A stretch of 64,000 bases of DNA, from the NCBI RefSeq assembly GCF_002150785.1, contig NZ_MTAZ01000015.1:62001-126000 (forward strand). Reading direction: 5' to 3'. The notes beneath the pieces were generated by a model. It saw nothing but the letters and a program-made list of their open reading frames with translations, was not told the DNA's origin and made no database searches. Position numbers and translations under genes: made by a program. The stretch comes from Arenibacter amylolyticus (GTDB taxonomy: Bacteria; Bacteroidota; Bacteroidia; Flavobacteriales; Flavobacteriaceae). This document shows, piece after piece, positions 1 through 64,000 of this stretch (the stretch's first letter is position 1; every line of letters begins with the position of its first letter).

Positions 1-930
1 AAAAATGATCGGGCGGTACAGGAAGGGTGGCGCGTAAGGAAGGATAAGACCTTGTTTTGGGCAAGTGTGGTGATCACCGCAGTGCATGGACAAAACAATG
101 AGGTAATAGGGTTTTCTAAGGTTACGCGCGACTTAACCGCAAAGAAGGAGGCCGATGATGCCTTAAAAGAAAAAAAGATTGAGCTAGAACAAAAAAACAA
201 TGAACTTCAGGAGCTGAATAAAGAGCTTCAATCCTTTGCATATATCGCTAGCCATGATCTTCAGGAACCACTAAGAAAAATTCAGACCTTTACATCGCGA
301 ATTGCTGAAAAGGAAGGACATGTACTTTCTAATTATGGTAAAGATCTTTTTGCCCGTATGCGACTTTCAGCAGAACGCATGCAAACACTTATTGAAGATT
401 TGCTTGCCTACTCTAGAACGCATAATCAGGAAGGGGAGTTGAAAAAAACATCCCTCAGAAATATTGTTGCACAAGTAGAGGAAGATCTCGCCGAAGAGTT
501 GTTAAAAAAGGAGGCAGTAATAGACTTCCAATCAAATTACGAGCTGCTTATTATTCCCTTTCAAATAAAACAACTCTTCCACAATTTGATTACCAATTCC
601 TTAAAATTCTCCAAGCCTAGTGTCCCCTTACGAATAACCATAGATACTGAAGTGGTTGCAGGAAGTGCTATTGAAAATAAATCCCTGTTAAACCACAAAA
701 ACTACTGTCGTATATCTGTTTCCGATAACGGAATAGGATTTGACCAACAATACAGCAAAAAGATTTTTGAGCTTTTCCAACGACTCCATGGGAAGTCAGA
801 GTATCCGGGTACTGGAATTGGACTTGCCATTATTAAGAGAATAGTGGAAAATCACCACGGCGTAATAACAGCTACCGGAGAATTGGGTGTAGGGGCAACT
901 TTTTATATTTATCTACCAGTGGAATCTTAA
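1..930 (+). CDS. PAS-containing sensor histidine kinase, 3' part (5' end outside window)
   Basis: C-terminal part of a sensory histidine kinase. The frame is open from base 1, and the first visible residues (EGWRVRKDKTLFWASVVIT) are the end of a PAS domain, so the TTG at 52 is not the true start. After PAS comes a Lys/Glu-rich coiled coil, then the HisKA H-box with the phospho-accepting His in SHDLQEPLRK, then HATPase_c with N-box (HNLITNSLKFS), G1 (SDNGIGFD), F-box and G2 (GTGIGLAII). No receiver domain follows, and no transmembrane segment is visible in the part present. The ASHDLQEPLRKI type of H-box is common in phytochrome-like and other PAS kinases of Bacteroidota. The signal sensed and the partner regulator are unknown; no response-regulator gene is adjacent downstream. 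Confidence 0.93.
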   Translation, partial: KNDRAVQEGWRVRKDKTLFWASVVITAVHGQNNEVIGFSKVTRDLTAKKEADDALKEKKIELEQKNNELQELNKELQSFAYIASHDLQEPLRKIQTFTSRIAEKEGHVLSNYGKDLFARMRLSAERMQTLIEDLLAYSRTHNQEGELKKTSLRNIVAQVEEDLAEELLKKEAVIDFQSNYELLIIPFQIKQLFHNLITNSLKFSKPSVPLRITIDTEVVAGSAIENKSLLNHKNYCRISVSDNGIGFDQQYSKKIFELFQRLHGKSEYPGTGIGLAIIKRIVENHHGVITATGELGVGATFYIYLPVES

Positions 931-966
931 ACACCTAACATCCTTAATCCAAACTATTTAATTTTA

Positions 967-1005
967 CAAATAGGAAGCCATTTTAAAAAGTACGCTTCCT
1001 ATTTG
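967..1005. terminator. 12-bp perfect hairpin after the histidine kinase
   Basis: CAAATAGGAAGC (967-978) pairs perfectly with GCTTCCTATTTG (994-1005) around a 15-nt loop, 37 bp after the kinase stop codon. It has no long T-run on either side, so it may be a weak or non-canonical terminator or an mRNA-end stabiliser for the kinase and, on the other strand, for pncB. Confidence 0.5.
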
Positions 1006-1133
1006 CTAAATCGTTACAACCTGCTATATAGGTAGTGGTTAGCTTCTCATCTTTGCCATTTAGGGGTAAGGAAGATACCAAAAATCTATGGTATGCATGG
1101 ATACGAACTTCTTTTCCATGTATTTCACGGTCA

Positions 1134-2555
1134 CTATTTATTGCTTTTGATATTTAGCAATAAGGAATCTCTCAATTCAATTAAGGAATTACTCAAACCT
1201 ACCTTGTAAACATGGGGAAACTCAAATCTTTTATGTTCGTCCGATAACTGGGAAACCCTATGCTTTCTATACTCGGAGATTTCACTCACCTGTAGTTCTG
1301 GAATCAATACATTTCCATTTTCAACTACTTTTGAAGTCAAAACCTCACTCTTTAATCCGGCAATTACAGATTGCTTATCAGGATATTGGGGGTGATAAAT
1401 AGTGTGTATATCCGATACCTTTTCTTCTGCCAATACAATAGCATCTGCATACAATTTATCTTCATCGGTGTAATACCTCGCAATCTTTTTCTTTCCTGGA
1501 AGTGTCAACTTATATACATCTTCAGACAGTTTTATAGTGGGTCTCTTGTTTACCTGACTAAGCTTATAGACTCCGTCTAAAGCTCCATCTTTTTGACCGG
1601 TAATAAGACTGGTACCCACCCCAAAACCGTCCAATTTAGCTCCCTGATCTATGAGGCTTTTAATGATATATTCGTCCAACTGGTTAGACGCAATAATTTT
1701 CACCTCTTTCAATCCGGCATCATCCAATAGCTGCCTAGCTTTTTTGGATAAGTAGGCCAAGTCTCCGCTATCTAATCTAATGGCTGCTAGTTGCTCTCCT
1801 TTTTCAGCCATTTCTTTGGCAACAATAATAGCATTGGGAACGCCACTTTTTAGCGTGTGATACGTATCAACCAACAATACACAGTTTTTGGGTCTGGTCT
1901 CTGCATATACCCTAAAGGCCGTTAGCTCATCTTCAAAACTTTGCACCCAGGAATGTGCTTGTGTCCCGGAAGCCTCCAGTCCGTATAAATGAGCACTAAG
2001 TACGTTAGAGGTAGCATCTACGCCACCTACTACCGCTGCTCTACTACCGTGAATTGCGGCCCACCCCTGGGCACGGCGCATTCCAAATTCCATTAATGCC
2101 TTATCCCCAGCTGAAAGGCGAAGCCGGTTGGCCTTTGTTGCGATCAGTGACTGATAATTAATGGTGTTCAGCAACAGTGTTTCTAACAATTGGGCCTCTA
2201 TGATTGTGCCTTCCACAGTGATTACCGGCTCATTGGGAAAAATAACTTCCCCTTCCTTAGGAGCATATAGGGTTCCTTTGAACTGAAAGTCTTTTAAATA
2301 CTCCAAAAAGCTACTTTGGAAGCCTCTTTGGTGTAGAAAATCAATAGCCTCTGAACTGAACTTAAAATCTTGTATTAGCTCTAATAGATCTTGTAGTCCC
2401 GAAAAGATGGTATATCCCCCTCCAAAGGGATTTTTCCTAAAGAAATAATCGAAATTAACCGTATCTCCCGCCCTTCCCGACAAAAAGTAGCCTTCGGCCA
2501 TGGAGAGTTGATAGAGATCGGTGTAGAGGCCAGAAAATTTATTGGTTAAATTCAT
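1134..2555 (-). CDS. pncB: Nicotinate phosphoribosyltransferase
   Basis: Cytoplasmic enzyme of NAD salvage (Preiss-Handler route): nicotinate + PRPP + ATP gives nicotinate mononucleotide. The 473-residue length fits the family. The N-terminal YTDLYQLSMAEGYF signature, the GTQAHSW motif with the family's phosphorylatable His (about residue 201), RLDSGDLAYL and FGVGTSL (PRPP/phosphate-binding loops) are all intact. I prefer the ATG giving MNLTNKFSG; an in-frame ATG three codons upstream is possible. It stands alone on the minus strand, with its own -33/-7 promoter about 70-100 bp upstream. The other NAD-related gene nearby is the aspartate-dehydrogenase-like gene 2.4 kb away, which is not in the same operon. 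Confidence 0.95.
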   Translation of the reverse strand: MNLTNKFSGLYTDLYQLSMAEGYFLSGRAGDTVNFDYFFRKNPFGGGYTIFSGLQDLLELIQDFKFSSEAIDFLHQRGFQSSFLEYLKDFQFKGTLYAPKEGEVIFPNEPVITVEGTIIEAQLLETLLLNTINYQSLIATKANRLRLSAGDKALMEFGMRRAQGWAAIHGSRAAVVGGVDATSNVLSAHLYGLEASGTQAHSWVQSFEDELTAFRVYAETRPKNCVLLVDTYHTLKSGVPNAIIVAKEMAEKGEQLAAIRLDSGDLAYLSKKARQLLDDAGLKEVKIIASNQLDEYIIKSLIDQGAKLDGFGVGTSLITGQKDGALDGVYKLSQVNKRPTIKLSEDVYKLTLPGKKKIARYYTDEDKLYADAIVLAEEKVSDIHTIYHPQYPDKQSVIAGLKSEVLTSKVVENGNVLIPELQVSEISEYRKHRVSQLSDEHKRFEFPHVYKVGLSNSLIELRDSLLLNIKSNK

Positions 2556-2631
2556 TATATCCAATTTTAAATTGGTTGCTCAGCTATTTAAGTTTATGGT
2601 AGTGAAATACCCACTAGAAAAGGTATACGCT

Positions 2632-2662
2632 CAAAATTAACGGTTATTCTACCTTCCTCCAA
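2632..2662 (-). promoter_or_regulatory. Bacteroidota-type promoter for pncB
   Basis: On the minus strand a TTGG -33 element (CAA at 2660-2662) and a perfect TAATTTTG -7 element (2632-2639) are separated by 20 bp, which matches the TTTG-N(17-23)-TAnnTTTG consensus of the Bacteroidota housekeeping sigma factor. The predicted leader to the pncB ATG is about 70 nt. Confidence 0.6.
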
Positions 2663-2710
2663 GCGGGTTCACTAGTACCGCAATACAACTACTTGCTATG
2701 CCCAAGCAGC

Positions 2711-3175
2711 CTATTGTTTGGATAGTACATAATGGGATGCCAGATCCCCGGTATTGACCTTCCCATCCTTATCTAACATAATGATGGCATTCTCTACTAC
2801 TTTGTAATGTTTTGTTTCTCCGTTGACTTCTAGAAGTGTTATGGTATTCCCGTCCTCATTCCAGGTGAATTTTCCATTATCGGTAAACTTCCCATCTTCT
2901 TTCCCTAGGTACTCTAGCTCGGACTTATAGCTACCATCGGCAGTAAGGGTAATCTTGGTATGTATACCCTCACAACTGGCACAAGGTAGGGTCCCCTCAT
3001 AGGTTCCTTCCCAATCCAAGGATATTTGCGAAGTGTGCATATCTGGAACTTCATTTTTATCTGCCGGAATTTCGGAAGTAGTTTCACTCTTTATGGAAGC
3101 GTATTTATCAGCGCTATTTTTACAGGAAACGGTTATAAGGCCCATGAGTCCTAATGCTAAAATTGTTTTTTTCAT
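2711..3175 (-). CDS. NlpE-like copper-resistance/stress lipoprotein
   Basis: A 154-residue lipoprotein. The start is placed at the ATG giving MKKTILALGLMGLITVSCKNS, because the frame extends upstream without a plausible signal peptide. Cys18 is the lipidation site. The rest is an NlpE N-terminal-type beta-barrel domain: WEGTYEGTLPCASCEGI contains the family's CxxC, followed by ITLTADGSYKSE and a TWNEDGNTITL strand pair. In E. coli, NlpE links surface adhesion and copper stress to the Cpx system. Flavobacterial members keep only this small domain, and their role is not established. The gene is monocistronic. Confidence 0.85.
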   Translation of the reverse strand: MKKTILALGLMGLITVSCKNSADKYASIKSETTSEIPADKNEVPDMHTSQISLDWEGTYEGTLPCASCEGIHTKITLTADGSYKSELEYLGKEDGKFTDNGKFTWNEDGNTITLLEVNGETKHYKVVENAIIMLDKDGKVNTGDLASHYVLSKQ

Positions 3176-3398
3176 TTCTATATTATATTTCAGTTGCTTT
3201 AAAAATATCAAACTGCTTGCCAAAACAGGGTTATAAAAAACATAAAGTTTAATAAAATAGTTGTCATCCCCCATTATTTTTATTTATCCCTCTATTAACT
3301 AAGGGCACAATCTCTCATATCCCCGTAGGTGTCTATTCTACAAGTGATTATGACAACTTATAATATTATAACTTGAGTATAGGAGTAGGTTCTATGTT

Positions 3399-3765
3399 AT
3401 GATCTCCACCATTGTAAAGGAATTAATACAATCTAAAACAACCTCTTTTCGGTATTTTCTTATATTTCCGGCCATTGTATTTATACTTCTTATAGCTAGA
3501 ATTGGCTCTTACGATTTAGAAGAAACCAGTGAGACCAGATATGCGGAAATCAGTAGGGAGATGTTGGTATCTAGTGACTACTTACCTTCCCAATTATTAG
3601 GGATATACCATTAGCATTAACCGCCACTCACCTATTATTTCACCACCCTCGGTTACCACATCATTGGGTTAAACCAGTTTGGGGCCAGGTTCTTTCTTCA
3701 GCTGGCCTTTATATTACCATAACTCCTTTTGTACAGGATAGCCAAGTTTTTGTTTCAGGATTAGG
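3399..3765 (+). pseudogene. Decayed ArnT/PMT-family glycosyltransferase (N-terminal remnant)
   Basis: Remnant of a membrane GT-C glycosyltransferase of the ArnT/dolichyl-phosphate-mannose type, which transfers a sugar from an undecaprenyl-phosphate carrier. The first 71 codons give a membrane segment and the family signature EETSETRYAEISREML. The same frame is then broken where intact homologues read HWHKPPLTYW: the Trp codon is TAG (3612), the Lys codon is TAA (3618), and reading on gives PPLTYYFTTLGYHIIGLNQFGARFFLQ. Further in-frame stops occur at 3720 and 3762. No frameshift is needed to follow the homology, so decay here is mainly by point mutation. The rest of the roughly 500-residue family length is missing or unrecognisable, and nothing coding is seen from about 3850 to 4069. 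Confidence 0.85.
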
Positions 3766-4069
3766 AGATAGCTTTTTTTAGCTGGACTCATTTATTATTC
3801 TATTCCGATATTATTACTACCAAATCAATTTAAACATGGAAAAGAGTTTAAAAAGTGATGGGTGTATTACAATAATTAGGAACTATTTATGTTGCAATAT
3901 TTTTTCCTATAGCTAATGCATGGGACTACAAAGACACCCTATGTAGCCTGATGAAATTTTGATTCATTAACCTTTTTCACCTCAATATCTTCCATACTTT
4001 TCCTACCCTTTCGTTTGTTTTTCCATAAAAGATGCGTTATCATACGCTAATAAAGAAATACGCTGTAGC

Positions 4070-4990
4070 ATGTTCAATAAACTTGTGGCCATAGAGCCGT
4101 TAAATTTAATCCCATCAGCAGAAAAGGACCTTCATAATTACGCAAAAGAAGTAGTACTCTATAGGGACATCCCTAAAGACGATATGGAAATGGCAATGCG
4201 AATTGGCGATGCGGATGCAGTTTTATTAAGTTACACCTCCCATCTTGGGAAAGCCACATTAATGAAGTGTTTAAATGTAAGATATATTGGGATGTGTTGT
4301 TCCTTGTACTCCCCTGAAAGTGCCAACGTAGATATCGCCTATGCTACTGAACGCGGAATTACGGTGACGGGAATTCGCGATTATGGGGATGAAGGAGTTG
4401 TGGAATACGTAATTAGTGAGCTTGTCCGTTGCCTTCACGGTTTTGGCACAAAACCCAACGGAGAGCCCGAAAAACCTTGGGATGGAGTACCAAGGGAGAT
4501 AACCGGAATAAAAGCAGGAATCGTAGGTTTGGGAGCCTCTGGAGGAATGGTGGCAGATGCCCTTCATTTTTTTGGAGCCGAGATAGCCTATTTTTCACGA
4601 GGTGAAAAACCGGAGGCCAAGGCAAAGGGGTATCGTTATTTGCCTTTAAAAACCCTGCTTGCAGAGTGTGAGGTAGTCATCACCTGTCTTAATAAAAACA
4701 CCGTGCTATTACACGAAGAAGAATTTACACAGTTAGGAAACCGTAAAATTCTTTTTAATACTGGTCTTTCTCCAGCTTGGGATGAAACTCCCTTTCAGCA
4801 GTGGCTAGAGGGTGATAATCGTCTCTATGCAGATACCCTTGGCGCATTGGGAAACAAGAAGTTCTTAAGTCACCCTAATGTATATTGTATGCAGGTTTCC
4901 GTAGGGAGAACAAGACAGGCGTTTGACCGACTTAGCAAAAAGGTTTTAGCGAATATTGATGACTATTTTAAAAAACAATTGGCGAAGTAA
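4070..4990 (+). CDS. D-2-hydroxyacid dehydrogenase-like NAD-binding protein with atypical active site
   Basis: 306-residue cytoplasmic protein with the NAD(P)-binding Rossmann fold of the D-isomer 2-hydroxyacid dehydrogenases (GIVGLGASGGMVADAL near residue 150). The catalytic triad looks altered. Where the family has NxxRG the sequence reads NTGLSPAWDETPF, with no Arg, and the usual catalytic TPHxA His region reads VYCMQVSVGRTRQAF. An acidic residue, and the dinucleotide loop, are present. Its substrate, and whether it is an active dehydrogenase at all, are therefore unclear. It converges on the aspartate-dehydrogenase-like gene and overlaps its 3' end by 23 bp. Confidence 0.8.
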   Translation: MFNKLVAIEPLNLIPSAEKDLHNYAKEVVLYRDIPKDDMEMAMRIGDADAVLLSYTSHLGKATLMKCLNVRYIGMCCSLYSPESANVDIAYATERGITVTGIRDYGDEGVVEYVISELVRCLHGFGTKPNGEPEKPWDGVPREITGIKAGIVGLGASGGMVADALHFFGAEIAYFSRGEKPEAKAKGYRYLPLKTLLAECEVVITCLNKNTVLLHEEEFTQLGNRKILFNTGLSPAWDETPFQQWLEGDNRLYADTLGALGNKKFLSHPNVYCMQVSVGRTRQAFDRLSKKVLANIDDYFKKQLAK

Positions 4991-5768
4991 TGTTGCGTAG
5001 GGTGTTCACCACGCTCCACCCAGCAATCTGCGACGTTTTGCTATAGACATCCACTACTGCATCTATTTGCTCACTTTTAACCTCTATCCGATGCCTGTCA
5101 CCAATGTAACCTGGTGTAGAAGTAACCGATACTTTCATATTTTCAGGACCAACAGTGGCAAGGGAGGCTGCAACCGACACATTCACTTTGGATGGGAAAA
5201 GAGCAATGGCCTCCTGAGCGTTCCCTTTCATAACCGTTTTCTTTTCGGTTTGTAGGGACTCTTCGTATACGGGGGTGTTTTTTAAGGAATCAGGACTTTT
5301 TTCAGTAGCAAAAGATGCCGTACATTTCTCCATGAGAGAAATGGTTCTCATTACATCAAAACCTCCAATAGCACCAGAAACCAAATGTACGCGAGTATTA
5401 TTCTCACTGGCAGCCTTTTTTACCGCTTCATAGTAATCCGTATCGGCTAGGGCACCAATGGAAAGTGTTACAATGGAAGAACCTTTGGTTAATGCAGGTA
5501 TGGCGAACTCTCGAAAGGCATCAGGAGATGCTGCCTCCACAATATAGTCTGGTTTAAGGGCAAGTAATTCATCCATCGTGTTACAGGCTGTACAGGTGTT
5601 TTTGGACTGTGAACTGGAAATCATATCCACAATTCGTTCGGCTTTTTCAAATGTTCGGGAATAGCATCCTATAAGCTTGTACTGGGGCAATAGTCCAGAA
5701 TTCATTGCTTCTACAACAATGTGGGCAAGTTTCCCACAACCAACGATAGCTAGTGTATTTATTTTCAT
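4968..5768 (-). CDS. Aspartate dehydrogenase-like (DUF108/NadX family) oxidoreductase
   Basis: 266-residue protein with an N-terminal Rossmann motif (AIVGCGKLAHIVVEAM), the core motifs EAASPDAFREFA, VTLSIGALAD and SGAIGGFD, and a C-terminal NVSVAASLATVGPE...RHRIEV region typical of L-aspartate dehydrogenases. Those enzymes make iminoaspartate for NAD synthesis or catabolise aspartate. The start is set at MKINTLAIVG; an in-frame start three codons upstream is less likely. Family assignment is firm, but the exact substrate is inferred. Its stop codon lies inside the 3' end of the convergent hydroxyacid-dehydrogenase-like gene, so their transcripts would be antisense at the ends. Confidence 0.85.
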   Translation of the reverse strand: MKINTLAIVGCGKLAHIVVEAMNSGLLPQYKLIGCYSRTFEKAERIVDMISSSQSKNTCTACNTMDELLALKPDYIVEAASPDAFREFAIPALTKGSSIVTLSIGALADTDYYEAVKKAASENNTRVHLVSGAIGGFDVMRTISLMEKCTASFATEKSPDSLKNTPVYEESLQTEKKTVMKGNAQEAIALFPSKVNVSVAASLATVGPENMKVSVTSTPGYIGDRHRIEVKSEQIDAVVDVYSKTSQIAGWSVVNTLRNITSPIVF

Positions 5769-5998
5769 GCCGACCAATATAGCAAGTTCTTATCCATAAA
5801 CCAAAATGGACTATTCTCCTTGAAGTTTAGTTAATGCGTAAGAAATATACAGGGATAGGCACCATGCTTTTTTACCAATTAAAGTATTCGGAATTATGGA
5901 CATCTTAGCCACCCTACAGGGAAAGACGGGAAGAAGAGGATAAGCCATATACTGTAAGATGGGTAGTAGCAAGGCTACATTTTATAAGTCCGCATCCC

Positions 5999-6319
5999 TT
6001 AGTTAGTTCCTGCCAATTCCTCAAAGTTTAGAATACGATCACAGATTTTTTTCAATAAAGGAAGCTCGTGACTAATAACCAACATTCCAAGTTGCTGGCG
6101 CTCTACCAGCTGCAAAACAGTTTGCCATATTTGTGTTTGGGTAATGGCATCGAGCATAGTTGTCATCTCATCTGCGATTATAAATTTTGTTTCTGGTGAA
6201 ATGGCTCTAGCAAGGCAAAAACGCTGTAATTCCCCACCGGAAAGCTGTGATGGGAAACGCTGCATCCACTCCTGTTGTAAATTGTATCCTTTTTTATTAT
6301 GACCACCATTATATATGAG
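5999..6319 (-). pseudogene. Headless ABC transporter ATPase fragment (Dpp/Opp/Nik-like)
   Basis: Only the C-terminal part of a peptide/nickel-type ABC ATPase remains. The ABC signature LSGGELQR, Walker B KFIIADEM with its Glu, the D-loop and the switch His (VISHE) are present. Walker A and the Q-loop are absent. Upstream of the only ATG (6265) the frame continues for 18 codons (including NLQQEW, which fits the family) and then meets a stop, with no homology beyond. The complete family length is about 250 residues or more; fewer than 110 codons remain. No permease or binding-protein gene is nearby, so I call it a truncated relic. Confidence 0.85.
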
Positions 6320-7203
6320 TTAGCTTAACCGCTACCCAATACATAACTCTAATAAAAAAAGCTACTTAGCTTATCTTAAATAATCCTTTGAAGTATTCTG
6401 GAATATTTTTGCTTTGCTAATCTTTTGAGTGCTTTTTGAAAAGCATAATCTTCAAATTTATTTCTACTAGGATAAACAAAAATTTGAAAAATTTTATTTT
6501 GCTAAACTTAACATTCATGGCAAAGCTAGTACCTTATAGCTTGATAACAATAATAAACATCGCACTTTTAGCAATTTTATAACACAATCATTAGCGAATC
6601 ATTAATTATGCCTTACAGTATTTAATCCATCAAAAGTCCCTTTGAAATAAATTTGGGAAACATACTTACCTGACATAGAACATCCTTGGTTAAGGTACCT
6701 AGGTACACCAGTGTGATTTTGGCATAAAACAAAGCCAACCCAATTACAGGATCCTACAAAATATTTCTTAACAGAAATAGGACAACAACCCTATTTATAA
6801 TGAATACTTTAACACATATTCCTACACCAAATCAAGTAGTATTCTGATTTTTAATTTTAGTGGAGGTACGCAAAGTCTAAATCCCAACAATTGGAGGCAA
6901 CTTCTTATTGGGGGAATACTGATTAATATCAGCAGTTATATAAATTGACTATCCTAATTTTGCATATTTATAAAAGAGTTTATTAATTTTGATTACTTCT
7001 AAAAGGTCTACAGTTAAATGGCAACTACAGGCAACTAGATCACACATAGCTTTTTTAATTTCATTAAACTAATAGGCTGAGCAGTTACATTTTACATACA
7101 TTTCTAGAATAAAGCGACTTCCTTCCCATAGCAATCCTATAATTCCGACATAAAAATTGATGTAAGGACTTAAAAAAGTATGGTTAATAAGGTATAGAAG
7201 GAG
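6320..7203. other. AT-rich 0.9-kb stretch without an intact gene
   Basis: No credible full-length gene in six frames. The only coding-like trace is a 41-codon stretch on the minus strand (6376-6501, containing FVYPSRNKFEDYAFQ and ending KYSRILQRII) that has no start codon and an upstream stop. Its charged helical composition looks protein-like, but I cannot assign it. With the ArnT and ABC relics on its left, this looks like decaying DNA. Confidence 0.55.
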
Positions 7204-7211
7204 TAGATTTG
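7204..7211 (+). promoter_or_regulatory. -7 box upstream of acyl-CoA dehydrogenase
   Basis: TAGATTTG is a perfect TAnnTTTG match, 32 bp before the ATG, and predicts a leader of about 25 nt. No convincing TTG -33 element lies at the right spacing. Confidence 0.4.
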
Positions 7212-7243
7212 CAAAAACAATTATTTATTTATTACAATACAGT

Positions 7244-8734
7244 ATGCATAAAAATTTCCAAGAGTATATAAAGGAATTTGAAAAGGTTCTTAAGAGCGTT
7301 TTTCACGAAAGATATAATATTGATCAATTTAGTAACGAACGAGGGATACCCCCTGTAGCCCTAAGGGAAATTATGGGGAAGTCTCCTTTATCCGTGGCTA
7401 TTCCTGAAGAATTTGGAGGAAGAGGCCTAAAGGTTAAGGAATGCTTGGGCATCTTATCCTCGGCTTCGTACGAATCCCTTTCCTTATCTCTGACCTTTGG
7501 AATAAACATCGCATTATTTTTGGAGCCGGTAGCCAAGTATGCCAATGCTGATATAAAAGCCAATATTTTTGATCGGTTTCTAAAGAAACAAAATATGGGG
7601 GGTCTTATGATCACCGAACCAGATTATGGTAGCAATGCACTTGGAATGGAAACCTATAATGAAAAGGAAGGCGACAGTTATAGGGTTAAGGGTACCAAAC
7701 ACTGGCAAGGATTAACGGGTATGGCAGACTATTGGCTTATTGCCTCTCGTGAAAAGAATAGTAAGGGGAACCTAAATAGAGACATCGATTTTTTCATTTG
7801 TGATGTAACCCAGCCCAATCAGCAGATTATAGTAGAGGAATACTATGACAATCTAGGGCTCTATATGATTCCTTATGGTAAAAACAAGGTAGATATTCTT
7901 GTTCCTTCGCAATATAAACTGGAGCCTGCTACCTCTGGAGTGAAAATGATGCTCGATATTCTTCATAGAAGTAGGATGCAATTTCCAGGGATGGCCCTTG
8001 GTTTCATTAAGCGAATGCTAGATGAGTGTATACAACATTGCGAAGCTAGGATCATTGGAAACAGCAAGTTAATTGAACTGGACATGGTTCAATACCAAAT
8101 ATCAAAGGTACAATCGGCCTTTACTATTGCTTCGGCCATGTGCTTTAGAAGTAGTACCCATAGCGGTATTGATAAAGATCTTGCCGATGCGGGTGTTGAA
8201 GCCAATTCTATGAAGGCATTTGTAACCGACCTTATGCAGGAATCGGCACAAATAGCTACGCAGTTATACGGCTCTACCGGATTTAAGATGGAGAACATAG
8301 CCGGAAGGGGAATTATGGATACTAGGGCATTTCAGATTTTTGAAGGATCCAACGAAATGCTTTATACGCAAATTGCCGAAATAATAGGAAAAATAATGAA
8401 GCGTAAAAACGATTACAATGTGTATGCATTTTTAAAAGAGTTTAACCTAACCGATCGTTCGCATCCTCACTTTAAGGATATTATCGATTTCTCTTTTACT
8501 CCAGGCTTAAAACAAAGAAAGCTTGTAGATTTAGGTAAAATATTCTCTAGAATTATCTCTTTGAATTTTGTGCTTGAAATGGAAGAAAAAGGATTCCGTA
8601 AAGATCTTGTTGCCAATTGCGTGGAAGTCATAAAAGGAGACGTAGCCAATTTGGTGAATTCTTTCCAAAATAAGAATACCGTAGTACAGGTTGCCGACTA
8701 CCAAGAAAACAGTGATTGGTATAATTTTGTATAA
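7244..8734 (+). CDS. Acyl-CoA dehydrogenase family protein
   Basis: 496-residue FAD-dependent acyl-CoA dehydrogenase, which does alpha,beta-desaturation of an acyl-CoA. The family motifs are clear: MITEPDYGSNALGMETY (flavin contact), VKGTKHWQGLTGMADYWLIA, the RSRMQFPGMALG helix, QLYGSTGF, and the active-site segment AFQIFEGSNEMLY, whose Glu (about residue 367) is in the catalytic-base position of the medium/short-chain enzymes. It is about 100 residues longer than classical short/medium-chain members because of a C-terminal extension. It stands alone, with a strong hairpin terminator behind it and no other beta-oxidation genes nearby, so the chain-length preference cannot be read. Confidence 0.93.
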   Translation: MHKNFQEYIKEFEKVLKSVFHERYNIDQFSNERGIPPVALREIMGKSPLSVAIPEEFGGRGLKVKECLGILSSASYESLSLSLTFGINIALFLEPVAKYANADIKANIFDRFLKKQNMGGLMITEPDYGSNALGMETYNEKEGDSYRVKGTKHWQGLTGMADYWLIASREKNSKGNLNRDIDFFICDVTQPNQQIIVEEYYDNLGLYMIPYGKNKVDILVPSQYKLEPATSGVKMMLDILHRSRMQFPGMALGFIKRMLDECIQHCEARIIGNSKLIELDMVQYQISKVQSAFTIASAMCFRSSTHSGIDKDLADAGVEANSMKAFVTDLMQESAQIATQLYGSTGFKMENIAGRGIMDTRAFQIFEGSNEMLYTQIAEIIGKIMKRKNDYNVYAFLKEFNLTDRSHPHFKDIIDFSFTPGLKQRKLVDLGKIFSRIISLNFVLEMEEKGFRKDLVANCVEVIKGDVANLVNSFQNKNTVVQVADYQENSDWYNFV

Positions 8735-8775
8735 GTAGGGATATCCTGCTCCTAGGCAGTCCCTACACAACCACT

Positions 8776-8827
8776 AAAAAAAAAGGCGCTTCCAATCCCT
8801 TGTATAAGGAATTGGAGCGCCTTTTTT
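8776..8827. terminator. Strong bidirectional intrinsic terminator
   Basis: A GGCGCT...AGCGCC stem (8785-8821, about 16 bp with minor mismatches) is flanked by a 9-A run on the left and a 6-T run on the right. It serves the acyl-CoA dehydrogenase on the plus strand and the response regulator on the minus strand. Confidence 0.85.
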
Positions 8828-8969
8828 AATTTGTTTATAAAGTTATAAGTCCAAAAACCAATGATCTATTTCCGGCTATCCTTAAGGGTGCCCGGCCTGC
8901 AAATTAAACTCAAACCTGGTGTTAGTACAATGATATACTCTAGTGCATGGTATTAGGAAAAGAGGGGAA

Positions 8970-9383
8970 CTAGCCAGACGTGGTATTTAAGTTCTGTTTG
9001 TTGACCAATATTTTCTCCACATCCAGTTTCGTCAAGGGTTTATTGAAACACCCCTTTACCAAAGGGTGCTCCGATACCTTTTTCCTAAGCTCTTTATTAC
9101 TAAAGGATGAAAGTACATAGATGTCCGTTGGAATATTTGGACTATAGATATTGTTAAATTCTCTTAGAAAATCCCATCCGTCCATATTTGGCATCTCTAG
9201 ATCCAAAAACAGAATATCTGGAAGTTGTTTACCATCGGTGAGCTGATCGGTAAATGTTCTCAATCCATCTTTCGCAGAATCAAAACTTATAAAAGCACAG
9301 CTTTCTATAGCCTGTTTCATTCTATATTGCGTAGCGAATTGAGATACCAAGTCGTCATCTATAATATAAACAAGTGGATTCAT
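8970..9383 (-). CDS. Single-domain response regulator (CheY/Rcp-like)
   Basis: 137-residue receiver domain without an output domain. The acidic pocket (Asp9-11 in YIIDDD), the phospho-acceptor Asp61 (LFLDLEMPNMDGW), the switch Ser (VLSSFS, about 92-93) and Lys115 (FNKPL) are all conserved. Such stand-alone receivers act by protein-protein contact or in phosphorelays. No kinase is adjacent; the nearest is the partial one at the left end of the window, 8 kb away. The last roughly ten residues are an unstructured tail. Confidence 0.92.
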   Translation of the reverse strand: MNPLVYIIDDDLVSQFATQYRMKQAIESCAFISFDSAKDGLRTFTDQLTDGKQLPDILFLDLEMPNMDGWDFLREFNNIYSPNIPTDIYVLSSFSNKELRKKVSEHPLVKGCFNKPLTKLDVEKILVNKQNLNTTSG

Positions 9384-9427
9384 AGATAATTGTAAGCATT
9401 CAATGATGAAAAATGCTTCCTCTATTA

Positions 9428-9435
9428 CAAAAATA
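9428..9435 (-). promoter_or_regulatory. -7 box of the response regulator gene
   Basis: On the minus strand TATTTTTG matches TAnnTTTG perfectly, 45 bp upstream of the ATG. A properly spaced -33 element is not evident. Confidence 0.35.
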
Positions 9436-9553
9436 CATCATAATCCAAATTTTCACGAGTAGATTGCTAAAGAAGAATCTTACTTGAGTTCCTCACTTTC
9501 TTGATTATTTCCTACTCTTTATACTTGCAAGCACCAAATTTTCTATCGTCATC

Positions 9554-10261
9554 CTAGTTCACCTTGAACTGAAATATTTCCGAATTGGACGTATTCCCCT
9601 CTGCATCGGTAGTGACCACCTGCCAATAATAGGTATTCCCAGAGGTAACCGTTGCTACCTTGTTCTGGTCCGTTACTGCCCCTAAACTAGACAGTGGTGG
9701 ATTGGCCACATCCAAGAATAACTCATATCCTTGGATATCATTATCGGGGTCGGATCCCTTCCATCGAAGATTAATAGTTCCCTCGCTAGCGGTAACGCTA
9801 GCGCCCATTTCTGGCGCCACCACTTCAGCGGGAAAAGGAGCATAACTTTGGGTCCCCTCCCCTGCCAAGTAAAACCGATAGGTACTACTCTGTGCGGGTT
9901 GGTTAATTTTATTTGAAGTAGATACCACATACCATGAGTAAGGTTCTCCCTTGTTCAATTTAACGAAGATTGATTCCGTAGTACTAGAGTGTTTGGTTGT
10001 TTGTTGCGAATCTAGATTAGTGATTACCAAGCTATAATTGTCCGTATGTTTAGACGCCTCCCAAATAAATTGCACCTCGCTTTGGGTATCGGACACCGAT
10101 TTTCCATCCAAGCATACCTCTTCGTTGGCCGGACTGATAGGTGTAGCAGGGGTTGGCGGTGTGGCTATGGGTTCTGTAGGACTATCATCGCCACCACCAC
10201 CGCAGCTAATAAAAATAGTGATGAGGGAAAGGCCTAGTAGTTTTATGAAGGGGTTACTCAT
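9554..10261 (-). CDS. Surface lipoprotein with two Fn3-like repeats, end of the starch operon
   Basis: 235-residue lipoprotein: signal peptide MSNPFIKLLGLSLITIFISC, Cys20, followed by GGGGDD and a Pro/Thr linker. Two beta-sandwich modules of fibronectin-III type follow (about 45-140 and 145-235), each with a YxWxVV(S/T) strand (YSWYVVSTS and YYWQVVTTD). The start ATG overlaps the amylase stop by one base (TAATG), so the two are probably translationally coupled. That context suggests an accessory surface glycan-binding or amylase-docking role, but no catalytic or starch-binding signature is visible, so the function is inferred from position only. Confidence 0.8.
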   Translation of the reverse strand: MSNPFIKLLGLSLITIFISCGGGGDDSPTEPIATPPTPATPISPANEEVCLDGKSVSDTQSEVQFIWEASKHTDNYSLVITNLDSQQTTKHSSTTESIFVKLNKGEPYSWYVVSTSNKINQPAQSSTYRFYLAGEGTQSYAPFPAEVVAPEMGASVTASEGTINLRWKGSDPDNDIQGYELFLDVANPPLSSLGAVTDQNKVATVTSGNTYYWQVVTTDAEGNTSNSEIFQFKVN

Positions 10262-13200
10262 TATTTAATAATTTTAAAAGTTTCGTTAATCGTCTTACCT
10301 TTCACCTGTACCAGGTAGTTCCCAGAAATGAAATGGGCAGTAGCTACCCGTACCGTTCTATCAGCTCCAATTTGCTTCTTCTTTTTGTAAAGCATTCTTC
10401 CCGTAAAATCGAAAATGGTTACGGTTACCTCGTTATCCATGCCTCCGCAATAAATAGACAGTTCCGAATCTACCGGATTGGGATAGTACTTTACATCTTC
10501 GGATACAATTACCTGGGTTTCAAAGGTCCCTTGACAGGGAACTCCGGTAGTTACTTTAATACTGTTTACACCTGCCATTAAGGAAAGCGTTAGAGTATCC
10601 TCCTTGGTTATGGAAGTTTTCCCGTTTAGGGTTACGTAATACGATGCACCTCCTTTTAAGGAGAGGGAAACGCTTTTTGAAGATCTGTCTATTGCTGAAA
10701 AAACCGATAAATCCTCTGGTTCACTAATTTCGATAGAGAAACATTGTTCATAGGAAGACTCCCCTTCTACCTCAAAACAAAGGGAATAGCTACCCGGTTT
10801 TAAATTTTCTATTCCCAAACTATCCGTGAAACTACTAGTGAAGTTATAATCATTAGGGCCCAACAACCTTGCCGTATAATTATGGCTGGCAGTTGCCGAA
10901 ATATCAATTTTGCCATTATTGGCCGATTTACAGTTTACGCTGGTAGATGAAATTCGGTAATTGGTAACGGGCAAGGTAAACACCTTACAACCGTTTACAT
11001 CTACTGTTGCTCCGAGAGGGGTATTAGGACATTCATCTTCTGAATTAATTACCCCGTCACTATCCAAATCATTAGGGTCTACAAAAGGTTTATCCCCATA
11101 AATTAAAAACTCCCCAGGTTGCAAGCTAATGGGACTAGACACTTGGGTTACCTCCAAGGGACGGTTTCGCTTCATTAAATTATACCAGGTTCCGGTTTCC
11201 TGAAAGCCAGGAGCTACCTGCACTGTAGTCAACCCAAAATTACCAATAACCACCACGTATTTAATATCCGTTTCCGAGGCGTCATCGAGCGTTAAATGAA
11301 TACGCTTCATCCCACTTGCATCGGAGAGATCCATTGAAAAATTGGAGGTGGAAAACACTGGAGCATCCGTTTTTAGTTGTATTAGTTTACGATAGGTATG
11401 GTATAGTGCCCACCTATTGGGGTCCTCTGCATATTCCCAAAGGATGGGCTTATTACCCACCCGTCCATTTTGATCTATGGAAATGTCATATCCCAACTCC
11501 CCAAACTGCCAAATTAATTTTGGTCCGGGGACAGTAAAGAAAAAAGCCGCTGCCGTCCCCATCCGTTCCAAGGCTATTGGCAAAGATTTGGTGGAATAGT
11601 TTTCCGTGGCGTTTCCAAAGTTTAAATTTTTAAACATTAATCGCTCCTCATCATGGCTTTCCATATAAGAAATTGCCGAAGGGGTGGTAAATCCTTTTTG
11701 CAAATAGGAGACTCCAGAAAAGTTAGATTTTCCGCTACTGTGGTAACCCATGGTGGCTTCATTATAAGGGGTGGTCTGCTTATTCCAGAGCATAATACCC
11801 TTCCCCTCATCAATCCTATATTCTGCCCATTCCCTTTCTTCCTGTATCCCTCCTAAATGCTCAAAAATCACATAAAAATTAGGGTTTACTTCCCATTGCT
11901 TATCGGCGTACTGTTTTAAGACATCCACTCTATCTTGCTGATAGGCATTGGTACAAGAATCGTTATTGGAAGTACAATTTTGGGTAAACCCTTTAGTAAG
12001 GTCCCATCTAAAACCGTCTAGTTTAAATTCTTCAATCCAATATTGCGCCGTCCTTTCCACGTAATATTGCGTTGCTGGGGATTGATGGTTAAAATCATTA
12101 AAAACGCTATAGGAGTGTTTTGCTTCCTGATTAAAAAATGGATTTTCGGTAGTGGCAGTACCCCCCAGTCCTCCATTGGTATCGTTCCACAATCTAAAAT
12201 AGGGGTGTTGTCCGGTAGCATGATTGTAAACAACGTCTAAAATCACAGCAATTCCCCGTTTGTGACATTCATCTATCAAGGCTTTTAAGGCATCCTTTGT
12301 TCCGTAGTATTTATCCAAAGCCATATGGAAAGATGGGTTATACCCCCAGCTTTCATTTCCATCAAACTCATTAATAGGCATTAGCTCAATAGCATTTATT
12401 CCCAACGACTGCAAATAATCCAAACGTTCCTTTAAAGCATCAAAACTGTGTAACTCATCAAAATCTCGCAGTAAGACTTCATATATAACTAAGTCTTCTT
12501 TCTTGGGTGCTACAAAGTTGGTTATCTGCCATTCATATTCCGCCTCACCGGTACGCAATACCGTAACCGCTTCGGTGGTTAAATTAGTGGGATAATCTGG
12601 AAGATTTGGAAAGGTAAGCTCATTGATGTACTGATCGGAATAAGGGTCTAATATTAGGGTAGAATAAGGATCGGCAATATTAATTTCAAAATTGACCAAA
12701 TATTGGTACAAATGATCTTTTTGCGGTGTTAAACCCGTTAGTTCTATCCAAAACCTGTCTTGCGAACTGTCTTTCTTCATCAGGTAAGTATCGTCTATTT
12801 CCCAATTATTGAAATCTCCAATCACGTGAACAAATTCCTTAAATGGGGCATAGAGCACCAAGGTAGCCTTAGTTGGGTCTAAAGGCTCTAGGTTTATACC
12901 GTCTAACATTCCATCGGGAACAGGTACCTCCTCTACCGTTGGAGCAACCACTGCTTTAAAAGCTACGGATTTCGTTTCCCCGTCATGGGTAGCCTGCAAA
13001 ACAAACTGTGTATTTTGAGTGACCGAATAATCGAAATTATAATCGGTGATGGCATCTTGTTGATCTATTTCTATTCCATTGGCAGTAAGTACAAAATTGG
13101 ATGCCAATGAAGTGCTGCCCATAATATTCAATAATTCCCCGCTGTTTACCACAGTGGTACTTTCTGCGGGAGCTATTAAATTAAGTTGAAAAGCACCTAC

Positions 13201-13602
13201 GGCAAAAATATGGTCCTGTGTTTTTTTATCACCATCCCCATTTTTGGCCTTAACCAAGACTCCAATCTCCCCTATATTGGTCCTATTGAAAAAAGTACTG
13301 GGAGTTAAAGAGAAACTAAAGGTACCATCCCCATTATCGCTTAATTTTTGTGCCTCATTGCTATTAGTCCATGTTCCATTAGTTGGGGAATCTTGGGAGT
13401 TTTGCCCATTGGCATCCAAGGACCAGGCCCAAAGGTAAAGGTCTGTCACCCCCCATTTTTCCGGATCTACGTTCCCTACGGTCAGGGTAATTTGGTCGTT
13501 CTCCCCAAAAGCTTCGGGTGATACAGCAAAGTTTGCCGTTTGCACCTGGGAAATAGCAAGGCTAGAAATTAGGAAAAGTAGTACTGGTAATAGTTTTCTC
13601 AT
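10261..13602 (-). CDS. Secreted multidomain GH13 alpha-amylase with T9SS sorting tail
   Basis: 1113 residues. A signal peptide (MRKLLPVLLFLISSLAISQ) is followed by immunoglobulin-like N-terminal modules (25-220), an E-set/CBM48-like module around 245-330 (YAPFKEFVHVIGDFNNW) and a GH13 barrel from about 370. The barrel shows VVYNH (458-461), the nucleophile Asp534 in DGFRWD, acid/base Glu581 in VIFEHL and Asp651 in ESHDEER. Next come a calcium-type linker (DLDSDGVINSEDECP) and a C-terminal Por/T9SS domain beginning YYPNPVDSELSIY. This predicts an outer-surface or released endo-acting alpha-glucanase that opens starch-like polymers for the SusCDE complex. It lies downstream of the SusE-like gene, with an intrinsic-terminator-like hairpin just before it. 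Confidence 0.93.
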   Translation of the reverse strand: MRKLLPVLLFLISSLAISQVQTANFAVSPEAFGENDQITLTVGNVDPEKWGVTDLYLWAWSLDANGQNSQDSPTNGTWTNSNEAQKLSDNGDGTFSFSLTPSTFFNRTNIGEIGVLVKAKNGDGDKKTQDHIFAVGAFQLNLIAPAESTTVVNSGELLNIMGSTSLASNFVLTANGIEIDQQDAITDYNFDYSVTQNTQFVLQATHDGETKSVAFKAVVAPTVEEVPVPDGMLDGINLEPLDPTKATLVLYAPFKEFVHVIGDFNNWEIDDTYLMKKDSSQDRFWIELTGLTPQKDHLYQYLVNFEINIADPYSTLILDPYSDQYINELTFPNLPDYPTNLTTEAVTVLRTGEAEYEWQITNFVAPKKEDLVIYEVLLRDFDELHSFDALKERLDYLQSLGINAIELMPINEFDGNESWGYNPSFHMALDKYYGTKDALKALIDECHKRGIAVILDVVYNHATGQHPYFRLWNDTNGGLGGTATTENPFFNQEAKHSYSVFNDFNHQSPATQYYVERTAQYWIEEFKLDGFRWDLTKGFTQNCTSNNDSCTNAYQQDRVDVLKQYADKQWEVNPNFYVIFEHLGGIQEEREWAEYRIDEGKGIMLWNKQTTPYNEATMGYHSSGKSNFSGVSYLQKGFTTPSAISYMESHDEERLMFKNLNFGNATENYSTKSLPIALERMGTAAAFFFTVPGPKLIWQFGELGYDISIDQNGRVGNKPILWEYAEDPNRWALYHTYRKLIQLKTDAPVFSTSNFSMDLSDASGMKRIHLTLDDASETDIKYVVVIGNFGLTTVQVAPGFQETGTWYNLMKRNRPLEVTQVSSPISLQPGEFLIYGDKPFVDPNDLDSDGVINSEDECPNTPLGATVDVNGCKVFTLPVTNYRISSTSVNCKSANNGKIDISATASHNYTARLLGPNDYNFTSSFTDSLGIENLKPGSYSLCFEVEGESSYEQCFSIEISEPEDLSVFSAIDRSSKSVSLSLKGGASYYVTLNGKTSITKEDTLTLSLMAGVNSIKVTTGVPCQGTFETQVIVSEDVKYYPNPVDSELSIYCGGMDNEVTVTIFDFTGRMLYKKKKQIGADRTVRVATAHFISGNYLVQVKGKTINETFKIIK

Positions 13603-13614
13603 ACAGTTGGTATT

Positions 13615-13643
13615 AAAAAAGGGCCGTAGAAAATCTACCGCCC
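13615..13643 (-). terminator. Intra-operon terminator or attenuator between susE-like and amylase genes
   Basis: Reading along the minus strand, GGGCGGTAGA pairs with TCTACGGCCC (one mismatch) around TTT and is followed by six Ts. The T-run ends 12 bp before the amylase ATG. The architecture is that of a factor-independent terminator inside the operon. Confidence 0.75.
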
Positions 13644-13658
13644 TTTATAAGTAATTGG

Positions 13659-15017
13659 TTATTCAATAGTATAGGTGGGAGAACTCTCATCTGAGAAATC
13701 GAGGGTAATCCTATACGTTCCTGCAGTGACTGCAATATTATTATCGGAATCCCTATCCAAAACCCCGTCTAAATTGGCGTCTCCATAATCTTCTCCCCAA
13801 GTATCGTTTGGACGTACTTTTATTTCCCCATCCGCTAGGGTAATATCTAGGGTCCATACACCAGGATTGGCAAAATCTGGCGTAAACTTACTATCCGGCC
13901 CATCCCATCCATTTGGAGTTGCAGAACCTACCAGCCCCCATATTTTAGTTTCAGTAATGGAATACTCCAAGGTATTAAAATTAACGGTTACCAAGTAGTA
14001 GCCAGCGGTTACAGCAATATTGTTATCGGCATCCTGATCCAATACTCCGTCTCCATTTGCATCCCCATAATCGCCACCCCAGGTATCATTCATTCTAACT
14101 TTTACTTCTCCATCTTTCAATTGTACTACCGTTTTAAAGGTGTCGGTATTATAATCATAAACCAATTTGGTATCCGGTCCGTCCCATCCGTTTGGCGTAG
14201 CGGATCCTACCAGTCCCCAATAGAAAGTTTCAATGGTATAGGAATTATCGCTCCAATCTATGGTGATCCTATAGGTTCCTTCGGTAACCGCAATATTGTT
14301 ATCCGGGTCCTGATCTAAAATTCCATCGTTGTTTGCGTCTCCAAAATCGCCACCCCATGCGTTGTTTTGCCTAAATTTAATTTCGCCATCCACCAAGTTT
14401 GCATAGGCTACAATTACATCTGGATTATCGGTTGTATAAAAGGGAATATCTGGCCCATCCCATCCATTTGGGGTTGCACCACCCACAACACCCCAGGTAG
14501 AAACTTCAATACCACTACCTTCTCCCTTGGCTTCTGGAAGCACCACATTTAGAGCGGTTACGGTAGAGATACTTTCTGGTGCGTTTTCTCCCCCATCTCC
14601 AATAAATGCCCTGACCCTAAAATAAAGACTCCCGGAGTTTGGCATATCGGCGGTATCTGGATCATTATCCAATCCGGCAAGAGCTGCCAAGGCCAGCATT
14701 TGCTCTACGGTAACGCCGTAGTTGTTCTCTGCCGTTGAACCTAAAAGGGTAAATTCTGCGAAATCTTCGGTAGCTGCCCCATGAAGCTCGAAGCTATTGG
14801 GAGTAGCCACTCCAAAATTAGGAGCATTCCAAACAAAACGCTCCGCAATATTCTTTTTGGTTTCAGAGGTTAATACATACTCGTTTAAAAAAGTATTGGT
14901 AAACATCACCTCTTCCGACGGTTCCGGCGAGCTAATAAATAAATTATCATCTTTCTCACAAGACACCATGCCTAGTGCGATCAAGATAAATAGTCCTATA
15001 ATTCTTATGTTTTTCAT
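13659..15017 (-). CDS. SusE/SusF-like starch-binding outer-membrane lipoprotein with three tandem modules
   Basis: 452-residue surface lipoprotein: signal peptide, Cys20 followed by EKDD (an acidic surface-export signal of Bacteroidota lipoproteins), then a SusE N-terminal domain (25-160; YVLTSETKKNIAERFVWNAPNF, NSGSLYFRVRAFIG). Three tandem modules of about 90 residues (174-263, 266-355, 359-452) follow. Each starts WG(L/V)VGxATPNGWDGPD and contains GDANxDGxLDxDxDNNIAVT, an EF-hand or dockerin-like Asp loop. SusE/F proteins hold maltooligosaccharides at the cell surface through aromatic platforms. The conserved Trp pairs here (NGWDGPD, xxWGxDxGD) fit that role. It is the third gene of the SusC-SusD-SusE series. 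Confidence 0.9.
   Translation of the reverse strand: MKNIRIIGLFILIALGMVSCEKDDNLFISSPEPSEEVMFTNTFLNEYVLTSETKKNIAERFVWNAPNFGVATPNSFELHGAATEDFAEFTLLGSTAENNYGVTVEQMLALAALAGLDNDPDTADMPNSGSLYFRVRAFIGDGGENAPESISTVTALNVVLPEAKGEGSGIEVSTWGVVGGATPNGWDGPDIPFYTTDNPDVIVAYANLVDGEIKFRQNNAWGGDFGDANNDGILDQDPDNNIAVTEGTYRITIDWSDNSYTIETFYWGLVGSATPNGWDGPDTKLVYDYNTDTFKTVVQLKDGEVKVRMNDTWGGDYGDANGDGVLDQDADNNIAVTAGYYLVTVNFNTLEYSITETKIWGLVGSATPNGWDGPDSKFTPDFANPGVWTLDITLADGEIKVRPNDTWGEDYGDANLDGVLDRDSDNNIAVTAGTYRITLDFSDESSPTYTIE
13662..14498 (-). repeat. Three tandem ~280-bp coding repeats in the SusE-like gene
   Basis: Three consecutive copies (about 14229-14498, 13953-14222 and 13662-13943) encode the WGxVGxATPNGWDGPD modules. 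They are strongly similar at DNA as well as protein level, with the last two copies most alike. This points to recent internal duplication or gene conversion. Confidence 0.85.
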
Positions 15018-15032
15018 GCTTATGGTTTTTGT

Positions 15033-16568
15033 TTAGTATCCGTTATTTTGCTTTAAATTTGGGTTGGCTTCCAAGGCCTGTAAGGGAATTGGGAACAATT
15101 TATAGGTGTCTGGAATGGCTGTTCCGCCTGCGACACCACCTTTCCACGGCCATAAATAAGTACCGCCTGTAAATTTCCCAAAACGAATTAAATCCGATCT
15201 CCTATGACCTTCCAAGTTTAACTCCCTGGCTCTTTCGTCCAGAACGTAATCTAATGATAATTCGCCCTGGCTTATTGGGTCCGCATTAGAACGGTCCCTC
15301 ACCAAATTCACGTAATTCAGTGCCTTCTCCAAATTAGTTCCCGTCCTAAGGGCACACTCTGCGTACATTAAATAGGCATCCGCCAATCTAAATAGGGGGA
15401 AATCCGTACCCGAAAAAGGAGTGGGTGCCATAACAGGCGACACCGCATTGGTATTTCTAAACTTGATTGAGGGATAACCATCCGTCCAAGTTTTGTAATC
15501 GGTCATTTCGTAAGAATGCCCCTCTGTAAAAAAGAGTTTAGCTCTATCGTCAGTAGCAGTGTCCAGATCCCCAAACAAACCATACCAGGCCTTGGTTGCC
15601 CTGTGGCCTCCCCAGCCTTCTGTTAACCCATAGTCTGCCAAGGTCATGGTTTCGGAACTACTGCCACCATTTACGATATACGTAGTGTTTCCGTAACTCT
15701 GACTATTTAAAGCATCTGCAATCAAAGGAAAAATAATCTCTGGCGAGGTATTATTATCCCCAGAAAAAACACTGACAAAACTATCTGCCAGACGGTAGTT
15801 ACCATTATCGATTACTTTGGAAATGGCTTCCATAGACGCGGCATATTTAGGAGTACCCACATATACTTCAGCATTGATATACAGCTTGGCCAATAGCATT
15901 TGACCTACTGCTTTGTTGGCTCTACCATAATCATTGTTCTCTGGCAAGGTCTCCACAATCTCCAATAATTCGGATTCCACGTAATTAAACAGCTCTTCCC
16001 TAGTGGCTTCGGGAAGGGGTGCCGAGGTACCAAAGTTTTCTTCGGTTGCCAAAACCCCTTTTCCAAAGGTATCTATGAGATAATAATATGCCAATGCTCT
16101 AATAAATCGTACTTCCGAAATTACGGCTTCCTTATTTTCCGTATCCACATTATTGAGCACGGAAAGTAGGTTGTTACACTGGGGAATGGTATAATATATT
16201 CTATTGTACAGGTACCTAAAGAATTTATTATTCTCATCCCAGTTAGAGGTAGTCGTCAATTGATCTAACCCATCATCTCCCCATCTATTTTTCATGGCAT
16301 CGGCAGTGAAATCCTGCAAGTTTACAATTCCACGTAAAAAGGGCGATTCCCCAGCATCATCACTAATATCGGAGCTACCTGGCCCATCTGGCCCGGACAG
16401 CGCAAAGGAGCCGTATAATCTGGATACGATCCCCTCTACCGCATTGGGGTCTTTTCTTAAAAGTTCAGCCAAGGTGAGTTCCACCAAAGGGTCGGTATCC
16501 AAATCTTTTGTACAGCCCATATTTATAAAGAGGGCCATTCCTAAAAATGCGGTTATTATTCTTTTCAT
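15033..16568 (-). CDS. SusD/RagB-family starch-binding lipoprotein
   Basis: 511-residue outer-membrane lipoprotein that caps the SusC channel and captures glycan. The start is at MKRIITAFLGMALF (16568), because the open frame continues 35 codons upstream without a signal peptide. Cys19 (NMGC) is followed by TKDLDTDP. SusD hallmarks are the LVELTLAELL N-terminal segment, EVRFIRALAYYYLIDTFG (TPR helices), NYRLADSF, FPLFRLADAYLMYAECALR, and the C-terminal ERARELNLEGHRRSDLIRFGKF with PIPLQALEANPNLKQN. It lies directly downstream of the SusC gene (121-bp gap). Confidence 0.95.
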   Translation of the reverse strand: MKRIITAFLGMALFINMGCTKDLDTDPLVELTLAELLRKDPNAVEGIVSRLYGSFALSGPDGPGSSDISDDAGESPFLRGIVNLQDFTADAMKNRWGDDGLDQLTTTSNWDENNKFFRYLYNRIYYTIPQCNNLLSVLNNVDTENKEAVISEVRFIRALAYYYLIDTFGKGVLATEENFGTSAPLPEATREELFNYVESELLEIVETLPENNDYGRANKAVGQMLLAKLYINAEVYVGTPKYAASMEAISKVIDNGNYRLADSFVSVFSGDNNTSPEIIFPLIADALNSQSYGNTTYIVNGGSSSETMTLADYGLTEGWGGHRATKAWYGLFGDLDTATDDRAKLFFTEGHSYEMTDYKTWTDGYPSIKFRNTNAVSPVMAPTPFSGTDFPLFRLADAYLMYAECALRTGTNLEKALNYVNLVRDRSNADPISQGELSLDYVLDERARELNLEGHRRSDLIRFGKFTGGTYLWPWKGGVAGGTAIPDTYKLFPIPLQALEANPNLKQNNGY

Positions 16569-16689
16569 TTGTTTTATTTTATATGTTTTTCTAACGTCAC
16601 CCCAAATTCTCTTGGGAGCAAATTTCCATTCCACCTTGTGCCATCCAATCCCATGGGATTTTAAACTTTCCAAGGTGATTCCCCTCTTC

Positions 16690-19600
16690 CTAAAAATCTA
16701 AATTTAATCCTAGACTAAATACTCTTGGCCTTGGATAGAAATTTGTATCGATTGCGTTGAAATTCTCCGGATCTTGTCCACTATAATCACTTATCACAAA
16801 TAGGTTATTGGCAGCTCCATAGATTCTTAATGAAGCATTCTCCAAGAAATTTGGAATACGATACCCCAAAACAATATTCTCACTTCTTAAGAATGAAGCA
16901 TCCTCTAAAAAGTAATCCGAAAAGGGAATGTTCCCCTGTACGTTTACCATAGCGGTATTGGCATCACCTCTGTAAAAATCCAACACATTGCTTAGGCTAT
17001 TGCTATTATTAGGAATGGCATTGTCTATCCAACCGGTAGTTAGCCTCTTGGCATTATATACCTTGCCTCCTATTTGCCCCCTAAAACTTGAGCTTAGGTC
17101 CCAATGCTTATAATTTAGGTTTATTCCAAAACCATAGGTCCAATTAGGCCTTAAGGGTTGGTAATACCTATCATCATTATCTAATACATTATCTCCATTT
17201 AAATCTAAAAACGCATTGGATATGGGATTGCCATCTACATCATAGATCTGCTTAAACACCCATGCGGAGTAGGGCTGGAAACCTACAGTATGGTATCCAA
17301 TTCTAACTCCAGTCCCTGTAGGTAAGCCAGACTCATCTGCAGTAATTCTAGAAACGTCCTTAAGACTGGTAACCTCAGACCTATTATACCCCACGTTAGA
17401 ATTAATCTCGAACCTAAAATCTTGGGTGTGTATTGGTTTTAAGTTTAGGTTAACTTCAAAACCTTTACTTTCTGTTTCTCCCACATTTTGAACAAATGCA
17501 TCGGTCAAGGCCTGTCCTGGAGGAACCGACGTCCTAGCTAATAGGTCTTTGGTTTCTTTTTTATAAAAATCTACAGCACCTGATAAAATATTGTTGTTGA
17601 AGAAATCGAAATCCAGCCCAATATTATAGGTAGTCGTTTTTTCCCAAGTAAGATCTGGGTTAAATGCCCTAGCAGAATATAAGGATACGCCAGACAAATA
17701 TTGACTGGTACTGCTACCCACTACAAAAAGTGGAGAGGATGGATAGTATCCTACGGCCCCGGTAATATCTTGCTGTCCGGTTTTCCCGGCCCCTAGCCTT
17801 AGCTTTAGGTCGTTAATGACATTGGAATTCTCAGCAAAATCCATATTTCCTAATTTCCAAGCCACTGCGGCGGCAGGGAAGTAGCCCCATCTATTTTCCT
17901 TGGTAAATAAGGAAGATCCGTCTGCCCTAAAGGAGAGGGTTAGCAGTACCTGATCCAAGACATCTATATTGGCCCTTCCAAAGTACGACTGCAGGTTTAG
18001 CACATTATAATATCTGTTATTAGGGTTTTCCAGATTCTCCTGTACCTCCCTAATTCCCGTTTCATTATTGTAGCGGTAAATTTCCTTGTTCCCGTCATTT
18101 TTGAAATTTTGATAAGAATAGCCACCCTGTACTTCCACTCTTCTTAGGAAACCATCTAATTCCTTGGCATAGACCAAATAGGCATCCAAGGTGGTGTTGG
18201 TCATATCTTGATTTTCCCGGTAGTTAACCCCAGGGTTAAACAGATAATTGGTGTTAATATCCGTATTGGCATTATCAAATCGGTAAGTAGCCAATGAATT
18301 ATCGGAAAACGTTTCCTCTATCTTAGCCTTGGATCCTTCCACACCTAGATTAAGGACTGCCCTCAATTCTGGTAGCGAATGCAATTTATAATCGAGTTCC
18401 ACATTCCCGAGGAATCTTGCTACCTGCTCTGGTCTTTGTCGCTGTTTTAACAAGGCCAAGGGGTTATATTGTCCGTCTAATATCAATCTATTTCCGTCTA
18501 CCACCGTATTTTGGTAATAACCTCCAAAACGGTTATCGGGATTAAGATCGAATGCAGGTTTTGTAGGATCCATATTTACGGCTCCTCCAAGAGCGCCCCC
18601 CTCATCAATGGCATTTTTGTCTGAGAAAAGTCCCTTTGCATTTACATCTACTTTTAAATGATCGTCAAAGAAAGTGGGTGTTAATTTAACGGATAAGCTT
18701 ACTCGCTCATAATCATTCGTTTTTACCACTCCGGCCGTATTGGTATAGCCAATGGAACCTCTGAATGGTACCTTACCCCCTAAATTTGCTCTGGCACTAA
18801 AGTTATTATTGGAAGAGATGGCAGTTCTATAAATCTGATCTTGCCAATCTGTATCGTAAATGATTCTTCCTTCTATCTCTTCTGTTAAGGGATCATCGCT
18901 TAAGGAGCTGTTAGGGTCCTTCACTCCCAACAAATTGGTAAAAGATGGGTGATATTCCTTGATGAATCGCACATAACTATCACTATCCATCACATTTACC
19001 CTTCTATTTACCTTGCTTACAGAAACATCGGATGAGAAGTTAAATCTGGCCTCTCCAGAAGTTCCCTTTTTGGTGGCGATGATAATTACTCCATTGGAAG
19101 CCCTAGATCCGTAGATTGCCGTGGCCGATGCGTCTTTCAACACACTAAAGCTTTCAATATCATTAGGATTGATAAGCGATAGTGGGTTTCCTACTCCTGC
19201 CGGATTGGTGTTATCTATTGGGATACCGTCTATTACAATAAGAGGGTTGTTGTTCGCCGATAGTGACGACCCACCTCTTATCCTAATATTAGGAGCCGAA
19301 TCTGGCTGTCCGCCGTTTGTAGTGATTCGTACTCCAGCCATTTTACCGGTAAGCAACTGATCAGCAGACACCACTGCCCCTTCATTAAAATCTTTGGAGG
19401 ACAAAACATCTACCGCTCCGGTTAAATCAGATTTTTTAGCGGTACCATAACCAATAAGGACTACTTCGTCCAGTGCTTCCACGGATTCGGTCATTTCCAC
19501 ATTTAAGGTAGTGGAGGTTACGGCTACCTCTTTATCGTGATACCCAAGGGATGTAAATACCAAGATATCGCCCATATTGATATTGGCAATTTCAAAATTT

Positions 19601-19773
19601 CCATCAAAATCGGAAATAGTACCCTGTGTGGTACCTTTTACCAAAACATTGACTCCCATTAAGGGAATATTGGATGTTTTATCCGTTATTTTCCCTTTCA
19701 CCATTTCCTGGCCAAAAAAGAGCAAAGGAAAAAAGAGAAACACACCTATAAAGATGCTTTTTAGCTTATTCAT
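16690..19773 (-). CDS. SusC/RagA-family TonB-dependent transporter (starch locus)
   Basis: 1027 residues from MNKLKSIFIGVFLFFPLLFF (19773); the frame runs 19 codons further upstream without sense. Order: signal peptide, carboxypeptidase-regulatory-like domain (VKGKITDKTSNIPLMGVNVL, GTISDFDGNFEI), TonB box/plug (DEVVLIGYGTAKKSDLTGAV, IRGGSSL, NNPLIVIDGIP, SVLKDASATAIYGSRASNGVI), then a 22-strand barrel ending in aromatic FSLGLNLDF. It imports maltooligosaccharides across the outer membrane using TonB energy; the substrate is inferred from the amylase, maltose phosphorylase and SusE neighbours. It is the first gene of the minus-strand operon, divergent from the LacI-family gene. Confidence 0.95.
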   Translation of the reverse strand: MNKLKSIFIGVFLFFPLLFFGQEMVKGKITDKTSNIPLMGVNVLVKGTTQGTISDFDGNFEIANINMGDILVFTSLGYHDKEVAVTSTTLNVEMTESVEALDEVVLIGYGTAKKSDLTGAVDVLSSKDFNEGAVVSADQLLTGKMAGVRITTNGGQPDSAPNIRIRGGSSLSANNNPLIVIDGIPIDNTNPAGVGNPLSLINPNDIESFSVLKDASATAIYGSRASNGVIIIATKKGTSGEARFNFSSDVSVSKVNRRVNVMDSDSYVRFIKEYHPSFTNLLGVKDPNSSLSDDPLTEEIEGRIIYDTDWQDQIYRTAISSNNNFSARANLGGKVPFRGSIGYTNTAGVVKTNDYERVSLSVKLTPTFFDDHLKVDVNAKGLFSDKNAIDEGGALGGAVNMDPTKPAFDLNPDNRFGGYYQNTVVDGNRLILDGQYNPLALLKQRQRPEQVARFLGNVELDYKLHSLPELRAVLNLGVEGSKAKIEETFSDNSLATYRFDNANTDINTNYLFNPGVNYRENQDMTNTTLDAYLVYAKELDGFLRRVEVQGGYSYQNFKNDGNKEIYRYNNETGIREVQENLENPNNRYYNVLNLQSYFGRANIDVLDQVLLTLSFRADGSSLFTKENRWGYFPAAAVAWKLGNMDFAENSNVINDLKLRLGAGKTGQQDITGAVGYYPSSPLFVVGSSTSQYLSGVSLYSARAFNPDLTWEKTTTYNIGLDFDFFNNNILSGAVDFYKKETKDLLARTSVPPGQALTDAFVQNVGETESKGFEVNLNLKPIHTQDFRFEINSNVGYNRSEVTSLKDVSRITADESGLPTGTGVRIGYHTVGFQPYSAWVFKQIYDVDGNPISNAFLDLNGDNVLDNDDRYYQPLRPNWTYGFGINLNYKHWDLSSSFRGQIGGKVYNAKRLTTGWIDNAIPNNSNSLSNVLDFYRGDANTAMVNVQGNIPFSDYFLEDASFLRSENIVLGYRIPNFLENASLRIYGAANNLFVISDYSGQDPENFNAIDTNFYPRPRVFSLGLNLDF

Positions 19774-19832
19774 ACAGTTAGATTGAGTTAATAATTGGTT
19801 AATACCTAATACACTTCTACTTTTTCGCATGG

Positions 19833-19863
19833 TGAAAATATGCCCTTAACTTTAAATTAACAA
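19833..19863 (-). promoter_or_regulatory. Candidate promoter of the susC operon
   Basis: On the minus strand a TTG -33 element (CAA at 19861-19863) and an imperfect -7 box TATTTTCA (19833-19840; consensus TAnnTTTG) are 20 bp apart. The weak -7 box would suit activation by a protein bound to the palindrome just upstream of -33. Confidence 0.35.
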
Positions 19864-19874
19864 GGTGCAGCATT

Positions 19875-19892
19875 CACGCAACGCGTTGCATG
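19875..19892. promoter_or_regulatory. LacI-family operator palindrome
   Basis: GCAACGCGTTGC (19878-19889) is a perfect 12-bp palindrome with the central CpG typical of LacI/GalR operators. It extends to an 18-bp repeat with one mismatched pair (CAC...ATG). It sits between the divergent susC and lacI-type genes, 11 bp upstream of the candidate susC -33 element. The cognate regulator is most likely the neighbouring LacI-family protein. Confidence 0.75.
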
Positions 19893-20039
19893 TTGACAAC
19901 TTTTGTATTTTAGGGATTTTATTCTGTCATATCGATAATAATAAAAAGAAAAATCCCCCTACTTTGCAATGCCAATAGCTTTGGCCTATAGTGGGGGCAT
20001 TGTTATTAACCATATTAAATAAAGTATTACCTATAAAAA

Positions 20040-21089
20040 ATGAGGCCTAAAATCACCATAAAAGATATAGCAAAAGAATTAGACGTATCCCCCTCTACTG
20101 TATCCAGAGCATTGAAGGACAATCCTGAGATCAGTGAGGAGACAAGGAGAAAAGTACAGGCATTTGCAGCCCTGCACAACTACCGACCCAATATGCTTGG
20201 TCAGAAGCTGCGCAACAATAAAACGATGGTTATCGGGGTGGTTATCCCAGAAATTGTACACCACTTTTTTTCTATGGTTATAAGTGGAATAGAGAAAATT
20301 GCCAATGATAGGGATTACAATGTAATGATTTGCCTATCTAATGAATCCTATGAAAAGGAGAAGCTAAACGTACAAATGCTAGCCAATGGTAGCGTAGATG
20401 GTCTTTTAGTCTCCATTGCCAAGGAAACTTTAGAGCGAGGGAATTTTGACCATTTAAAAGAATTACAATCCTATAATATTCCCTTGGTGCTGTTTGATAG
20501 GGTGGCGGACGAAGTGCCTTCGGACAAAGTAGTAGTGGACGACTTTGGGGGCGGCTATAAAGCTACCAAACACCTGATGGAAATGGGCTGTAAGAACATC
20601 GCAATTATATCTACCCCAGATTATATTAATGTAGGGGCATTGAGAACCAAAGGCTATATCAAAGCCTTGGAGGAAAATAAAATTCCCATAGACAATCGAC
20701 TTATACTAAAGGTGGATGATAAGTTAGACCTTAGCCAACAGATAGCCCAATTCATGGACAATAAGGAGGTAAGGATTGACGGCATCTTAGGGGTAAATGA
20801 AATATATGCAGCGATCGCCATTAAAATTGCCAAGGAAAAAGGAATCTACATCCCCGATGAACTAGCGGTAGTTGGATTTACGGACGGATTGATATCCCTA
20901 TTTTCCACACCGGAAATGTCTACCATTAAGCAACACGGGAAAACCATTGGAGAACAAGCTGCCGAGTTATTATTAGATCGTATTCAACAGCAGGATAAGA
21001 ACAAAGGGTATGAACGAAAGGTAATTTCAACGGATTTAATTGTTAGAAAATCATCCCAAAAAACAACAGGTATACCGATCATTAATTAA
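20040..21089 (+). CDS. LacI/GalR-family regulator of the starch locus
   Basis: 349 residues: N-terminal LacI HTH (ITIKDIAKELDVSPSTVSRAL, residues 5-25) and hinge helix (NYRPNMLGQKL), then a periplasmic-binding-protein-like effector domain (TMVIGVVIPEIVHHFFS, DGLLVS, LVLFDR, VVVDDFGGGYKATKHL, AVVGFTDG) ending with the TIKQHGKTIGEQAAELLL helix. The effector is probably a maltose-type sugar, as inferred from the neighbouring susCDE/amylase operon and the MFS-phosphorylase-amylase series. The leader (about 19955-20035) can fold into nested hairpins, including CAATGCC...GGCATTG, which might modulate expression. Confidence 0.93.
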   Translation: MRPKITIKDIAKELDVSPSTVSRALKDNPEISEETRRKVQAFAALHNYRPNMLGQKLRNNKTMVIGVVIPEIVHHFFSMVISGIEKIANDRDYNVMICLSNESYEKEKLNVQMLANGSVDGLLVSIAKETLERGNFDHLKELQSYNIPLVLFDRVADEVPSDKVVVDDFGGGYKATKHLMEMGCKNIAIISTPDYINVGALRTKGYIKALEENKIPIDNRLILKVDDKLDLSQQIAQFMDNKEVRIDGILGVNEIYAAIAIKIAKEKGIYIPDELAVVGFTDGLISLFSTPEMSTIKQHGKTIGEQAAELLLDRIQQQDKNKGYERKVISTDLIVRKSSQKTTGIPIIN

Positions 21090-21205
21090 TTTTTATATAT
21101 TTACCACGCTAAACTTAAAGTTAAGCACCTAGTATTCTTTTCACTTCGCACCATTTCCCCTTCCATTTTACAGGGTAGGGACGCAATATTTTATACAATA
21201 AAATT

Positions 21206-22582
21206 ATGGAAAAACAGAAACTAGGTTTCTGGCAAATCTGGAACATGAGTTTTGGATTTCTCGGAATTCAATTTGGATTTGCTCTTCAAGGTGGCTTTAT
21301 GTCAAGGATATTTCAAACCTTGGGGGCAGAAAAGGAAACCATCCCTTTAATATGGATTGCAGCTCCTCTTACAGGTTTAATTGTACAGCCTATTATTGGC
21401 TATCTCAGTGACAAAACATGGAGTAATCGCTGGGGACGAAGAAGGCCTTACTTTTTAATAGGGGCTGTCTTAAGTTCCGTAGCCCTATTTTTTGTACCCT
21501 ACTCCCCTACTTTGTGGATTGCAGCCGGATTTTTATGGATATTAGATGCCTCCATCAATATTTCCATGGAACCCTTTAGAGCTCTGGTGGCCGACAAGCT
21601 CCCGGACTCACAACGGTCCTATGGTTTTGTGGTTCAGACCCTGATTATTGGGATTGGTACTTGGGTGGCTAGTAACCTACCCTGGATGATTTCCAAACTA
21701 GGCGTAAGTGATTCTGCCCCCTCTGGAGTGGTCCCCATGTCTGTAAAAATAGCATTTGCCATAGGTGCTTTCGTTTTCTTAGCGAGTATTCTTTACACTG
21801 TTTTCACCACTACAGAGTACCCTCCAGAAGATATGGAGGCCTTTGAAAAGGAGAAGGCCAAGAAAAATAGGTTTGTTTCAGATATGGTAAACAATATAGG
21901 GAACATGCCTTCTACCATGAAGAAATTGGGGGTTATCCAGTTTTTTAGCTGGTTTGCCTTTTTTACTATGTGGAGTATGGCCAATCCGGCCCTTACCGAA
22001 CATGTTTTTAACGATCCGGCACCCATAGAGGCCCATTTTAATATGAACGATCCCCTACAAGTAGAGGCATTTAATGAAGAAAACACGGCTTTCCAAAAAT
22101 CGTCTAACTTAGTAGGTGCCTATATGGGCGTTTACGGACTATCTTCCATGGTATTTGCATTGGCCTTGGTCTTTTATACTTCCAAGAGAAATGTAAATCG
22201 AAAATGGGTGCATATGTTCTCCCTCTTTTTAGGAGGAATCGGGTTTATATTAATGTACTTTATTCCCTCTCCGGAGTACCTTGCCCTCTGTTTTATCCTT
22301 ATAGGGATTGCCTGGGGAAGTATTTTATCTATGCCCTACGCCATGTTATCAAGCTCTGTAGACCCTAAGAGAATGGGCGTCTTTATGGGTATCTTTAATA
22401 TGTTTATTGTATTGCCACAGATTATTGCGGCATTGGGAGGAATTAATATTATATCGAAGCTGCTGGGGGAAGAAACCATCAATGCCATGGTGATAGCTGG
22501 CCTAAGCCTGCTTTTGGCTGGTTTATTCAATTTGTTGATTACCGATAAACACGCCATCTCTTATCAAATAGAGGAAAATTAA
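21206..22582 (+). CDS. MFS sugar (maltose/maltodextrin-type) transporter of the inner membrane
   Basis: 458 residues, about 12 transmembrane helices. The loop motif DKTWSNRWGRRRPYFLIGAV is the MFS/GPH-like signature also seen in SLC45-type sucrose/maltose:H+ carriers. WSMANPALTEHVF and SSSVDPKRMGVFMGIFN are family-typical. The central loop carries a charged segment. Flavobacterial copies of this family sit between a LacI-type regulator and a maltose phosphorylase, as here, so transport of maltose or short maltodextrins from periplasm to cytoplasm is the best inference. The start follows a 116-bp gap after the regulator gene. Confidence 0.9.
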   Translation: MEKQKLGFWQIWNMSFGFLGIQFGFALQGGFMSRIFQTLGAEKETIPLIWIAAPLTGLIVQPIIGYLSDKTWSNRWGRRRPYFLIGAVLSSVALFFVPYSPTLWIAAGFLWILDASINISMEPFRALVADKLPDSQRSYGFVVQTLIIGIGTWVASNLPWMISKLGVSDSAPSGVVPMSVKIAFAIGAFVFLASILYTVFTTTEYPPEDMEAFEKEKAKKNRFVSDMVNNIGNMPSTMKKLGVIQFFSWFAFFTMWSMANPALTEHVFNDPAPIEAHFNMNDPLQVEAFNEENTAFQKSSNLVGAYMGVYGLSSMVFALALVFYTSKRNVNRKWVHMFSLFLGGIGFILMYFIPSPEYLALCFILIGIAWGSILSMPYAMLSSSVDPKRMGVFMGIFNMFIVLPQIIAALGGINIISKLLGEETINAMVIAGLSLLLAGLFNLLITDKHAISYQIEEN

Positions 22583-22755
22583 AAACGTTGGGCAATGGGA
22601 ATGGTTTGGAGATGAGAATCCACACCCGTAGCACAATTACCAAAAACAAGGGAATGCTTTTTGCGAAACCCACCTTTTACCGATTTTATAAACAGGGTGA
22701 CTTAAAGCATCAAACAATTTAAGAACACAATCTTATTTTTATTAAAAACACTGCA

Positions 22756-25062
22756 ATGAATCAAGATTATATAGTACCTAATGAGTGGTCCATTATTGAG
22801 GAAGGGTTTAATCCGGAAATGGTTAAATCTTCGGAAAGTTTATTTAGTCTGGGCAATGGCGCCATGGGACAAAGGGCAAATTTTGAAGAGCATTATTCTG
22901 GTCCCACCTTTCAAGGGAGTTATATAGCTGGCGTCTACTATCCAGATAAAACAAGGGTTGGCTGGTGGAAAAACGGGTATCCTGAGTATTTTGCCAAGGT
23001 ATTGAACGCTCCTAATTGGATTGGAATCAACATTAAAATAAATGGGGAGGAATTGGACCTATTCAGCTGCAAATCCGTATCACAATTTAGGCGTGAGCTA
23101 AATATGAAGGAAGGGTGGTTGTCCAGAAGTTTTACAGCAACCTTAAAGAATGACACCAGTATTAAGGTAGAGACCAAACGTTTTTTAAGCCTAAGCTTAG
23201 ACGAGGTTGGAACCATCTCTTTTAATATTACCCCATTATCTGGAGACGCTAAGATTACCTATAGTCCCTATTTAGATGCGGGCATTACCAATGCAGATAG
23301 CAACTGGGACGATAAGTTTTGGGAAATTACGCAAGTCTCCCAAGAAGATTCCATGGCCTTTATTGAGGCACATACCCTAAAAACAAATTTCCACACCTGC
23401 ACCTTTATGCAGTCGCAGTGTTTTATCAATGGCTTACAAGTAGATCTCAGTCCCACCGTAGAAAAGTTAGATAAACAGCTAACTTTTCATTACAGCGCAG
23501 AAATAGAACAGCATCAGATATTTAGCATCCATAAGTATGGAGGTTACACTACGGATAGGTATCACAACAAGGAGAATTTGATCCCAGCAGCAAAAAAGGC
23601 CCTTAAGAAAGCTATAAATTTGGGGTTTTCCAATCTTTTGGAGACTCAGAGAATTGCTTGGGACAAAATCTGGGAAACCGCAGACATCACCATTACAGGT
23701 GATATTAAGGCACAACAGGGCATTAGGTTCAATATCTTTCAACTAAACCAAACCTATTTAGGTACAGATGCCAGATTAAATATTGGCCCCAAAGGCTTTA
23801 CTGGTGAGAAATATGGAGGTAGTACCTATTGGGACACGGAGGCCTATTGTCTTCCATTCTACATGGCTACCAAGGAGCAGCAAGTAGGGAGAAACCTTTT
23901 GGAATACCGATATAACCATTTAGAAAAAGCTATAGGGAATGCTGAAAAGTTGGGCTTTACCAATGGGGCTGCATTATATCCCATGGTTACCATGAATGGG
24001 GAGGAGTGCCATAATGAATGGGAAATTACTTTTGAGGAAATCCATAGAAACGGTGCCATTGCCTTCGCAATGTATAACTACTATCGCTATACGGGTGACT
24101 ATTCTTATATCCCTGAAAAAGGTTTGGAAGTTCTGATTGCCATTGCGCGCTTTTGGCAACAAAGGGCAACCTTCTCTACTTTTAGGAATAAATATGTAAT
24201 ACTAGGCGTAACGGGACCCAACGAGTACGAAAACAACATCAATAACAATTGGTACACCAACTATATTGCACAATGGTGCTTGCGATACGCCCTAGAGACC
24301 TTGGCAACGGTAAAAAAGGACTATGAGGCAGATTACCATAGGGTTGTATCTAAAGTAGCGCTTACCTCAGCGGAAACTGATATGTGGAAGTCGGTGGCCG
24401 ATAATATTTATTTTCCTTATTCCGAGGAACATCAGGTGTTTTTACAGCAAGATGGCTTTTTAGACAAAGAGCTTGAAACGGTAGACAGTCTAGACAAATC
24501 ACAGCTTCCAATAAATCAGCATTGGTCTTGGGACCGAATTTTAAGGTCGCCCTATATTAAGCAAGCAGACACCTTACAAGGTTTTTATCTGTTTGAAAAT
24601 AAGTTTACGACGGAAGAAATAGAACGTCACTTCAATTTTTATGAGCCTTTTACGGTGCACGAAAGTTCGCTATCTCCGTGTGTACATAGCATCCTTGCTG
24701 CTAAATTGGACCGTATGGATCAGGCCTATGACTTTTATTTAAGGACATCCAGATTAGATCTGGACGATTACAATAAAGAGGTGGAAGAAGGCCTACACAT
24801 TACCTCAATGGCAGGTACTTGGATGAGTATTGTTGAGGGATTTGGGGGAATGCGAGTAGTAGAAGATACTTTAACGTTTCAACCCAAAATTCCAAGTCAA
24901 TGGGAATCGTACTCCTTTAAGGTTATTTTTAGAAACCGTACCATTAAAGTCACCGTTTCCAAGAATGAAACCAAGTTTACCTTGGTACAAGGAGAGGAAT
25001 TACAGCTATCCGTGAACGGTAAATCGGTAGCTATTTCAAAAAATAACAGTGTTACCCTATAA
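22756..25062 (+). CDS. GH65 maltose phosphorylase
   Basis: 768-residue cytoplasmic inverting phosphorylase: maltose + phosphate gives beta-glucose 1-phosphate + glucose. Family order is seen: N-terminal beta-sandwich (LFSLGNGAMGQRANFEEHYS), an (alpha/alpha)6 barrel with GGSTYWDTEAYCLPFY, the maltose-phosphorylase-type HNEWEITFEEIHRN, and the catalytic acid Glu490 in GVTGPNEYENN. A later KQADTLQGFY segment and a C-terminal beta domain follow. No signal peptide is present. Specificity for maltose rather than trehalose or kojibiose rests on the HNEWEITF segment and the locus. The usual partner beta-phosphoglucomutase gene is not adjacent (see findings). It is followed after 11 bp by the next GH13 gene. 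Confidence 0.92.
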   Translation: MNQDYIVPNEWSIIEEGFNPEMVKSSESLFSLGNGAMGQRANFEEHYSGPTFQGSYIAGVYYPDKTRVGWWKNGYPEYFAKVLNAPNWIGINIKINGEELDLFSCKSVSQFRRELNMKEGWLSRSFTATLKNDTSIKVETKRFLSLSLDEVGTISFNITPLSGDAKITYSPYLDAGITNADSNWDDKFWEITQVSQEDSMAFIEAHTLKTNFHTCTFMQSQCFINGLQVDLSPTVEKLDKQLTFHYSAEIEQHQIFSIHKYGGYTTDRYHNKENLIPAAKKALKKAINLGFSNLLETQRIAWDKIWETADITITGDIKAQQGIRFNIFQLNQTYLGTDARLNIGPKGFTGEKYGGSTYWDTEAYCLPFYMATKEQQVGRNLLEYRYNHLEKAIGNAEKLGFTNGAALYPMVTMNGEECHNEWEITFEEIHRNGAIAFAMYNYYRYTGDYSYIPEKGLEVLIAIARFWQQRATFSTFRNKYVILGVTGPNEYENNINNNWYTNYIAQWCLRYALETLATVKKDYEADYHRVVSKVALTSAETDMWKSVADNIYFPYSEEHQVFLQQDGFLDKELETVDSLDKSQLPINQHWSWDRILRSPYIKQADTLQGFYLFENKFTTEEIERHFNFYEPFTVHESSLSPCVHSILAAKLDRMDQAYDFYLRTSRLDLDDYNKEVEEGLHITSMAGTWMSIVEGFGGMRVVEDTLTFQPKIPSQWESYSFKVIFRNRTIKVTVSKNETKFTLVQGEELQLSVNGKSVAISKNNSVTL

Positions 25063-25073
25063 AGTAAGCTTAA

Positions 25074-26993
25074 ATGAGATATAAACATTTCGCTTTCTGC
25101 TTTGCGATACTGTGGATCACTTCCGCTTGCTCCACGGAAGGCAAGGGGAAGTCAATGGATCCCCACATTACCGAAGGGATTGGTGTTGAACGGGTAGAGC
25201 CTCCCCATTGGTGGATTGGTTTTAAAAACAGGGAATTGCAATTGTTGGTAAAGGATCCGGATATTGCTAAAAGTATTCCAGAGATTAACGAAGACGGAAT
25301 TTCCATAAAAAAAATAACTGAGGGCAAAAGTCCCAATTATTTATTTTTAGATTTGGAGTTTTCCCAGGATTTAAAGCCCACAAAGTTCACTATCAACTTT
25401 ACCTTCCAGAACGGCCTAATAAAAACGCATACCTATGAACTAAAAGGGCGGAATGGATCTAGTGAAGAATTTGTTGGATTTAATAGTTCGGACGCTATTT
25501 ATCTGATTACTCCCGATAGGTTTGCCAATGCTGACCCTAAAAACGACCGACTCCCCTTTCTAAGAGAGCAAACGGTAGATAGAAATGAGGATTATGCCCG
25601 CCATGGAGGCGATATTAAGGGAATTACAAATCACTTGGACTATATTGAAAAGATGGGTTTCACCGCAATTTGGCCCTCTCCCTTATTAACCAATGATATG
25701 GAGGAACAATCCTATCACGGCTATGCCATCACCGATTTTTATGGCGTAGATCCCCGCTTTGGAAGCTTGGAAGATTATAAGGAACTGGTAAACAAGGCCA
25801 AGGAAAAGAGTATTAAAATAATAATGGACCAAGTGGCCAACCATTGCGGATTGGAGCATTGGTGGATGAAAGACCTTCCCTTTGATGATTGGTTTAATTA
25901 TCAAGGAGAGTTTGAAAACCAGGAAATCATTCCCCATTCTAACCATAGGAGAACTACTAATCAGGATCCCTATGCTTCGGAACAGGACAAGAAGGCCATG
26001 ACTCATGGATGGTTTGTGGATACTATGCCCGATTTAAATCAGCGTAACCCCTTTATGGCCAAGTATCTTATTCAAAATAGTATTTGGTGGATAGAGACTT
26101 TAGGACTCGGGGGAATTAGGCAAGATACCTACCCCTACCCAGACAAAGAGTTTATGGCTAAATGGGCAGGTGAAATTATGACAGAATATCCCCAATTCAG
26201 TATAGTCGGGGAAGAGTGGAGCAACAACCCTCTTCTAATTGCCTACTGGCAGCAGGGCAACCAGAATAGGGACGGCTATAATTCCAATTTAAGGTCTACG
26301 ATGGATTTTGCTATGCAAAATTTAATTATTGAAGGTATTAAAGAAGAAGAGAATTGGAATTCTGGCCTAATTAAAATGTATGAAGGACTCGCCAATGATT
26401 TTGCATACCCTTCTCCCGAAGATATTGTGGCCTTTTTGGACAATCATGATATGGACCGTGTATATACGCAGTTGAACGAAAACCTAGTGGATACCCAAAT
26501 GGCCCTTAGCTATCTTTTGGTATTGCCTCGAATTCCCCAGCTGTACTACGGAACAGAAATATTGATGCAAAACTCCAAAAAACCTGGAGATCACGGTTTA
26601 ATTAGGACCGATTTTCCTGGCGGATGGGAAGGAGACGCCGTAAATGCATTTACAGGTGAAAATCTAAGCACGGATCAAAAAAACATGCAGTCTTTTCTAA
26701 AAAGTCTATTGAATTATAGAAAAGAGAGCGAAGCGATCCACAAAGGAAAAACCATTCATTTTGCACCAACTAATGGGGTTTATTTACTTTCCCGAATGTA
26801 TGAGAACGAAATTGTGACCCTCATAATCAACAAAAACAAGGATCCTTACACCTTGGATCTCACTCCTTACGCGGAACTTGGACTTCAAGGAAAAACCTTG
26901 AGAAATGTGTTAACCAATACGACCCATGTCTGGAAAGACAACATAGATCTTTCCTCTAGGGGAGCTACCCTATTAACCACTAAATTAAAGTAA
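25074..26993 (+). CDS. GH13 neopullulanase/cyclomaltodextrinase-type lipoprotein (SusA-like)
   Basis: 639 residues. A lipoprotein signal peptide (ITSAC, Cys19) precedes an N-terminal cyclomaltodextrinase-N beta-sandwich (VERVEPPHWWIGFKNRELQ, about 36-125), then a GH13 barrel: VANHC (about 254-258), nucleophile Asp351 in GGIRQD, acid/base Glu380 in IVGEEW, transition-state Asp459 in LDNHD. MDQVANHCG and SYHGYAITDFYGVDPRFG are typical of SusA and neopullulanases. It probably trims imported maltooligosaccharides in the periplasm or at a membrane face; the lipid anchor is predicted, the side of the membrane is not known. It starts 11 bp after the phosphorylase gene and ends close to the next GH13. 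Confidence 0.92.
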   Translation: MRYKHFAFCFAILWITSACSTEGKGKSMDPHITEGIGVERVEPPHWWIGFKNRELQLLVKDPDIAKSIPEINEDGISIKKITEGKSPNYLFLDLEFSQDLKPTKFTINFTFQNGLIKTHTYELKGRNGSSEEFVGFNSSDAIYLITPDRFANADPKNDRLPFLREQTVDRNEDYARHGGDIKGITNHLDYIEKMGFTAIWPSPLLTNDMEEQSYHGYAITDFYGVDPRFGSLEDYKELVNKAKEKSIKIIMDQVANHCGLEHWWMKDLPFDDWFNYQGEFENQEIIPHSNHRRTTNQDPYASEQDKKAMTHGWFVDTMPDLNQRNPFMAKYLIQNSIWWIETLGLGGIRQDTYPYPDKEFMAKWAGEIMTEYPQFSIVGEEWSNNPLLIAYWQQGNQNRDGYNSNLRSTMDFAMQNLIIEGIKEEENWNSGLIKMYEGLANDFAYPSPEDIVAFLDNHDMDRVYTQLNENLVDTQMALSYLLVLPRIPQLYYGTEILMQNSKKPGDHGLIRTDFPGGWEGDAVNAFTGENLSTDQKNMQSFLKSLLNYRKESEAIHKGKTIHFAPTNGVYLLSRMYENEIVTLIINKNKDPYTLDLTPYAELGLQGKTLRNVLTNTTHVWKDNIDLSSRGATLLTTKLK

Positions 26994-27009
26994 ACTTAAA
27001 TTGAATATA

Positions 27010-28440
27010 ATGAAAAACCCATTTGCCATTTTCTTCCTTATTGCGATATTATTTTCTTGTAAGGAAAAACCCCAACCAGCAACGGTCTTAAAAGACACGT
27101 CTCCCATTTCTATTACAGAAGCTAAAGAAACGGCCGTTATATATGAAGCCAACATCAGGCAATATTCCCCTGAAGGCACTTTCCAGGCCTTTACCAAGGA
27201 CCTACCAGTTTTAAAGGAACTAGGCGTTAAGGTATTATGGGTAATGCCCATAAACCCCATTTCTGAAGTTAAAAGAAAAGCCACTGGGGATACGTTTACC
27301 AGCGATATAGAAGATGAGGAAGAACGTAAAAAGTATTTGGGAAGCTATTATTCGGTTTCGGATTATAAGGCCGTAAATCCTGAATTTGGGACGCTAGAAG
27401 ATTTTAAGGAGTTGGTAGATACTGCTCACAAAAACGGGATTTTGGTTATTGTAGATTGGGTGCCCAACCATACAGGCTGGGACCATCCTTGGATAACAGC
27501 GCATCCAGAATACTATACTAAAAACGACCAAGGGGAAATTATAGACCCTCTCAATCCCGATACGGGAGAGTCTTGGGGCTGGACCGATGTGGCAGATTTA
27601 AATTACGACAATATGGAGATGCGTAAGGAAATGATTAACGATATGAAGTTCTGGGTAGAAGAGGCCAATATTGATGGATTTCGTATGGATGTAGCCCATC
27701 AGGTACCTCCTGCATTTTTTAAGGAGGCCATAGCCAAAATGGAAAAAATAAAACCTCTTTTTATGCTAGCGGAAGCTGAGCAACCAGAATTATTGCAAAA
27801 TGGATTTGATATGCAGTATGGATGGGAAGTACACCATATATTTAATGAGATTGCGAAGGGCACAAAAAATGTTTCCGATTTTGATGAATACATGGTTAAA
27901 ACCAGTGCCACGCTAAAAGATGGTGGAATCAATATGAATTTCATTACCAATCACGATGAGAATTCTTGGAGTGGTACTTTGGAGGAGAGAATGCCCGACA
28001 GCAAAGAAATCTTTACGGCCCTCACCTATCTTATGCCTGGCATGCCCTTAATTTACTCTGGACAGGAATACGATATGAATCATCAACTCAAGTTTTTCGA
28101 GAAAGATTCCATCCCCAAAACAAAAGGTGCCTATTTTGATTTATTGGTGCGTTTAGGTGCTCTAAAAAACAACAACGGAGCCTTAAATAGCAGTGAAGAA
28201 CTAAGTACTTATCAGCGTATAAACACCTCCGAGGATGCCTCTATTTTAGCGTTCAGCAGGGAAAACAAGGAAGACAAAGTTATCTTTATTGGCAACTTCA
28301 GTGATACTGCCATAAAGTTTAGCCTACCCTTAAGCGAAAAGTATCAGGATTATCTATATTCATCAGACCTAGAGTTTGAAGGTACTGCCAACCTGGATCT
28401 GGCCCCTTGGGAATATTATATCCTCATTGCCAAACCTTAG
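27010..28440 (+). CDS. GH13 alpha-amylase/alpha-glucosidase-type lipoprotein
   Basis: 476 residues from the ATG at 27010; a TTG nine bases upstream is an inferior start. Signal peptide with Cys17 (ILFSCKEK). GH13 motifs: VDWVPNHTGWDHPW (region I), nucleophile Asp227 in DGFRMD, acid/base Glu255 in FMLAEAE, Asp316 in FITNHDEN. There is no N-terminal carbohydrate-binding module, and the C-terminal beta domain is short. LEDFKELVDTAHKNGI and the GWTDVADLNYDN segment resemble short GH13 amylases found next to SusA-like proteins. It is the last gene of the plus-strand operon; the next gene is convergent. Confidence 0.92.
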   Translation: MKNPFAIFFLIAILFSCKEKPQPATVLKDTSPISITEAKETAVIYEANIRQYSPEGTFQAFTKDLPVLKELGVKVLWVMPINPISEVKRKATGDTFTSDIEDEEERKKYLGSYYSVSDYKAVNPEFGTLEDFKELVDTAHKNGILVIVDWVPNHTGWDHPWITAHPEYYTKNDQGEIIDPLNPDTGESWGWTDVADLNYDNMEMRKEMINDMKFWVEEANIDGFRMDVAHQVPPAFFKEAIAKMEKIKPLFMLAEAEQPELLQNGFDMQYGWEVHHIFNEIAKGTKNVSDFDEYMVKTSATLKDGGINMNFITNHDENSWSGTLEERMPDSKEIFTALTYLMPGMPLIYSGQEYDMNHQLKFFEKDSIPKTKGAYFDLLVRLGALKNNNGALNSSEELSTYQRINTSEDASILAFSRENKEDKVIFIGNFSDTAIKFSLPLSEKYQDYLYSSDLEFEGTANLDLAPWEYYILIAKP

Positions 28441-28457
28441 TCCATAACCTCTGTGAA

Positions 28458-28503
28458 AGCCCGCCTATACAGTACGGGCAAGCCCGCCTGAATTGTACGG
28501 ACA
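28458..28503. repeat. Two imperfect 23-bp tandem repeats
   Basis: Two adjacent units begin AGCCCGCCT and end GTACGGxCA, at 28458-28480 and 28481-28503. The units can pair internally (GCCCG...CGGGC). They lie just after the amylase gene. They could be a small REP-like element; no other copy is seen in this window. Confidence 0.5.
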
Positions 28504-28630
28504 ATCCCAAGTGGTATGGGAAGGTAACTACTGATATTAACTGGAAGTCTTCCTGAACGAAACGAAAAGCTAAATGTTAGTAGGTTCAAATATCACTTAG
28601 TGAGTAAAACAAAGGAAGTATAACATACAA

Positions 28631-28666
28631 GAAAGCCCATGTTAGTTATTATTAACATGGGCTTTC
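28631..28666. terminator. Perfect 14-bp hairpin terminator between convergent genes
   Basis: GAAAGCCCATGTTA (28631-28644) and TAACATGGGCTTTC (28653-28666) pair perfectly around an 8-nt loop, followed on the plus strand by a T-rich tail. It lies between the convergent GH13 and antiporter genes and probably ends both transcripts. Confidence 0.8.
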
Positions 28667-28670
28667 TTAT

Positions 28671-30131
28671 TTATTTTCTCAGCACCCTATTCACTTCGTC
28701 TATAATTTCCTCCTTATCTGCTAGCACAAATAAGGTATCCTTATCTTCAATTATAGTAGATCCATTAGGAGTAATAAACTCGCCGTCTCTTTTAATCATG
28801 GCAATGATAGCGTGCTTTGGAAAGCCCAACTCTACAATTTGCTTATTCGCCGCATAACAGTCGGTCCCAACAGGGATTTCCTTTAGCAAGGTTTTTGGAT
28901 TATCCATCAACAACATATCGGTAGCGGTCATTCTTTTCTCCTGTGCAGGTAGGGCAACTCGTAACCATTTTGCCACCACAGACAGCGTGGTCCCTTGGAT
29001 AAGTACGGAGGTAACGGAGATAAAGAATACGATATTAAAAATCATATCGGCCTTATCTATCCCCGCAAGCAACGGGTAGGTGGCAAATACGATAGGCACC
29101 GCACCCCGTAGACCAACCCAAGAGATATAAACCCGTCTCCTAAATTTCATTTTAAAGAACATAAGGCTTAGCATTACACTAACGGGCCTGGCAACAAGGA
29201 TTAAAAAGAGTGAGATAAGCAAACCTATCCCTATTACCGGAATAATATGGGAAGGATACACCAAAAGACCCAGGGTTAGGAAGAGTACAATCTGCATCAA
29301 CCAAGCCAAACCATCAAACATTTTTAGTATAGAGCGCTTGTGTATAAGATCTTGATTACCAAGGTACACCGCACAGATATAAATGGCTAAGAAACCGTTT
29401 CCGCCTACAAAATCGGTGGCGGAAAAGGTGATGAACATCAGGGCGATAACCAAAACGGGGTAAAGCCCTTGAAAATCCAACTTAATCCTATTTATAACGT
29501 ATTTACTGATTTTTCCAAAGGCAAATCCGGCAATAGCACCGACTACCATCTGCTGTAAAAACTTGGGTACAACGGACCAAATACTTTGGTCTTGGTACAC
29601 CACCAAAGTTAAGAACGAAATGGTAAGCACATAGGCCATGGGATCGTTACTTCCACTTTCCAATTCCAAGGTAGGCCTTAGATTCTTTTTAAGGGCGAGA
29701 TTTTTAGATCTTAAAATAGAGAAAACCGCTGCTGCATCCGTTGAGGATACAATGGAGCCCAACAACATGCTTTCATAAATAGTAAAATCCGTAATATAAT
29801 AGACAAAGGTCCCTATAGAGACTGCCGTTAGCAACACCCCTACCGTAGATAGCACCACCCCTTCCCTAAGGATGGGCCGCACTTCGCCCCAGTTGGTATC
29901 TAACCCTCCGGAAAACAGTATAAAATTTAAGGATACGATCCCTATAAATTGCGCGATCTTAGGATCGTCGAAGTGTATATCTACAAGTCCGTCTGCACCC
30001 GCCAGCATTCCAACCCCCAAAAACAGTAATAAGGTAGGAACCCCAAATTTGTAGGAGGTCTTTCCCACCACAATACTGATTAATAGGAGTAATGATCCAA
30101 CTAATAAAATATTCTCGATGGTTAAGTGCAT
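28671..30131 (-). CDS. CPA1-family K+/H+ (NhaP2/CvrA-like) antiporter
   Basis: 486-residue inner-membrane cation/proton antiporter. The transport domain (about 1-390) has 12-13 membrane segments with the family's SSTDAAAVFSIL and ELESGSNDPMAYVL motifs (ion-binding Asp residues) and FLGVGMLAGADG near the N-terminus. A C-terminal TrkA_C-like regulatory domain (about 405-486; ELGFPKHAIIAMIKR, DTLFVLADKEE) is the mark of the NhaP2 group, which expels K+ (and Na+) for proton uptake. The gene stands alone, separated by 230 bp from the efflux operon. Confidence 0.92.
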   Translation of the reverse strand: MHLTIENILLVGSLLLLISIVVGKTSYKFGVPTLLLFLGVGMLAGADGLVDIHFDDPKIAQFIGIVSLNFILFSGGLDTNWGEVRPILREGVVLSTVGVLLTAVSIGTFVYYITDFTIYESMLLGSIVSSTDAAAVFSILRSKNLALKKNLRPTLELESGSNDPMAYVLTISFLTLVVYQDQSIWSVVPKFLQQMVVGAIAGFAFGKISKYVINRIKLDFQGLYPVLVIALMFITFSATDFVGGNGFLAIYICAVYLGNQDLIHKRSILKMFDGLAWLMQIVLFLTLGLLVYPSHIIPVIGIGLLISLFLILVARPVSVMLSLMFFKMKFRRRVYISWVGLRGAVPIVFATYPLLAGIDKADMIFNIVFFISVTSVLIQGTTLSVVAKWLRVALPAQEKRMTATDMLLMDNPKTLLKEIPVGTDCYAANKQIVELGFPKHAIIAMIKRDGEFITPNGSTIIEDKDTLFVLADKEEIIDEVNRVLRK

Positions 30132-30361
30132 AGGTCCCTCTTTACGGTTTTCGCAAAAATAACCCTTCTTTATAAATTAGGTGAACATCTGGGTCTAAAT
30201 TTAAAATTAATGGTAAAAATCACCGCTTATTACAATTTTTTTATAGATTTGTTTCCATTATCTGTTTTTGAATGGCCAAAAGGTACTTTTGGCCATTACA
30301 TCCTAATCTATTTATCCCATCAGCACAACACCGTTTTTTGAAGTACTAAGTACCCTAAAAC

Positions 30362-31768
30362 TTAATTCCAACCGCCGCCCAAGGCCTTATATAAATCTAC
30401 CACAGATTGCAACTGTCCATTTCGTGTATTTGCCAGATCTAAGCTGGAATTCAAGGTGTTTTCCTGGGCTCTTAGCACCTCTAGATAATTAGCCAATCCA
30501 TTGTTCAATAATTCTTGTGAATACTCCGCAGCCATGGCATAGGCTTCATATTCTTTTTCTTTTATGGCGATTTTCTCCGTTGCCAAATTATAGGAAAACA
30601 TGGCATCGGAAACTTCTTTGCTAGCAGTAAGTACGGCCTGTTTAAAATTTAAACTAGCCATTTCCTGCTGTGCCTTAGACACTTCATATTGGGTGCGGAT
30701 TTTTCTTCCATTTAAAATAGGCTGCGCAAGCCCCCCTACCAAATTGGCAAAAAGGGAATTAGCACTGAACAGTTGGTCAAAATTCAGGCTCTGAAATCCT
30801 CCTGTAGCCGAAAGGGTTAGGGATGGATAGAAATTACTCCTTGCCACATTGCTAAGCTCAAAGGCCTTTCGCAATTCCAATTCGGCCACCATAACATCCG
30901 GACGGTTGCTCAATAACTGCGCAGGTACCCCAATGACCAATTCTGTAGAAATCTGCTGATCTGCCAACACAGTCCTTTCCTTGGCTTTAGGCGTTTCCCC
31001 TAGTAGCACGGATAGCGTGTTTTCTAATAAGTATGCCTGATTTTTAAGGTCGACCAATATCGCTTTAGCGGTATGAAGCTGTGCCTCTGTCTGTTTCACC
31101 CCCACTTGGGAAACCTGTCCCGCTTCCATCAATGCTTTAGTAGTTTCCAAGCTGTTTTTACGAGTAGCTATGGTTTGCTTTGTAAGGGTCATCTGCTCGT
31201 CTACGGTAAGCAATTGATAATATACGGATGCGATGTTCGCTATAAGTCGGGACTTTACAGCCTGATGAGCGGCTACCGTCTGTAGGTAAGAAGCTTCAGA
31301 AGCTCTCTTATTACTTCGGATCTTGCCCCAAATATCTGCCTCCCATGCCAAACTTCCTGTAAGTTCGTACTGATCTTGTGAACTACCTACAAGGGCTCCC
31401 ATAGGACTGTTTTTTGACAATTCCTGATGAATATACCCTGCATTGGCGGAAAATGTTGGCAAATAGCCCGCTTTCCCTTGCTTTAGGGTTGCCTCTGCAG
31501 CAACAATTTGCTGCAAGGCTACCCGGATGTCCATATTATTGTGCAGTCCCTGCTCTATATACTGTGTAAGTATAGGATCTGTAAAGAGATCTCTCCAAGA
31601 TACCTCCGCTATGCTTACACTATCCTGAGCAATTTGATCTGTTCTAAACGCGGCTTCCTCAATAATAGCCTGGTCTGATTGTACATAATCCTTTGCGGAA
31701 AAACAGGATACCAATAGTACTGGCATACTGGCGATAATTAAATACTTTGTTAAATGTGATGTTCTCAT
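30362..31768 (-). CDS. TolC-like outer-membrane factor of the RND efflux pump (NodT/OprM family)
   Basis: 468-residue lipoprotein: MRTSHLTKYLIIASMPVLLVSC, Cys about residue 22. The ATG at 31768 is preferred because a longer frame would overlap the upstream permease. Two OEP repeats with long alpha-helical segments form the periplasmic tunnel (GLHNNMDIRVALQQIVAAEATLKQGKAGYLP; LLSNRPDVMVAELELRKA). It is the last gene of the minus-strand gbsR-MFP-RND-OMF operon, starting 4 bp after the permease stop, and completes a tripartite pump. Confidence 0.95.
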   Translation of the reverse strand: MRTSHLTKYLIIASMPVLLVSCFSAKDYVQSDQAIIEEAAFRTDQIAQDSVSIAEVSWRDLFTDPILTQYIEQGLHNNMDIRVALQQIVAAEATLKQGKAGYLPTFSANAGYIHQELSKNSPMGALVGSSQDQYELTGSLAWEADIWGKIRSNKRASEASYLQTVAAHQAVKSRLIANIASVYYQLLTVDEQMTLTKQTIATRKNSLETTKALMEAGQVSQVGVKQTEAQLHTAKAILVDLKNQAYLLENTLSVLLGETPKAKERTVLADQQISTELVIGVPAQLLSNRPDVMVAELELRKAFELSNVARSNFYPSLTLSATGGFQSLNFDQLFSANSLFANLVGGLAQPILNGRKIRTQYEVSKAQQEMASLNFKQAVLTASKEVSDAMFSYNLATEKIAIKEKEYEAYAMAAEYSQELLNNGLANYLEVLRAQENTLNSSLDLANTRNGQLQSVVDLYKALGGGWN

Positions 31769-31772
31769 ATGT

Positions 31773-34700
31773 TTAAACTTCTTCTGTAATTTCCAAAACT
31801 TCATTTTTTGACTTTCTGCCTACTTTTTCCTGTAACCACTGGAATAGGATAAATAGAATAGGAATCACAAAAACTCCCAACACAGTACCTATCAACAATC
31901 CTCCAACCGCTCCAGTTCCTATGGCTCGGTTACCCTCGGCCCCCACACCTGAGGCCAATACCAACGGCAGCAGTCCAAAGATAAAGGCGAAGGAAGTCAT
32001 TAAAATTGGTCGTAACCTTGCTTTAGCAGCATCTATGGCAGAATTTACGATGGTTTCTCCCCTTCTTCTTCTTTGAATAGCGAACTCCACAATTAAGATA
32101 GCATTCTTTGCCAGCAACCCGATTAACATAATTAAGGCAATCTGGAAGTAGATATTATTTTCCAGCCCTGCGAATTTGGTGGATATAAAGGCCCCGAAAA
32201 TTCCCAATGGTAAGGAAAACAACACGGCAAAGGGCAATAGATAACTCTCGTATTGGGCACTTAACAAGAAGTAAACAAAAACGATTACCAAAATTAATAT
32301 AATAGTGGTTTGGTTACCTGCATTGATCTCTTCTCTAGTAAGTCCGGAATAGGCCGTACTGAAATTTGCTGGAAGCTCCGCTGCTACCTCTTCTACCGCA
32401 GTAATTGCATCTCCTGTGCTAAACCCAGGATTTACCGCTGCAGTTACCTTCGTTGAGTTAAAGAGGTTAAAACGTGTTACCGACTGTGGACCATACACCC
32501 GCTCTACACTTACAAACTGTGTAATGGGCGCCATTTCCCCGCTTTTAGTTTTCACATAAAGACTGTTTAGATCTTGCTTTTGGGCCCTACTCTCGGGCAG
32601 GGATTGAATATAAACCCTGTACTGTTTCCCGAAACGGGAGAAGTCTGCCGCATAAATACTTCCTATATACCCCTGAAGGGTATTGAAAATGCTGTTTATA
32701 TTGACCCCATAATCCTTTGCCAAGGGCACGTTGATATCCAATTTATACTGAGGATATTGCGTACTGAAGGACGACTGGGCATACATAAGTTCGGGCCTTT
32801 GCATCAACTTCCCTATAAATTCTTTATTCACTTGATCTAACTCACTAAAATCCCCACCAGATAGGTCCAGTAGATTCACTTCCACTCCCGAAGAATTTCC
32901 AAAACCAGGAATACTTGGGGGTGAGAAGAATATTATTTTAGCATCGGAAACAGTGGCGGCGATACCAAACAGCTTTCCGGTAATGGCCTTGGTAGACAGG
33001 TCATCAGTAGGTCTGTCCTTCCAATCGTCCAATTTAATAAACCCTAAGCCATAGTTATTACCTGCTCCGTTAATTAAACTAATTCCGTTAATGAGGGTAA
33101 CACTATTTACTCCAGGTAAATCTTTTATTTTACCATATATTTCACGGTTTACTTCGGCCGTTCTATCTATGGAGGCCCCTGGTGGCAATTCTATGTTCAC
33201 AAACACCAACCCTCTATCCTCATCCGGTACAAATCCAGATGGCGTGGTGTTAGAAGCCCATACGATCCCCGCAACAGAAACTATAAGAATAGCTCCCGTG
33301 ATCCATTTATGACGGTATAAAAATCCGAGCGATTTCCCATAGCGTTTTACAGTAGCATCAAAGCCTAGGTTAAAGGCATGGAAAAACCGCTGTAGGAATG
33401 TTTTTTTCTTTTCTTCCTCTGTGTGGGGCTTTAATAATAGCGCACATAATGCCGGACTTAAAGTAAGGGCATTAACCGCAGAAATTAAGATGGCCACGAT
33501 TAGCGTAATCCCAAACTGCTCATAGAATACCCCGGTAGGCCCTGTGATAAAAGTTACAGGTACAAAAACTGCAGCCATGACTAGGGTGATAGATATAATA
33601 GCTCCGGTTATTTCGCCCATAGCCTCTATGGTGGCTTTTTCCATATCCTTGGCACCCTCGTCTATTTTGGCGTGGACTGCTTCTACCACTACAATGGCAT
33701 CATCTACCACAATACCGATGGCTAGTAACAGTGCAAACAGCGTTAACAGGTTAATAGAATAACCAAAAAGATTTAAGAAAAAGAAGGTACCTATAATGGA
33801 TACTGGTACGGCAATAGCCGGAATTAAGGTGGATCTAAAATCCTGCAAGAAAATAAAGACCACCACAAAAACTAGTAAAAAGGCTTCTATAAAAGTTTTT
33901 ATCACTTTGTTGACGGAAGCATTTAAAAACTCGTTGGTATCATAAGGAATTACATAGCTGATGCCATCGGGGAATCCTTTTTCCAATGTCTTGAGTTCTG
34001 TTTTAATCTCCTCAATGATCTTTTGGGCATCGGAACCAGGAGTTTGATAAATGGCCATAGCCACACTAGGATTTCCGTCGGTTTTGGCGCTACTGGAGTA
34101 CGATTGCGCATCCAACTCAATGGTTGCCACATCCTTTAATCGGAGGTACTGTCCATCCCCTAGGGCCTTGATCACAATATTTCCATATTCCGCTTCGGTT
34201 CTATAGCGACCGTCATAGGTAATTACATAGGAGAATGCCTCTCCATGATTTTCACCAATGGTTCCTGCTGCCGCTTCCTGACTCTGTTCGTTTATAGCCT
34301 GATTAATATCGGAAGGCGATAATCCATAAGCCGCCATTTTGTTGGGCTGCAACCACACTCTCATCGCGTAATCCTTACTTCCAAATACGTTTACATCCCC
34401 TACTCCATCTACCCGTTGAAAGGCTGGTACTACATTAATCTTTAGGTAATTCTGCAAGAAAACATCGTTGTACTCTTCAGAATCGGTATAAAAACTAATG
34501 AACATTAGGGCGCTGGTCTGTTGCTTTTGGGTAAGCACCCCCGTCTGCCTTACCGCTTGGGGCAGCAAGGGATTTGCCCGGGCAACACGGTTTTGCACGT
34601 TTACCGCCGCAATATCTGGATCTACATCCTGTTTAAAATATACGGTGATGGCCGCGGTTCCGTTATTGGTGGCCGTAGAGGTGAGATAGGTCATCCCCTC

Positions 34701-34916
34701 TACCCCATTAATCTGTTCTTCTATAGGAATTATTACACTTTCCAATATGGTAGCCGCAGAGGCTCCAGGATAGCTTGCTGTAACCTGAATGGTAGGTGGG
34801 GCAATATCCGGATATTGGGTTACGGAAAGGGAACTTAATCCCAGCAATCCCAAAATTACTATGATTACGGAAATTACCGTAGATAGTACAGGACGGGTGA
34901 TAAAAGTCTTGATCAT
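31773..34916 (-). CDS. RND-family hydrophobe/amphiphile efflux permease (AcrB/MexB-like)
   Basis: 1047 residues, normal length. Twelve membrane helices and two periplasmic porter domains are expected. The proton-relay residues are present: paired Asp in GIVVDDAIVVVEAV (TM4) and Lys in LAKNAILIVEFA (TM10). The N-terminal FITRPVLSTVISVIIVILG and PGASAATILESVIIPIEEQINGV are HAE-1 hallmarks. It exports drugs, bile-salt-like or other amphiphilic compounds together with the MFP and OMF neighbours. It sits 21 bp downstream of the MFP gene. Transcription is probably controlled by the GbsR-type repressor heading the operon. Confidence 0.96.
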   Translation of the reverse strand: MIKTFITRPVLSTVISVIIVILGLLGLSSLSVTQYPDIAPPTIQVTASYPGASAATILESVIIPIEEQINGVEGMTYLTSTATNNGTAAITVYFKQDVDPDIAAVNVQNRVARANPLLPQAVRQTGVLTQKQQTSALMFISFYTDSEEYNDVFLQNYLKINVVPAFQRVDGVGDVNVFGSKDYAMRVWLQPNKMAAYGLSPSDINQAINEQSQEAAAGTIGENHGEAFSYVITYDGRYRTEAEYGNIVIKALGDGQYLRLKDVATIELDAQSYSSSAKTDGNPSVAMAIYQTPGSDAQKIIEEIKTELKTLEKGFPDGISYVIPYDTNEFLNASVNKVIKTFIEAFLLVFVVVFIFLQDFRSTLIPAIAVPVSIIGTFFFLNLFGYSINLLTLFALLLAIGIVVDDAIVVVEAVHAKIDEGAKDMEKATIEAMGEITGAIISITLVMAAVFVPVTFITGPTGVFYEQFGITLIVAILISAVNALTLSPALCALLLKPHTEEEKKKTFLQRFFHAFNLGFDATVKRYGKSLGFLYRHKWITGAILIVSVAGIVWASNTTPSGFVPDEDRGLVFVNIELPPGASIDRTAEVNREIYGKIKDLPGVNSVTLINGISLINGAGNNYGLGFIKLDDWKDRPTDDLSTKAITGKLFGIAATVSDAKIIFFSPPSIPGFGNSSGVEVNLLDLSGGDFSELDQVNKEFIGKLMQRPELMYAQSSFSTQYPQYKLDINVPLAKDYGVNINSIFNTLQGYIGSIYAADFSRFGKQYRVYIQSLPESRAQKQDLNSLYVKTKSGEMAPITQFVSVERVYGPQSVTRFNLFNSTKVTAAVNPGFSTGDAITAVEEVAAELPANFSTAYSGLTREEINAGNQTTIILILVIVFVYFLLSAQYESYLLPFAVLFSLPLGIFGAFISTKFAGLENNIYFQIALIMLIGLLAKNAILIVEFAIQRRRRGETIVNSAIDAAKARLRPILMTSFAFIFGLLPLVLASGVGAEGNRAIGTGAVGGLLIGTVLGVFVIPILFILFQWLQEKVGRKSKNEVLEITEEV

Positions 34917-34937
34917 GCTTTCTCTGTCTTATGAATT

Positions 34938-36068
34938 TTAATTTCTAAACTCCGTTTTTCTTAACTGTGCCACCTGGTCAAAGTCTACTTTCTGTGGCGT
35001 TATGGGGCTTCCGTTTCTTAATTTACCCACCCCTTTGGCAACAATGGTCTCCCCTTCTACGAGGCCCGATTCTAAGATGTACATAGGTCCAGCATTACCT
35101 TTTACCGCAATGGCTTTGGCGCTAACCGTATTATCTTCTGAAACGGTATAAACAAAAGTCTTCTCCTGTTGTTCAAAAGTAGCCTCTTGTGGAACCACCA
35201 AGGTGTTCTCAAAAACAGTGGGAATTTGAATGGTACCGCTATTACCATTGGTTAACAATGCGGCATCATTATTAAAAAGTGCCCTAAAGCTAACAGTTCC
35301 CGTATTGGGGTTTATTTGGGAATTAATAGTTTCGATCTTCCCTTTTTGATTAAACTCCCTTCCGTTGGCCAGTAAGAGAGTTACTTCTGGAAGGTTTGCA
35401 ATCTTCTCTTCCTTGGTAGTCCCAGCAGCATTTTGTAAAAAGTCTAAATATGCCTTCTCATTCATGGAAAAATACGCGTAGACTTTACTAATGTTGGAAA
35501 CGGTAGTTAAGGGAATTTGATTGGTAGGACTTACCAAAGCTCCCGTACGAAAGCGTATAGACCCCACATAACCGTCTACCGGACTTACTATGGTAGCATA
35601 GCCAATATTGGCTTCAATACTATTATACGCACTTTTGGCTTGCTGTAATTTAGCTTTCGCGGTTTCCAATTGCACCTGACTAATAATATTTTTAGCCACC
35701 AATGGCTTCAATTTATTTACTTCTACCTCAGCAGCAACAACGTTTGCTTTTGCCGCTGCAGCATCCTGAGTCATGGATTGGGTTTCCAATCTAAAAAGAG
35801 GCTGGCCCTTCTTAACTTTTTCGCCTTCATCTACCAGTACCTCAGTAATATATCCGGATATCTTGGCGCGGACTTCACTATTGACAATACCCTCTATTTT
35901 AGTAGGATAATTGGTGTAAGAAGTAACGGTTTTGATAGGAACCTCCATAACAGGAAAGGGAAGTGCAGCCATGGCCGCTGTTCCGGGTTGTCCCGATTTA
36001 TCGCTTCCGCAAGAAGCTAAGAAAGTTAATATTAAAATGGGAATGGCAGATTTAAAAGTTGTTTTCAT
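34938..36068 (-). CDS. RND periplasmic adaptor (membrane fusion protein, AcrA-like)
   Basis: 376-residue lipoprotein: MKTTFKSAIPILILTFLASC with Cys20. Domain order: barrel-sandwich/lipoyl half (VRAKISGYITEVLVDEGEKVKKGQPLF), an alpha-helical hairpin (about 95-150, AKANVVAAEVEVNKLKPL), the second lipoyl half (YATIVSPVDGYVGSIRFRTGALV), a beta-barrel domain and a membrane-proximal domain. It links the RND permease to the outer-membrane factor. The gene is separated from gbsR by 227 bp containing an inverted-repeat element and a second copy of the putative operator, so it may also have its own promoter. Confidence 0.94.
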   Translation of the reverse strand: MKTTFKSAIPILILTFLASCGSDKSGQPGTAAMAALPFPVMEVPIKTVTSYTNYPTKIEGIVNSEVRAKISGYITEVLVDEGEKVKKGQPLFRLETQSMTQDAAAAKANVVAAEVEVNKLKPLVAKNIISQVQLETAKAKLQQAKSAYNSIEANIGYATIVSPVDGYVGSIRFRTGALVSPTNQIPLTTVSNISKVYAYFSMNEKAYLDFLQNAAGTTKEEKIANLPEVTLLLANGREFNQKGKIETINSQINPNTGTVSFRALFNNDAALLTNGNSGTIQIPTVFENTLVVPQEATFEQQEKTFVYTVSEDNTVSAKAIAVKGNAGPMYILESGLVEGETIVAKGVGKLRNGSPITPQKVDFDQVAQLRKTEFRN

Positions 36069-36100
36069 TTGTAGATATTTATTGATTTATAACGGTCATA

Positions 36101-36183
36101 CCAGCCCGACTAGGTCGTTCTGGCGGGTGCGATTCGCATATCTTCATTCGCATTTGACCGCCAGAATGAATCTTTCGGGCTGG
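36101..36183. repeat. Nested inverted-repeat element
   Basis: Outer arms CCAGCCCGA (36101-36109) and TCGGGCTGG (36175-36183) and inner arms TTCTGGCGG (36118-36126) and CCGCCAGAA (36158-36166) pair perfectly, giving a two-storey stem-loop. The loop holds two copies of ATTCGCAT. It is much richer in G+C than its surroundings and looks like a REP/BIME-type mobile repeat or a strongly structured leader of the pump genes. Confidence 0.65.
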
Positions 36184-36248
36184 CGACCAGATTTCGGACA
36201 TGCTCATTTCATTTGTTGAATAATTGATTCTTTGTTTAAACTAAGATG

Positions 36249-36272
36249 GTAGTCCGAATTAGTTTGGACTAT
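36249..36272 (-). promoter_or_regulatory. Putative GbsR operator upstream of the efflux pump genes
   Basis: TAGTCC-N10-GGACTA is the same 24-bp layout as the sites at the gbsR and META-lipoprotein promoters. On the minus strand it is followed after 5 bp by TAGTTTAA, an imperfect -7 box, then the MFP gene about 170 bp further on. It also lies just after the gbsR stop, so a terminator role is an alternative. Confidence 0.45.
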
Positions 36273-36295
36273 CAATTTTGTGTGATTTGAAGTGA

Positions 36296-36781
36296 TTATT
36301 GTTGATTTTGGAATTGCTCTATTTCGTTTATTTTGAGTCGAGTGGAATTTAATTGTTCTTCCAAGTATTCCTGAAATAAACCACCCACGAATAGGGTGTC
36401 ATTAAATTTTTCTGAATTGTTATGTTGGTAGAAGTCTTTAATTTTACGTACAATATCCAACTCCTTAAGAAGCATACTTTCGTATTGCTTTATTGCACTG
36501 CCCACATAATTATTTGTAGTTTTAAAATAACGCTTCCTGTCCCCTATTTTGGTGTAATAATCCAAATACCCCAATTGCAACAGGACATTAATATTACTAG
36601 AAACAGAACTTTTACAAGCTGCAGTAAGCGCTATAATCTCATCAAATGTTAATCCATTACCGAAGGAAAGTAAGGTTGTGGCATATATGCGCGCAGCTAA
36701 AGGTGCCAAACCAGCCCTTTCCTCTAAATTAAGTCCTATTTCTTCTATCAGTACGTCCTTTTTTGGAATTACCTCTTTCAT
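36296..36781 (-). CDS. GbsR/MarR-family transcriptional regulator of the RND pump
   Basis: 161 residues from the ATG at 36781 (MKEVIPKKDV). A TTG start at 36802 is possible but would overlap the -7 box. Winged-helix MarR/GbsR fold: EEIGLNLEERAGLAPLAARIYATTLL, then the recognition helix region CKSSVSSNINVLLQLGYLDYY and the wing GDRKRYFK, then a helical dimerisation tail. In Bacteroidota, regulators of this kind often head RND pump operons and repress them. A near-perfect palindrome overlaps its own promoter, suggesting autoregulation. A paralogue lies 2.2 kb to the right. Confidence 0.9.
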   Translation of the reverse strand: MKEVIPKKDVLIEEIGLNLEERAGLAPLAARIYATTLLSFGNGLTFDEIIALTAACKSSVSSNINVLLQLGYLDYYTKIGDRKRYFKTTNNYVGSAIKQYESMLLKELDIVRKIKDFYQHNNSEKFNDTLFVGGLFQEYLEEQLNSTRLKINEIEQFQNQQ

Positions 36782-36799
36782 CTCATTATAATTATCGGA

Positions 36800-36834
36800 C
36801 AAAATTACGATTAGTTCGTAAACTTACGAACCAA
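36800..36834 (-). promoter_or_regulatory. gbsR promoter with overlapping operator
   Basis: On the minus strand a perfect -7 box TAATTTTG (36800-36807) lies 19 bp from the ATG. Immediately upstream is the inverted repeat TTAGTTC-N10-GAACCAA (36811-36834), whose core GTTCGTAA-AC-TTACGAAC is a perfect palindrome. The operator therefore fills the space between the -33 and -7 elements, the geometry of repression. Confidence 0.7.
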
Positions 36835-36961
36835 TAAAATTTAATGTTTTGTTAAATTTAACGGAAGGAATAATTCGACCCTTATCTACTAACAATCAAC
36901 TCATTACACAACAGTACATAGTTGCAGAATTTCTAAAAGGGAAATCAAAAGGGCTTAATTA

Positions 36962-37858
36962 CTATACAGTAGAACCAGCTGATTGTTTACTTTTACCAAT
37001 CAGATAGATTCCGACAAGAATCAACAATCCGCCTAACATATACCATACGGTAAACTTTTCACCATCTAAAAGTCCCCATATAACGGCTACTAAGGGAAGT
37101 AAATAAGTTACGGTACTGGCAAATACCGGAGAGGTATTCTGTATAAGCCTATAGTATAGCACCATAGCAATGGCGGTACCCATAATAGTTAAAATTGCCA
37201 AGTATCCCACAGCTTCATAGGCTTCTGGGGTAGCTTGAAAGTTTTGGAAAATACCGGATAAGATTAGGATGAGAAAAGAAGGAAGCATCCATACCGTAAA
37301 AACAGCACTAGATAGCTGCAGAGGGGGAAGATTCTGTAATTTTTCTTTTATAATTAGGGCACTCACAGCATAACTAGCCGTAGCCAAAACCACTAGAAAA
37401 GCATAAAATAATTGGGAGTCTTCCGTACTTGTTTCCGAGAAGTACATTAGGCTGGCCGCTCCTAAAAAGCCAATTATTGCACCCACAAATTGGATATACC
37501 TGCTGCGGATCCCAAAGAATATAAATCCGAAAACCAAAACAAACACTGGGACTAGTGAATCCAGTATTCCTGCCAAGGAACTACTCACCTTTGTTTGCGC
37601 CAAGGGAAAAAGGAACATTGGCAAGAAATTTCCGAAAAAACCGGTCACAATCACCCAAAACAGCACTTTTTTAGACATTTTTCTCAATGCTGGAATCCCC
37701 AAGTAAGCCATAATAAGGCCCGAGACACCTACACGAATGGCACCAATCTCATAGGGTGAAAATACTAAGAGCGACTTTTTAATTAAGATAAAAGAACTCC
37801 CCCAGGTCAGTGCTATTACGATGAGGAGAAACCATTTGTTATCGATTAATTTTCCCAT
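36962..37858 (-). CDS. EamA-family (DMT superfamily) transporter
   Basis: 298 residues from the ATG at 37858 (MGKLIDNKWFLLIVIALTWGSSF); a TTG nine bases upstream is less likely. Ten membrane helices in two EamA repeats, with the typical N-terminal WGSSFILIK, the loop GAIRVGVSGLIMA and the second-repeat ATVTYLLPLVAVIWGLLDGE. It is a metabolite exporter of unknown substrate. It is preceded by a perfect -7 box only 7-14 bp from the ATG, so the transcript would be almost leaderless. Confidence 0.9.
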   Translation of the reverse strand: MGKLIDNKWFLLIVIALTWGSSFILIKKSLLVFSPYEIGAIRVGVSGLIMAYLGIPALRKMSKKVLFWVIVTGFFGNFLPMFLFPLAQTKVSSSLAGILDSLVPVFVLVFGFIFFGIRSRYIQFVGAIIGFLGAASLMYFSETSTEDSQLFYAFLVVLATASYAVSALIIKEKLQNLPPLQLSSAVFTVWMLPSFLILILSGIFQNFQATPEAYEAVGYLAILTIMGTAIAMVLYYRLIQNTSPVFASTVTYLLPLVAVIWGLLDGEKFTVWYMLGGLLILVGIYLIGKSKQSAGSTV

Positions 37859-37864
37859 AATCCG

Positions 37865-37872
37865 CAAAGTTA
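37865..37872 (-). promoter_or_regulatory. -7 box of the EamA transporter gene
   Basis: TAACTTTG on the minus strand matches TAnnTTTG. A TTG lies 18 bp further upstream, inside the hairpin. The expected transcription start is at or next to the ATG. Confidence 0.5.
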
Positions 37873-37902
37873 AAAAGCAATTGCTCCATGCAATTGCTTT
37901 TT
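37872..37902 (-). terminator. Perfect 13-bp hairpin: terminator of the META gene abutting the EamA promoter
   Basis: AAAAAGCAATTGC (37872-37884) and GCAATTGCTTTTT (37890-37902) pair perfectly around a 5-nt loop. On the minus strand it ends in TTTTT, 72 bp after the META-lipoprotein stop, and its last base is the first base of the EamA -7 box. It could also be an operator. Confidence 0.65.
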
Positions 37903-37973
37903 AAAAATATTTATATTTTAATTAGAATCAAGTAAGTTAAACTCCTGATTAATTGCAGGTTGATAAACCAAGC

Positions 37974-38804
37974 TTAATCAAAATAAACCGCCTCAAAAAC
38001 TGCCAAAGGAGCCCTTCTTCCCACATTAAGCATCAAGGTATCACCGTTTATGGTATAGTTATCCGCTAACTCCAACACCTTTAGAAATTCTGATTCGTTA
38101 AACGGAACATCGGGACAAGCCTTAAGAGTAGCTAATACTTGGGAAAATCTAATGCGATTCCCTTCTTCGAGGGTATATCCCCCTTGAAAAGTATTACAAC
38201 CTGCAAAACCAGTAACCCTGTTTTCATTTGCCTTAAGAATAAAATAAATCTCACGTTCTTGATTATCGGCCATCTTCACTTCCTTACCTTCCAAGGTTTT
38301 CAATTTCCAATATTTTTCTGTGATAAGATCTTTTTGCACCGCTGCTTTTTTAAAAACTGCCAAGGGTGCCCTTCTTCCCACATTTAACCTAAGCGTGGTA
38401 CCATCAAAGGTATAGTTATCGGCAAGTTTAAATACTTCCAATACCTGTGACTCATCTATAGTCTGATCTGGACAAGCCATACGAGTTACCCCCATTTCAC
38501 TAAAGCGAATCCTATTTCCCTCTGCTAGAGTAAAACTCCCAAAACCTGAATTACATCCAAAATATCCGCTAAAAGTATTATCCTCACCGTTTAGTGTGAA
38601 TCGGACATTTCTATCATGTGCTTGGTCTAGAGCCACTTTTTCCCCTTCTAGTTCTGTAAGGATCCATTCTGTATTAGTTATTTCTGACTGTACTTCCATT
38701 TTACTTTCATTGTTTGGAGCCGATTCACCAGCAATATTTTTCTGGGTATTACAGCTTATGGTACTAAGGACAATGCTTAAAACAGCTATCATTTTTATTT
38801 TCAT
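37974..38804 (-). CDS. Lipoprotein with two tandem META (HslJ-like) domains
   Basis: 276 residues: signal peptide MKIKMIAVLSIVLSTISC (Cys18), then two META domains (about 43-155 and 160-272). Each carries an (E/Y)W.L..LEG start, a G(Y/F)xGCN centre, EGNRIRFS, (M/K)ACPD and (N/D)GxTLxLNVGRRAPLAVF. The two copies are clearly an internal duplication. HslJ of E. coli is a META lipoprotein linked to novobiocin resistance and heat shock; here the role is unknown. The promoter carries a copy of the putative GbsR operator, tying it to the efflux pump regulon. Confidence 0.88.
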   Translation of the reverse strand: MKIKMIAVLSIVLSTISCNTQKNIAGESAPNNESKMEVQSEITNTEWILTELEGEKVALDQAHDRNVRFTLNGEDNTFSGYFGCNSGFGSFTLAEGNRIRFSEMGVTRMACPDQTIDESQVLEVFKLADNYTFDGTTLRLNVGRRAPLAVFKKAAVQKDLITEKYWKLKTLEGKEVKMADNQEREIYFILKANENRVTGFAGCNTFQGGYTLEEGNRIRFSQVLATLKACPDVPFNESEFLKVLELADNYTINGDTLMLNVGRRAPLAVFEAVYFD

Positions 38805-38840
38805 GACTTCAGTAGTTGTGTTTTTGAATTAAATTCTCCA

Positions 38841-38876
38841 CAAACTTACTCTTTAGTTCGCTTCATTAAGAACTAA
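38841..38876 (-). promoter_or_regulatory. META-lipoprotein promoter with GbsR-type operator
   Basis: On the minus strand a perfect -7 box TAAGTTTG (38841-38848) is preceded after 4 bp by TTAGTTC-N10-GAACTAA (38853-38876), a perfect 7-bp inverted repeat with the same spacing as the site at the gbsR promoter. The sequence further upstream (AATGTTTTGTTAAATTT) is also shared between the two promoters. Confidence 0.7.
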
Positions 38877-39029
38877 TCGAAATAATGTTTTGTTAAATTT
38901 TATTCACTAAGTGCAGGTTGAATGCTCCCCGTTCCACTCAGGATGGCGTTAACTATTCAAAGTAGTTTTCGTCCCATGCTCAATGGGCTTGCCCAGAGGT
39001 AAGTGATTGGTAGCTAATAAATATAGGGG

Positions 39030-39518
39030 TTATTGTTCTTGACCGTCTAGGAAGTGGGTCATTTTCTTAAGAGTTTGTGCTACCAATTGTTGTTGCGCCT
39101 TGGTATACTCTTGCATAATGGTGCCCATAGAATTTTCATTCACAAACTTTTCGGGGTAATGGCTTAGATTATAGGCATTAATCTTATCGATAAGTTCTAC
39201 TTCTCTAGTTAAGGACTGCGCGTATTGCTGCAAATAGTTCTTTTGAAAGTACCTAGCTATTTTAAAAAACCGTTTTCTATTCCCTGGCTTGGTAAAGTAC
39301 TCTACATATTTTAATTGGGTAAGTACATTAAGATTAATGGAGGTAGAACTCTTACTTGCTCCCAAAGCATCTCTAATCTCTTCGAAGGAGAGTCCGTCAT
39401 AGGATGATAATGTTAACAGACCGTAGATCCTTGCCGCCAGCGGGGAAACCCCCATGCGTTCACTAAATCCAATACCTATTTCTTCTATAAGCTGTTTTTT
39501 CTCCTCTGAAAGATTCAA
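39030..39518 (-). CDS. Second GbsR/MarR-family regulator (paralogue)
   Basis: 162-residue winged-helix protein clearly related to the pump regulator: EEIGIGFSERMGVSPLAARIYGLLTL, recognition region ASKSSTSINLNVLTQLKYVEYF, wing GNRKRFFK, and a helical tail. It is monocistronic, 225 bp upstream of the META gene on the same strand. It may share or compete for the TAGTyC-N10-GrACyA sites; no such palindrome is seen in front of this gene itself. Confidence 0.88.
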   Translation of the reverse strand: MNLSEEKKQLIEEIGIGFSERMGVSPLAARIYGLLTLSSYDGLSFEEIRDALGASKSSTSINLNVLTQLKYVEYFTKPGNRKRFFKIARYFQKNYLQQYAQSLTREVELIDKINAYNLSHYPEKFVNENSMGTIMQEYTKAQQQLVAQTLKKMTHFLDGQEQ

Positions 39519-39586
39519 ACTAATTGTGGTTTTTTAAGAATTTTGCTCGAAAGTAATAATTATATGCCTCAAGTTATTGAAAATTG

Positions 39587-39594
39587 CAAAGATA
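39587..39594 (-). promoter_or_regulatory. -7 box of the second gbsR-like gene
   Basis: TATCTTTG on the minus strand matches TAnnTTTG perfectly, about 70 bp from the ATG. No TTG at the right spacing is seen. Confidence 0.4.
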
Positions 39595-39774
39595 CCGATA
39601 ATTATTCCTTTGGATTTCCCTTTTTTCATGGGACGGTGTTCCCAACTCTACCTGCGACCTTATAATTATCACCTAGCTATTGCTAGTTAACAGGATGCTT
39701 TAGTTAATAAGGCAACACGCCACAGTAACCCCTTAGTCTCCATGATAAAAGACTCATAAGTACTTATCGACTTA

Positions 39775-40278
39775 TTAAACGTAGCTAATTTCCAATATTT
39801 CAAAAACCCGTTCTTCCTTTGCTAACTTTAAAATGGCCTTCTCCCCTACCTTTTTCTGGATTAAGGTCCTAGCCAAAGGAGCGATAAAAGCAATCTTACC
39901 CTTTGTTATGTCTGCTTCATCCACGCCCACTATTTGGAACCTTTGAGTTTTGTTAGTCGCCTTTATCTTTAAACTCACAGTTGCGCCAAACCTAACCTCT
40001 TCCTTGGGCTGATCTTCTAAAGGGATTATTTTAGCGGTTGCAATTCTATTGTTCAATAGTTTTAATTTTGCATTGATATGGTTTATAGCAATCCTACGCT
40101 CGTTTTCATTTTCACTTTCTACCATTCCCAATTCTCCCATAAGTACTTCCTTTTCTTCCAACAATGCATTCATACCCACCTGAGTTACATAGTTGGTAGT
40201 CCCTTCAGGTAAATGCGCCCTTGGAGGCACTATTGGAATTTCTTCCTGATCTTCTTCTTTAACAAAACCCCTGCTCAT
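39775..40278 (-). CDS. GreA/GreB-family transcription elongation factor
   Basis: 167-residue protein that would act on the RNA polymerase secondary channel to rescue backtracked complexes. An N-terminal coiled coil (about 30-80; NALLEEKEVLMGELGMVESENENERRIAINHINAKL) is preceded by a Pro-rich 25-residue extension. A C-terminal FKBP-like domain has FGATVSLKIKATNKTQRFQIVGVDEADI and APLARTLIQKKVGEKAIL. The acidic coiled-coil tip is present (GMVESENENE). The extension and lower similarity to GreA put it with the GreB/Rnk-like flavobacterial group. No neighbouring gene is linked to it. Confidence 0.88.
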   Translation of the reverse strand: MSRGFVKEEDQEEIPIVPPRAHLPEGTTNYVTQVGMNALLEEKEVLMGELGMVESENENERRIAINHINAKLKLLNNRIATAKIIPLEDQPKEEVRFGATVSLKIKATNKTQRFQIVGVDEADITKGKIAFIAPLARTLIQKKVGEKAILKLAKEERVFEILEISYV

Positions 40279-40640
40279 TTTATTATTTTTATTGTGAAAT
40301 GTAATTACCTAGGCCATACCTACTACATAAACAGCCAACCACAGTTTATAGATTTTTAATTAGACAAACAAATATTCTCGTGAATATGCATTTGTCCAGC
40401 GAGATTTCTTTTGGACTAATAGGGGTAGTTTTCAGGGATAAATCATGGAAGAAGGATTGTTTTATAAGGAAGTTTAAGACAATACATATAGTAAGACTAT
40501 AGAAATACCCGGCTTGTTAAAAACGCAATTTTTAACTAATTCCAATGGTGAAAAATCACTATCTTTAAGGAATATATCACATATCCTCTCCCAAACACGA
40601 TATATAGCACTTTAACTACATAACCAAAAATTAGACATCT
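40279..40640. other. 362-bp intergenic region without a gene
   Basis: A divergent spacer between the Gre-family gene and the outer-membrane-protein gene. It is AT-rich. A near-match to the -7 consensus (TATCTTTA at 40560) lies 80 bp before the plus-strand gene. I see no RNA gene, strong hairpin or coding trace. Confidence 0.4.
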
Positions 40641-41459
40641 ATGATGAAAGTAGCTTATATTAAATATGGGATGCTACTCGTTGGTTTACTATTTCTAAGC
40701 CTAAATGGGATTGCGCAAACAGAGACTGAGCCAGAGCTCCCCGTAAAAGTACACCATATAGAGCCACTTTTTATAGATTTGGTTCGTGATCTTGGAGCTA
40801 GGAAAGGAGAAAAGGAGCTTAATTTGGGGGCCGATTTTGCCAACACAAGTACCTTTAGTCAGTTTGACGTTTTAGCCGAGTATGAATTTGCGCCCATTCA
40901 CCGATTAGGCCTCGAATTTGAAGTGGGTTTTTCTTTTTTTGATGGATATGGCGATAATAAGAATATTCCAAAAAACAAGATGGAAGCCCTAAAACTTTCG
41001 GCACAATACTCCTTTTACGTATCGCCCAAACATAAGACCACCTTGGCTCTCGGATATGCACAAATATTTGAGCTTACAGATTTTAGCAGTTATGACAGCA
41101 GCCTGTTTGTTAAGGAGATAGTATACAGTCCTTTTTTCATTGCAGCCAAAGGATTAGGCCAACAGCTACATGCATTAATTTTTACCGGTCCCCTTTTTAA
41201 ACATGAATTAGGTACCGATGTTACCCATGTGGATTGGCAGCTAAATACCTCATTTCATTATGAAATTCCAAATACTTCCCATTTCCTAGGGATAGAATTC
41301 AATAAAGAATGGATTCATGGTGAGTTGGAAATGACCATGCGTCCCCAAGCAAAACTGCAGATTAATGAGGACTTGGCCTTAGGGATCGTTACCGGATTTC
41401 CCATTACCAAAAGTGAGGAAAAGTTTAGTTCCTTTTTTAGGGTCATCTACGAATTATAA
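40641..41459 (+). CDS. Predicted outer-membrane beta-barrel protein of unknown function
   Basis: 272 residues with a signal peptide (MLLVGLLFLSLNGIAQ), no lipobox, and a series of alternating amphipathic strands (DVLAEYEFAPIHRLGLEFEV; TTLALGYAQIF; HFLGIEFNKEW; AKLQINEDLALGIVTGF) ending in an aromatic FFRVIYEL, the usual end of an outer-membrane barrel. Near the N-terminus HHIEPLFIDLVRDLGARKGEKE is a conserved-looking block shared by uncharacterised Bacteroidota proteins. I do not recognise a specific function; a porin or surface-assembly role is possible. It stands alone. Confidence 0.7.
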   Translation: MMKVAYIKYGMLLVGLLFLSLNGIAQTETEPELPVKVHHIEPLFIDLVRDLGARKGEKELNLGADFANTSTFSQFDVLAEYEFAPIHRLGLEFEVGFSFFDGYGDNKNIPKNKMEALKLSAQYSFYVSPKHKTTLALGYAQIFELTDFSSYDSSLFVKEIVYSPFFIAAKGLGQQLHALIFTGPLFKHELGTDVTHVDWQLNTSFHYEIPNTSHFLGIEFNKEWIHGELEMTMRPQAKLQINEDLALGIVTGFPITKSEEKFSSFFRVIYEL

Positions 41460-41567
41460 GCTTTATTTAGAAAATATTATTGAGACACCCTTGGGATGGT
41501 CGTAACTACCACTAGCTATTTTGCCAAGTAATTTAGGTAAAACGGATGTTTGGTGGAACGATAGTAT

Positions 41568-42407
41568 CTAATTGGGTATTTCCGTTGGACTAATTCCAAA
41601 CTTGTTTTTAAAGGCTGTACTGAAATTAGATAGGTTATTATACCCTATTTCCATATAAATATCTGAAGGGGATAACTCCCCCTCCTGCAGCAGGTCCTTT
41701 GCTTTTTGCAGTCGTTTATCCTGAAGCCACTTTCCTGGCGCTACCTGATATTCCAACTTAAAATGGCGTTTAAAGGTAGAAAGACTCATATTGCATAAAA
41801 AGGCGATTTCTTCCAATTTCAAATTTGAATACACATTACTCTCCACTACCTTTTTAAAGGAGGACACTTCCTTGCTGATCAATGAGTGCAGGTAATACTC
41901 AAACTTTTCCCCGTATTTATTGAGGAGATACAGCATAATTTCTTCAAATTTCAGATTTAATAAGGTATCCCCTGATCTGTGCGAAGTTTTACAAATCACG
42001 GCCAAGGTTTTTAGGTAAGAGGCGATGTACGCATCATTTTCAATCACAAAATAAGGCACCTTTTCCTGATAGGGTTCTACATCATTGGTGTATTTACTTA
42101 AGAATTGACGTAGTTTAGTTTCGGAAAAAAAGAAAAGTTTGCAATAATAAATGGCTTCCATATCTAACAATTCGGTCCATAGCCAATTTCCTTTTTTAAG
42201 TAGTAACGACTGCTGTTGATTAACGGCAACTGCTGTATCCGCAAAGTGCACCTGCTTTTTCCCCACTTGTAGGAAACTGAACATATTCATACTTAAATTG
42301 ACCTTGCTCTTTACCACATCACTGGTCATCTTAAACTCGTGCACAAAAAGGTCTGTAGTGGTGTTAGATTCGCCAATATATATCTCAGGTATGTTCTCTA
42401 TGGACAT
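41568..42407 (-). CDS. AraC-family transcriptional regulator
   Basis: 279 residues. The N-terminal half is a cupin-like sensing domain without strong signatures. The C-terminal 90 residues hold two HTH motifs: LEEIAFLCNMSLSTFKRHFK and PSDIYMEIGYNNLSNFSTAFKNKFGISP, the second being the AraC signature. It is divergent from the CynX/NimT-type MFS gene (237-bp gap), so it probably controls that carrier. Confidence 0.9.
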   Translation of the reverse strand: MSIENIPEIYIGESNTTTDLFVHEFKMTSDVVKSKVNLSMNMFSFLQVGKKQVHFADTAVAVNQQQSLLLKKGNWLWTELLDMEAIYYCKLFFFSETKLRQFLSKYTNDVEPYQEKVPYFVIENDAYIASYLKTLAVICKTSHRSGDTLLNLKFEEIMLYLLNKYGEKFEYYLHSLISKEVSSFKKVVESNVYSNLKLEEIAFLCNMSLSTFKRHFKLEYQVAPGKWLQDKRLQKAKDLLQEGELSPSDIYMEIGYNNLSNFSTAFKNKFGISPTEIPN

Positions 42408-42593
42408 TGGAAGCTGCTATTTCTTATAAAAGTACGTTAATCTAAAGTGGTATAAAACTTAATCTGAAAAATACCTGATGATTCACCTGGAGCAATTAAG
42501 AGATTCATTGGTTAAATATCCCAATTAGGAAAACTTCCAAATTCGTTGAACTCTGGTGGGCCAAATAATACAGCGGCAGGAAGATATCCTCCT

Positions 42594-42601
42594 TATGTTT
42601 G
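42594..42601 (+). promoter_or_regulatory. -7 box of the CynX-type MFS gene
   Basis: TATGTTTG fits TAnnTTTG, 43 bp before the ATG. No TTG is seen about 20 bp upstream, which would fit an activator-dependent promoter (AraC neighbour), but this is conjecture. Confidence 0.35.
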
Positions 42602-42644
42602 CTTATTTTTACGTTTCGCATAGCTTTAAATTATTAATTACTCC

Positions 42645-43844
42645 ATGCCAGTAACCAAGCCCACAAAAAAGGAAAAAACGTTTAGCCGTAATGATATTTT
42701 ATTGATTATTGGCATCCTTTTTATTGCTATTAACCTACGGCCTGCCCTTGCCAGTGTTGGGCCGTTGGTAAGCCATATACGGACTGCTACCGGTCTTTCC
42801 AGTTCTATGTTGGGTTTGTTAACCACCCTGCCTTTAATTGCCTTTGGGGTAGTCTCTTCCCTCACCCCATTGTTTACGAGGCGTTTTGGCATTGCTGGCA
42901 CCTTGTTTGGAGCCTTGTTCCTATTGGCCATTGGCATAGGAATTAGGTCTATACCAGGAATTTTACCCCTTTATTTAGGGACGCTGCTGTTTGGAATTGC
43001 CATCGCTTTTGGAAATGTACTACTGCCTAGTCTCACAAAGCGGAATTTCTCTACCAGATCTGGTTTTGTTACCAGCCTTTACTCTAGCGTTATGGCCATT
43101 GGAGCCTCCTTAGCCGCTGGGGTAAGCGTTCCTTTGGCAGACGGCACAAATTTAGGTTGGAGAGGTTCCTTAGCTGTATGGGCCATCTTGGCTGTAATTG
43201 GTTTCCTATTATGGATTCCCCAACTTTCGAGGATAGGAATCTCGGACCAAAAACGAAGTTATAGAGCCGCTATGAAGGCGCTGGGAAAAGCCCCAAAAGC
43301 CTGGAAAATCGCTTTTTTTATGGGCTTGCAATCCCTCACTTTTTATGTAATTCTAGCATGGCTCCCAGCCATGGTACAAAGTAGAGGGTACGATGCCGAT
43401 TATGCCGGATGGATGCTCTCTCTTTCCCAGGCAACGGGAATTATTGGCTCTATAATTATTCCCTTGTGGGCCGGTAAACGAAAAGACCAACGCCATATTG
43501 TAATTGTTTTAATGCTAGTGGAAATTATTGGGGTGTTGGGATTATTGCTACCTACACTGGGCTTTATTGCCCTATGGGTAACCTTGATTGGGTTTGTTCT
43601 AGGGGGCACTTTTGGCTTGGCCCTTCTTTTTATAGTTTTAAGATCCAAAGATTCCGATACCGCCACGGAATTGTCTGGTATGGCGCAATCCATTGGATAC
43701 GTGATTGCAGCTACCGGCCCCATTGTTTTTGGCAGCCTGTACGACTTTACCGGTGGATGGACCACCTCCTTACTACTTCTACTTGTGATCATCGTGCTTA
43801 AAATGTATATGGGAATAGGAGCTGGAAAACCGGGCAAGATTTAG
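42645..43844 (+). CDS. MFS transporter of the CynX/NimT (cyanate/nitroimidazole) family
   Basis: 399 residues, about 12 membrane helices. The family hallmark INLRPALASVGPLVSHIR in TM1, the RRFG motif at loop 2-3, and GFVLGGTFGLALLFIVLRSKDSDTATELSGMAQSIGYVIAATGP in the second half are intact. Members export 2-nitroimidazole or import cyanate; the substrate here is not known. It is divergent from an AraC regulator and followed by an S1 sulfatase gene after 171 bp. Confidence 0.9.
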   Translation: MPVTKPTKKEKTFSRNDILLIIGILFIAINLRPALASVGPLVSHIRTATGLSSSMLGLLTTLPLIAFGVVSSLTPLFTRRFGIAGTLFGALFLLAIGIGIRSIPGILPLYLGTLLFGIAIAFGNVLLPSLTKRNFSTRSGFVTSLYSSVMAIGASLAAGVSVPLADGTNLGWRGSLAVWAILAVIGFLLWIPQLSRIGISDQKRSYRAAMKALGKAPKAWKIAFFMGLQSLTFYVILAWLPAMVQSRGYDADYAGWMLSLSQATGIIGSIIIPLWAGKRKDQRHIVIVLMLVEIIGVLGLLLPTLGFIALWVTLIGFVLGGTFGLALLFIVLRSKDSDTATELSGMAQSIGYVIAATGPIVFGSLYDFTGGWTTSLLLLLVIIVLKMYMGIGAGKPGKI

Positions 43845-44015
43845 GGACTCAAGTCCTATGTCTCTAAGCGGTGATCCACTCTTTAATTTAGGGGAAGACT
43901 CAATCCGTCATTGAATTCTTCCCGTGGACGCTATAAGGCACCTACTTACAAATCTACAGCTACTGTTCTTTGGGATTTTCTATCTTTATCCAAATAGTAT
44001 CTTATAAGTAATTCA

Positions 44016-45599
44016 ATGACTAAGCATCCACCTTCTTATACTTCTGGGAACCCCTTTTCCCATGGCACCTCCATTTTTTACCTTTTACCACTTTTACTAA
44101 TTCTTTTAAACTGTTCAGAGCCCGTAGAACATGCGCAACCCAACATCATATTAATTTCGGTGGATGACATGGGGTGGTCCGACCTAGGGTCTTACGGCGG
44201 AGAAATAAATACTCCAAATTTAGACCAACTTGCCCAAGGTGGAATGCGATTCAGGAGTTTTTACAATGCAGGGAAATGTTTCCCCTCTAGGGCCGCAATG
44301 CTTACCGGTGTATACGCACAGGATTGCGGCTATGATAAAACCCATACCAACCCCATCCGCAACGCGGTAACTTTGGGAGAGGTTTTGCAGGAGGCAGGCT
44401 ATGCCACTTATTTCTCTGGCAAACACCATGGAATGGAAAATCCTTATGACAGGGGGTTTCAACGGTTTTACGGATTAATAGACGGAGCTTTCAATCACTT
44501 TAATCCAGGGAAGCAGAGAGAAGGGGAACCAAAACCGGCTCAAAAAAGAAATGATCGGCAATGGGGCATAGATAGCACCGTATTAAGACCCTATACACCT
44601 AAGGAACGCGATTTCTATTCCACCGATTACTTTACCAACTATGCGCTGGAATTTTTGAACAGTCCTCGCAAAAAAGACGAACCCTTCTTTCTCTACCTCT
44701 CCTATACCGCGCCACACGACCCACTAATGGCTTGGCCAGAGGACATAGCAAAATACAAGGGGAAATACGATCTGGGCTATGAACAGGTTAGACAAAGAAG
44801 ATTTGAAAACCAAAAACAACTTGGACTATTGGGTGAGCAAGTAACCCTCTCTGCTCCTACCCATCAAAAATGGGAAAACCTGTCTCCCGAGGAACAGGCG
44901 TATGAGGCTTCCGTTATGGAAGTATATGCAGCCATGATAGATAGGATAGATCAAAACATAGGGAAACTTTTAAATAAGCTAGAACAATTAAATGCCTTAG
45001 ACAACACCTTAATTCTATTTGTGTCGGACAATGGCGCTTCGGCAGAGGTGGTAAACCTAAAGGATGACGATGATACTGCGGCACTTGGCTCTATGGCCAG
45101 GTGGACCTCCCTACGGGGCGACTGGGCCAATGTAGCCAACACCCCTTTTAGGCACTACAAAAACTACAATAACGAAGGGGGCATAAACAGCCCTCTAATT
45201 GCCTACTGGCCTAAAAAAATAAAACCCAACACCTTTACGGACTATCCAGGACATTTTATAGATTTTATGGCTACCTTTCTAGAGGTCTCCGGGGCCCACT
45301 ATCCTCAGAATTATAATGGACAGCGAATAACACCCCTACGGGGCAAAAGTTTATTGCCGGTCTTTAATAATCCCAAGCTAACCCGTACTGGTCCCCTATT
45401 CTGGCAGTGGAGGGAAAGTGAGGCCATGCGCTTGGACCAATGGAAAATAGTCCGCCATCAAAAAAACGCCCCTTGGGAATTATATAATATGGCCCATGAC
45501 CCAACGGAAATTTACAATAATGCATTGGAAAACCAAGAGAAGGTGAAAGAACTCGCTACTATGTATGGAGAATGGATATCCCAATATGTTAATGAATGA
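44016..45599 (+). CDS. Family S1 (arylsulfatase-type) sulfatase, lipoprotein
   Basis: 527 residues. A long N-terminus then a hydrophobic stretch ending LLNC (Cys33) predicts a lipoprotein. Sulfatase motifs: PNIILISVDDMGWSD (metal Asp50/51), the formylglycine signature CFPSRAAMLTG (Cys88), SGKHHGM, YLSYTAPHDP and FVSDNGA (metal Asp-Asn). Cys88 must be oxidised by a formylglycine-generating enzyme, not encoded in this window. The substrate (a sulfated glycan or aryl ester) cannot be read. It is close to, but on the opposite strand from, the second sulfatase locus. Confidence 0.92.
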   Translation: MTKHPPSYTSGNPFSHGTSIFYLLPLLLILLNCSEPVEHAQPNIILISVDDMGWSDLGSYGGEINTPNLDQLAQGGMRFRSFYNAGKCFPSRAAMLTGVYAQDCGYDKTHTNPIRNAVTLGEVLQEAGYATYFSGKHHGMENPYDRGFQRFYGLIDGAFNHFNPGKQREGEPKPAQKRNDRQWGIDSTVLRPYTPKERDFYSTDYFTNYALEFLNSPRKKDEPFFLYLSYTAPHDPLMAWPEDIAKYKGKYDLGYEQVRQRRFENQKQLGLLGEQVTLSAPTHQKWENLSPEEQAYEASVMEVYAAMIDRIDQNIGKLLNKLEQLNALDNTLILFVSDNGASAEVVNLKDDDDTAALGSMARWTSLRGDWANVANTPFRHYKNYNNEGGINSPLIAYWPKKIKPNTFTDYPGHFIDFMATFLEVSGAHYPQNYNGQRITPLRGKSLLPVFNNPKLTRTGPLFWQWRESEAMRLDQWKIVRHQKNAPWELYNMAHDPTEIYNNALENQEKVKELATMYGEWISQYVNE

Positions 45600-45745
45600 C
45601 AACTTTTTAGCAAAATCGAGGTGGCGATTAGGGATTTGATTTCCTTGAATTTAGCAAGAGTCCCCTTGTAAATACAGCAGTATAGGATGGTTATTAAAAG
45701 ATAAAAATAAATACTCAAGCCTAATTAAATTCTAAAGAATATTAC

Positions 45746-45753
45746 TATTTTTG
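45746..45753 (+). promoter_or_regulatory. -7 box of nhaA
   Basis: TATTTTTG is a perfect TAnnTTTG match, 36 bp before the nhaA ATG. No convincing -33 element is seen. Confidence 0.4.
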
Positions 45754-45788
45754 AGAGTAACTACGTATGAATGCACTAAACTCCAACC

Positions 45789-47102
45789 ATGATAAAGCGA
45801 AGAATACTCATTCCTTTACTGAATTTCTCTAAAATAGAAAGCTTTAGTGGCATCCTTTTGTTTACTGCCACCATTATAGCCATGATATGGGCAAACTCCA
45901 GTTATGCCGATTCCTATCAAGCTTTATGGCATTATCATTTGGGTATAAGTTCGGAAACCTTCGAATTTACTTTGCCTTTGCACTATTGGGTGAATGATGC
46001 CCTAATGGTCTTCTTTTTCTTTTTAATTGGGTTGGAAATTAAACGGGAACTTTTGATCGGAGAACTGAACAGCTTGCGCAAAGCGGCCCTCCCCATGTTT
46101 GCGGCCCTTGGCGGAATGCTAATTCCCATGAGCTTGTTCCTTCTCTTGAACGACTCTCCGGAAACACAGGCGGGATGGGGAATTCCCATGGCCACTGATA
46201 TCGCTTTTTCACTTGCTATTTTAAAGGTTTTGGGCAACAGGGTTCCCTTAAGTTTAAAAATATTTTTAACGGCCTTTGCTATTGTAGACGATTTAGGCGC
46301 CGTAATCGTCATCGCCCTGTTCTACAGCTCAGGGATAGATTGGATGCTACTTTTTTATGCCTTTCTACTCTTAGGCTTACTTTTTTATCTCTCTTACCGC
46401 AATCTATACTCCAAAAACGTTATGATTGTCTTAGGGATAGTGATTTGGATCCTATTCTTTAAGTCGGGCATCCACCCCACCATTGCTGGGGTATTACTGG
46501 CTTTCACCGTACCGTTAAGACAAAAGATTGATATGGATTCCTTTATGGAACAGCTTTCGGATATCTCCAAGGGATTTGCCAAAACAGAACGAGACTACCT
46601 TCCTGTACTATCCAGTGAGCAAATTGTTAAAATGGACGAACTGGAGGCCTTAGGTAACAAATTTAAATCGCCCTTACAACGTTCGGAGCACAAGCTGCAT
46701 GGATGGGTAGCCTATTTTATTATGCCTGTCTTTGCATTGGCAAACGCTGGGGTAGCCGTAGGTACCGGTATGGAAATGGATACCGCCTTATTGTTCCATA
46801 TAGCCATTGCCTTGTTTGTAGGCAAATTGTTGGGAGTTACCTTATTCTCCTGGATAGGAGTAAAATTGAAGCTGGCCATTTTACCAGACAATATTTCCTT
46901 TAAACGAATTATGGGAGTTGCCATCTTGGCTGGAGTTGGATTTACCATGTCTATTTTTATCGCGAATCTGGCATTTGCAGACAACCCCGTTATAGTAGAC
47001 TCCGCAAAAGTAGGTATCATGGTTGGTTCCGGAGTTTCCGGTATTGTGGGTTATCTAGTGTTGCGATTTAGTGGGCAAAGAAAAAAGCTTGAAACAAGCT
47101 AA
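45789..47102 (+). CDS. nhaA: NhaA-type Na+/H+ antiporter
   Basis: 437-residue inner-membrane antiporter that exports Na+ (or Li+) for two H+. Twelve helices. The ion-binding paired Asp lie in FAIVDDLGAVIVIAL (about 167-168). WINDAL-like WVNDALMVFFFFLIGLEIKREL, GWGIPMATDIAFSLA and GVGFTMSIFIANLAF are NhaA signatures. An insert between TM8 and TM9 makes it slightly longer than the 388-residue E. coli protein. With the K+/H+ antiporter 16 kb to the left this fits a marine, sodium-rich habitat. It is followed by an intrinsic terminator. Confidence 0.95.
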   Translation: MIKRRILIPLLNFSKIESFSGILLFTATIIAMIWANSSYADSYQALWHYHLGISSETFEFTLPLHYWVNDALMVFFFFLIGLEIKRELLIGELNSLRKAALPMFAALGGMLIPMSLFLLLNDSPETQAGWGIPMATDIAFSLAILKVLGNRVPLSLKIFLTAFAIVDDLGAVIVIALFYSSGIDWMLLFYAFLLLGLLFYLSYRNLYSKNVMIVLGIVIWILFFKSGIHPTIAGVLLAFTVPLRQKIDMDSFMEQLSDISKGFAKTERDYLPVLSSEQIVKMDELEALGNKFKSPLQRSEHKLHGWVAYFIMPVFALANAGVAVGTGMEMDTALLFHIAIALFVGKLLGVTLFSWIGVKLKLAILPDNISFKRIMGVAILAGVGFTMSIFIANLAFADNPVIVDSAKVGIMVGSGVSGIVGYLVLRFSGQRKKLETS

Positions 47103-47245
47103 TACTTCCTATTTATAACCACAGGACATAATCAAGACTACCTATACCTAGGGGATTAAGCCAATAAAATGCCCTTAGAGTTCCATTCACCGAGACACAT
47201 TTTAGCTGGGGCTAATAGTAATGCAGAACAACATATGTGTAAAAG

Positions 47246-47289
47246 AAATGGCCCTGTGACAGGTGATGTTCATAGGGCCATTTTTTTTG
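47246..47289 (+). terminator. Intrinsic terminator after nhaA
   Basis: AAATGGCCCT (47246-47255) pairs with AGGGCCATTT (47274-47283), with further pairing inside the loop, followed by a T-run to 47288. Confidence 0.8.
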
Positions 47290-47330
47290 GTAACCAAAGC
47301 TTTAAGCTAGCTTGCCTATCCGCCTCAAAT

Positions 47331-48926
47331 TTAATCTTCTAAATTCCTATGCGTTTTATCCTTGTACAATTGGATATAGTGATTGTCCAAGGTTTCAGAG
47401 TCCTTATATTTCTCACGGACTTCTTTCAACTTTTGTTTCATTTCTGCTACCACCTCTGCATACTTAGGATCGTTATACACATTGTTCATTTCTTGAGGAT
47501 CATTGAGTCGGTCATAAAGTTCCCAAACATCCACATCGTGGTAGAAATGAATAATCTTGTATTCCTTGGTAGCAATACCGTAGTGTCTTTTCACCGCATG
47601 TTCTGCAGGGTATTCGTAATAGTGGTAGTAAACAGCATCCCTGTCCCACTTTTCCTTTTTTCCGGTCAATAATGGCACTAAACTCTCCCCTTGCATATCT
47701 TCGGGTGCATGTACGCCAGCCATTTCCAAAAATGTCTGGGCAAAATCTAGGTTCTGCACCATTTCATCCTCGGTAGTTCCAGGGGTAATTTTATTAGGCC
47801 ATTTTATTAACAAGGGTGTTTTAAAGGACTCGTCGTACATAAAACGCTTGTCGAACCAACCATGCTCTCCTAGGTAGAACCCTTGGTCCGAGGTATAAAT
47901 AATTACGGTATTATCGGATAGATCATTATCATCCAAATAGGTCATTAATCGGCCTACATTATCATCTACGGAGGCTATGGTTCCCAAATAATCCTGAAGG
48001 TAGCGCTGGTACTTCCATTCCATCAACTCCTTATTGTCCATTTCAGGATACCTTTTCTCAAAATCCTCGTTTATAGGTCCATACACGCTGTCCCAGCTAC
48101 TACGCTGCTCTGGTGTCATTCGGTATACCTCGTTCCTATTCAAGCCAGACTTAATATCCAGTCGGTCTAAAACATCCTCTGCTATCTTATTATCATAAGA
48201 AAGATGCATATGGTTTAAAATATTCATCTCGGCGGTTTGTGCTGCCACCCTCCCCTCATAATCGTCAAACAGCGTTTCTGGCAAGGGGAATGTTTTTTGG
48301 GTAAATTCCTTATAATGCTTTTCGTCTGGATACCAAGCCCTATGCGGTGCCTTGTGCAAGTACATTAGTAAGAATGGTTTTTCTGGAATCCTGCGGTTTT
48401 CCATCCAATCCAAAGCGAGATCTGTAGTAATATCGGTTACATACCCATTGATAATGGTATCGCCCTTTTGTGTAATAAACCTAGGATTGTAATAGCTACC
48501 TTGTCCAGGAAGTATTTTAAACTCATCAAAACCTTTGGGGTTATTGCCAAAGTGAAGCTTACCAAACATGGCTGTTTGATAGCCGGCCTTTTGTAGAATC
48601 TGTGGAAAGGTAACATTGGTAGTATCAAACTTACTGAGGTTATCTATCTTTCCATTGAGGTGACTGTGCTTTCCAGTAAGGATTACTGCTCTAGAGGGAG
48701 CACATATAGAATTAGTGACCGTAGCATTGGTGAAGAGCATCCCTTCATTGGCAATACGATCTATATTAGGGGTTTGGATCAGCTTATCACTATAGGCGCT
48801 AATGGCCTGATACGCATGATCATCGGACATTATAAAAATAATATTCGGTTGCTTTTCTTTCGCCTGTTCTTTTTGGGCACAGGAGGTTAAAACCAACAAA
48901 AAACCAAGGATGTATAAATATTTCAT
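47331..48926 (-). CDS. Family S1 sulfatase (GlcNAc-6-/mucin-desulfating-like), lipoprotein
   Basis: 531 residues with lipoprotein signal (LTSC, Cys16). Motifs: PNIIFIMSDDHAYQAISAY (metal Asp35/36), formylglycine signature ICAPSRAVILTGKHSHLNG (Cys75), FGKLHFG, LHKAPHRAWYPDE and IYTSDQGFYLGEHGWFDKR (metal Asp/Gln). The CAPSRAVILTGKxSHLNG form and the GEHGWFDKRFMYDESF block resemble N-acetylglucosamine-6-sulfatase or mucin-desulfating enzymes. Maturation requires a formylglycine-generating enzyme encoded elsewhere. It lies downstream of SusC-SusD on the same strand (277-bp gap), so it probably removes sulfate from the glycan that pair imports. Confidence 0.92.
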   Translation of the reverse strand: MKYLYILGFLLVLTSCAQKEQAKEKQPNIIFIMSDDHAYQAISAYSDKLIQTPNIDRIANEGMLFTNATVTNSICAPSRAVILTGKHSHLNGKIDNLSKFDTTNVTFPQILQKAGYQTAMFGKLHFGNNPKGFDEFKILPGQGSYYNPRFITQKGDTIINGYVTDITTDLALDWMENRRIPEKPFLLMYLHKAPHRAWYPDEKHYKEFTQKTFPLPETLFDDYEGRVAAQTAEMNILNHMHLSYDNKIAEDVLDRLDIKSGLNRNEVYRMTPEQRSSWDSVYGPINEDFEKRYPEMDNKELMEWKYQRYLQDYLGTIASVDDNVGRLMTYLDDNDLSDNTVIIYTSDQGFYLGEHGWFDKRFMYDESFKTPLLIKWPNKITPGTTEDEMVQNLDFAQTFLEMAGVHAPEDMQGESLVPLLTGKKEKWDRDAVYYHYYEYPAEHAVKRHYGIATKEYKIIHFYHDVDVWELYDRLNDPQEMNNVYNDPKYAEVVAEMKQKLKEVREKYKDSETLDNHYIQLYKDKTHRNLED

Positions 48927-49203
48927 AGCTAATTAAATTAAAGAAAAATCCTTCATTAAAAATAATCTTGAAAAAGCATGTTCCCAAAAGAATCTTAAAC
49001 CCAGCAGAGTTTTTAACGATGTAGGGAATAATAAGTTTCTATTTTATTAAAAAAGGATTAAAGTTGATCCTTTTTTATACTCGTAAATAAGAATCTAAAA
49101 TAAATCCCGCCCAACAAAATTCGTCGAGCGGGATTAACTAATTAACAACTAATAAAACTAGCTGGAATTAGCATCAAACTATGGGTATAGTCGATACTAA
49201 TCG

Positions 49204-50943
49204 CTATTCCCAGCCAGGATTTTGTGTAACAGCACCATCGGTCAGAACAATTTGCTCTGTTGGAATAGCTGATAAATAATCCCTGTTAGGGTTAAATCCA
49301 AATCCACTAGGAATGGCATTGATATAAGGATCAATATAACCTTCCTCATTTACGAGGATAGAACTTCCAATTAGATCGGCAAATTCATCTTCCATATCAC
49401 TACCGATAATTTTAAATCCTTGATGTCTTTGACCAATGATTAGGTGATCTGCTTTCCAACGCATAAGGTCGTCAAAACGCTTACCTTCCAAAGCCAACTC
49501 TACTCTACGCTCTCTTCTAATTTCATTAATAAGGTCACTTACCTCTGGGAATGCTTTATTAGGATCTGCAACTGGAGTTAGCGTTAGCGGTGGCATACCC
49601 ACACGGGCACGCAACAAGTTGATGGATTTATCCAAATCACCTTGTGTTAATGTTCCCAATTCCGCTTTAGCTTCAGCAAAGTTCAAAAGCACTTCCGCAT
49701 AACGGTAAATAATAGCTCCAATAGTACTTTCTGTTCTTTGTCCCTCATCGGTGCTTCCACCTTTATAGATTTGGTATCCGGTAGTGGAAACCACTTCATT
49801 GTTATCCCTAAAAGTAGGATATTCGAAGAAAATATCAGGATTTCCAGCTCTTTCTGTGATTAGATCTCCAGGCGTTGCGATGGTCTGTGCCAACCTAGGG
49901 TCTCTATTCTCAACAATAGTGCTTAGACTACTTTCCTGACTAGAGCTGTAGAGCGGACTAATTGCTATGGGCTGTCCGTCCACACTTAAGTAAGAATCCA
50001 CCAAAGATTTTGTTACTCCGGTACCCGCTCCGTTTTGTGGAATATAGTGACCAACTCTATGGTCTACACCTTCGGAAGTATCGTATTTTTTCCAGAACAT
50101 CACTTCAGAAACTCCAGAATAATCTACTTTATTGAAAAGACTCCAATAGGTGTTTTCCTCTCCGTTGTTATAAAGCGTGTAATTCCCTTCATTAATTAAG
50201 GTCTCTGCAGCATCTGCAGCCAATTGTAGGAACTTGGCACTTTCGTTGGTTGGAGCCGCAAATGCAGTTCCCTCATGGTATTTTTCCCAAGTACCTTCGT
50301 ACAATGCTACGTTAGATTTTAAGGCTAAGGCCATTCCTCTGTGCACTCTAAATGCTTCCGTAGATGATTTGGGCTTTAGGTTGGCAATTGCCTTATCCAG
50401 ATCTTCAACAATTTTTGTGGCCAATTCATTTCTAGGTATTCTAGGCGACATCAATTCCGGAGAATCGGTATTGAGCACCTTGTCTATGTAGGGAACCCCT
50501 CCAAATTTCTTCAACAAATCAAAATAGAACATGGCTCTGAAAAAATAAGCCTCCCCGTTATAAGCCTCAATTTGGTCTTGTGGTCCTTCTGCGGTTCCAC
50601 TGTTTTCCAAATAATAATTAACGCTCCTAATTCTACTGTAATTACTATTCCAAGTACCATCGGAAGTTGGTGCCGTATTATTACTTCCGACAAATCTGGT
50701 ATTAATATTAATATCGGCTAGGTTGTCACTATTATTATCAAATTCGAAGATTCCTCCGTTCCAGCCGCTATGCACTGGAAAGGTAGTATAGAACTGATTT
50801 AGGAACAACGCCAAGTCATTGGGTGTTTTCCAATATTGCTCCGGAGAAATCTCGTCTTCCGGAAGCTTATCCAACAAGTCATCGCTACAGGATACGGCAA
50901 AGACTGCTAGCAGCAAAAATGTAATGTGTCTTATGTTTTTCAT
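49204..50943 (-). CDS. SusD/RagB-family lipoprotein of the sulfatase locus
   Basis: 579 residues: signal peptide with Cys19 (FAVSCSDDLLDKLPED), N-terminal SusD segment with EQYWKTPNDLALFLNQFY, helical repeats (AYNGEAYFFRAMFYFDLLKKFGGVPY), the C-terminal YRYAEVLLNFAEAKAELG and RRVELALEGKRFDDLMRWK, ending AIPTEQIVLTDGAVTQNPGW. It would capture the glycan for the adjacent SusC. It starts 14 bp after the SusC stop; the 277-bp gap to the sulfatase is the only longer gap of the set. Confidence 0.95.
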   Translation of the reverse strand: MKNIRHITFLLLAVFAVSCSDDLLDKLPEDEISPEQYWKTPNDLALFLNQFYTTFPVHSGWNGGIFEFDNNSDNLADININTRFVGSNNTAPTSDGTWNSNYSRIRSVNYYLENSGTAEGPQDQIEAYNGEAYFFRAMFYFDLLKKFGGVPYIDKVLNTDSPELMSPRIPRNELATKIVEDLDKAIANLKPKSSTEAFRVHRGMALALKSNVALYEGTWEKYHEGTAFAAPTNESAKFLQLAADAAETLINEGNYTLYNNGEENTYWSLFNKVDYSGVSEVMFWKKYDTSEGVDHRVGHYIPQNGAGTGVTKSLVDSYLSVDGQPIAISPLYSSSQESSLSTIVENRDPRLAQTIATPGDLITERAGNPDIFFEYPTFRDNNEVVSTTGYQIYKGGSTDEGQRTESTIGAIIYRYAEVLLNFAEAKAELGTLTQGDLDKSINLLRARVGMPPLTLTPVADPNKAFPEVSDLINEIRRERRVELALEGKRFDDLMRWKADHLIIGQRHQGFKIIGSDMEDEFADLIGSSILVNEEGYIDPYINAIPSGFGFNPNRDYLSAIPTEQIVLTDGAVTQNPGWE

Positions 50944-50957
50944 ATGTTTTGTATAAT

Positions 50958-53900
50958 TTAAAATTGTACGTTCAGACCCACTGAGTATGATTTCTGTAAA
51001 GGATAGATTTTTCCATTCCCCCAGTATCCACCGGTAGCCTCTGGATCAAATATTCCAGAAATTTCAGAAAGGGTGATTAAATTCTCTCCGGTCATGAAAA
51101 TTCTTAGCTTTTTCAACCCAAGATTTTCAAGAATATTGGACTGGAAGTTATATCCAAGACTAATATTCTTTAAGCGGAAGTAAGCTGCATTCTGCAGATA
51201 CCTAGTCTGTGTTTGCTGGTTTCTCCAAGTAGACCTAAAGGTTGGTCTTGGGAAAAATCCATCAGGATTCTCTTCGGACCAATAGTTTAGATGCTCTTTC
51301 ATCCCTGCAGATTGCCATAGGTTATCCACGGCACCAAAGGTATACGGTCCACCCGTCCATAAATCCCTTTTAGCAACACCTTGCCATAGCATGGAAAAAT
51401 CGAACCCTTTATAATCCAAGCCAGCGTTAAAACCAAAACTATATCTAGGGGTAGAGTTTCCAATTACCTTGCGGTCTCCAGGATTATCGGTAGTAGAATC
51501 CCCATAATCTATTCTGCCATCCCCGTTTAGATCCTTGTAATGAACATCACCAGGATACCAAACACCTCCATAAATCGGGGTCTGATCTGGTCCGTTGTCA
51601 ATTTCTTCTTGACTTTGGTATAGGCCTACCGTCTCAAAACCCCATATTTCCCCTAGTTTTTGACCAGTTCTATAGGTATTCAATAAGTTGTTAGGGTTAG
51701 AGTACTCAGTTACAGTAGTTACCGCATCAGAAAGTACTAATCCTAAATTATAATTAACCTCACCAATCATATCCCTCCAAGAAACATTAAAATCGAAACC
51801 TTTAGTTTCCAAGTTAGCGTTATTGGATTGTGGCGCAGAGGTACCTAAAACAGCAGGAAGACGCTCGGCCGGACCAAACATATCTTCTGTAGTTCTTATA
51901 AAGTACTCAAAAGACAACTGTAAACGGTTCGTGAAAGCCGCAATATCTATTCCGTAGTTATCCGTAGTAACGGTTTCCCAAGTAATATCTGGACTAATAA
52001 TTCCAGGAGTTAGGGTATAGTTTGGTCTTCCATTGTTACCCAACCACCATAGGTTAGTTCTTACTGGCATACGGCCAATGTATAGGTAGTTCGATACGTT
52101 TTGATTTCCGATACTACCAGTGGAATATCTCAATTTAAACATTCCAATCTGATCTATTCCCCAGAAGTCCTCCTTCGCAATGTTATAACCTGCAGAAACG
52201 GAGGGGAAGAAATCCCACCTGTTTGCTGGTGCAAAACGGGAAGAAGCATCATAACGTCCATTAACTTCAAAAAGGTATTTTTCCTTGTAGTTATAGGCAA
52301 ACCTACCAAAGTATCCTTGGGTTGCAAAAGAACCTGCAGAGTCGTTCACATGGTCTTCACCTACAGCAGTAGAGATAGATGGCACCCCATCTGTAATTAA
52401 ATCGTTTTTAGCACTGTAAATGCTAGAATACTGTGTATCCTCTTGCTGATATCCAACTAATCCGGAGAAGTTATGCGCTTCATTAACAGATTTGTCATAA
52501 GATACTACCAAGTTTGGAGACAAGTAGGTGTTCTCGCTAGCGTATCTAGAAAAACTATTGTTATTTCTTACAAAACGCTCTCTACCATCGGGTTCAATAA
52601 CAGATACCTTGGCAAAGTGATTACTATTATTAAAATGCTTAGTTCTATACAGCAAGCTTGGCTTAATTTTCAAATCCTTAATAGGCTCAATAACCAAGTT
52701 GATAGATCCATCTAAACTTTGATCGATACCGGTGTATCGGCCACCATCCAATAGAAAAGGAATTTCGGAACCATCACTATAGTCACCATTGGGCATAACC
52801 ACACCATTAACTGGCCATCTTCTGGCAATGTTATGTAGGTACAACCCACGGTCATAACTCGGTCTATCGGTCTCTGCACGCGCTAACCTTAGATTAGCAG
52901 CAAAGCTCAACCAATCATTCACCTTACTGGATACTTTAGAGTTAAAAGTGTAACGTTGGTAAGAATCGTCCCCGTAATTCATAATTCCAGGTGCATCCAA
53001 GATAGATCCAGATACGTTATAGTTAACGTTTTTTTGTTTTCCAGAAAAACTAAGGTTGTGTTGCTGACGGTGAACAACACTCTTATACATTTCCTTAAAC
53101 CAGTTGGTATTGGCATTAGATCCCGTGTACTGTTGCCAACGAGTTCCATCTGAATTGGGAACGGTTACAGGAGTATTTACCGGATCTGCCAAATAGGCTT
53201 TGATACGGTCCATTACCTCGTCGGAAAAAACCACCCCGCTTCCACCATTGGTGGCAGCCAAATTAAAATAATTGGCAAACTCCAAGGAGTTCATCATATC
53301 CGGCGTATTTAGAGGGGAAGAAAAGATAAAGTTATTGGAGTAGGTAAACGTATTACCATCCAATGCCTCACCACTCTTGGTTTTTACAATAATCACCCCG
53401 AATGCAGCCCTAGAACCATAAATAGCGGAAGAGGCAGCATCTTTAAGAACGGATATATTATCTATATCATTAGGGTTGATATTGTTAAGGTCATTAGGGT
53501 TATCCAAAGGGATATCATCTACAATAACTAGAGGAGAACCGGTTCCTTGTAAGTTTCCAACTCCACGAATACTAATATTCATATTAGCACCTGGCTCACC
53601 TCCAGAGTTACCTACAGTTAGGGAAAGCCCTGGAGCAGCACCTTGCAGTCCCTGCATAACGTTGTTTACAGGTCTACTTTCTAGTTGCTCACCTGATACA
53701 GTACTTACAGATCCTGTTAAGTTCTCCTTTTTCTGCGTTCCATACCCAACTAGTACCACTTCTCCTAGCTCTTCTGCCTGTGGCTCTAAGGAAATATTTA
53801 TTTGAGTTCTTCCATTTACGGCTATATTTCCTGTTGCATAGCCCAAATAGCTCACCACAAGGGTTGCATTCCTATCCACTTTAATCTCAAAGTCACCATC

Positions 53901-54071
53901 AAAGTCGCTCACCACTCCTCTGGTAGTCCCTTTTTCTACTACACTGGCCCCTGGAACGGGATCCCCGGTTTCCGCGTCAGACACCGTACCTCTTACGGTA
54001 ATCGTTGGCTGCTGTGCAAATAGGTGCGCTTGCACCAATAATAAACAGCAATAAAATAAGATTTTCTTCAT
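50958..54071 (-). CDS. SusC/RagA-family TonB-dependent transporter of the sulfatase locus
   Basis: 1037 residues: signal peptide, carboxypeptidase-regulatory domain (VRGTVSDAETGDPVPGASVV, GVVSDFDGDFEI), TonB-box/plug region (GEVVLVGYGTQKKENLTGSV, ISIRGVGNLQGTGSPLVIVDDI, SVLKDAASSAIYGSRAAFGVI) and a large barrel ending YSVGLNVQF. Probably an outer-membrane importer of oligosaccharides from a sulfated polysaccharide, with the SusD lipoprotein as lid. It heads the minus-strand operon and diverges from the membrane propeller-HTH regulator. Confidence 0.95.
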   Translation of the reverse strand: MKKILFYCCLLLVQAHLFAQQPTITVRGTVSDAETGDPVPGASVVEKGTTRGVVSDFDGDFEIKVDRNATLVVSYLGYATGNIAVNGRTQINISLEPQAEELGEVVLVGYGTQKKENLTGSVSTVSGEQLESRPVNNVMQGLQGAAPGLSLTVGNSGGEPGANMNISIRGVGNLQGTGSPLVIVDDIPLDNPNDLNNINPNDIDNISVLKDAASSAIYGSRAAFGVIIVKTKSGEALDGNTFTYSNNFIFSSPLNTPDMMNSLEFANYFNLAATNGGSGVVFSDEVMDRIKAYLADPVNTPVTVPNSDGTRWQQYTGSNANTNWFKEMYKSVVHRQQHNLSFSGKQKNVNYNVSGSILDAPGIMNYGDDSYQRYTFNSKVSSKVNDWLSFAANLRLARAETDRPSYDRGLYLHNIARRWPVNGVVMPNGDYSDGSEIPFLLDGGRYTGIDQSLDGSINLVIEPIKDLKIKPSLLYRTKHFNNSNHFAKVSVIEPDGRERFVRNNNSFSRYASENTYLSPNLVVSYDKSVNEAHNFSGLVGYQQEDTQYSSIYSAKNDLITDGVPSISTAVGEDHVNDSAGSFATQGYFGRFAYNYKEKYLFEVNGRYDASSRFAPANRWDFFPSVSAGYNIAKEDFWGIDQIGMFKLRYSTGSIGNQNVSNYLYIGRMPVRTNLWWLGNNGRPNYTLTPGIISPDITWETVTTDNYGIDIAAFTNRLQLSFEYFIRTTEDMFGPAERLPAVLGTSAPQSNNANLETKGFDFNVSWRDMIGEVNYNLGLVLSDAVTTVTEYSNPNNLLNTYRTGQKLGEIWGFETVGLYQSQEEIDNGPDQTPIYGGVWYPGDVHYKDLNGDGRIDYGDSTTDNPGDRKVIGNSTPRYSFGFNAGLDYKGFDFSMLWQGVAKRDLWTGGPYTFGAVDNLWQSAGMKEHLNYWSEENPDGFFPRPTFRSTWRNQQTQTRYLQNAAYFRLKNISLGYNFQSNILENLGLKKLRIFMTGENLITLSEISGIFDPEATGGYWGNGKIYPLQKSYSVGLNVQF

Positions 54072-54200
54072 TTGAATTGTTTAGGTTAATTAATTAGTTA
54101 ATCAAATAAAACTTCTTAAGCAGGAGCTAAAAAGTCATATTTCTGATTGCCAAATTAGCCAACGTTAAATGTATCTTAAAGTTTTAAGGGTATAAATTTA

Positions 54201-54228
54201 GGTTACATGGGGTTACAAACAGGTTACA
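54201..54228. promoter_or_regulatory. Three phased GGTTACA direct repeats
   Basis: GGTTACA occurs at 54201-54207, 54211-54217 and 54222-54228, start-to-start 10 and 11 bp, so on one face of the helix. The array lies near the middle of the 260-bp region between divergent susC and the propeller-HTH gene. It is a candidate binding site for that regulator. Confidence 0.6.
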
Positions 54229-54331
54229 TGCACTCTTTATTTATTTGGTGAAAATCTTTGAAACCATCATGTTAATTAGGATGATTGAGGATATTTCCCT
54301 TTATTTGTTCCTCATAATATTAAGTTAACAT

Positions 54332-57319
54332 ATGAATAAATTTAAGTTAACATCTACGATTGTTTTATTAATACTCCATGTACTTGCATACACTCAAGAA
54401 AGAATACTCCCATTCCAAAATCTATCCTTTCAGGATGGGTTATCGGACAATAACGTGAGCACCATTCTACAGGATAGTGATGGTTTTATATGGTTGGGAA
54501 CCAAATTAGGAATAGACAAATACGACGGACAAAACATAAAGACCTATTTCCTCCCCAATGAGAACAACCAAGTAAACTCCTTAGTACAGGATCATAGCGG
54601 TAGACTTTGGGCAACAACTACGGAAGGGTTATATTATTTTAATATAAAAAGCGATCAATTTGAACGCTATATCTCCTCACATCCCTCCATTGACAGCAGT
54701 TTGCAGGGATACATTCCCAATGTACTGGTACTGCAATCCGGAGCCCTGTGGTGCACCACCACCAATAATGAAATTGTTTCCCTATTTCCTTATGAGGACA
54801 AGGCCGATGAAATCATAAAAATGCCTGTGGAAGATGGTGAAGAGAATGCAGGTAGTGCAACGGACCTTTTACAGGATAATAATGGTGTTATATGGATAGG
54901 CACAAGTAACGGTAAGCTTTATAAGTATTTGGACTCCAAATTTACCCAGACTAACTTTCGAGGAAACGAGGCCCATATCAACTCCCTATCCATGGACCCA
55001 TATGGCCTCTTATGGATTGGAACCAACGGCAATGGCTTGTTTAGCTACCACCCTAAAATCCAAACAACCCAACATTACGCTACCCAAGTAGAGGAATTAG
55101 ACAAGCGCATATCCAATAATATTGTTCTGGATGTTATGGCAGATAGGGATAACAATATTTGGATAGGAACAGATGGAGGCGGACTAATTCTCTATGAATC
55201 CAAGAACAACAGATTCATTACTTTTAAACAAAACTCATATACCAATTACCCTATTGCGGACAATTCTATCTTGAGCATCCATCAGGGAGAAGACAACGTA
55301 ATTTGGGTAGGTACAGTGCACGGTGGTGCCAGCTATTTTAAATATTATGCCACCATAAGTCATATTCCCGCTTCGGATTTAGCTTTTGACCAGATAGATG
55401 AGCAGAGCTCGCAAATATTAGAGGCTTCCAATGGAGATATATGGATTACGGCCGGTAGAAATGGATTGCGAAGATACAATCCAAGTAGTGGAAAAGTCAC
55501 TGTATTTAAGGACGATCCTTCAAAGGACAACGACCTTAACGGAAATAATATTGTGTCCTTGCTTCAAGACAACCGAGATAGGATTTGGATTGGGACTTAC
55601 AATGGTGGATTAAATATTTATGACCCCTACAACAATAGGTTTTTAGAGGCTGAGGATCGATTTAACAGCATTGCTATTTTTGCTATGGAGCAAGATTCCG
55701 AAGGAAATGTCTGGGTAGGAACCAATAATGGCATTCGGGTATATAATTCCGATTTAAAGATTGTGAATCACTTTAATTTAGACAATACCCCTAATCTCAA
55801 CTCTAACTTTATTACCAGTTTATACGAAGATATAAAGGGCGATATGTGGGTAGGCACCAATTTAGGGCTGAACGTTTTTAAGCAAAATAAAGTACTCTCC
55901 TATATTTCAGATAAAAACAATCCCAACTCTCTTAGTGGCAATCGAATTAGATCTATCACGGAAGACGATGATCTTTCAGTACTTATTGGCACTTATGGCC
56001 ATGGATTAAATAGGTATCATAGAACCAAGGATACGTTTACTAGGATTGGTAAGAAAGATGGATTGGAAGCCAGCATCATTGGGGGAATATTTTTAGATAA
56101 GGACAAAAACATATGGTGTAGCACCAACTTAGGGCTCAGCAAAATTTCTCCGGATGGTACCACAGCAAATTTTGGCCTTCGTCACGGAATCCAGGCTTAT
56201 AGCGGTGGAAGTGCCATTATCAGCAAGGACAACCAAATACTAATGGGAGGCAGACTAGGGCTCACCTATTTAAATGCATCTGAATTTAAGGAAAACAATT
56301 CAGACGAACCTAAAAAAGTGTTTTTTACCACAGCAACCGTAGTTGGGGAAAACGGAACAGAGGAAATCAATTTGGCATCCAATGCAAGCAAGCATATTAC
56401 GCTCTCCCCCCAAGACAAGCTTTTATCCATCCATTTTTCCAGTTCGGATTACTGGAGTCCCCAAAATAATAAATATGCCTATAAGTTGGTAGGATTAAAT
56501 AACGAATGGCAAACCATTGGGAACCAACAAGTACTAACTTTTTCCAATTTAGATCCAGGCAAGTACTCTCTAATGGTTAAATGTGCAGATGCCATTTCTA
56601 ACGAAGAAAGGTCTTTGGCTTCTATTTCCATAACTGTACTCCCCTCCTTCTGGCAAAAAGCCTGGGTAAGGGCATTGATTGTACTAATTGGCATCCTTCT
56701 TATACTGTTATTTATAAGGTGGCGGATATCGTCCATTAAAAAACAGCAGGAACAATTGGAATTGTTGGTTGCATCCAAAACCAAAGAGGTAAAGGCGCAG
56801 CAAGAGAAAGCGTATCAGAGTGAAATTGCTCTCTTAAACGTAGAAAAAGAAAATCAGAAGCTAAATCAGCAAAAACTGAGGGAAGAACTTAATTTTAAAA
56901 CGGAGGAACTCACTAATTACACTTTACGAACCGTTCACAAAAACAACCTCTTGACCCAAATAAAGGATAGTTTGATCCATGAGACCAAAGCAAGTACCCC
57001 CAAAAAAGGTAATCTAAAAAAAATAGTACATCTTATTGACGACAGCTTAATACTAGATGAGGATTGGGATAATTTCTATCACCTTTTCAATCAGATCCAC
57101 ACCACCTTTATCAATAGCCTAAAAGATTATTGCCCTCAACTTAGCGATCGGGAAATTAGATTATGCGCTTTAATCAAGCTCAACTTTACTTCGCAACATA
57201 TAGCCACCCTCTTTGGAATTTCATTGAGTTCTGTAAAGGTTGCGCGACATCGTCTACGGAAAAAATTGAATATTGCGGAAAACCAAAGTTATGAGGACTT
57301 TTTTGAAACCCTTACCTAA
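54332..57319 (+). CDS. Membrane-bound beta-propeller sensor with LuxR-type HTH (kinase-less HTCS-like regulator)
   Basis: 995 residues. Signal peptide, then about 12-14 Reg_prop repeats (DGFIWLGTKLGIDKYDG, GVIWIGTSNG, LLWIGTNGNGLFSY, NIWIGTDGGGL, RIWIGTYNGGLNIYD, NVWVGTNNGIRVY, DMWVGTNLGLNVF) forming two propellers to about residue 690. Next a triple-tyrosine (Y_Y_Y) domain (697-760; NNKYAYKLVGLNNEW), one membrane segment (about 778-797), a long coiled coil (800-890) and a C-terminal HTH (935-985; LSDREIRLCALIKLNFTSQHIATLFGISLSSVKVARHRLRKKL). The HTH is LuxR/GerE-like. Unlike classical hybrid two-component sensors, no HisKA/HATPase or receiver is present. It probably senses an oligosaccharide in the periplasm and activates the divergent susCD-sulfatase genes directly. 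Confidence 0.9.
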   Translation: MNKFKLTSTIVLLILHVLAYTQERILPFQNLSFQDGLSDNNVSTILQDSDGFIWLGTKLGIDKYDGQNIKTYFLPNENNQVNSLVQDHSGRLWATTTEGLYYFNIKSDQFERYISSHPSIDSSLQGYIPNVLVLQSGALWCTTTNNEIVSLFPYEDKADEIIKMPVEDGEENAGSATDLLQDNNGVIWIGTSNGKLYKYLDSKFTQTNFRGNEAHINSLSMDPYGLLWIGTNGNGLFSYHPKIQTTQHYATQVEELDKRISNNIVLDVMADRDNNIWIGTDGGGLILYESKNNRFITFKQNSYTNYPIADNSILSIHQGEDNVIWVGTVHGGASYFKYYATISHIPASDLAFDQIDEQSSQILEASNGDIWITAGRNGLRRYNPSSGKVTVFKDDPSKDNDLNGNNIVSLLQDNRDRIWIGTYNGGLNIYDPYNNRFLEAEDRFNSIAIFAMEQDSEGNVWVGTNNGIRVYNSDLKIVNHFNLDNTPNLNSNFITSLYEDIKGDMWVGTNLGLNVFKQNKVLSYISDKNNPNSLSGNRIRSITEDDDLSVLIGTYGHGLNRYHRTKDTFTRIGKKDGLEASIIGGIFLDKDKNIWCSTNLGLSKISPDGTTANFGLRHGIQAYSGGSAIISKDNQILMGGRLGLTYLNASEFKENNSDEPKKVFFTTATVVGENGTEEINLASNASKHITLSPQDKLLSIHFSSSDYWSPQNNKYAYKLVGLNNEWQTIGNQQVLTFSNLDPGKYSLMVKCADAISNEERSLASISITVLPSFWQKAWVRALIVLIGILLILLFIRWRISSIKKQQEQLELLVASKTKEVKAQQEKAYQSEIALLNVEKENQKLNQQKLREELNFKTEELTNYTLRTVHKNNLLTQIKDSLIHETKASTPKKGNLKKIVHLIDDSLILDEDWDNFYHLFNQIHTTFINSLKDYCPQLSDREIRLCALIKLNFTSQHIATLFGISLSSVKVARHRLRKKLNIAENQSYEDFFETLT

Positions 57320-57387
57320 TAAGGAGAAGACTCCCCTCTACGGTATTTGTTTAATAAGAATCACTAGGGCACTTCAACCAAAGGAAA

Positions 57388-57425
57388 CAAAAAAACCTGC
57401 TTTAATTCAATAGGAATAAAGCAGG
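57388..57425 (-). terminator. Intrinsic terminator of the kelch-SSS gene
   Basis: On the minus strand CCTGCTTTA/TAAAGCAGG (57417-57425 and 57396-57404) forms a 9-bp stem with a 12-nt loop, followed by a run of seven Ts (57389-57395). It lies between the convergent propeller regulator and symporter genes. Confidence 0.7.
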
Positions 57426-57469
57426 CCTTTAAAAATTACCTAACCAACGGTATGCACTCTAAATTTAAT

Positions 57470-60085
57470 CTATTTCTCCTTGGGATTACTGTTTTTGAAT
57501 ATCAAACTAAACAGGTATCCAAAACCAAAACAGGAGGCCACCCCAATAAAGGAGTACATTAAAAAGTTAATGGAGGTGTATACGCTGATATACCATAATA
57601 ATATACCACTCACCACTAATCCTAGCAGGGTCCCGGTGCTATTTGCACGTTTAGTTAGCATTCCCAAAAGGAACATTCCTCCCAAACCACCTGTAAACAA
57701 GCCTAAGAATCTATAAAACTGATCCCACAGCGATTTAATATTGGAATTCGCCATCCAAAGGGCCAACAAAACTCCAAATACTCCAACAAAAACGGTGACG
57801 ATACGAGCTACTTTAAGCATTCCCACATCGTTTAATCTAGGATTGTACCGTTTGTACAAGTCATTACAGAAAGCCGTGGAGACCGAATTTAAGCTACTAC
57901 TGATACTAGACATGGCTGCAGAAAAGATTCCCGCAATAAGCAATCCAGAAACTCCTACGGGCAATTCCTTAACAATATACCAAGGGAACAGGGAGTCGTT
58001 ATTGGAAATGGCCGGCGAAAGTCGGTCTGGCATTTCAGTATAAAAAATATAAAGCAACGTACCTATACCAAAGAAAATGATAGTAGCTGGTAGTGTTAAC
58101 AAGGCGTTGGTATATAAAGTCTTTTGAGAATTTTTCACACTAGTACTAGTTAGATACCGCTGCACAATGGTCTGATCCGTACCTTGGGTTACCATAGCCG
58201 ATGCCAAACCTCCTATAAACACCACCCAGAAGGTAGAGTCTGTGAAATTAAAATTGAAATTTATGATATTAAACTTTTCATTTTCCGAAGCGTAGGCCAT
58301 CATTTCCGGAACTGGGGTCTCTGTATGCAAGAGAACCCAAACAATGGCAACAATACTACCTCCCATTAGCACAACTACCTGTAATACATCCGTCCAAATA
58401 ACAGCCTCTATACCACCAAATGCCGTATAGAGTACGCAGAGAATCCCCATCATCAGAATACAGGTTTCCACAGAAATACCGGTTACAATGGAAATTGCCA
58501 GCGAGGGCAGTAATAATACAATACCGATCCGACCTAACTGGAAAAGGATAAAAGAGATACTCCCAATAGCTCTAGCCAAGTAATTAAAACGTTTTTCCAA
58601 GTACTCATAGGCCGTGGAAATATGCAGCTTGTTAAAGAAAGGAATAAACAAAAATGCAATTAAGGGGGTAATTGCTATAGCCGCAATATTCAACATAAAG
58701 AACGACCAATCCGTTATAAATGCCTTTGCTGGGATAGCCATAAAAGTAATGGCACTCAATAAGGTCCCAAACACACTAAGACCTGATGCCCACCATGGAA
58801 TACGACCACCTCCAATAAAATAATCGTCCGTAGACTTTTGTTTTCTGGCAAAATAAACTCCAATCAAAAGTGAAACCAAAAGATACAAGGCTAATACCGT
58901 ATAGTTTAGAAATCCAAAGGAATGAGTAGGTTCGTCCACGCTAAATTGAAATACCTCTGGTGTTCTAATTCCTGGAGAGATTTCTCCGGAAACAATTACA
59001 AAGTCTTGATCTTTTTTTATTCCAAGGGTAGTAACCGGTAGCCCTTGGTCTAAGGTATCGTATACATACCACTGATCGGTTATGGTGTTAAACGCCAGGA
59101 TTTCCTTGCTAAATCCAGGGTGATTGTTAAGAATAGAATCGCGCTTAGCTGTTAATTGCTTAACAATACTATCATTTTGGGCCTCGCTAATTTGCTTACC
59201 GAAGGTCTCCAACTGGGTAAAAAGCACTTCATCCGATCCGCCGTAGAGCATCACGTGCATGGACCCCATTGGTTCCGCAACCGCTCCCATGATTACTCTA
59301 GGCGTTCCATTGATGGTTAAATCCCCTTTATCTATCCATATCTTTTTATTGAGATCATAGGAAAGAAATTGAGATATGGGAGTGGATATACTTCCTTTAG
59401 TTTGGTTTCTTCCTCCAATCAGAAAAATATTCCTGGAATGGGGAGTATCCTGAACCACCATCGCATGAAGGGCTCGGGGTTCTCCTGGGAAATCTTCCAG
59501 TTTTTCCCAAGCTTTTCTTTCGCTTAAATTTAAACGATAAAATGAGTTGCTACTTTTTTCGGAATTCATCCCCCCAGCCACATAGACATAGTCATCTTCC
59601 ACTACGGCCGAGGTATAGGCCAAGGCTTCTGGAAGATCTGGGTAGCTAACAATATCGATATCTTTCTTGGACTGATTGTAAGAAAGTAAGATAACGCTCT
59701 TACTTACCGTGTCTTTGTTATCACCACCAATAATTAAAACCCCTTTATCCGTAGAAACGGATGCTCCATAGCCCAAGGGCATTGGCAAGGTTTGGGCAGA
59801 CAGTCTCCAACTGTTGTTTTCTAATATATAAATAGAATTATGCCACACTTTGGCACCCCCTTCCCATGGTAACCCATTAGGGAAATTAGCACCGCCGGCA
59901 ACGATAAGCACCCCGTTGTGCACACCACCCATCATTCCAGCAAATCCCAGGGATTTGCCCCCTTGCTCTTGAGCTGGCAAGGAAGGTAGTTTGGACATTT
60001 TTATATTAGAGACATCTTGCCCTTGAAGCGCAGTGGTTAATAAAAATAACCAAACAAAATAGGAGAGAACTTTACGTATTTTCAT
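57470..60085 (-). CDS. Kelch/NanM-like domain fused to sodium:solute symporter
   Basis: 871 residues from the ATG at 60085 (MKIRKVLSYFVWLFLLTT); an ATG 16 codons upstream gives no signal peptide. N-terminal signal peptide, then a six-bladed kelch propeller (about 25-385; GGVHNGVLIVAGGANFPNG, IIGGDNKDT, VYVAGGMNS, IFLIGGRN) of the cyclically permuted mutarotase/N-acetylneuraminate epimerase type. From about residue 390 there is a complete SSS transporter with about 13 membrane helices (FARKQKSTDDYFIGGGRIPWWASGLS, FGTLLSAITFMAIP). The propeller would sit in the periplasm at the mouth of the symporter. Equilibrating an anomer and importing it with Na+ is the likely job; sialic acid is the classic substrate but not proven here. 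Confidence 0.92.
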   Translation of the reverse strand: MKIRKVLSYFVWLFLLTTALQGQDVSNIKMSKLPSLPAQEQGGKSLGFAGMMGGVHNGVLIVAGGANFPNGLPWEGGAKVWHNSIYILENNSWRLSAQTLPMPLGYGASVSTDKGVLIIGGDNKDTVSKSVILLSYNQSKKDIDIVSYPDLPEALAYTSAVVEDDYVYVAGGMNSEKSSNSFYRLNLSERKAWEKLEDFPGEPRALHAMVVQDTPHSRNIFLIGGRNQTKGSISTPISQFLSYDLNKKIWIDKGDLTINGTPRVIMGAVAEPMGSMHVMLYGGSDEVLFTQLETFGKQISEAQNDSIVKQLTAKRDSILNNHPGFSKEILAFNTITDQWYVYDTLDQGLPVTTLGIKKDQDFVIVSGEISPGIRTPEVFQFSVDEPTHSFGFLNYTVLALYLLVSLLIGVYFARKQKSTDDYFIGGGRIPWWASGLSVFGTLLSAITFMAIPAKAFITDWSFFMLNIAAIAITPLIAFLFIPFFNKLHISTAYEYLEKRFNYLARAIGSISFILFQLGRIGIVLLLPSLAISIVTGISVETCILMMGILCVLYTAFGGIEAVIWTDVLQVVVLMGGSIVAIVWVLLHTETPVPEMMAYASENEKFNIINFNFNFTDSTFWVVFIGGLASAMVTQGTDQTIVQRYLTSTSVKNSQKTLYTNALLTLPATIIFFGIGTLLYIFYTEMPDRLSPAISNNDSLFPWYIVKELPVGVSGLLIAGIFSAAMSSISSSLNSVSTAFCNDLYKRYNPRLNDVGMLKVARIVTVFVGVFGVLLALWMANSNIKSLWDQFYRFLGLFTGGLGGMFLLGMLTKRANSTGTLLGLVVSGILLWYISVYTSINFLMYSFIGVASCFGFGYLFSLIFKNSNPKEK

Positions 60086-60582
60086 TATACTACCGTTTAT
60101 CAATACATTAAGGGCCACAAGATAACAAATCAAGTATTATGTATAACATATAGCCTTCTTTTTTATTACCAAAACCTCGAATTTAACATTATCAATCTGG
60201 ACAGCCAAAAAAGAATCATACCTTAGATTAGCGGAAAGGAGTTACTGAGCGTACACATAGAAGGCTGACTTACAGTAGAGAAGACAAATACCCTTCATCT
60301 AAAAGCTATCCATGCTCCCCTTGCTTGGCGTATATAAAAATAATAGTGAAGTAGCGGCCATACACTACCCAGTCTTACTAGAAAACAAGCAACGCCTATC
60401 CAATATCCTTCTACATCGAATAACTAGGCATGAGAATCGCCAATAACCAATTAAACTTAGAGGGGATGTTTATTAGTCCCTAACCTATTGGAAATTGAAA
60501 AGAGGAGCTACATAGAAAAGCATCCTACACCAGGTTGAAACCCTCGGTATAGGACACTAAGTCCCATAAAAATAGCCCATAC
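60086..60582. other. 497-bp intergenic region without a gene
   Basis: AT-rich stretch between two minus-strand genes. No ORF with coding character, RNA gene or strong hairpin is seen, and no good TAnnTTTG box was found on the minus strand before the kelch-SSS gene. Confidence 0.4.
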
Positions 60583-61785
60583 TTAATATTCAGTGAGGAC
60601 TTTTTTAATGGCTGTTGCCATATTTTCAGCTCTTTCTCTCACCACTTCCTCTGTCCACCCCAGTTTTATAAGACAAGATATAGTACGCCCCACCCAATGA
60701 TCCGATTGGGCAAAGTTGGTAGTGTTATAATCTAGCACCCCATCTTTAATATGGTCCGATACGGGGCTCAGGGATTTTAAATCTTTAAGATGCTCCCACT
60801 TCCTATGGTAGTGCCAATTATTATCATACCAATAAAAACAGGCATCCACTCCGTGTTCTGTTAAGGAGGTGATGGCTTTGCGGGCCAACTCTTCCGTAGG
60901 CAAGAAAAAACTGAGGAAGGAATAATTTTCCACCCCATTTGTTGGCACCCTTCTAAACGTTATTTCTGGAATGGATTCTAGGGCCGTACGCAGGATGGTG
61001 TAATGTTTTTTCTGAATATCTAAAAATTGATCTAACCTAGCAATCTGTGCCAGACCTACTGCAGCATGCAATTCTGAAATTCGATAGTTATACCCAAGGA
61101 AGGGGTGACTCTCTGCTCCCCTATCGTTCCCGATATGATCATGACCGTGATCGGAAAACTGATGGGCTGTGGTATAAAACTCCTCATTATTGGTGATAAG
61201 GGCACCTCCTTCACCACAGGTAATGGTTTTTACATAGTCGAAAGAAAAACATCCCAGATCCCCATAACTTCCCAAAGGCTTCCCTTCATAACTACCCCCT
61301 ATGGCCTGGCAGGCATCCTCTATCATTAGTAGGCCATGTTGGTCACAAACAGCCTTAAGAGAAGCTAAATTGGCCATGGAGCCACACATATGCACGGGCA
61401 TCACCACCTTAGTTTTCTCTGTGATCGCTTGTTCTACTGCTTTAGGGTCTAAGGTAAGGGTATCATCCACATCCACTAAAATTGGAGTGGCCCCTACGGA
61501 TAGGACAGCTTCAAAACTAGCCACAAAGGTAAAAGTAGGTAGTATCACTTCGTCCCCTGCCCCAACCTTGGCACAGGCCAAAGCTACAGTGAGCGCTGCG
61601 GTACCACTACTTACCAAATGAGCGTGATTCACCTGCATTCGATTCTCGAGCGCTTTCTCTAGCTCCTTGGCTTTCCAATGTCCATTTCTCATTCCGTCAA
61701 AACCATAGCGCATAAGCACTCCTGATTCCAACACTTCATTCACCTGCGCTTTTTCTTGATCACCAAATAGTTCAAAACCTGGCAT
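60583..61785 (-). CDS. DegT/DnrJ/EryC1-family PLP aminotransferase, KdnA-like
   Basis: 400-residue fold-type I sugar aminotransferase. HAHLVSSGTAALTVAL (PLP phosphate), MIEDACQAIGGSYEGKPLG (PLP-stacking Asp) and SFDYVKTITCGEGGALITN with Schiff-base Lys186 are intact. The N-terminus (MPGFELFGDQEKAQVNEVLESGVLMRYGFDGMRNGHWKAKE) and SDHGHDHIGNDRGAESHPFLGYNYRISE resemble KdnA, which converts 8-keto-Kdo to 8-amino-Kdo for lipid A core; this is a similarity-based suggestion from memory. The partner KdnB oxidoreductase is not seen. It is 41 bp downstream of a nitroreductase-family gene on the same strand, probably co-transcribed. Confidence 0.88.
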   Translation of the reverse strand: MPGFELFGDQEKAQVNEVLESGVLMRYGFDGMRNGHWKAKELEKALENRMQVNHAHLVSSGTAALTVALACAKVGAGDEVILPTFTFVASFEAVLSVGATPILVDVDDTLTLDPKAVEQAITEKTKVVMPVHMCGSMANLASLKAVCDQHGLLMIEDACQAIGGSYEGKPLGSYGDLGCFSFDYVKTITCGEGGALITNNEEFYTTAHQFSDHGHDHIGNDRGAESHPFLGYNYRISELHAAVGLAQIARLDQFLDIQKKHYTILRTALESIPEITFRRVPTNGVENYSFLSFFLPTEELARKAITSLTEHGVDACFYWYDNNWHYHRKWEHLKDLKSLSPVSDHIKDGVLDYNTTNFAQSDHWVGRTISCLIKLGWTEEVVRERAENMATAIKKVLTEY

Positions 61786-61826
61786 AAATCTATATTTTGT
61801 TTAGTTGAAATTAATTGTAATGGTAG

Positions 61827-62468
61827 TTAGGTAATATGCACTACACTATCCTTAAGGTTTTTGCGGACTTTTTTAAGGCTTGCAAACATATCATCATGGG
61901 CCCTATATCCAACGGGAAGTACCAGAACGGAGGTAAGCTTATCTTTTTCTAGCCCCAATAATTGGTCATAGGCAGAAGGATTAAAACCCTCCATAGGGCA
62001 AGAGTCTATTCCTTCCATGGCACAGACGGTTAATAAGGTCCCCAAGGCAAGATATGCTTGGTTGGTAGCCCATACCCGAACTTCTTGTCGCTCTTTTTTA
62101 GAAAAGTTATCTACCAAGGCCCCTTTAAACGGCTCTAAGATTTCATCTGCGGTATTGCGTATCTGTTTAACCCTATTAAAATAATTATGAATGAATTCCT
62201 TATCGATTTTCTTTTCGATACAAATGATAAATACGTGCGAAGCCTGCCCTACTTGTTCCTGACCGTAGCTGTGTTTTACCAGTTCCTGTTGCAGTTTTTT
62301 ATTCTGTACCACTACCAGTTTAATGGGTTGCAAACCATAGGAGGAGGCCGTTAGATTAAAGGCCTGCTCTAAAATTTGTTGTTTTTCCTGGGTCAGCAAC
62401 TGATCGGGGTCAAACTTTTTTACCGCATAACGCCATTGCAATTTCTTTATAACATCCAAATCACTCAT
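61827..62468 (-). CDS. NAD(P)H-dependent nitroreductase-family oxidoreductase
   Basis: 213 residues from the ATG at 62468 (MSDLDVIKKLQWRYAVKKFDP); a TTG 12 bases upstream is less likely. Nitroreductase fold of the NfsB/YdgI kind, which binds FMN and forms a homodimer: RYAVKKFDP (FMN phosphate), ASSYGLQPIKLVVVQ, VWATNQAYLALGTLLTVCAMEGIDSCPMEGF and VLVLPVGYR. It would reduce nitroaromatics, quinones or flavins with NAD(P)H; the physiological substrate is unknown. It lies upstream of the aminotransferase on the same strand. Confidence 0.9.
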   Translation of the reverse strand: MSDLDVIKKLQWRYAVKKFDPDQLLTQEKQQILEQAFNLTASSYGLQPIKLVVVQNKKLQQELVKHSYGQEQVGQASHVFIICIEKKIDKEFIHNYFNRVKQIRNTADEILEPFKGALVDNFSKKERQEVRVWATNQAYLALGTLLTVCAMEGIDSCPMEGFNPSAYDQLLGLEKDKLTSVLVLPVGYRAHDDMFASLKKVRKNLKDSVVHIT

Positions 62469-62763
62469 TTTTATTTTCAAAACTTAATTAGGTGCAAGTA
62501 CTATTGGGGCAATTACTTTTTCTTTTGCCCACCGCTGTTCTCCTAAGTTTTAGGGACATTTTTTTCCTTTCTCGTAAAAAAGTCAAAGTTAAGTTAATTA
62601 TCCAATTCCACTAAGCATTGCCCAGCAAAAGTAGGGTGAGAATGGCATAAGATGATGATTACTAGCTGCTGACTAAACCGCAACCTAAGCTTAGGAATCC
62701 ATTTTTAGGTTCTATAGAGTAGAAGATTATAGGATTTATCACTTTGAGTAAAAATAAAAAGCA
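62469..62763. other. Intergenic region upstream of the nitroreductase gene
   Basis: AT-rich spacer with no gene. I see no good TAnnTTTG box on the minus strand for the nitroreductase gene and no coding trace. Confidence 0.35.
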
Positions 62764-62794
62764 AAAAACCTTTTATTAAGTTGAAAAGGTTTTT
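62764..62794. terminator. Perfect 11-bp hairpin overlapping the tRNA promoter
   Basis: AAAAACCTTTT (62764-62774) and AAAAGGTTTTT (62784-62794) pair around a 9-nt loop and end in a T-run. It looks like an intrinsic terminator for transcripts coming from the left, but it abuts the tRNA -7 box, so it may also be part of that promoter. Confidence 0.5.
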
Positions 62795-62801
62795 ATATTT
62801 G
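62794..62801 (+). promoter_or_regulatory. -7 box of tRNA-Ser
   Basis: TATATTTG is a perfect TAnnTTTG match, 10 bp before the tRNA 5' end, which is the expected distance from -7 to a short 5' leader. Confidence 0.6.
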
Positions 62802-62811
62802 CACCCGCTAA

Positions 62812-62899
62812 GGAGAAATGGCAGAGTGGTCGAATGCGGCGGTCTTGAAAACCGTTGAGGGTCACACCTCCGGGGGTTCGAATCCCTCTTTCTCCGCCA
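62812..62899 (+). tRNA. tRNA-Ser (anticodon UGA), CCA encoded
   Basis: 88 bases including CCA. The acceptor stem GGAGAAA/TTTCTCC is perfect, with discriminator G. The anticodon arm GCGGT-CTTGAAA-ACCGT carries TGA at 34-36. A long variable arm (class II) and TTCGAAT T-loop are present. All serine tRNA features are in place. A downstream frame beginning MAEWSNAAVLK is a translation of the tRNA and not a gene. Confidence 0.97.
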
Positions 62900-62944
62900 A
62901 AAGGAAACCCATAACGAGAGTTATGGGTTTTTTGTTTTCTGTAG

Positions 62945-63227
62945 CTTCCGAAGTTTACTTCAAAGAAGCGGAGGAAAACAAAAAAACAACAAGCGATAGC
63001 TTGTTATGGTTTCCATGATTGTAATGGATTCCCCATCTGGGATGCACGAAGTGAATCCCTTATTCTTAAAAACTTCCGAAGTTTACTTCAAAGAAGCGGA
63101 GGAAAACAAAAAACGGAATACGCGTAGCAGGTGATGGTTTCTATGATTGCCCAGGATACCCATCTGGGATGCACGAAGTGAATCCCTTATTCATAGAAAC
63201 CTTCCGAAGTTTACTTCAAAGAAGCGG
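62945..63227. repeat. 128-bp tandem repeat, two full copies and the start of a third
   Basis: CTTCCGAAGTTTACTTCAAA plus GAAGCGG recurs identically at 62945, 63073 and 63201, exactly 128 bp apart. The second halves of the first two units are also alike (CATCTGGGATGCACGAAGTG and AATCCCTTATTC), while the middle diverges. The core contains GAAGTTTACTTC and CTTCAAAGAAG dyads. It lies between tRNA-Ser and the alkaline phosphatase gene, 46 bp after the tRNA. Confidence 0.85.
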
Positions 63228-63263
63228 GGATCAAGATCAATTGTTGTGTTTATGCAAAAGATT

Positions 63264-64000
63264 TTAATCCCTATTACTCCAATTAGTGGCTTCCATTATC
63301 TTGTGAAAGATTTCAGTATTTTCATAGACTCCAGAAAATGCTTCAGATCCGGGGCCATAAGCAAACACAGGGATTAATGTTGCCGAATGCCCAGTGGTAG
63401 AAAAAGTCCCCGTAATTTCATTGTAATCACTATAAGATTTGCCTTCTTCAGTTTGCTTAGGAGTTGATGATAGGGTAAATCCTCCGGTTTCGTGATCCCC
63501 CGTTACTAGTACTAATGTATTCCCATCTTTCTCGGCAAAATCCAAGGCCACACCTATGGCGTCGTCAAAATCAATTAGCTCTGAAATAAGATAGTCCGCA
63601 TCATTGGCATGACCACCCCAATCTATCTGAGAACCTTCTATCATGATGAAAAAATTAGAATGTTCTTCATCCTTATTAAGGAATTGTATTCCTAATTCGG
63701 TTGCTTTAGGTAAAAAGTCACCACGACCTTTCGCTACAGGATCCATACTATCTTCGGCCAATATATAGGCCATTTTTGAATATTGCTTAACTTCTTCAAA
63801 GTTACCTAGCGCCAAAGTATCTATTCCAAAACCTTTTGCTTCTAGGTCCCCCAATAAATTCTGCCCATCTTTTCGTTTATTAAAAAACTTTCTACCACCG
63901 CCTGCAAAAAAATCAATATCAGAATGGACCATATCCACCGCAATATCTTCATAGAGTCCCCTGTTTATTACGTGAGCATAGAAACTCGCGGGAGTAGCAT
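63264..64000 (-). CDS. Alkaline phosphatase, C-terminal part (5' end outside window)
   Basis: The frame is open to the right window edge: before the only internal ATG (63938) it reads ATPASFYAHVINRGLYEDIA, the standard PhoA segment after the phosphoserine loop, so the gene starts outside. Metal-ligand motifs follow: MIEGSQIDWGGHANDA (Glu, Asp, His), VTGDHETGG (Asp-His) and STTGHSATLIPVFAYGP (His). A periplasmic or outer-membrane phosphomonoesterase is expected. The signal peptide and the catalytic Ser lie outside the window. No neighbour on its left is transcribed with it; the tandem repeat lies directly downstream. Confidence 0.93.
   Translation of the reverse strand, partial: ATPASFYAHVINRGLYEDIAVDMVHSDIDFFAGGGRKFFNKRKDGQNLLGDLEAKGFGIDTLALGNFEEVKQYSKMAYILAEDSMDPVAKGRGDFLPKATELGIQFLNKDEEHSNFFIMIEGSQIDWGGHANDADYLISELIDFDDAIGVALDFAEKDGNTLVLVTGDHETGGFTLSSTPKQTEEGKSYSDYNEITGTFSTTGHSATLIPVFAYGPGSEAFSGVYENTEIFHKIMEATNWSNRD

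Follow-up and report, generated by a model that had tools for sequence, protein, structure and literature searches.

The analysed window is a 64,000-nucleotide stretch of the Arenibacter amylolyticus genome. In this window, gbsR1, the gene for a GbsR-type regulator, adjoins and precedes the genes for the adaptor, permease and outer membrane factor of an RND efflux pump, and an operator is located at the gbsR1 promoter. The features are as follows, in order of position.

30362..31804, minus strand: outer membrane efflux factor (TIGR01845, over its cut-off)
31773..34916, minus strand: RND permease (TIGR00915, over its cut-off)
34938..36068, minus strand: RND periplasmic adaptor (TIGR01730, E 4.5e-67)
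36250..36271, minus strand: site 3, a palindrome (TAGTCC-N10-GGACTA) between gbsR1 and mfp that does not belong to the operator class of sites 1 and 2
36296..36781, minus strand: gbsR1, GbsR-type winged-helix regulator of 161 aa, weak CudC/GbsR match
36800..36807, minus strand: -7 promoter box TAATTTTG, read from sequence, 4 bp past operator 1
36812..36833, minus strand: operator 1 (site 1), gbsR1-mfp-rnd-omf promoter, TAGTTC-N10-GAACCA; transcribed strand TGGTTCGTAAGTTTACGAACTA
36843..36859, minus strand: upstream promoter element AAATTTAACAAAACATT; TTAACA starts 24 bp before GTTC of operator 1
36962..37867, minus strand: EamA-type transporter (PF00892) between META and gbsR1, without an operator of its own
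37871-37904: hairpin upstream of the EamA gene, seen in G001, G004 and G008, the three genomes compared
37974..38804, minus strand: double META-domain lipoprotein of 276 aa (PF03724 in two stretches, E 1.3e-44; lipobox identified by eye)
38841..38848, minus strand: -7 promoter box TAAGTTTG, read from sequence, 5 bp past operator 2
38854..38875, minus strand: operator 2 (site 2), META promoter, TAGTTC-N10-GAACTA; transcribed strand TAGTTCTTAATGAAGCGAACTA
38884..38900, minus strand: upstream element of the META promoter; TTAACA starts 23 bp before GTTC of operator 2
39030..39518, minus strand: gbsR2, paralogue from the sister clade of GbsR1

The two GbsR proteins of the window score 25.7 (GbsR1) and 43.5 bits against the CudC/GbsR model NF047500, far under its equivalog cut-off of 218, and are predicted to belong to the GbsR family by a family-level match, not to be CudC equivalogs. 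All 16 homologues scanned match this model at E up to 0.001, and their profile matches 4nb5 and Mj223 1ku9, the latter over positions 2-132 with an E of 7e-7. The fold model of GbsR1 itself, built on a two-sequence alignment, was too poor for use (pLDDT 53). After proteins shorter than 110 aa were dropped and identical ones merged, 110 GbsR sequences entered the tree, in which GbsR1 and GbsR2 form sister clades; the second paralogue that an earlier, sequence-only reading of this DNA had placed beside the pump regulon is present. Their alignment retains a helix, ASKSsiSt.Ln.L, and a wing, YfTK.GDRKrYF (capitals in at least 80% of the sequences, small letters in at least 50%). A search of the genome contigs with GbsR1 gave one weak locus, and this result was left unused. 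The META lipoprotein reaches 151 bits against the PF03724 cut-off of 24 and stays under the HslJ equivalog cut-off (44.9 versus 168).

Operator sites and promoter geometry

The sequence-only reading reported three 24-bp operator sites, and all of them are present, with the 22-bp palindromes starting and ending one base inside the reported ends. The TAnnTTTG box that it placed 3-4 bp downstream of sites 1 and 2 corresponds to the 4 and 5 bp measured from the 22-mers. The sigma-A box TAnnTTTG spans -12 to -5, as described in an excerpt of PMC9723704, and the operator occupies the -33 to -7 spacer. The 5-bp distance between operator and box is retained at META in G001, G004, G008, G009 and G012, and TTTG at the -33 spacing inside the left arm is retained in G018 and G028.

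The flank common to sites 1 and 2, also part of that reading, was found at 36843-36859 and 38884-38900. TTAACA lies 23-25 bp before GTTC in 60 of 72 family sites, against a background of 7 in 65 anywhere in range; the count covers 72 of the 75 places outside this genome, with L151, L152 and L168 omitted. From its sequence, the common flank is read as a phased, recurrent upstream element of these promoters. Its recurrence as such an element was absent from the earlier reading.

A family matrix was trained on 61 distinct gbsR-RND sites from other genomes, the weakest of which scores 18.3 bits. Seven of the 75 non-own places were left out (L108, L127, L166, L151, L152, L157 and L168), and merging of duplicates reduced the remaining 68 to 61. 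Operator 1 scores 26.4 bits on this matrix, whereas operator 2, which is asymmetric inside, scores 19.8 bits on the transcribed strand and 21.7 on the opposite strand, below the weakest same-genus gbsR1 site (25.6). Across the 64-kb window, scores above 10 bits are confined to sites 1 and 2; the next best score is 8.9, and no higher one occurs elsewhere in the window, including the gbsR2 upstream region. The gbsR2 promoter has no operator in this genus (best upstream scores of -0.8 to -8.8 bits in five same-genus orthologues). The palindrome arms in the family extend to about TTAGTTCGG....CCGAACTAA, and the inner positions 4, 5, 12 and 13 carry 1.4-1.8 bits each. This corrects the earlier view that conservation is confined to the arms: part of the ten inner bases is constrained as well.

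An orthologous site was found for operator 1 in five of five same-genus genomes with the gbsR pair, and the META promoter site recurs in five of five same-genus orthologues, at 10.6-27.6 bits. Conservation at orthologous promoters, which had been proposed as a check, thus holds for both promoters in all six same-genus genomes with the gbsR pair, this one included. On sequence grounds, sites 1 and 2 are very likely conserved promoter operators and real switch sites. Their arrangement supports a single regulon that would tie together a GbsR-type regulator, the RND pump and the double-META lipoprotein.

Site 3 does not join them. It scores -6.6 bits on the family matrix and is followed only by the weak box TAGTTTAA, 6 bp past it (5 bp from the 24-mer). 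In five same-genus orthologues, the best scores over the whole gbsR1-mfp gap are -18.3 to -20.6, and the palindrome has no counterpart there. The reading in which all three sites, 36250-36271 included, are operators of one regulon, with site 3 as an internal promoter of the pump, is favored by the perfect 6-bp arms and identical spacing of site 3 and by a right half-site-like TTNCGRACTA at the corresponding position of G001 and G004. Against these points stand the matrix score, the weak box and the orthologous gaps, as well as the RNA of site 3, which folds as a modest hairpin (z -2.48; 5 of 200 shuffles as good). Site 3 was rejected as an operator on its matrix score and its absence from the same-genus gaps, so that the three-operator reading is given little probability; of the three-site regulon proposed earlier, the part with sites 1 and 2 (pump, repressor and lipoprotein) stands. 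Site 3 is possibly an mRNA hairpin. The gbsR1-mfp gap of G008 contains one unrelated 6-10-6 palindrome.

Distribution of the operator in the genome and the family

In the window, the arm pattern gives 5 matches at three places, where 0.04 are expected, and none of 100 shuffles gave as many. With the flanks added, it is exact only at sites 1 and 2 in the 3.99-Mb genome. A pattern anchored on the box, GTTC-N10-GAACYA-N4/5-TAnnTTTG, occurs at exactly three places in this genome: two in the window, ahead of gbsR1-RND and of META, and one elsewhere, ahead of a third gbsR-RND operon (G000:C37:195463-195494). The GbsR of this third operon appears from its sequence to be a more distant paralogue with its own pump and the same operator type. 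Its operator was absent from the sequence-only reading. Genome-wide, the looser motif with one mismatch shows no enrichment (29 places versus 28 for the reversed control), and the signal emerges only if the arms are exact and are combined with the flanks or the -7 box. The claim that the motif is not equally frequent in coding DNA was borne out for the strict motif, which is not found elsewhere in the coding DNA of this genome. Two one-mismatch sites, C31:97252 and C80:9050, lie inside open reading frames and were therefore taken as chance; we take these frames to encode a UDP-GlcNAc 2-epimerase-like and an aspartyl-tRNA synthetase-like protein, respectively.

Across 299 family genomes, the anchored pattern is found at 78 places and the reversed control at 9. 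This excess argues against chance similarity or the functionless duplication of one promoter, as does the persistence of the arms across many genera while inner bases and surroundings change, together with the META sites at other loci in other genera. The 17-bp flank common to sites 1 and 2, as a duplication would give, and the unenriched looser motif point toward chance or duplication, yet the probability of this explanation is close to negligible.

A gbsR match begins within 100 bp in 68 of the 75 non-own anchored places, and 67 of these 68 have an adaptor and a permease farther downstream, the remaining one being at a contig end. Three of the 75 precede META genes distant from the pump. L151 and L152 (G027 and G305), where the operator lies 0.85-1.3 kb ahead of a GbsR2-clade gene and behind a broken-looking MFS gene, were not counted as direct gbsR sites. 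The L157 site (G144) precedes a 131-aa lipoprotein without a Pfam match, a possible operator target. The L168 site (G127), whose inner palindrome is poor and whose fetched surroundings match neither gbsR nor META, was taken as chance. The exact anchored pattern is present in 19 of 25 genomes with gbsR (E up to 1e-10) and in none of 31 without it (p 4e-10), as tallied by hand for the 56 genomes common to the gbsR search and the motif scan. The remaining six gbsR genomes, which lack an exact match, each have a relaxed operator of 14.9-31.6 bits. Among 30 scored gbsR loci, which partly overlap the 75 places, three lack an upstream site.

META carries the operator in all six same-genus genomes with the gbsR pair and also in G144, G273, G359 and G342; the other genera include cases in which META lies away from the pump. 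In G273, whose single GbsR at E up to 1e-8 falls in the GbsR1 clade, META lies 18 kb from the pump, with operators at both. Long META homologues without an operator by the matrix occur in seven genomes (G030, G320, G307, G157, G070, G336 and G314), and the second META gene of G359 also lacks one by this measure. Because of these absences, META is a lineage-limited target of the operator. In G001, G004 and G008, this operator type may also serve a DUF308 membrane protein.

The comparison shows that the operator exists and is conserved, how it is placed within the promoter, and that it is linked to gbsR and META genes. The protein that binds it could alternatively be a separate, unlinked regulator that controls both the gbsR operons and META. 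Binding by GbsR is something we infer, the fetched neighbourhoods of META in G359 and G273 contain no gbsR match, and gbsR2 of G342 lies about 1.7 kb from META. However, such a regulator would need to track the gain and loss of gbsR, given the site directly before gbsR in those 68 non-own places and the lack of the exact pattern in the 31 compared genomes without gbsR, and it is considered very improbable.

Proposed repression of the pump and lipoprotein genes

The reading held with high confidence is that sites 1 and 2 serve as operators for the adjoining GbsR-type repressors, which would repress gbsR1-mfp-rnd-omf and META in parallel. The palindrome, with a family consensus of about TTAGTTCGG-N6-CCGAACTAA, is most likely the binding site of a GbsR dimer. 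Because the palindrome fills the -33 to -7 stretch and its left arm overlies the -33 element, bound GbsR would keep the sigma-A RNA polymerase off the promoter. Repression of gbsR1-mfp-rnd-omf would amount to autoregulation, with the META lipoprotein gene probably repressed alongside. An inducer, probably a pump substrate or an envelope stressor, may release GbsR, and the pump and lipoprotein would therefore rise together. GbsR1 and GbsR2, with near-identical DNA-reading residues, probably share the operator, and both would most likely act as repressors that occupy the -33 region.

GbsR may instead bind the operator and activate transcription. TTAACA is phased 23-25 bp before the operator, and these promoters may therefore be complex. 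In contrast, a dimer sitting between the -33 and -7 boxes would obstruct sigma-A, TTTG at the -33 spacing is retained in the left arm in G018 and G028, and the GbsR-family members characterized in an excerpt of PMC6207618 are repressors. Activation is thus quite improbable, and repression by GbsR is the preferred reading.

Relation to known systems

GbsR, OpuAR, OpcR, YvaV and CydE are proteins of the same type as the window regulators, with a similar local repressor logic. In the excerpted 2018 survey (PMC6207618), Mj223 1ku9 is the template for GbsR models, and the targets named for the family comprise genes for glycine betaine synthesis, osmolyte importers, cydAB and a few other transporters. 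The same excerpt gives no consistent role for Bacteroidetes members, and it describes CydE as lacking the aromatic cage for choline or glycine betaine, a feature of the osmostress subgroup, and suggests other effectors for other groups. The window regulators differ in their targets, an RND pump and a META lipoprotein, and the operator suggests RND efflux control as a role for Bacteroidetes GbsR. A literature search pairing GbsR with flavobacteria or RND found no paper on GbsR control of RND efflux; no GbsR-controlled META gene was found, though GbsR and META were not paired directly as terms.

The window lipoprotein shares the META domain and its nature as an envelope protein with HslJ-type proteins. 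According to an excerpt of PMC11724541, HslJ of E. coli is linked to novobiocin resistance, whereas that of A. baumannii is linked to peroxide and imipenem survival and not to novobiocin. The poorly understood META/HslJ-type proteins gain a conserved regulatory partner, which suggests that they act in the envelope defence of the pump. It can be tentatively hypothesized, at somewhat below even chances, that Flavobacteriaceae have an envelope-defence regulon constituting a fifth, efflux class of GbsR, with one operator for RND pumps, META/HslJ-type lipoproteins and sometimes DUF308 proteins. If so, META proteins would work together with RND efflux as functional partners, and the signal sensed by GbsR would be an efflux substrate rather than osmolytes. 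The defined operator site is directly testable and can be searched for in other genomes.

The RaeR-RaeC-RaeA-RaeB pump of Riemerella has a TetR-family regulator, according to an excerpt of PMC5727081. The present system resembles MexR and AcrR in having a small, probably autoregulated repressor adjoining an RND operon, with the operator over the promoter. MexR and AcrR are local repressors of RND pumps of the MarR/TetR type. In contrast to them, the repressor in this window belongs to another family, the promoter is of the flavobacterial type, and a META lipoprotein, sometimes located away from the pump, would be co-regulated.

Predicted GbsR operators in the window and in the genome

The sequence-only reading proposed that three matching palindromes define a small regulon of a GbsR-type repressor gene (here gbsR1), its RND pump genes (mfp, rnd and omf) and a double META-domain lipoprotein gene (META), with a second GbsR paralogue (gbsR2) next to it. 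The three palindromes are present, each one base inside the ends originally reported, and the genes concerned are on the minus strand.

36812-36833, minus strand: site 1, operator before gbsR1; TAATTTTG 4 bp downstream
38854-38875, minus strand: site 2, operator before META; TAAGTTTG 5 bp downstream
36250-36271: site 3, palindrome in the gbsR1-mfp gap; weak box downstream

The exact arm pattern exceeds chance, with 0.04 matches expected in the window and the observed number reached by none of 100 shuffles. Genome-wide, a looser motif with one mismatch showed no enrichment (29 places vs 28 for the reversed control). Once the conserved flanks are included (TTRGTTC-N10-GAACYAA), exact matches are limited to 2 places in 3.99 Mb, sites 1 and 2; the three one-mismatch matches of this longer pattern comprise a gbsR promoter on contig C37 and two places within coding frames. 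The anchored pattern, in which the operator arms are combined with the -7 box TAnnTTTG, is found at exactly three places in this genome: before gbsR1, before META, and at the promoter of a third gbsR-RND operon on C37 (G000:C37:195463-195494). A site was also found at the matching third operon in all five same-genus genomes checked (13.3-32.5 bits).

Scores come from a weight matrix built from 61 distinct operators of gbsR-RND loci, all outside this genome: site 1 reached 26.4 bits and site 2 21.7 bits, and the best remaining place in the window 8.9 bits. The length of the arms had been underestimated, as the matrix extends them to about TTAGTTCGG....CCGAACTAA. Site 3 scored -6.6 bits and was not retained as an operator. 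The best scores in the gbsR1-mfp gap of five same-genus genomes were only -18.3 to -20.6, and the site 3 palindrome was not found there; G001 and G004 carry a stretch resembling its right half. As RNA, site 3 folds into a modest hairpin.

The same gap contains a 93-bp imperfect inverted repeat (36098-36190), with two near-full copies (92%) and two partial copies elsewhere in the genome, which is REP- or MITE-like. A hairpin between META and eamA (37871-37904, AAAAAGCAATTGC...GCAATTGCTTTTT), kept in 3/3 same-genus genomes compared, is a likely terminator.

Conservation of the operator across the family

The pattern GTTC-N10-GAACYA-N4/5-TAnnTTTG was searched in 299 family genomes and found in 70 of them, at 78 places vs 9 for the reversed pattern. 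All 75 places outside this genome were inspected. At 68, a gbsR match starts at most 100 bp away, followed by adaptor and permease genes at 67 of these loci and by a contig end at the remaining one. Three places lie upstream of META away from the pump: in G359 and G342 the pump is on another contig, and in G273 it is 18 kb distant. META of G342 lies ~1.7 kb from gbsR2. Two places (L151 in G027, L152 in G305) are 0.85-1.3 kb upstream of a GbsR2-type gene, with a broken-looking MFS gene between the operator and that gene. Locus L157 of G144 has a strong operator at 201-232, then a 131-aa lipoprotein without a Pfam match, possibly a further target. One place looks like a chance match.

Among 56 genomes searched for both features (gbsR at E up to 1e-10), the exact pattern occurred in 19 of 25 with gbsR vs 0 of 31 without (p 4e-10), and a relaxed operator scoring 14.9 to 31.6 bits is present in every one of the six gbsR genomes that lack it. 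An upstream site of at least 10 bits was present at 27 of 30 gbsR loci scored, which partly overlap the 75 places; none was found at L057, L219 and L224.

Five further same-genus genomes have adjacent gbsR1 and gbsR2 with META and the pump, and in all five the orthologous promoters before gbsR1 and META keep the site, as the regulon proposal implied. Across the six genomes, this one included, META keeps 5 bp between operator and -7 box and gbsR1 keeps 4 bp, and this constancy per gene indicates two distinct promoters retained across speciation. Searched in the GAACNA form, the anchored pattern was found in 16 of 18 same-genus genomes; the other two (G011, G017) have a GTTT variant upstream of gbsR.

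META as a predicted target and its regulators

In a tree of 110 proteins, GbsR1 (9 members, support 0.913) and GbsR2 (11 members, 0.995) form sister clades (joint support 0.993), and residues of the recognition helix and wing are largely conserved across all 110. META homologues were searched in the 299 genomes. All ten genomes in which both a protein of either clade and META were identified (this genome, G001, G004, G008, G009, G012, G144, G273, G359 and G342) have a META promoter site of at least 10 bits or an exact anchored match; Fisher values on this association take no account of shared ancestry and allow a loose reading only. An eleventh, G283, has a GbsR1-clade gene and, at a distance of 365 bp upstream of META, a site that is weaker (18.3 bits). 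No META match was found at E up to 1e-20 in G027 and G305, which have a GbsR2-clade protein. Seven genomes with long META homologues and no GbsR1/GbsR2-clade protein identified, by tree (G030, G320, G070, G336) or by low GbsR scores only (G307, G157, G314), have no META site of at least 10 bits. No site was found at the second META gene of G359 or at 18 more distant META matches.

The case for META as a target is clearest in G273, which has a single GbsR (E up to 1e-8) and an operator at both META and the separated pump. G273 and G283 possess GbsR1-clade members only, and G342 has, apart from a more distant GbsR, a GbsR2-clade member only. Since the META site is present in all three, GbsR1 or GbsR2 alone seems enough for it, judging from gene content. 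An operator before gbsR2 itself was not found in Arenibacter; one is present in G359 and G342.

A DUF308 membrane protein gene also carries the operator in the same-genus genomes G008 (L236:4600), G001 (L237:4545) and G004 (L242, with a weak -7 box); no homologue was found in this genome at E up to 1e-10.

Promoter geometry and comparison with known systems

The consensus of the -33 element is TTTG. Where the -7 box follows at 4 bp, the palindrome extends from about -39 to -16, and its left arm covers this element; in G018 and G028, TTTG-N19-TAnnTTTG (spacing counted by hand) places TTTG within the left arm. The flavobacterial sigma-A box TAnnTTTG is assigned to -12 to -5 in PMC9723704. A GbsR dimer on the palindrome would exclude polymerase, and for that reason the likely mode of GbsR action is predicted to be repression. 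The flank common to sites 1 and 2 (36843-36859 and 38884-38900) belongs to a phased element further upstream, in which TTAACA starts 23-25 bp upstream of GTTC in 60 of 72 family sites; of 65 background promoter boxes, 7 have TTAACA at any position in the range. This element may be of the UP type or serve as the site of a second regulator.

According to PMC11724541, META proteins of the HslJ type have been associated with resistance to novobiocin in E. coli and with survival of oxidative stress in Acinetobacter. A 2018 survey of the GbsR family grouped members by their neighbours, and gave no consistent picture for Bacteroidetes (PMC6207618). Our literature search did not find GbsR and RND together in one paper. 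Control of RND pumps by a local repressor is already known and is likewise proposed for the pump in the window. Because the literature available to us does not tie the GbsR family to efflux in this group, its predicted role as an RND pump repressor is counted as new, together with the META lipoprotein as a putative co-target of that repressor.
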